In this document: positions 1 to 12,520 of the stretch, piece by piece
How positions within the stretch are numbered: position 1 is the first letter of the stretch
How the letters are laid out: each line of letters opens with the position of its first letter
Notes under the pieces: model-generated
Seen by the model: the letters and a program-made list of their open reading frames with translations, nothing else
Database searches by the model: none
What the model was told of the DNA's origin: nothing
Program-made: the position numbers and the translations under genes
Assembly (NCBI GenBank): GCA_022264855.1
Contig: JABYQU010000103.1
Location: forward strand, 1-12,520
Direction of reading: 5' to 3'
Source: Lenzites betulinus
Lineage: Eukaryota > Basidiomycota > Agaricomycetes > Polyporales > Polyporaceae
Length of the DNA: 12,520 bases

Positions 1-3000
1 ACACGGTGAAGGCGCACTGGAAGGCGGAGGTGGAGAAGTTGCGTGAGCAGGGGGTGCACGGGGATACGCGGGAGGTGGACGCTCTGCGGGGTGCGGGGGT
101 GAAGTGGGACCTGCTGAACGCGTTGTGGGCGGAGGGGCCGTACGAGCGGTTCCCTCTGCCTACGCAGACGTTCATCAAGGACATGATCGCCGCGTTTGCG
201 GTGGTCACTGACGCGGTACGGTTTGTGAGTACTATTTCATGCTTCTTTGGATGGGATGGGTCGGTGAGGGTGTCTCTCCATCGGCACTGCCGATGGTGGG
301 ACACCCCGGCGACTGCATATCATAGTGTCTCTCCATCGGCACTGCCGATGGTGGGACACGCTGGTGGCTCCATATCATAGTGTCCCACCAACGGCACTGC
401 CGTTGGCGGGACACCCCACTGGTGTTGATGATGGTGTCTCTCCAACGGCACTGCCGTTGGTGGGACACTCCGACCAGTGTATAGAAGGTGTCTCTCCATC
501 GGCAGTGCCGTTGGTGGGACACCCCCACAGCTGCATAAACATGCCATGTATGCTGTGAGTATCACGTGCTAACACATTGTTGTTTGTAGATGGTGCGCAT
601 TGTGGACCCGCTCTGCGATGCGCGCCGCTTCATCACGCATCTCGGCATCCTCGACCACTCGACTGCCTCCTCCTCATGCTCAAGACAAGTCCATCTGCAG
701 CGCGTCGAGGATGTCGCTGTACGAGGTAAGTCGTGGCTGGGCAGTGTGGAACACGGACTAACCATGACGACACGGTGCAGCTCCCCCAGTTCATCTTCTT
801 CGTGATGGCGGAGCTGCAGGACGTGCAGGGGCATCTTGCGCGGGCGTCGTTCAACTGGCGGGACCGGAATGTGTTCGGGTTCTCGACCGCGAAGTGGGCG
901 ACGATCAACGAGAAGCGGCGCAACCGCGAGGACTGGCTGAGCGAGGTCGACCCGTTCCTGGACGACTGGGACCAGCCGGCGGTCCGCGAGACGTCGCAGG
1001 ACATGGACATCGAGAAGCTGACCGTGATGTTGACGCAGCACCACCGCTACGTCCGGGAGCGCGACGAGCCGATGGAGGACACGACGCCCAAGGGCAAGGG
1101 CAAGGGCAAGGCGAAGGCCACGGAGGCGCTGGAGGCGGTCAAGCTGGAGCCGGCGATGGCGAAGACCATGAAGTACCTGCTGTTGGTGATGCGGAACAGC
1201 GACGACTTCTTCAACGTCGGCCGGAGCACGGGGTACCGCAACAACCGCGCGCTGGCGATGCAGGTGCGCGCGATGTGGGACGTCATCCGCGACGTCCACG
1301 GGCCCATCTACGGCACGGACGCGGGCGAGGAGCTGCACAAGCAGATCCTGCAGTTCTTCACGACATACAGCTCGCTCTCGCCCACGCAGGTGTTCCCGAA
1401 CGAGGACCTCGTCGCGCTCAAGCGGCGCACGATGTTCACCAACTGGGATCAAATGCACTTCGCCGAGTTCAAGCGCAACGGCGAGTGGCACGGGTACGAC
1501 CTCTTCCGCGACATCGGCTCGAACGACACCTTCTTCGCGCAGCAAAGCCGCATCGTCAACTACACCAAGGACATCGAGGCCGTCGTGTCCAAGGTGATGT
1601 CCGTCTCCGTCGCTCAGCACGACCCCTTCGGCGCGGCCATCTCCGGCAACACGGACAAGGAGGGGCTCATGCTGGCCACCCCGGTCGCAGAGGCTCTCGA
1701 TGTCCTCACCCAGGTACGCCCCCATCGCGCCGCGCTCTCTCATTCCCTCTTCGCGCACACGCTGACACTTGTCCTTGTCCCTCTCTTCTGCAGGCCCTCG
1801 TCCAGAACGCGTCGCGCCAGGAAGCGCGTCTGCTCGCCGCGAGCCCCCTCCCCGTCGTCCTCCGCCACAACCACCTCCAGAAGGACTTCACGCGGCCCTT
1901 CAAGGAGTCCATCGACGACCCCGACCACTACACGCACCTCACCGACTTCCGCGACAACGACGAGGTCAGGTACCAGAAGTATCTCAGCCTCGTCGTCGAC
2001 AAGTTCGGGGAGGAGGGGTACAAGAACCCCCTCCAGTACGCGTACCCGCAGGACATCGCCGAGGACCTCGCTAGGGTTCTCGAGGAGGACGACGACGACG
2101 ACACCTCCTCCCACCGACGGACGGCGACCCCCCCGCCCGAGCAACGGCCTCCGCACGACGATGAGGAGGACGAGGAGCCCGCTCCGTCGGCCCCCCGCCG
2201 CGGCATGCTCATGGATCTCTCCCAGCGCCCTCGCGCACCCCCGCCCGACACCGAGGACGTCGAGATGGAGCCTCCCTCGCAGCCCGCACCCTCGCAGCCC
2301 GCGCCCTCGCAGCCCGCCCTCGCAGCCCGCCCTCCCAGCCCCCGTACCCCCCGGCCCAGCGCCCCCCTGCCCGCTCGCCCTCCCCTCAACCTCCCAAATG
2401 GCGGGGCAGACGACGATTCCGCTCTCGTCGCAGGAGCTTCGCGATATCGAGGCATGGGCCCCGCAGAACGGCAGCGGCATCGGTGGTAAGTACACATCAT
2501 TTTGGCACAGGACAGCTGTCTCTCCGCGGCACTGCCGTTCGAGAGACACCCAAGAAATGGCCCGCAGGCCTGTCTCTCCATCGGCAGCGCCGTTGGCGAG
2601 ACACCCAAGAAATGGCCCGCAGGCCTGTCTCTCCATCGGCACTGCCGTTCGAGAGACAGGTCGATCGGGGCCCTCAGGCGTGTCTCTCTATCGGCACTGC
2701 CGTTAGCGGACACTCTCGTTTCCTACATCGTTACTCATTTCCTTCGCAGACACTCAGGCAATCGAGGACCCCATGAACATCGACGCCAACCCAGAGCTCC
2801 CCCCGACCACCCGCGTCCCAGAGACCATCGTCGAGGAGGACACCGCCCCCGACATGCAGGACATCCGTCCCTCCGTTGGCCCGTCCGCTACCCGCAGGAG
2901 CAAGCTGCCGGCACCCCCAAGCCTCCGCCAGCCCCTCGCAAACGTCCCCGCGCCAACACCGCCAGTACGTCCCTCTCCCTTCCCCTCCGCTCCCCCACCC

Positions 3001-3275
3001 ACTCACCCACCCACTCACTCACCCACTCACTCACAGACTCCACAGCCTCCGCATCGCAGCGTTCGCCCCCCCACAAGCGCAACACGCCCGCTCCCCCCGC
3101 TCGCCACCAGCAGCAGCCCGTCGCCAGCTCCTCCCGCTCGACCCGCCAGCGCTCCGCAGCCGCAGCCGCGAGGCCCGACAAGGACGTCGACAAGGACAAC
3201 GACCCCGCTCCCCGCACCCGCACCCCGCCCCTCCCGGTATCCCTCCCCCCGCACCCACGGACTACGATTAGGTAG
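1..3275 (+). CDS. Gene 1: unrecognised multi-exon fungal protein, 5' end outside window, frame broken
   Basis: I do not recognise this protein. Exons I support: 1-224, 590-718 or 590-725, 781-1713, 1794-2485, 2750-2964 and 3037 to a stop at 3271 or 3275. The introns have GT-AG ends; the first has a CTAAC branch-like site near 569. There is no ATG at the left edge, so the gene starts upstream. The long exon 781-1713 is a clean globular-looking frame with a Lys/Gly run (KGKGKGKAK) near 1090. Exon 1794-2485 carries an Asp run (EEDDDDD), then an acidic and proline-rich low-complexity tail with QPAPS repeats. The last exons are basic (PRKRPRAN) and end in Gln/Ser/Ala-rich sequence, suggesting a nuclear protein (inference). 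Frame breaks: about 2 nt missing near 2310-2322 and 1 nt near 2912. The 590-725 exon joins exon 781 in phase only if donor 719 is used or a +1 shift is assumed. Two introns hold palindrome arrays. Confidence 0.72.
270..522. repeat. Palindrome array A: five 35-bp units in intron 225-589 of gene 1
   Basis: Units lie at 270-304, 325-359, 380-414, 434-468 and 488-522, so starts are 55, 55, 54 and 54 bp apart. Each unit has a left arm GTGTCTCTCC (GTGTCCCACC in unit 3), a core palindrome, and a right arm GG(T/C)GGGACAC. Units 1 and 2 have the core CATCGGCACTGCCGATG. Units 3 and 4 have CAACGGCACTGCCGTTG, also a perfect palindrome. Unit 5 is a hybrid, with an ATC left half and a GTT right half. The four spacers are 20, 20, 19 and 19 bp; the first two end in the same CATATCATA. 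The array fills most of a 365-nt intron. Confidence 0.95.
2280..2335 (+). repeat. Pro/Ala/Ser-coding 15-bp tandem repeat with a 2-nt short unit
   Basis: Two exact-length units (2280-2294 and 2295-2309) encode QPAPS. The next unit, 2310-2322, is only 13 nt because its C run is two bases shorter. Upstream of this point the sensible frame reads an acidic tail (DVEMEPPSQ). Downstream the sensible frame, one that ends in phase with the next exon (SQELRDIEAW), is shifted. This is the clearest single frame break in gene 1 and could be replication slippage or a sequencing error. Confidence 0.8.
2517..2713. repeat. Palindrome array B: four units in intron 2486-2749 of gene 1
   Basis: Units lie at about 2517-2548, 2571-2604, 2626-2658 and 2681-2713, with starts 54, 55 and 55 bp apart. 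They share the left arm TGTCTCTCC with arrays A and C. The right arms are mostly (G)AGAGACA, and the cores are degenerate: GCGGCA or ATCGGCA on the left against TGCCGTT on the right. The spacers after units 1 and 2 are nearly identical (CCCAAGAAATGGCCCGCAGG), so two full 54-bp units look tandemly duplicated; the third spacer differs. The last unit is the most eroded (TCTCTATC, and GCGGACAC with one base missing). The intron is 264 nt, with donor GTAAGT at 2486 and acceptor CGCAG at 2749. Its phase joins the frame ending NGSGIG to the one starting DTQAIEDP. Confidence 0.93.
2995..3034 (+). repeat. CACT/CACC microsatellite forming the 3' part of an intron
   Basis: Degenerate tetranucleotide repeats (CCCACTCA-like) run to the acceptor CACAG at 3036. 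Intron 2965-3036 has donor GTACGT and is 72 nt long. The repeat supplies the pyrimidine- and A-containing tract before the acceptor. Confidence 0.75.
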
Positions 3276-3582
3276 CCGCACTTAGCATCCCCCCCGCGCA
3301 TCGCGCCCCGCGCATCGCACTTCGCGTACAGTAGACTCACCGCATAGTCCCTCTACTCGTACTGTTACCCCCCGCCCCCCACATGTACTGCTTCTAGCCA
3401 GCCTAGAGTACATCGTTTACTTACCCTTCTCCTCGTCGGCTCCGGGCGCGCGGCCTCGGCCCCTCACTTACGTTCTCCTTGCCTTCCCATATCCTTGCAT
3501 ACCACCTCCCCCTTTAACAATATATCGTCAATCATCATCTGGCCACATTGCCTCCCACAGCGAGTGAATGTCAAACGTATTG

Positions 3583-3615
3583 ATTAGGGTCCTAATTCCT
3601 AATTGCATTCCTAAT
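3583..3615. repeat. CCTAAT motif cluster with an inverted pair
   Basis: ATTAGG at 3583-3588 and CCTAAT at 3591-3596 form a palindrome with a GT centre. Two more CCTAAT copies follow at 3598-3603 and 3610-3615. Four copies in 33 bp suggest a protein-binding cluster or a relic telomere-like repeat. It lies about 310 bp after the gene 1 stop; function is unknown. Confidence 0.6.
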
Positions 3616-4015
3616 CACACTCGGTCGCCTGCGCCCTCCGTCAGTCCCTCCGCCCCATCAACAAGCTGAGTGCATGCATCAACGCAGACTAACCACCACC
3701 CCCGCATATCGTGCTCCACCCTCCCTGCCTCTTTACTAACATCGTAAGCCATAGCTATCCCTAACCCTGCGCCCCCTCCTGTGCTTCCCCCTGCTCCGTC
3801 CCCACCCTCTCACCTATACCCACTCCCTCTCGCCTTTCTATGTTTATATCATATCATTCCTCATTTATCCCACTCTCCTTCCTTTCATCGTTCCTTCTTA
3901 TCAAATATAATTTTCATCTCTCCCATCTCCGATGACCTTGTCCATACCTCTCCTCCCCGCACCTTATCCCTCCGCTCTGCACTTTGTATCCCCCTCCACT
4001 CTGGAGTTTCTTCCG

Positions 4016-4090
4016 CCTCCGGAGTTTGTGTTCCCCTCCCCTCCGGACTTCCCCTCCGGACTTCCGCTCCGGACTTCTCCGGACTTTGTA
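4016..4090. repeat. TCCGGACTT short direct repeats upstream of gene 2
   Basis: CTCCGGACTT recurs at about 4041, 4055 and 4068, and TCCGGACTT again near 4078. Related CTCCGGAGTTTGT precedes them near 4018. The longer motif ACTTTGTATCCC flanks the block on both sides (about 3981 and 4083). The core TCCGGA is self-complementary. This could be an expanded repeat or a cluster of regulator sites. Confidence 0.6.
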
Positions 4091-4459
4091 TCCCTCCACA
4101 TTCTGCATCCACTAAAACACTTCCCTCTATTACCTCCCTCTCACACCCTTTCTTCTCCGCTCTCTCCGTACGCATTATTCGTTTTCTCACCCCACCTCCG
4201 CCCACTATCCCCGCCCTCTTCCAACTCTAATACAGTCCACTTATTTCATCATCGTCCTCCCAATCCATCCACCCATCAAATCTCAGTAGCCAATCTCATC
4301 TCCATCCGCAATCTCAGATCGTAATCTCAATGTCTCATTTCAAATCCCAACACCTGATCGTCGTCACCACACAGCCTCCGGCCTTCTCCTCGCTTCCCAT
4401 TTCAAATTCCCTTAAAAGTTTATTCCCTATCTGTCAGCCTCCGCACTTCCGCACTTCGC

Positions 4460-4577
4460 CCACCTCTCTCCCCGGCACTTCTCTGCTTCTCTCCCCCACA
4501 CTTCTCTGCTTCTCTGCTTCTCTCCCTTGCTCCTGCGCTCCTTCTCTCCCTCCTTCAACCCCCCACACTCTCCTTCC
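4460..4577 (+). promoter_or_regulatory. Pyrimidine-rich promoter/leader of gene 2
   Basis: A nearly pure C/T tract runs up to the proposed ATG at 4578. It includes direct repeats of CACTTCTCTGCTTCTC (about 4477-4527). CT-rich tracts just upstream of start codons are a well-known feature of filamentous-fungal promoters. No convincing TATA box is seen close to the start. Confidence 0.5.
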
Positions 4578-7500
4578 ATGTCTGTGTCTTCCATCGACGA
4601 CGATCTCGACCTCCAAGATCTCCTCGACAACGCCCAGTCGCCCACCATCCTGGGTAAGTCTTTCCCCATTCCATCCCTCGCCCCTCCCCCCCTCTCGTTG
4701 CTTCCCCTTCCGATGGCACTCATGCCTTCCATAGCCACCCTCAGGGCTCCCATGCATTCTCAAATGACGACGATCCCATTCCTGCCACAAACGCCCCCTC
4801 CTTCGCCCTAGACCTCGCTGCCATCCCAGACACCCTCGACGCCGACGACGCTGGCAACCAAGACATCCTCGACCTCGCCATCCTCCAGGCAGCCCAGCCC
4901 AACCAACACTATATCGACACCTACCACGACGCGCCGGCCTACAATCTCCACCTCACCCACCTTCGACATCTCCATGACCGCGGTGACAAGCGCGCCGCCG
5001 CCGCCCTTTTGACCCGCAAGAATACCCTCATCCTCGACCCCGAGTTCGTTTACCCCCACCTGGACAACAATATCGCCTGGCAGGTGTATCAGGTACGCCC
5101 CTCCATTGCAGCTCCCCTCACTTGCCCCCTCAACTCCAGCCATCTCCCCTCGCTCACAGCACCGACTCGACTATTACTGTCGAGTCCCCAACGACATCGG
5201 CTTCAACGCCGTCCTTCCCAACATGCAAGACCCGACGTCCAACATCCAGTAGGCTGGACATTCAAGATGACGTTCAAGAAGCGTTACATCTCCTACCCCG
5301 GCGACATCAAGGTCCTCGCCTTCAACCCTCGAGGCGCGATGCTGTACATCGGTCAGTCCCACGACAACGAGTCTGTCTGGTGGACCCTCTTCCCCCGCCA
5401 AGCACTCGAGCCGTACCCATCAGTCGAGCTCATGACTGCTGACACCGGTCCGTCGACCATGGATCCCCTCCTCGCCCGCATCAACATCGCATGTCTGCTG
5501 TACATGATGCACAGATCAGGCTACACGAACTTCTACCTCCGCACCCGCTACCCCGACATCTCCTCCAATGCTGCGTTTACAGCGCATGTCGGCGATCTCC
5601 TGTAAGTCCCCCCTCTGTTTGTGCATGTCATTTCATTCAAACCACCGCCTGCTGCAGAGACATCGACCCCATGGAGTTCTCAACAGAGCAGCTTGGTGCG
5701 TTGCAGGAGACCATCGTGCGGCTGTACCCGTCCTGGTGGGCGAAGGCTCCGGCCTCTTACAAGCACCCGCTGCTTGAAGGCAGGGTCCCTGCGGCTGTCG
5801 TCCTCAAATACGGCCAGGACCGGCATGTGTGCAACCCCCCCACAGCGGCGAACGACGCAGAGCTCTGGCATCGCAGCTGCGATTTCTCCAAGCTCGCCCG
5901 CGTCGCCTTTGCGCTGGCGACCCACTACCGGTGAGCACGCCCCCATGGACGCTTCGCCTGCTCTGTCTGGTGTGCGCCGACTGACTGCTATCGCTGTAGG
6001 GTGTCCCCTGTCCAGTCCTGGAACCCCATCGACCCGCAGACCATCGTGAACGCCCACCCTGTGATCTACACCACCGCAGATCCAGAGACACGCGAGGTAG
6101 TGGAGGACCTTGCAACTACCCACTCCACGACGGAGACGAACGCGAAATACAAGTGTTCGGCCCCAGCGGCCGCCGCATACCCCGCCACAGCGTCACGTAC
6201 TTCGACCCATACGAGCCCTGCGCTGTGCTCCAGAACCTCGGCGTGGTCTCGCAGCTGTTCGCCAGCCAGCCCACCCACAACAATATCTGGACATACGACG
6301 AGGACGGCGCCATTGTGCGAGACCGGGGCCCCGCCAACCAGGACGAAGGCGAGGTCGACGCTATGCTGGATGGGATCGACCCGCCATCCGTGCACCTCTA
6401 TCCGATGGGCTTCACCCGTCATGGCCAGTGGCAGGCGAACGGCGTCATCGACCCCTTGCGCCGCCACATCTCCGCCATCTCGCGCTCTCTCAAGCAGCAC
6501 GAGGGAGGGAGCGCCGCGGTCGAGGGCATCAAGAGTCAGTGCTACAATAATATAGCACACTATACGCGCCACTCCGCCCGCCACCACATCGCGCAGCGCG
6601 GCGTGCTCACTGGGACGACTGGAGGTGCCTGGGCCAAGACCAACAAGGCGCGTGCGACGGCGACGGCCCTCTTCGCGTCGTGTTCTCTCAGCAACCCTCA
6701 CACCGATCTGTGTGGGCAGCTCGAGCGCGCCGACCAGACGTTCCTTCGATTCGAAAACGTCTACACTGTGCACCTGCAGCGTCTCGATCCTGACAACTGC
6801 ACTGGGCGACAGCTGTACCTCAAGGTGATGATGCCTTTGTCCTCCGCCTGCGCACACCCGACCGTCCTCGACGCGATCAAGGCGACGAGCAAGGTCTTCA
6901 GGCCGGGCGTTTTCCCCGATCTCATGCTCTGGACGACGTATCCCCTGCGTGTGCTCCTCGAACAGTTCTGGAGCAAGGTGTCGCCCTCGCTGACCCCGGC
7001 GGTGACCACCACGCCCAATCCCGTCGACCTGGAGATGATCGCGATCCTCGAGCGGCTTATCAACTTTGCGCACACTGGCGCGATGAAGGTGCTCGCCACC
7101 GGCGTCATGGATAAGCTGTGGCCCAGCCGCGCGGTGGTCGACCACGGATTCCCGTGCTTCTCCCCTGCTCTGTTTCTCGGAGGCGACACCGGGTTGCTTC
7201 CTTCAGTCAGCCTGAACGACTGGCCACGGCATCTGATAACGGGCTATCCACTCGTGGCTCCAAGCGAGCACTCGAGATCACCTACGGCAGCGATGTCTTC
7301 ACTGTAAGTAAACACCTCCAATCGCGCACGCCCTTCGACATGCACTCCTCCGTCTCCAGGTGGGTGTGTCCCGCCATCGGCACTGCCGATGGAGAGACAG
7401 CAGGAATGACCGTGGTAGGGTGTCTCTCCATCGGCAGTGCCGATGGCGGGACACATCCACCTGTACCATTGTTACTGTCTCTCCATCGGCATTGCCGATG

Positions 7501-9387
7501 GCGGGACACCCTACCACGGTCATTCATACTGTCTCTCCATCGGCACTGCCGATGGAGAGACACCTCTGTCAGCACCGTTCATACTGTCTCTCCATCGGCA
7601 ATGCCGTTGGAGAGACACCCTCACCTGGCGTCATGTCTGTCCGCTTACACACCTGCACAGACATATCACACCTTGTTCCACATTCATTCAACAGTGTCGC
7701 GTGCACTCAACACAGGAAGAGCTCCCGAGGACATCGTGGCCTATCGCGTCAAGATCATGGCCACCATCGTAGCCGATACATTCATCGCGGACGTCATGAC
7801 TGCTGTCAAGGTCGCAGTACTTGAGGAGACACAAGAGGCCTTTGACAATCCCACACACATCGATCGCGACTTTGCACTCGCACGCAGAGCATCGCTCAAG
7901 AAGTGGCTCAAGTACGAAGAGCCCCTCAACTACGGCCCCAACAGGATCCATTTCGCAGACCTCGTCCGCGCGGTCTCCGCTCAGCAAGAGGATATGGTGC
8001 ACGGACTGCCCCCCTCCTCCACGCGCAGCTCTTCCCTCGAGGCCTTCGTAGACAAGATATACAAATGGGCGATATCCAGCACAGTCGGCGCCCGCGCCCC
8101 GTTGTACAAGCAGGGCTCCACAGGCGTCGTCCTGCGCTCCATCATCGAAGAAGCCAAGCGCGCCCTCAGGGCACACTCAGAGACAGAACGCGAGTCAGAG
8201 CTCAAGAAGGCAATGGTCAGAGCCTTCACCGCCAAGCAGGTCCACTACATGCCAGACGCTCTCCCAAACCCCGCGGGCCAGGGCTCCCCGTCCCATCAGC
8301 CGTCCATCCACGCATGGACAACCCTCGGGCCGCCCCACAGGCTCGCTCTCTCACCGCGGCCAACGCTCGCACACACTCCGAGCGCATCGCATTCGAGCTC
8401 CACGCCACTGCCCAGTCTCTGGAAGACAGCGACGTCCGCGGCGACTGGACCTTCCAGGAGATCTCCCTGCAGCACATCCACACCATCCTCAACCGTCGTG
8501 TCACCCCCGTCGACTGGTCGTATGGCACCGCCCTCCGCTCCGCCGTCGGCATCACCCGCTCAATCTACGCATGGGCCTCCCAGCGTTTCTCCGAAGACAT
8601 GCAGGATTGGACTTGCTCCCTCGCTCTCTCCCTCGCTATCATCCTCACCAAGCTCCTCCCCAACATCTTCTATCCCCATCCCCCAAAGAGTAACATCCTC
8701 AGCGCCATCGCCTCCGCCCCGCTCTCCAAGCCAGCCGCTTGCATCGCCGCCGTCCGCCGCGTCCCTTTGGATCCACCTTCCTCATCAGTCAAGGGCCTCA
8801 CCAACAAGCCCCTCTACGCCACTCAGGCTGCCATCTGGCTCCTCGCCTGGATAGACGAGAACTCTCCCCTCAGGACGGCCATCAAGGCAGGCAACGCCTC
8901 CACGCTCAAGGAGTTCAATTCCAAGCACTGTAAGTCCTCGCCTCGTCCCCCGCCCTCGTTAACACACACTCATCGCCCCCCTCCCCGCCTCTGTGCAGCC
9001 CACAAGGGCCTCAACCATATCAACCTCATCCGCTTGGGCATAGCTTATGGCAACGCAGGAAGACTCTTCAATTCCGCTCGCGTCAATGAAGACTACCGCG
9101 TTCGCTCCACCTCCGATCTCAAGAAGTGGGCATCTTCAGTCAGGTCTCACCTCACGTCCCTCCCAGAGGGGCCCTTCAACCTCGTGTCTGCCATCTTCGG
9201 TCTCGACGCAGCCCTCAAACTCAGGGACAAGGGCGAGTTTCCTGGCATGAATCCCGCCACCGTCGCCTCTCTTCAGACAGCCTCCGCCAAGCAACGCTCT
9301 ATCGCATCTTCCTCCAAGAGGCCTCTCGACACCGACCTCGCTGACTCCGACACCCTCCCTCCTCGCCAGCGCCGTCGCAATCATTAG
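4578..9387 (+). CDS. Gene 2: large unrecognised fungal protein, seven exons, about 1,345 codons, frame interrupted
   Basis: I do not recognise the family. Exons: 4578-4653, 4812-5092, 5160-5601, 5658-5930, 6000-7303, 7661-8929 and 8999-9387 (TAG). All six introns are GT-AG and phase-matched. The N-terminus is acidic (SSIDDDLDLQDLLD). The middle is Trp/Tyr/His-rich and globular (e.g. ESVWWTLFPRQ, CYNNIAHYTRHSARHH). The C-terminus is basic and nuclear-signal-like (SSKRPLDTD, then RQRRRNH). I see no signal peptide or clear membrane segment. The frame holds only if one base is missing near 5249 (G), 6110 (T), 7228 (G) and 8286 (C). With those four the exon total is divisible by three. No splice choice I tried repairs these sites. 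Intron 7304-7660 contains palindrome array C. The gene follows gene 1 on the same strand and shares its array-bearing introns; it converges on gene 3. It could be a decayed copy of a multicopy subtelomeric family (inference). Confidence 0.75.
7367..7617. repeat. Palindrome array C: five units in intron 7304-7660 of gene 2
   Basis: Units lie at 7367-7399, 7420-7454, 7476-7508, 7530-7562 and 7585-7617, about 53-55 bp apart. Cores are ATCGGCA, then C, G or T, then TGCCGAT in units 1-4 (unit 3 has ATTGCCGAT at the centre). Unit 5 pairs ATCGGCA with TGCCGTT. Arms are TGTCTCTCC or TGTCCCGCC on the left and GGAGAGACA or GGCGGGACA on the right; unit 4 is perfectly palindromic over 33 bp. The spacer after unit 1 (ATGACCGTGGTAGGG) and the spacer after unit 3 (CCCTACCACGGTCAT) are exact reverse complements. 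The intron is 357 nt, phase 0, joining exons ending GSDVFT and starting TYHTLF. Confidence 0.95.
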
Positions 9388-9711
9388 CTTAATCACTCCC
9401 TAGCTCCATTACTATTGACCGCGTTTATACTACCCTATCCTACACACATCTCGCGCTGTGCACATGTGTTATATCTCATTATAATCAATACTATTGCTAC
9501 TATGGCGGTTATTCAATCTTCAGTCCATCGACTGTACACATCGTCGTCCTCACATGCCCATGCAGCTGCACAGCAACGCCACATCTACGGAGGTCCGATG
9601 TTCCAGTACATCGCTGCCCTGCGCCGCCGCATGTTTGGCTTCCCTCTGCGCTTTTCCCACCTCACATATTGATCACACTTTAAACATGGTGCATTGTCGC
9701 CCCCCCGCCGC
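9388..9711. other. Convergent 3' flanks of gene 2 and gene 3
   Basis: This stretch is AT-richer than the coding regions and lies between the stop of gene 2 (plus) and the stop of gene 3 (minus). Short open frames cross it but lack coding-like composition. I see no RNA gene or repeat. Poly(A) signals for both genes presumably lie here, but no canonical AATAAA is evident. Confidence 0.6.
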
Positions 9712-10708
9712 CTACTCTGCCTCAGTGCTACCTTCTGGCGTCCACTCAGATGCTGAATCCTCCGAGTCTTCCATCTCCATCTCCGCCTCCTCCTCAGCCT
9801 CGATGTCCCCAGGCGCATCCTCCACCCCACGCAGTTCGTCTATGAGCGCGGCAAAGTGCTCGCCCAGGATCTCCTCCCTCTGCTCTCGCAGTTCGGCCAT
9901 CTCCGACCGCATCTCCTTCATCTCCCTCCGCAGGGTTTGCACCTCCACCAGCAGCGCATACAGCAGCTCTGTGTTGCAGAGCCCTCCCTTTTGCGGCCAC
10001 AGCGACGCCCCACGAGACATCTCCTGTCCGAAGTTTCGCTTCTTGGGCCTCGGCGTCCCGGGCGTCCCGGGCGTCCCTTCACGCGTCCCCGGCACGTGAC
10101 CCTCGTGGCGCGCGTCCTGGACGCCTGCCCCGGAGCCGGAGGGAACAGGCGTCCCCGCGGCGCTCATGCCGCCGCCTTCCGCCCCGGGCCGCACTCCCAC
10201 CTTCCGTCGCTTCTTCTCCGGTGGGCCGCCCTGGAACGCCGTGCATTGCGTCTTCTGGCGCCGGCACTCTGTGCAGGAACGCCTCCGGCCACCTTCAAAG
10301 TAGCAGGTGAGGCCTTGCCTCTCACACCGACTGCACGGCTGCCTAAAACCCGTGTCAGCTCTGAACTTACACCTCCGGGGCCCGGTGTCGGAACTCCGAA
10401 CTCCGAACTCCGAATCCGCCATCGGAGCTCGGTCCCTGCACTTACTGGGGCACATACACCTCCCCCTCGTGATCCTCCTCCGCTGCCCTCTTCTTGCTCG
10501 CCTTTCCCTTCTCACTGCCAACCTCCATCCTCACTCCCTTGTCCTCCGACTTACGCTTCCCCTCCGCCTTCGTCTCCGCCCTCTTCCGATCCTCCTCCGC
10601 CTCCTTCGCCGCCGCCGCCCTCTCCTGCCGCTTCTTCTCCATTCGCGCCCGGAGCTCGTCCAGTTGCGCAGCCAGGCGCTCTTCTTCCTTGTCTGAGGCT
10701 GTCGGCAT
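9712..10708 (-). CDS. Gene 3: putative Zn2Cys6-type nuclear regulator with permuted half-sites
   Basis: Two exons, 10708-10446 and 10342-9712, joined across intron 10445-10343. The donor is GTAAGT, the acceptor TTTTAG, a CTGAC branch-like site is present, and the phase matches. The product is 297 residues in one unbroken frame. Residues 1-87 are Lys/Glu/Arg-rich and probably helical or coiled. Cysteines 91, 94, 101, 111, 114 and 121 give the spacing C-x2-C-x6-C-x9-C-x2-C-x6-C, within the fungal Zn2Cys6 range. The basic half (CTECRRQKTQC) comes second, whereas classical members have it first. A nuclear-signal-like PPEKKRRKV follows (128-136). Residues about 213-258 form a heptad-like Leu/Met coiled coil (likely dimerisation), and the tail is strongly acidic (activation-like). 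A DNA-binding role is inferred from the cysteine spacing only; the target is unknown. ATG 10708 is the first Met after a non-coding-like repeat region and lies downstream of a TATA-like box. Confidence 0.78.
10391..10418. repeat. AACTCCG 7-bp repeat inside the gene 3 intron
   Basis: GAACTCCG-type heptamers are repeated three times, followed by a shortened AATCCG copy, wholly within intron 10343-10445. The period and the CTCCG core match the larger minisatellite upstream of the same gene. Confidence 0.75.
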
Positions 10709-10781
10709 ATCGGCGTCGGGTGGTGGGCACTTGAAGGTGATGCAAAGAAGGGTAACACATCTGCACAACCCTTTCCCATGC

Positions 10782-10788
10782 TTATAAG
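10782..10788 (-). promoter_or_regulatory. TATA-like box of gene 3
   Basis: The self-complementary CTTATAAG lies about 75 bp upstream of the proposed ATG at 10708 on the minus strand. It is the best TATA-like match in the upstream region and supports that start. Its symmetry means it does not fix direction by itself. Confidence 0.45.
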
Positions 10789-10891
10789 CTTCTCTTTCTG
10801 ACTCCGACCAAACTCCGATCATATCAGCCCATAGGCACGTGGAAATAATGATGTGAGACCCAATTCTGTGATGTGCACTACGTCTATCCGA

Positions 10892-11068
10892 GTGTCTCCG
10901 ATCTCCGGTCTCCGGCATCCGATCTCCGATCTCCGGCTCCGATCTCCGGTGTCTGGTCTCCGGTCTCCGATCTCCGATCTCCGGTCTCCGATCTCCGGTG
11001 TCTGGTCTCCGGTGTCTGGTCTCCGGTGTCTGGTCTCCGGTGTCTGGTCTCCGGTCTCCGGTCTCCGC
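10892..11068. repeat. TCTCCG-type 7-bp minisatellite upstream of gene 3
   Basis: About 25 copies of a 7-bp unit, mostly GTCTCCG, ATCTCCG and GTGTCTG variants, occupy some 177 bp. A higher-order 14-bp unit (GGTGTCTGGTCTCC) repeats about four times in 10997-11050. It begins about 180 bp upstream of the gene 3 start, so it could affect that promoter. The open frames across it are repetitive Arg/Asp/Thr-rich readings and I do not treat them as genes. Confidence 0.9.
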
Positions 11069-11140
11069 TCTATGAGGTGATGCAAGCGCTGGAGCTCTTG
11101 GATCATCTCTTTCTCCTTCACACATCACATCTTAGACAAA

Positions 11141-11210
11141 GCTGGCCCTAGGAATGCCACCAAGCCATCTGGAAGGCGACCCTTAGAAAGCCACCAAGCC
11201 ATCTCTTAGT
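11141..11210. repeat. Degenerate subtelomeric repeat, inner cluster
   Basis: Two roughly 32-bp units share GCCACCAAGCCATCT and are preceded by GGCCCTAGGAA or GCGACCCTTAGAAA. A third eroded copy (GTAGCAAGCCATTTGG) lies near 11275. The same family recurs nearer the telomere at 11936-12035. The CCCTAA/CCCTTA part resembles the C-rich telomere repeat. Confidence 0.7.
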
Positions 11211-11499
11211 GAGAAGATGGGTTTTATTTGTCATGTACATCATCACATTTTATATGAAGCTGTCCATAAGGATAGTAGCAAGCCATTTGGAAGCCACAAG
11301 GCTCTTGGTTTGCTGTCGACAGTGTTGTCGTTGTACCTCGGCAATACAGCATCCATTATACAAGAGGACCCTGACCGGTTTACTCAAGAGCTTTCAAGGT
11401 ACCTGGATAGTGACGTGCCAGTGGAGGAAGGACCTGGTCTAGGCAAAGCCTCGCACTTAGAGGCTTAGGGTCGCTCATCCGGCATGTTCTAATATGCAT
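11211..11499. other. Subtelomeric stretch without a supported gene
   Basis: The sequence is less GC-rich than the gene region. An 83-codon plus-strand open frame (11217-11468) crosses it, but its first third overlaps an eroded copy of the subtelomeric repeat and it has no recognisable domain. I see no RNA gene. Confidence 0.5.
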
Positions 11500-11874
11500 C
11501 AACCTCATACTATGGTTGTGAGGAGCTGTCGAAGAGACTTCGCGAGACCCATGGCATCAACGCCAAACACTTCCATGCGTCTATAGCTGCTCAACACCGC
11601 ACTACCGGCATCTGGGGCAGTACTAGTTGACCTGCCTGGTACTGGTGATAGCAATGCAGGGCTATCAACACCGCACTACCGGCATCCGGGGCAGTACTAG
11701 TTGACCTGCTCAACCTTATACAATGGTTGTGAGGAGCTGTCGAAGAGACTTCGCGAGACCCATGGGATCAACGCCAAACACTTCCATGCGTCTATAGTTG
11801 CTCAACACCGCACTACCGGCATCTAGGGCAGTACTAGTTGACCTGCCTGGTACTGGTGATAGCAACGCCGGGCT
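11500..11874 (+). repeat. Near-identical direct duplication, 211-bp offset, with partial third copy
   Basis: Copy 1 (about 11500-11663) and copy 2 (about 11711-11874) agree at nearly every base, for example GTGAGGAGCTGTCGAAGAG and CCAAACACTTCCATGCGTC in both. Between them, 11665-11708 repeats an internal 44-bp piece (TCAACACCGCACTACCGGC onwards, ending AGTTGACCTG). The few differences are point changes such as CTATAGCTG versus CTATAGTTG. No coding function is evident. This looks like recent subtelomeric tandem duplication. Confidence 0.9.
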
Positions 11875-11935
11875 AGAGGGTGTGACAGGCCTTCAAGACC
11901 CAGATCATGATGGGTATGTGCTCTGATGAGTACAA

Positions 11936-12035
11936 AGCCGACCCTAAAGGTTAGATCAAGCCATCTTGAAGCCGACCCTAAAGATACCACCAGGCCAATT
12001 CGAAGCCCACCCTGGGAATGCCACCAGGCCATCTG
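11936..12035. repeat. Degenerate subtelomeric repeat, outer cluster
   Basis: Three units of about 33 bp begin AAGCCGACCCTAAAG or AAGCCCACCCTGGGA and end AAGCCATCTT or AGGCCATCTG. They belong to the same family as the inner cluster at 11141-11210. The two clusters flank the 211-bp-offset duplication. Confidence 0.75.
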
Positions 12036-12044
12036 TTAATGATA

Positions 12045-12334
12045 TGTCACGACCCCAACCACCGTGACGGATGTGACCACCCCAACCACCGTGACGGACG
12101 TGACCACCCCAACCACCGTGACGGACGTGACCACCCTAACTATCGTTACCACTGTCACAATCCTAACCAATGTCACAAACGCAACGACCCCAACCACCGT
12201 CACAAACGTGACGACCCCAACCACCGTCACAAACGTGAAGACCCCAACCACCGTCACGGACGTGAAGACCCCAACCACCGTCACGGACGTGACAACCCCA
12301 ACTACCGTTATCAGTGCCACAACCCTAACCACTG
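12045..12334. repeat. 27-bp satellite next to the telomere, 11 units
   Basis: CCC(C/T)AAC-type cores recur at 12053, 12080, 12107, 12134, 12161, 12188, 12215, 12242, 12269, 12296 and 12323, exactly 27 bp apart with no indel (unit 5 reads TCCTAACC). The unit contains CCCCAACCACCGT followed by CACGGACGTGA or CACAAACGTGA variants. Units 4, 5 and 11 carry CCTAAC, identical to part of the C-rich telomere strand. Because 27 is a multiple of three and stops are absent, several frames on both strands are open; I treat these as a by-product of the repeat. Confidence 0.93.
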
Positions 12335-12344
12335 TGAAACACGT

Positions 12345-12520
12345 GGGTTAGGGGTTAGGGTTAGGGTTAGGGTTAGGGTTAGGGTTAGGGTTAGGGTTAG
12401 GGTTAGGGTTAGGGTTAGGGTTAGGGTTAGGGTTAGGGTTAGGGTTAGGGTTAGGGTTAGGGTTAGGGTTAGGGTTAGGGTTAGGGTTAGGGTTAGGGTT
12501 AGGGTTAGTTAGGGTTAGGG
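12345..12520 (+). repeat. Telomere, TTAGGG repeats
   Basis: About 176 bp of TTAGGG run to the end of the window, G-rich strand 5' to 3' toward the end, as expected for a right chromosome terminus. The innermost unit is TTAGGGG (12348-12354) and a short TTAG unit occurs at 12505-12508. All the other units are canonical. TTAGGG is the common telomere repeat in filamentous fungi and vertebrates. Confidence 0.98.

Follow-up and report, generated by a model that had tools for sequence, protein, structure and literature searches.

Palindrome arrays in a chromosome-end element of Lenzites betulinus as candidate family-specific recognition sites

What are arrays of evenly spaced palindromes, CRISPR-like in layout, doing inside the introns of a fungal genome? 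The question is raised by a 12,520-nucleotide stretch of Lenzites betulinus DNA (contig JABYQU010000103.1, positions 1 to 12,520; the window). As described in an earlier sequence-only reading, it contains 14 palindromes in three arrays. The units measure 33 bp, the pitch is 54-55 and the spacers are 21-22 bp. Array A (271..521) has five units at a pitch of 54-55, array B (2516..2713) has four at a pitch of 55, and array C (7367..7617) has five. Two units of array B carry a 1-bp deletion relative to another copy of the same sequence (C10). Array C as a whole is a large inverted repeat, in which spacers 1 and 3 match each other in inverted orientation (0.90). Each array lies within a separate intron on the forward strand, a placement borne out by splice motifs and by one open frame across each joint: intron A of gene 2 (225..589, 365 nt, GTGAGT...TAG), intron B of gene 2 (2486..2749, 264 nt, GTAAGT...CAG), and intron C of gene 3 (7304..7660, 357 nt, GTAAGT...CAG). 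At the intron A site, the homologue P0001 from T. gibbosa has continuous sequence ('...DAFRFMLRIVDP'), and the database protein P0002, which comes from the copy on a 10,399-bp contig, likewise leaves out intron C. The three introns, noted before as the longest, are indeed the longest in the gene model, which is a composite of two element copies.

The window comprises a chromosome end: 29.5 copies of the telomere repeat GGGTTA stand on the forward strand at 12345..12520. The palindromes are part of a long repeated element. Gene 2, of which P0001 is a homologue, enters the window as its 3' part (3..3275, forward strand), begins beyond it, and has a product of ~1,420 aa in the composite model. 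Gene 3 (4578..9387, forward strand; ~1,264 aa in the composite model) has the homologues P0002-P0005. These two genes, described earlier as neighbours, are both parts of the chromosome-end element. The element is longer than 16 kb and has a single fixed proximal end, which was found at 15 places in the genome; in all 14 that could be placed, this end is oriented to the nearest contig end. Distal ends are truncated, in some copies directly by telomere repeats, and the breakpoints are scattered, at element positions of about 291, 565, 1254 and 1404 and further at 2.9 kb, 3.5 kb, 4.6 kb, 4.8 kb and 8 kb. The sequence GGGTTAGGG is present once, ~30 bp inside the element from the proximal joint. 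The CpG content of the element showed no difference useful as a sign of methylation in either direction. Over its proximal 568 bp, the C57 copy had a lower CpG value (0.58).

Across the genome (37.4 Mb), 141 palindrome sites were found at up to 3 mismatches and none with a reversed control pattern, so the frequency of the palindrome is well beyond chance. The 138 of these sites that were read each lie in one of six fixed array positions of one element, which is why a mobile hairpin satellite or introner-like elements, both suggested earlier, no longer account for them. The positions are located 5' of gene 1, in the gap where genes 1 and X both end, in the gap where genes X and 2 both start, in two introns of gene 2 and in one intron of gene 3; by the gene models, three are therefore intronic (A, B and C) and three intergenic (D, E and F). 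Modelled coding sequence, which makes up 60% of the first 16.65 kb, is overlapped by none of 24 units. The earlier claim that the arrays are confined to introns holds inside the window and fails for the rest of the element, because three of its six array positions are intergenic. The genome-wide search for the core that the same reading had proposed recovered a fixed pitch, all 103 neighbour distances being 54, 55 or 63 bp, and a single element, with intergenic arrays as well.

Relatives of the element use other palindromes. C3 is a diverged relative in which arrays of a different palindrome, a TGTCTCGCTGGCGGA pair, occupy the introns corresponding to A, B and C; its gene 3 joint was taken from the database protein P0003, the 687-nt intron of the predictor having a misplaced splice site. 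A third family has its own, third palindrome at a pitch of mostly 55 bp, and one of its arrays lies inside a different predicted intron of the gene 3 relative. Within array E and within the third family, spacers resemble one another (0.67-0.79), so the pitch there may be merely inherited. The presence of different palindromes at corresponding sites suggests protein docking sites specific to each family, and not a CRISPR-like system, and such a difference is expected if the protein and the sites of each family change jointly. To the explanation that the palindromes form family-specific arrays recognised by a dimeric protein, probably one encoded by the element, in the manner of VANC in plant VANDAL transposons, we give roughly even credence. 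The palindrome can be read as the half-site TGTCYCNCCAWCGGCA present twice in inverted orientation, to which a putative dimer would bind.

The strong competitor is passive spread. A palindromic minisatellite without function, its units propagated by unequal exchange and gene conversion and tolerated in introns and intergenic gaps, is a serious rival that we consider somewhat unlikely. The number of units does vary among element copies (5 or 6 in array A, 3 or 4 in B, 5 or 6 in C), and spacers have been duplicated both directly and inverted, the latter meaning that segments of the arrays have flipped. Concerted evolution could moreover homogenise units and yield a palindrome peculiar to each family. 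Between element copies, 17 of 330 palindrome columns (5.2%) vary against 28 of 185 spacer columns, compared with 4.3% in other DNA of the element and 2.7-3.8% in coding sequence; in array F the counts are 6/99 for palindrome and 7/43 for spacer, and in array D 1/66 and 0/22. By this measure, the variation of the palindromes is not clearly lower than that of ordinary element DNA, much as passive spread would have it. What this process explains less well is that identical letters are fixed or variable over six arrays with differing spacers. A held-out test carried the 18 positions that are constant in arrays A-C over to arrays D-F: in their 85 units, 28 of 1,530 cells departed, against 337 of 1,275 at the other positions, all in units and element copies that share descent. 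Pitch also survives the divergence of spacers, in the C3 arrays and in arrays C and F, the latter two with spacer identities of 0.39-0.50, near the random value of 0.33. Further, homologous introns are used by two related families whose palindromes differ.

RNA hairpins, which would compact long introns for splicing or provide double-stranded RNA for small RNAs, are an improbable explanation. Introns A, B and C fold much better than shuffled sequence (z of -11.1, -7.9 and -18.1, with 60 shuffles each), and the large inverted repeat formed by array C is in keeping with this reading. Hairpins that bring splice sites together, as the sequence-only reading had proposed, are therefore physically possible, but they leave the three intergenic array positions and the unmatched arms unexplained. 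Searched against Rfam, the hairpins of the window gave only sub-threshold matches to miRNA precursors. General matched change of the two arms is absent: arm symmetry at positions 5, 7 and 11 was 0.30, 0.31 and 0.49 against expectations of 0.52, 0.45 and 0.56, with position 9 slightly above expectation and, in the third family, position 4 at 0.85 against 0.69. A G-U preference is absent too, T-G pairs (49) and C-A pairs (47) being about equally frequent at position 5. Of the 33 positions, 16 are invariant across all 138 units, a constancy that pairing by itself does not need. The mostly independent arms, the lack of G-U preference and the fixed positions together favour protein binding over RNA pairing, and sequence-specific recognition by a protein would fit these patterns better.

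A device for recombination or replication, in which cruciform extrusion or recombinase sites would let a chromosome end gain and lose element copies, is very unlikely. It would suit an element of chromosome ends whose copies are truncated distally and whose inverted spacers record flipped array segments. However, the distal ends are scattered, though one of them (C29, ~291) falls at a palindrome of array F, and the proximal joint has TGTCTC but no palindrome. A CRISPR array is for practical purposes excluded in spite of the layout of repeats and spacers, since the host element is nuclear and eukaryotic, its spacers are duplicated and inverted, and Pfam found no Cas family among the gene models scanned, in line with the earlier view that nothing speaks for CRISPR function.

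If recognition arrays are the right explanation, the recognising protein would probably be encoded by the element itself. The models of genes 1, X, 2 and 3 and the proteins P0001-P0005 matched no Pfam family above the cut-off, and Pfam, NCBIfam, PHROG and PDB gave no relative that would lend gene 2 or 3 a DNA-binding fold. Structure predictions for gene 3 (P0003 and 3 homologues) and gene 2 (P0001 and one exon row) reached a mean pLDDT of 33 and 36, and the models were unusable. A GGGHR stretch had suggested that gene 2 encodes a ParB; Pfam, NCBIfam, PHROGs and PDB profiles all failed to support it. By the same Pfam scans of the gene models and of P0001-P0005, no Mutator-like transposase or VANC-related gene was recognised. 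Gene 4 (9715..10527, reverse strand) is an open reading frame for a candidate DNA-binding protein with the cysteine pattern CX2CX6CX9CX2CX6C, for which the Pfam Zn_clus match (E 0.1) is under the cut-off. It accompanies element copies C6 and C10 and is a putative, unproven member of the element. Its candidacy as the binder is weakened by its sole other relatives, at two places (C18 and C27), which adjoin LTR-element sequence, as judged for C27 from a neighbouring reverse transcriptase (RT) place.

With arrays in the non-coding gaps, the putative bound protein would mark the whole element every ~2-5 kb. By analogy with VANC for VANDAL, the likeliest purpose would be to keep the element expressed against host silencing; partition or replication would be less likely. 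More tentatively, it is possible that this is a new eukaryotic mobile element, one that attaches by one fixed end to chromosome ends, encodes large proteins without a known family and labels itself from end to end with family-specific palindrome arrays, placed in introns and between genes, and in which protein and palindrome switch jointly. Such a switch would mean that one family does not act on another. Searches of the open-licence PMC literature yielded no description of these elements or arrays. If recognition by a protein is true, the families would offer natural protein/palindrome pairs for the study of changes in DNA-binding specificity and a means of investigating the attachment of elements to fungal chromosome ends next to telomere repeats. 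CRISPR-like arrays found in introns of eukaryotes would also deserve caution, as they may be protein-binding sites.

Several known systems resemble parts of this arrangement. The Drosophila elements HeT-A, TART and TAHRE form end-attached chains that are eroded at the telomere side, as the Lenzites chains are; in contrast, the Lenzites host telomere consists of TTAGGG repeats and no gag or RT was recognised in the element. ParB/parS or iteron partition sites are spaced arrays of palindromes that dock proteins. They share the set spacing, and the GGGHR stretch recalls ParB, whereas profile support for ParB in gene 2 is missing.

Terminons and telomere-associated Penelope-like elements are likewise long elements in head-to-tail rows at chromosome ends; their proximal end is single and fixed, their distal truncation adjoins telomere repeats, and they are oriented to the telomere (PMC6431247). 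The Lenzites copies examined differ in having no RT among the 150 of 168 candidate RVT_1 places scored genome-wide, a profile search that a diverged RT could escape. They differ further in that none of 14 proximal joints has a run of reverse-complement telomere repeats, genes 1, 2 and 3 run toward the telomere, and no Rfam family, hammerhead ribozyme included, was found at gathering score in the three loci L013 (with one proximal end), L036 and L014. Subtelomeric Penelope-like elements and RecQ helicases of Agaricus bisporus also place repeated genes at basidiomycete chromosome ends; the Lenzites gene models scanned contain no RecQ or RT family, and the excerpted account mentions no palindromes (PMC7473861).

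The closest comparison is with Arabidopsis VANDAL, in which the protein that binds the VANC target repeats is known and tested (PMC5735166, PMC10398659). In the Lenzites element, a 33-bp palindrome at fixed pitch on fungal chromosome ends takes the place of those repeats, no protein family was found in common, and binding by a protein is putative. Both systems have a short, tandemly repeated motif in introns, intergenic and upstream non-coding DNA of a mobile element, gain and lose repeats among copies, and have different motifs in related elements (PMC5735166). If the explanation is true, a fungal chromosome-end element and plant VANDAL transposons would have independently reached one solution, namely private docking sites spread across their own non-coding DNA and diverging by family.

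The Lenzites betulinus assembly comprises 37.4 Mb in 108 contigs, of which the window is one entire contig. It terminates in 29.5 copies of GGGTTA, and the window is therefore a chromosome end. The three arrays described in the sequence-only reading, with a pitch of 54-55 bp, were borne out as arrays A (271-521), B (2516-2713), and C (7367-7617), with 5, 4, and 5 palindromes, respectively. Their host introns were likewise recovered at the sizes claimed (365, 264, and 357 nt); all three have proper splice ends, and a single open frame spans each joint. Introns A and C are supported by database proteins, and intron B by an open frame and its counterpart on contig C3. Farther along, gene 4 (9715-10527, minus strand) encodes a cysteine protein with two clusters, whose relatives were found only on C10, C18, and C27; the one on C18 (L039, C18:28443-32120) adjoins LTR-element sequence that is integrase- and chromodomain-like. 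A 7-bp tandem repeat of the GTCTCCG type (25.6 copies) lies at 10894-11071, a 27-bp tandem repeat (9.6 copies, 12049-12308) lies directly inside the telomere, and contig C10 passes into telomere repeats near the counterpart of position 11082.

Genome-wide, the pattern TGTCYCNCCNNCGGCANTGCCGNNGGNGRGACA was found at 141 places with up to 3 mismatches, and its reversed control at none. Palindrome units were read at 138 of these places, on 13 contigs, and the remaining 3 most likely form the proximal array in a copy at C57:40965. All 138 units fall within copies of a single element, F1, a long repeated chromosome-end element of which the window holds one copy; aligned stretches of the copies are approximately 92-99.6% identical in DNA. 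The proximal end of F1 is fixed as (A)ATTAAATGTCTCTTTTTGTAACCC; allowing up to 3 mismatches, it occurs 15 times and is oriented toward the nearest contig end in all 14 cases that could be placed. Across the 14 joints compared, the preceding sequences are unlike each other (at most 17 of 40 positions shared) and the first base of F1 shifts by a few nucleotides. The distal end is variable, giving way directly to telomere repeats (C56, C75, C10), to about 190 bp of other sequence and then telomere (C13), to another F1 copy (C106:8874), or to a different repeat that likewise has a fixed proximal end and the same orientation (C17:7264, C57:20129, C57:37509, C2, C29). Repeated attachment at ends followed by erosion would leave remnants of this structure; however, a third-family gene at C57 28,029-32,562 points the opposite way, which speaks against a uniform picture.

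A second repeat with a fixed proximal end, ATCCATATAACCCGG, was found at C2:24994, C13:767894, C17:16628 and 16532, C29:22733, and C56:305193, and abuts truncated F1 copies directly on C2, C17, and C29. At C73:4371-4456 (L022), a 58-bp F1 fragment is followed by about six bases like the start of this repeat and then by a fresh F1 proximal end, apparently successive end attachments inside 85 bp. Two 7.4-kb stretches of C57 (15207-22621 and 32589-40000, L013-L015) are 99.9% identical, either because of recent duplication or through an artefact of assembly. In one copy, on C106, gene 2 is broken by a ~2.55-kb stretch (L016, 1731-4283) with inverted arms of ~880 bp (84%); aligned to the window, its flanks overlap by about 10 bp, the pattern that a target-site duplication would produce.

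The genes of F1 were modelled on a composite of a C57 copy and the distal part of the window, with an additional reading over the first 5 kb, and exon limits are those of a simple predictor. Gene 1 contains PHD-like cysteines (Pfam E 0.005, below the cut-off), and gene X, on the opposite strand, is related to it (E 2e-11 in a single comparison). Genes 2 and 3 were modelled at ~1,420 and ~1,264 aa. In the first C57 copy, gene 1 (C57:13359-14133, L013) is apparently frameshifted relative to the second. Three further arrays were read in other copies, nearer the proximal end: array F precedes gene 1 and a TATA-like box (identified by eye), array E lies between genes 1 and X, whose ends converge, and array D between the diverging starts of genes X and 2. 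Arrays A and B occupy gene 2 introns, and array C a gene 3 intron. The earlier claim of confinement to introns thus stands for the window, but over the whole element this model-based placement makes introns three of six array positions; arrays D, E, and F may conceivably fall in untranslated introns. Modelled coding sequence, 60% of the first 16.65 kb, was overlapped by none of 24 units (the first exons of gene 1 are outside this set).

Neighbouring units are 54, 55, or 63 bp apart in 103 of 103 cases, with 63 confined to array E. Spacer identity is near random in arrays C and F (0.39-0.50 vs 0.33) and intermediate in A and B (0.45-0.64), and the spacers of array E are similar to one another (0.67-0.71). 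Unit number per array varies among copies, and the spacers of array C on C10 run s4' s3' s2 s3 s4 (prime, inverted); units are thus gained and flipped as well.

Genes 2 and 3 have diverged relatives on C3, where the database protein P0003 shares 64% identity with gene 3 across 77% of gene 3. The C3 palindrome, TGTCTCGCTGGCGGANNTCCGCCAGCGAGACA, has TGTCTC tips in common with F1, and its inner 30 bp was found at 33 genome places (up to 3 mismatches; control 0). On C3, introns A, B, and C have counterparts, assigned through a gene model (243 nt), translations of both flanks, and the P0003 joint, respectively, that hold 3, 5, and 7 units at a pitch of 51-53 plus a single 61; a weaker three-unit group (pitch 73) lies 3' of gene 3. 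A third family has the palindrome CCGCGGYYGCGCANNTGCGCRRCCGCGG, of which a slightly wider pattern was found at 140 places (up to 2 mismatches; control 0), mainly at a pitch of 55, with gaps of 56, 57, 62, 88, 94, and larger. One six-unit array, in a predicted intron of its gene 3 relative, sits where F1 has a short intron without an array. The switch of palindrome by family at homologous positions fits sites that would change jointly with each family's own protein; gene conversion alone could spread one palindrome through one family.

Such a protein would recognize a half-site twice, in inverted order. Sixteen of the 33 palindrome positions are invariant over the 138 units. When 18 positions invariant in arrays A-C (53 units, selection) were scored in arrays D-F (85 units), 28 of 1,530 cells deviated, vs 337 of 1,275 at other positions; the unit-finding pattern (up to 3 mismatches) biases toward some fixed letters, and relaxing it to 7 mismatches on nine contigs gained only the window's two units with one-base deletions. 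Arm match at positions 5, 7, and 11 was 0.30, 0.31, and 0.49, vs 0.52, 0.45, and 0.56 expected for independent arms (n=138), and was also below expectation in 66 distinct units. At position 5, T-G (49) and C-A (47) pairs are equally frequent, and position 9 slightly exceeds expectation (0.90 vs 0.88; 0.85 vs 0.80 in distinct units). Among the C3 and third-family units read, arm symmetry is near the independent expectation at most positions, with exceptions at third-family position 4 (0.85 vs 0.69) and, weakly, C3 positions 1 and 7 (18 units). Pairing alone would permit compensated drift, whereas the same letters are kept over six arrays and the arms are free at the same degenerate positions. 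Inverted half-sites read by a protein would look like this combination of constant letters and freely varying arms. Between seven copies aligned over the first 4.7 kb, and counting columns that hold five letters or more, variable columns numbered 17 of 330 in palindromes and 28 of 185 in spacers, with 4.3% in other and 2.7-3.8% in coding sequence. The corresponding palindrome and spacer counts were 6/99 and 7/43 for array F (11 copies), and 1/66 and 0/22 for array D (5 copies). The contrast in palindrome conservation is weaker between element copies than among units, and neither units nor copies are independent.

The exact F1-type site had no matches in IMG/VR viral contigs or GTDB species genomes, a result that says only that prokaryotic and viral sequences do not commonly carry it. 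Since no RT was found in F1 and its proximal joint is without a telomere-repeat run, F1 was not filed under terminons. It was not filed under VANDAL either, because a shared protein family was not found. The closest working analogue to emerge is the VANC system: there the element encodes a protein that binds repeated motifs in that element's own introns, intergenic regions, and terminal non-coding regions, and these motifs differ among related elements (PMC5735166, PMC10398659).
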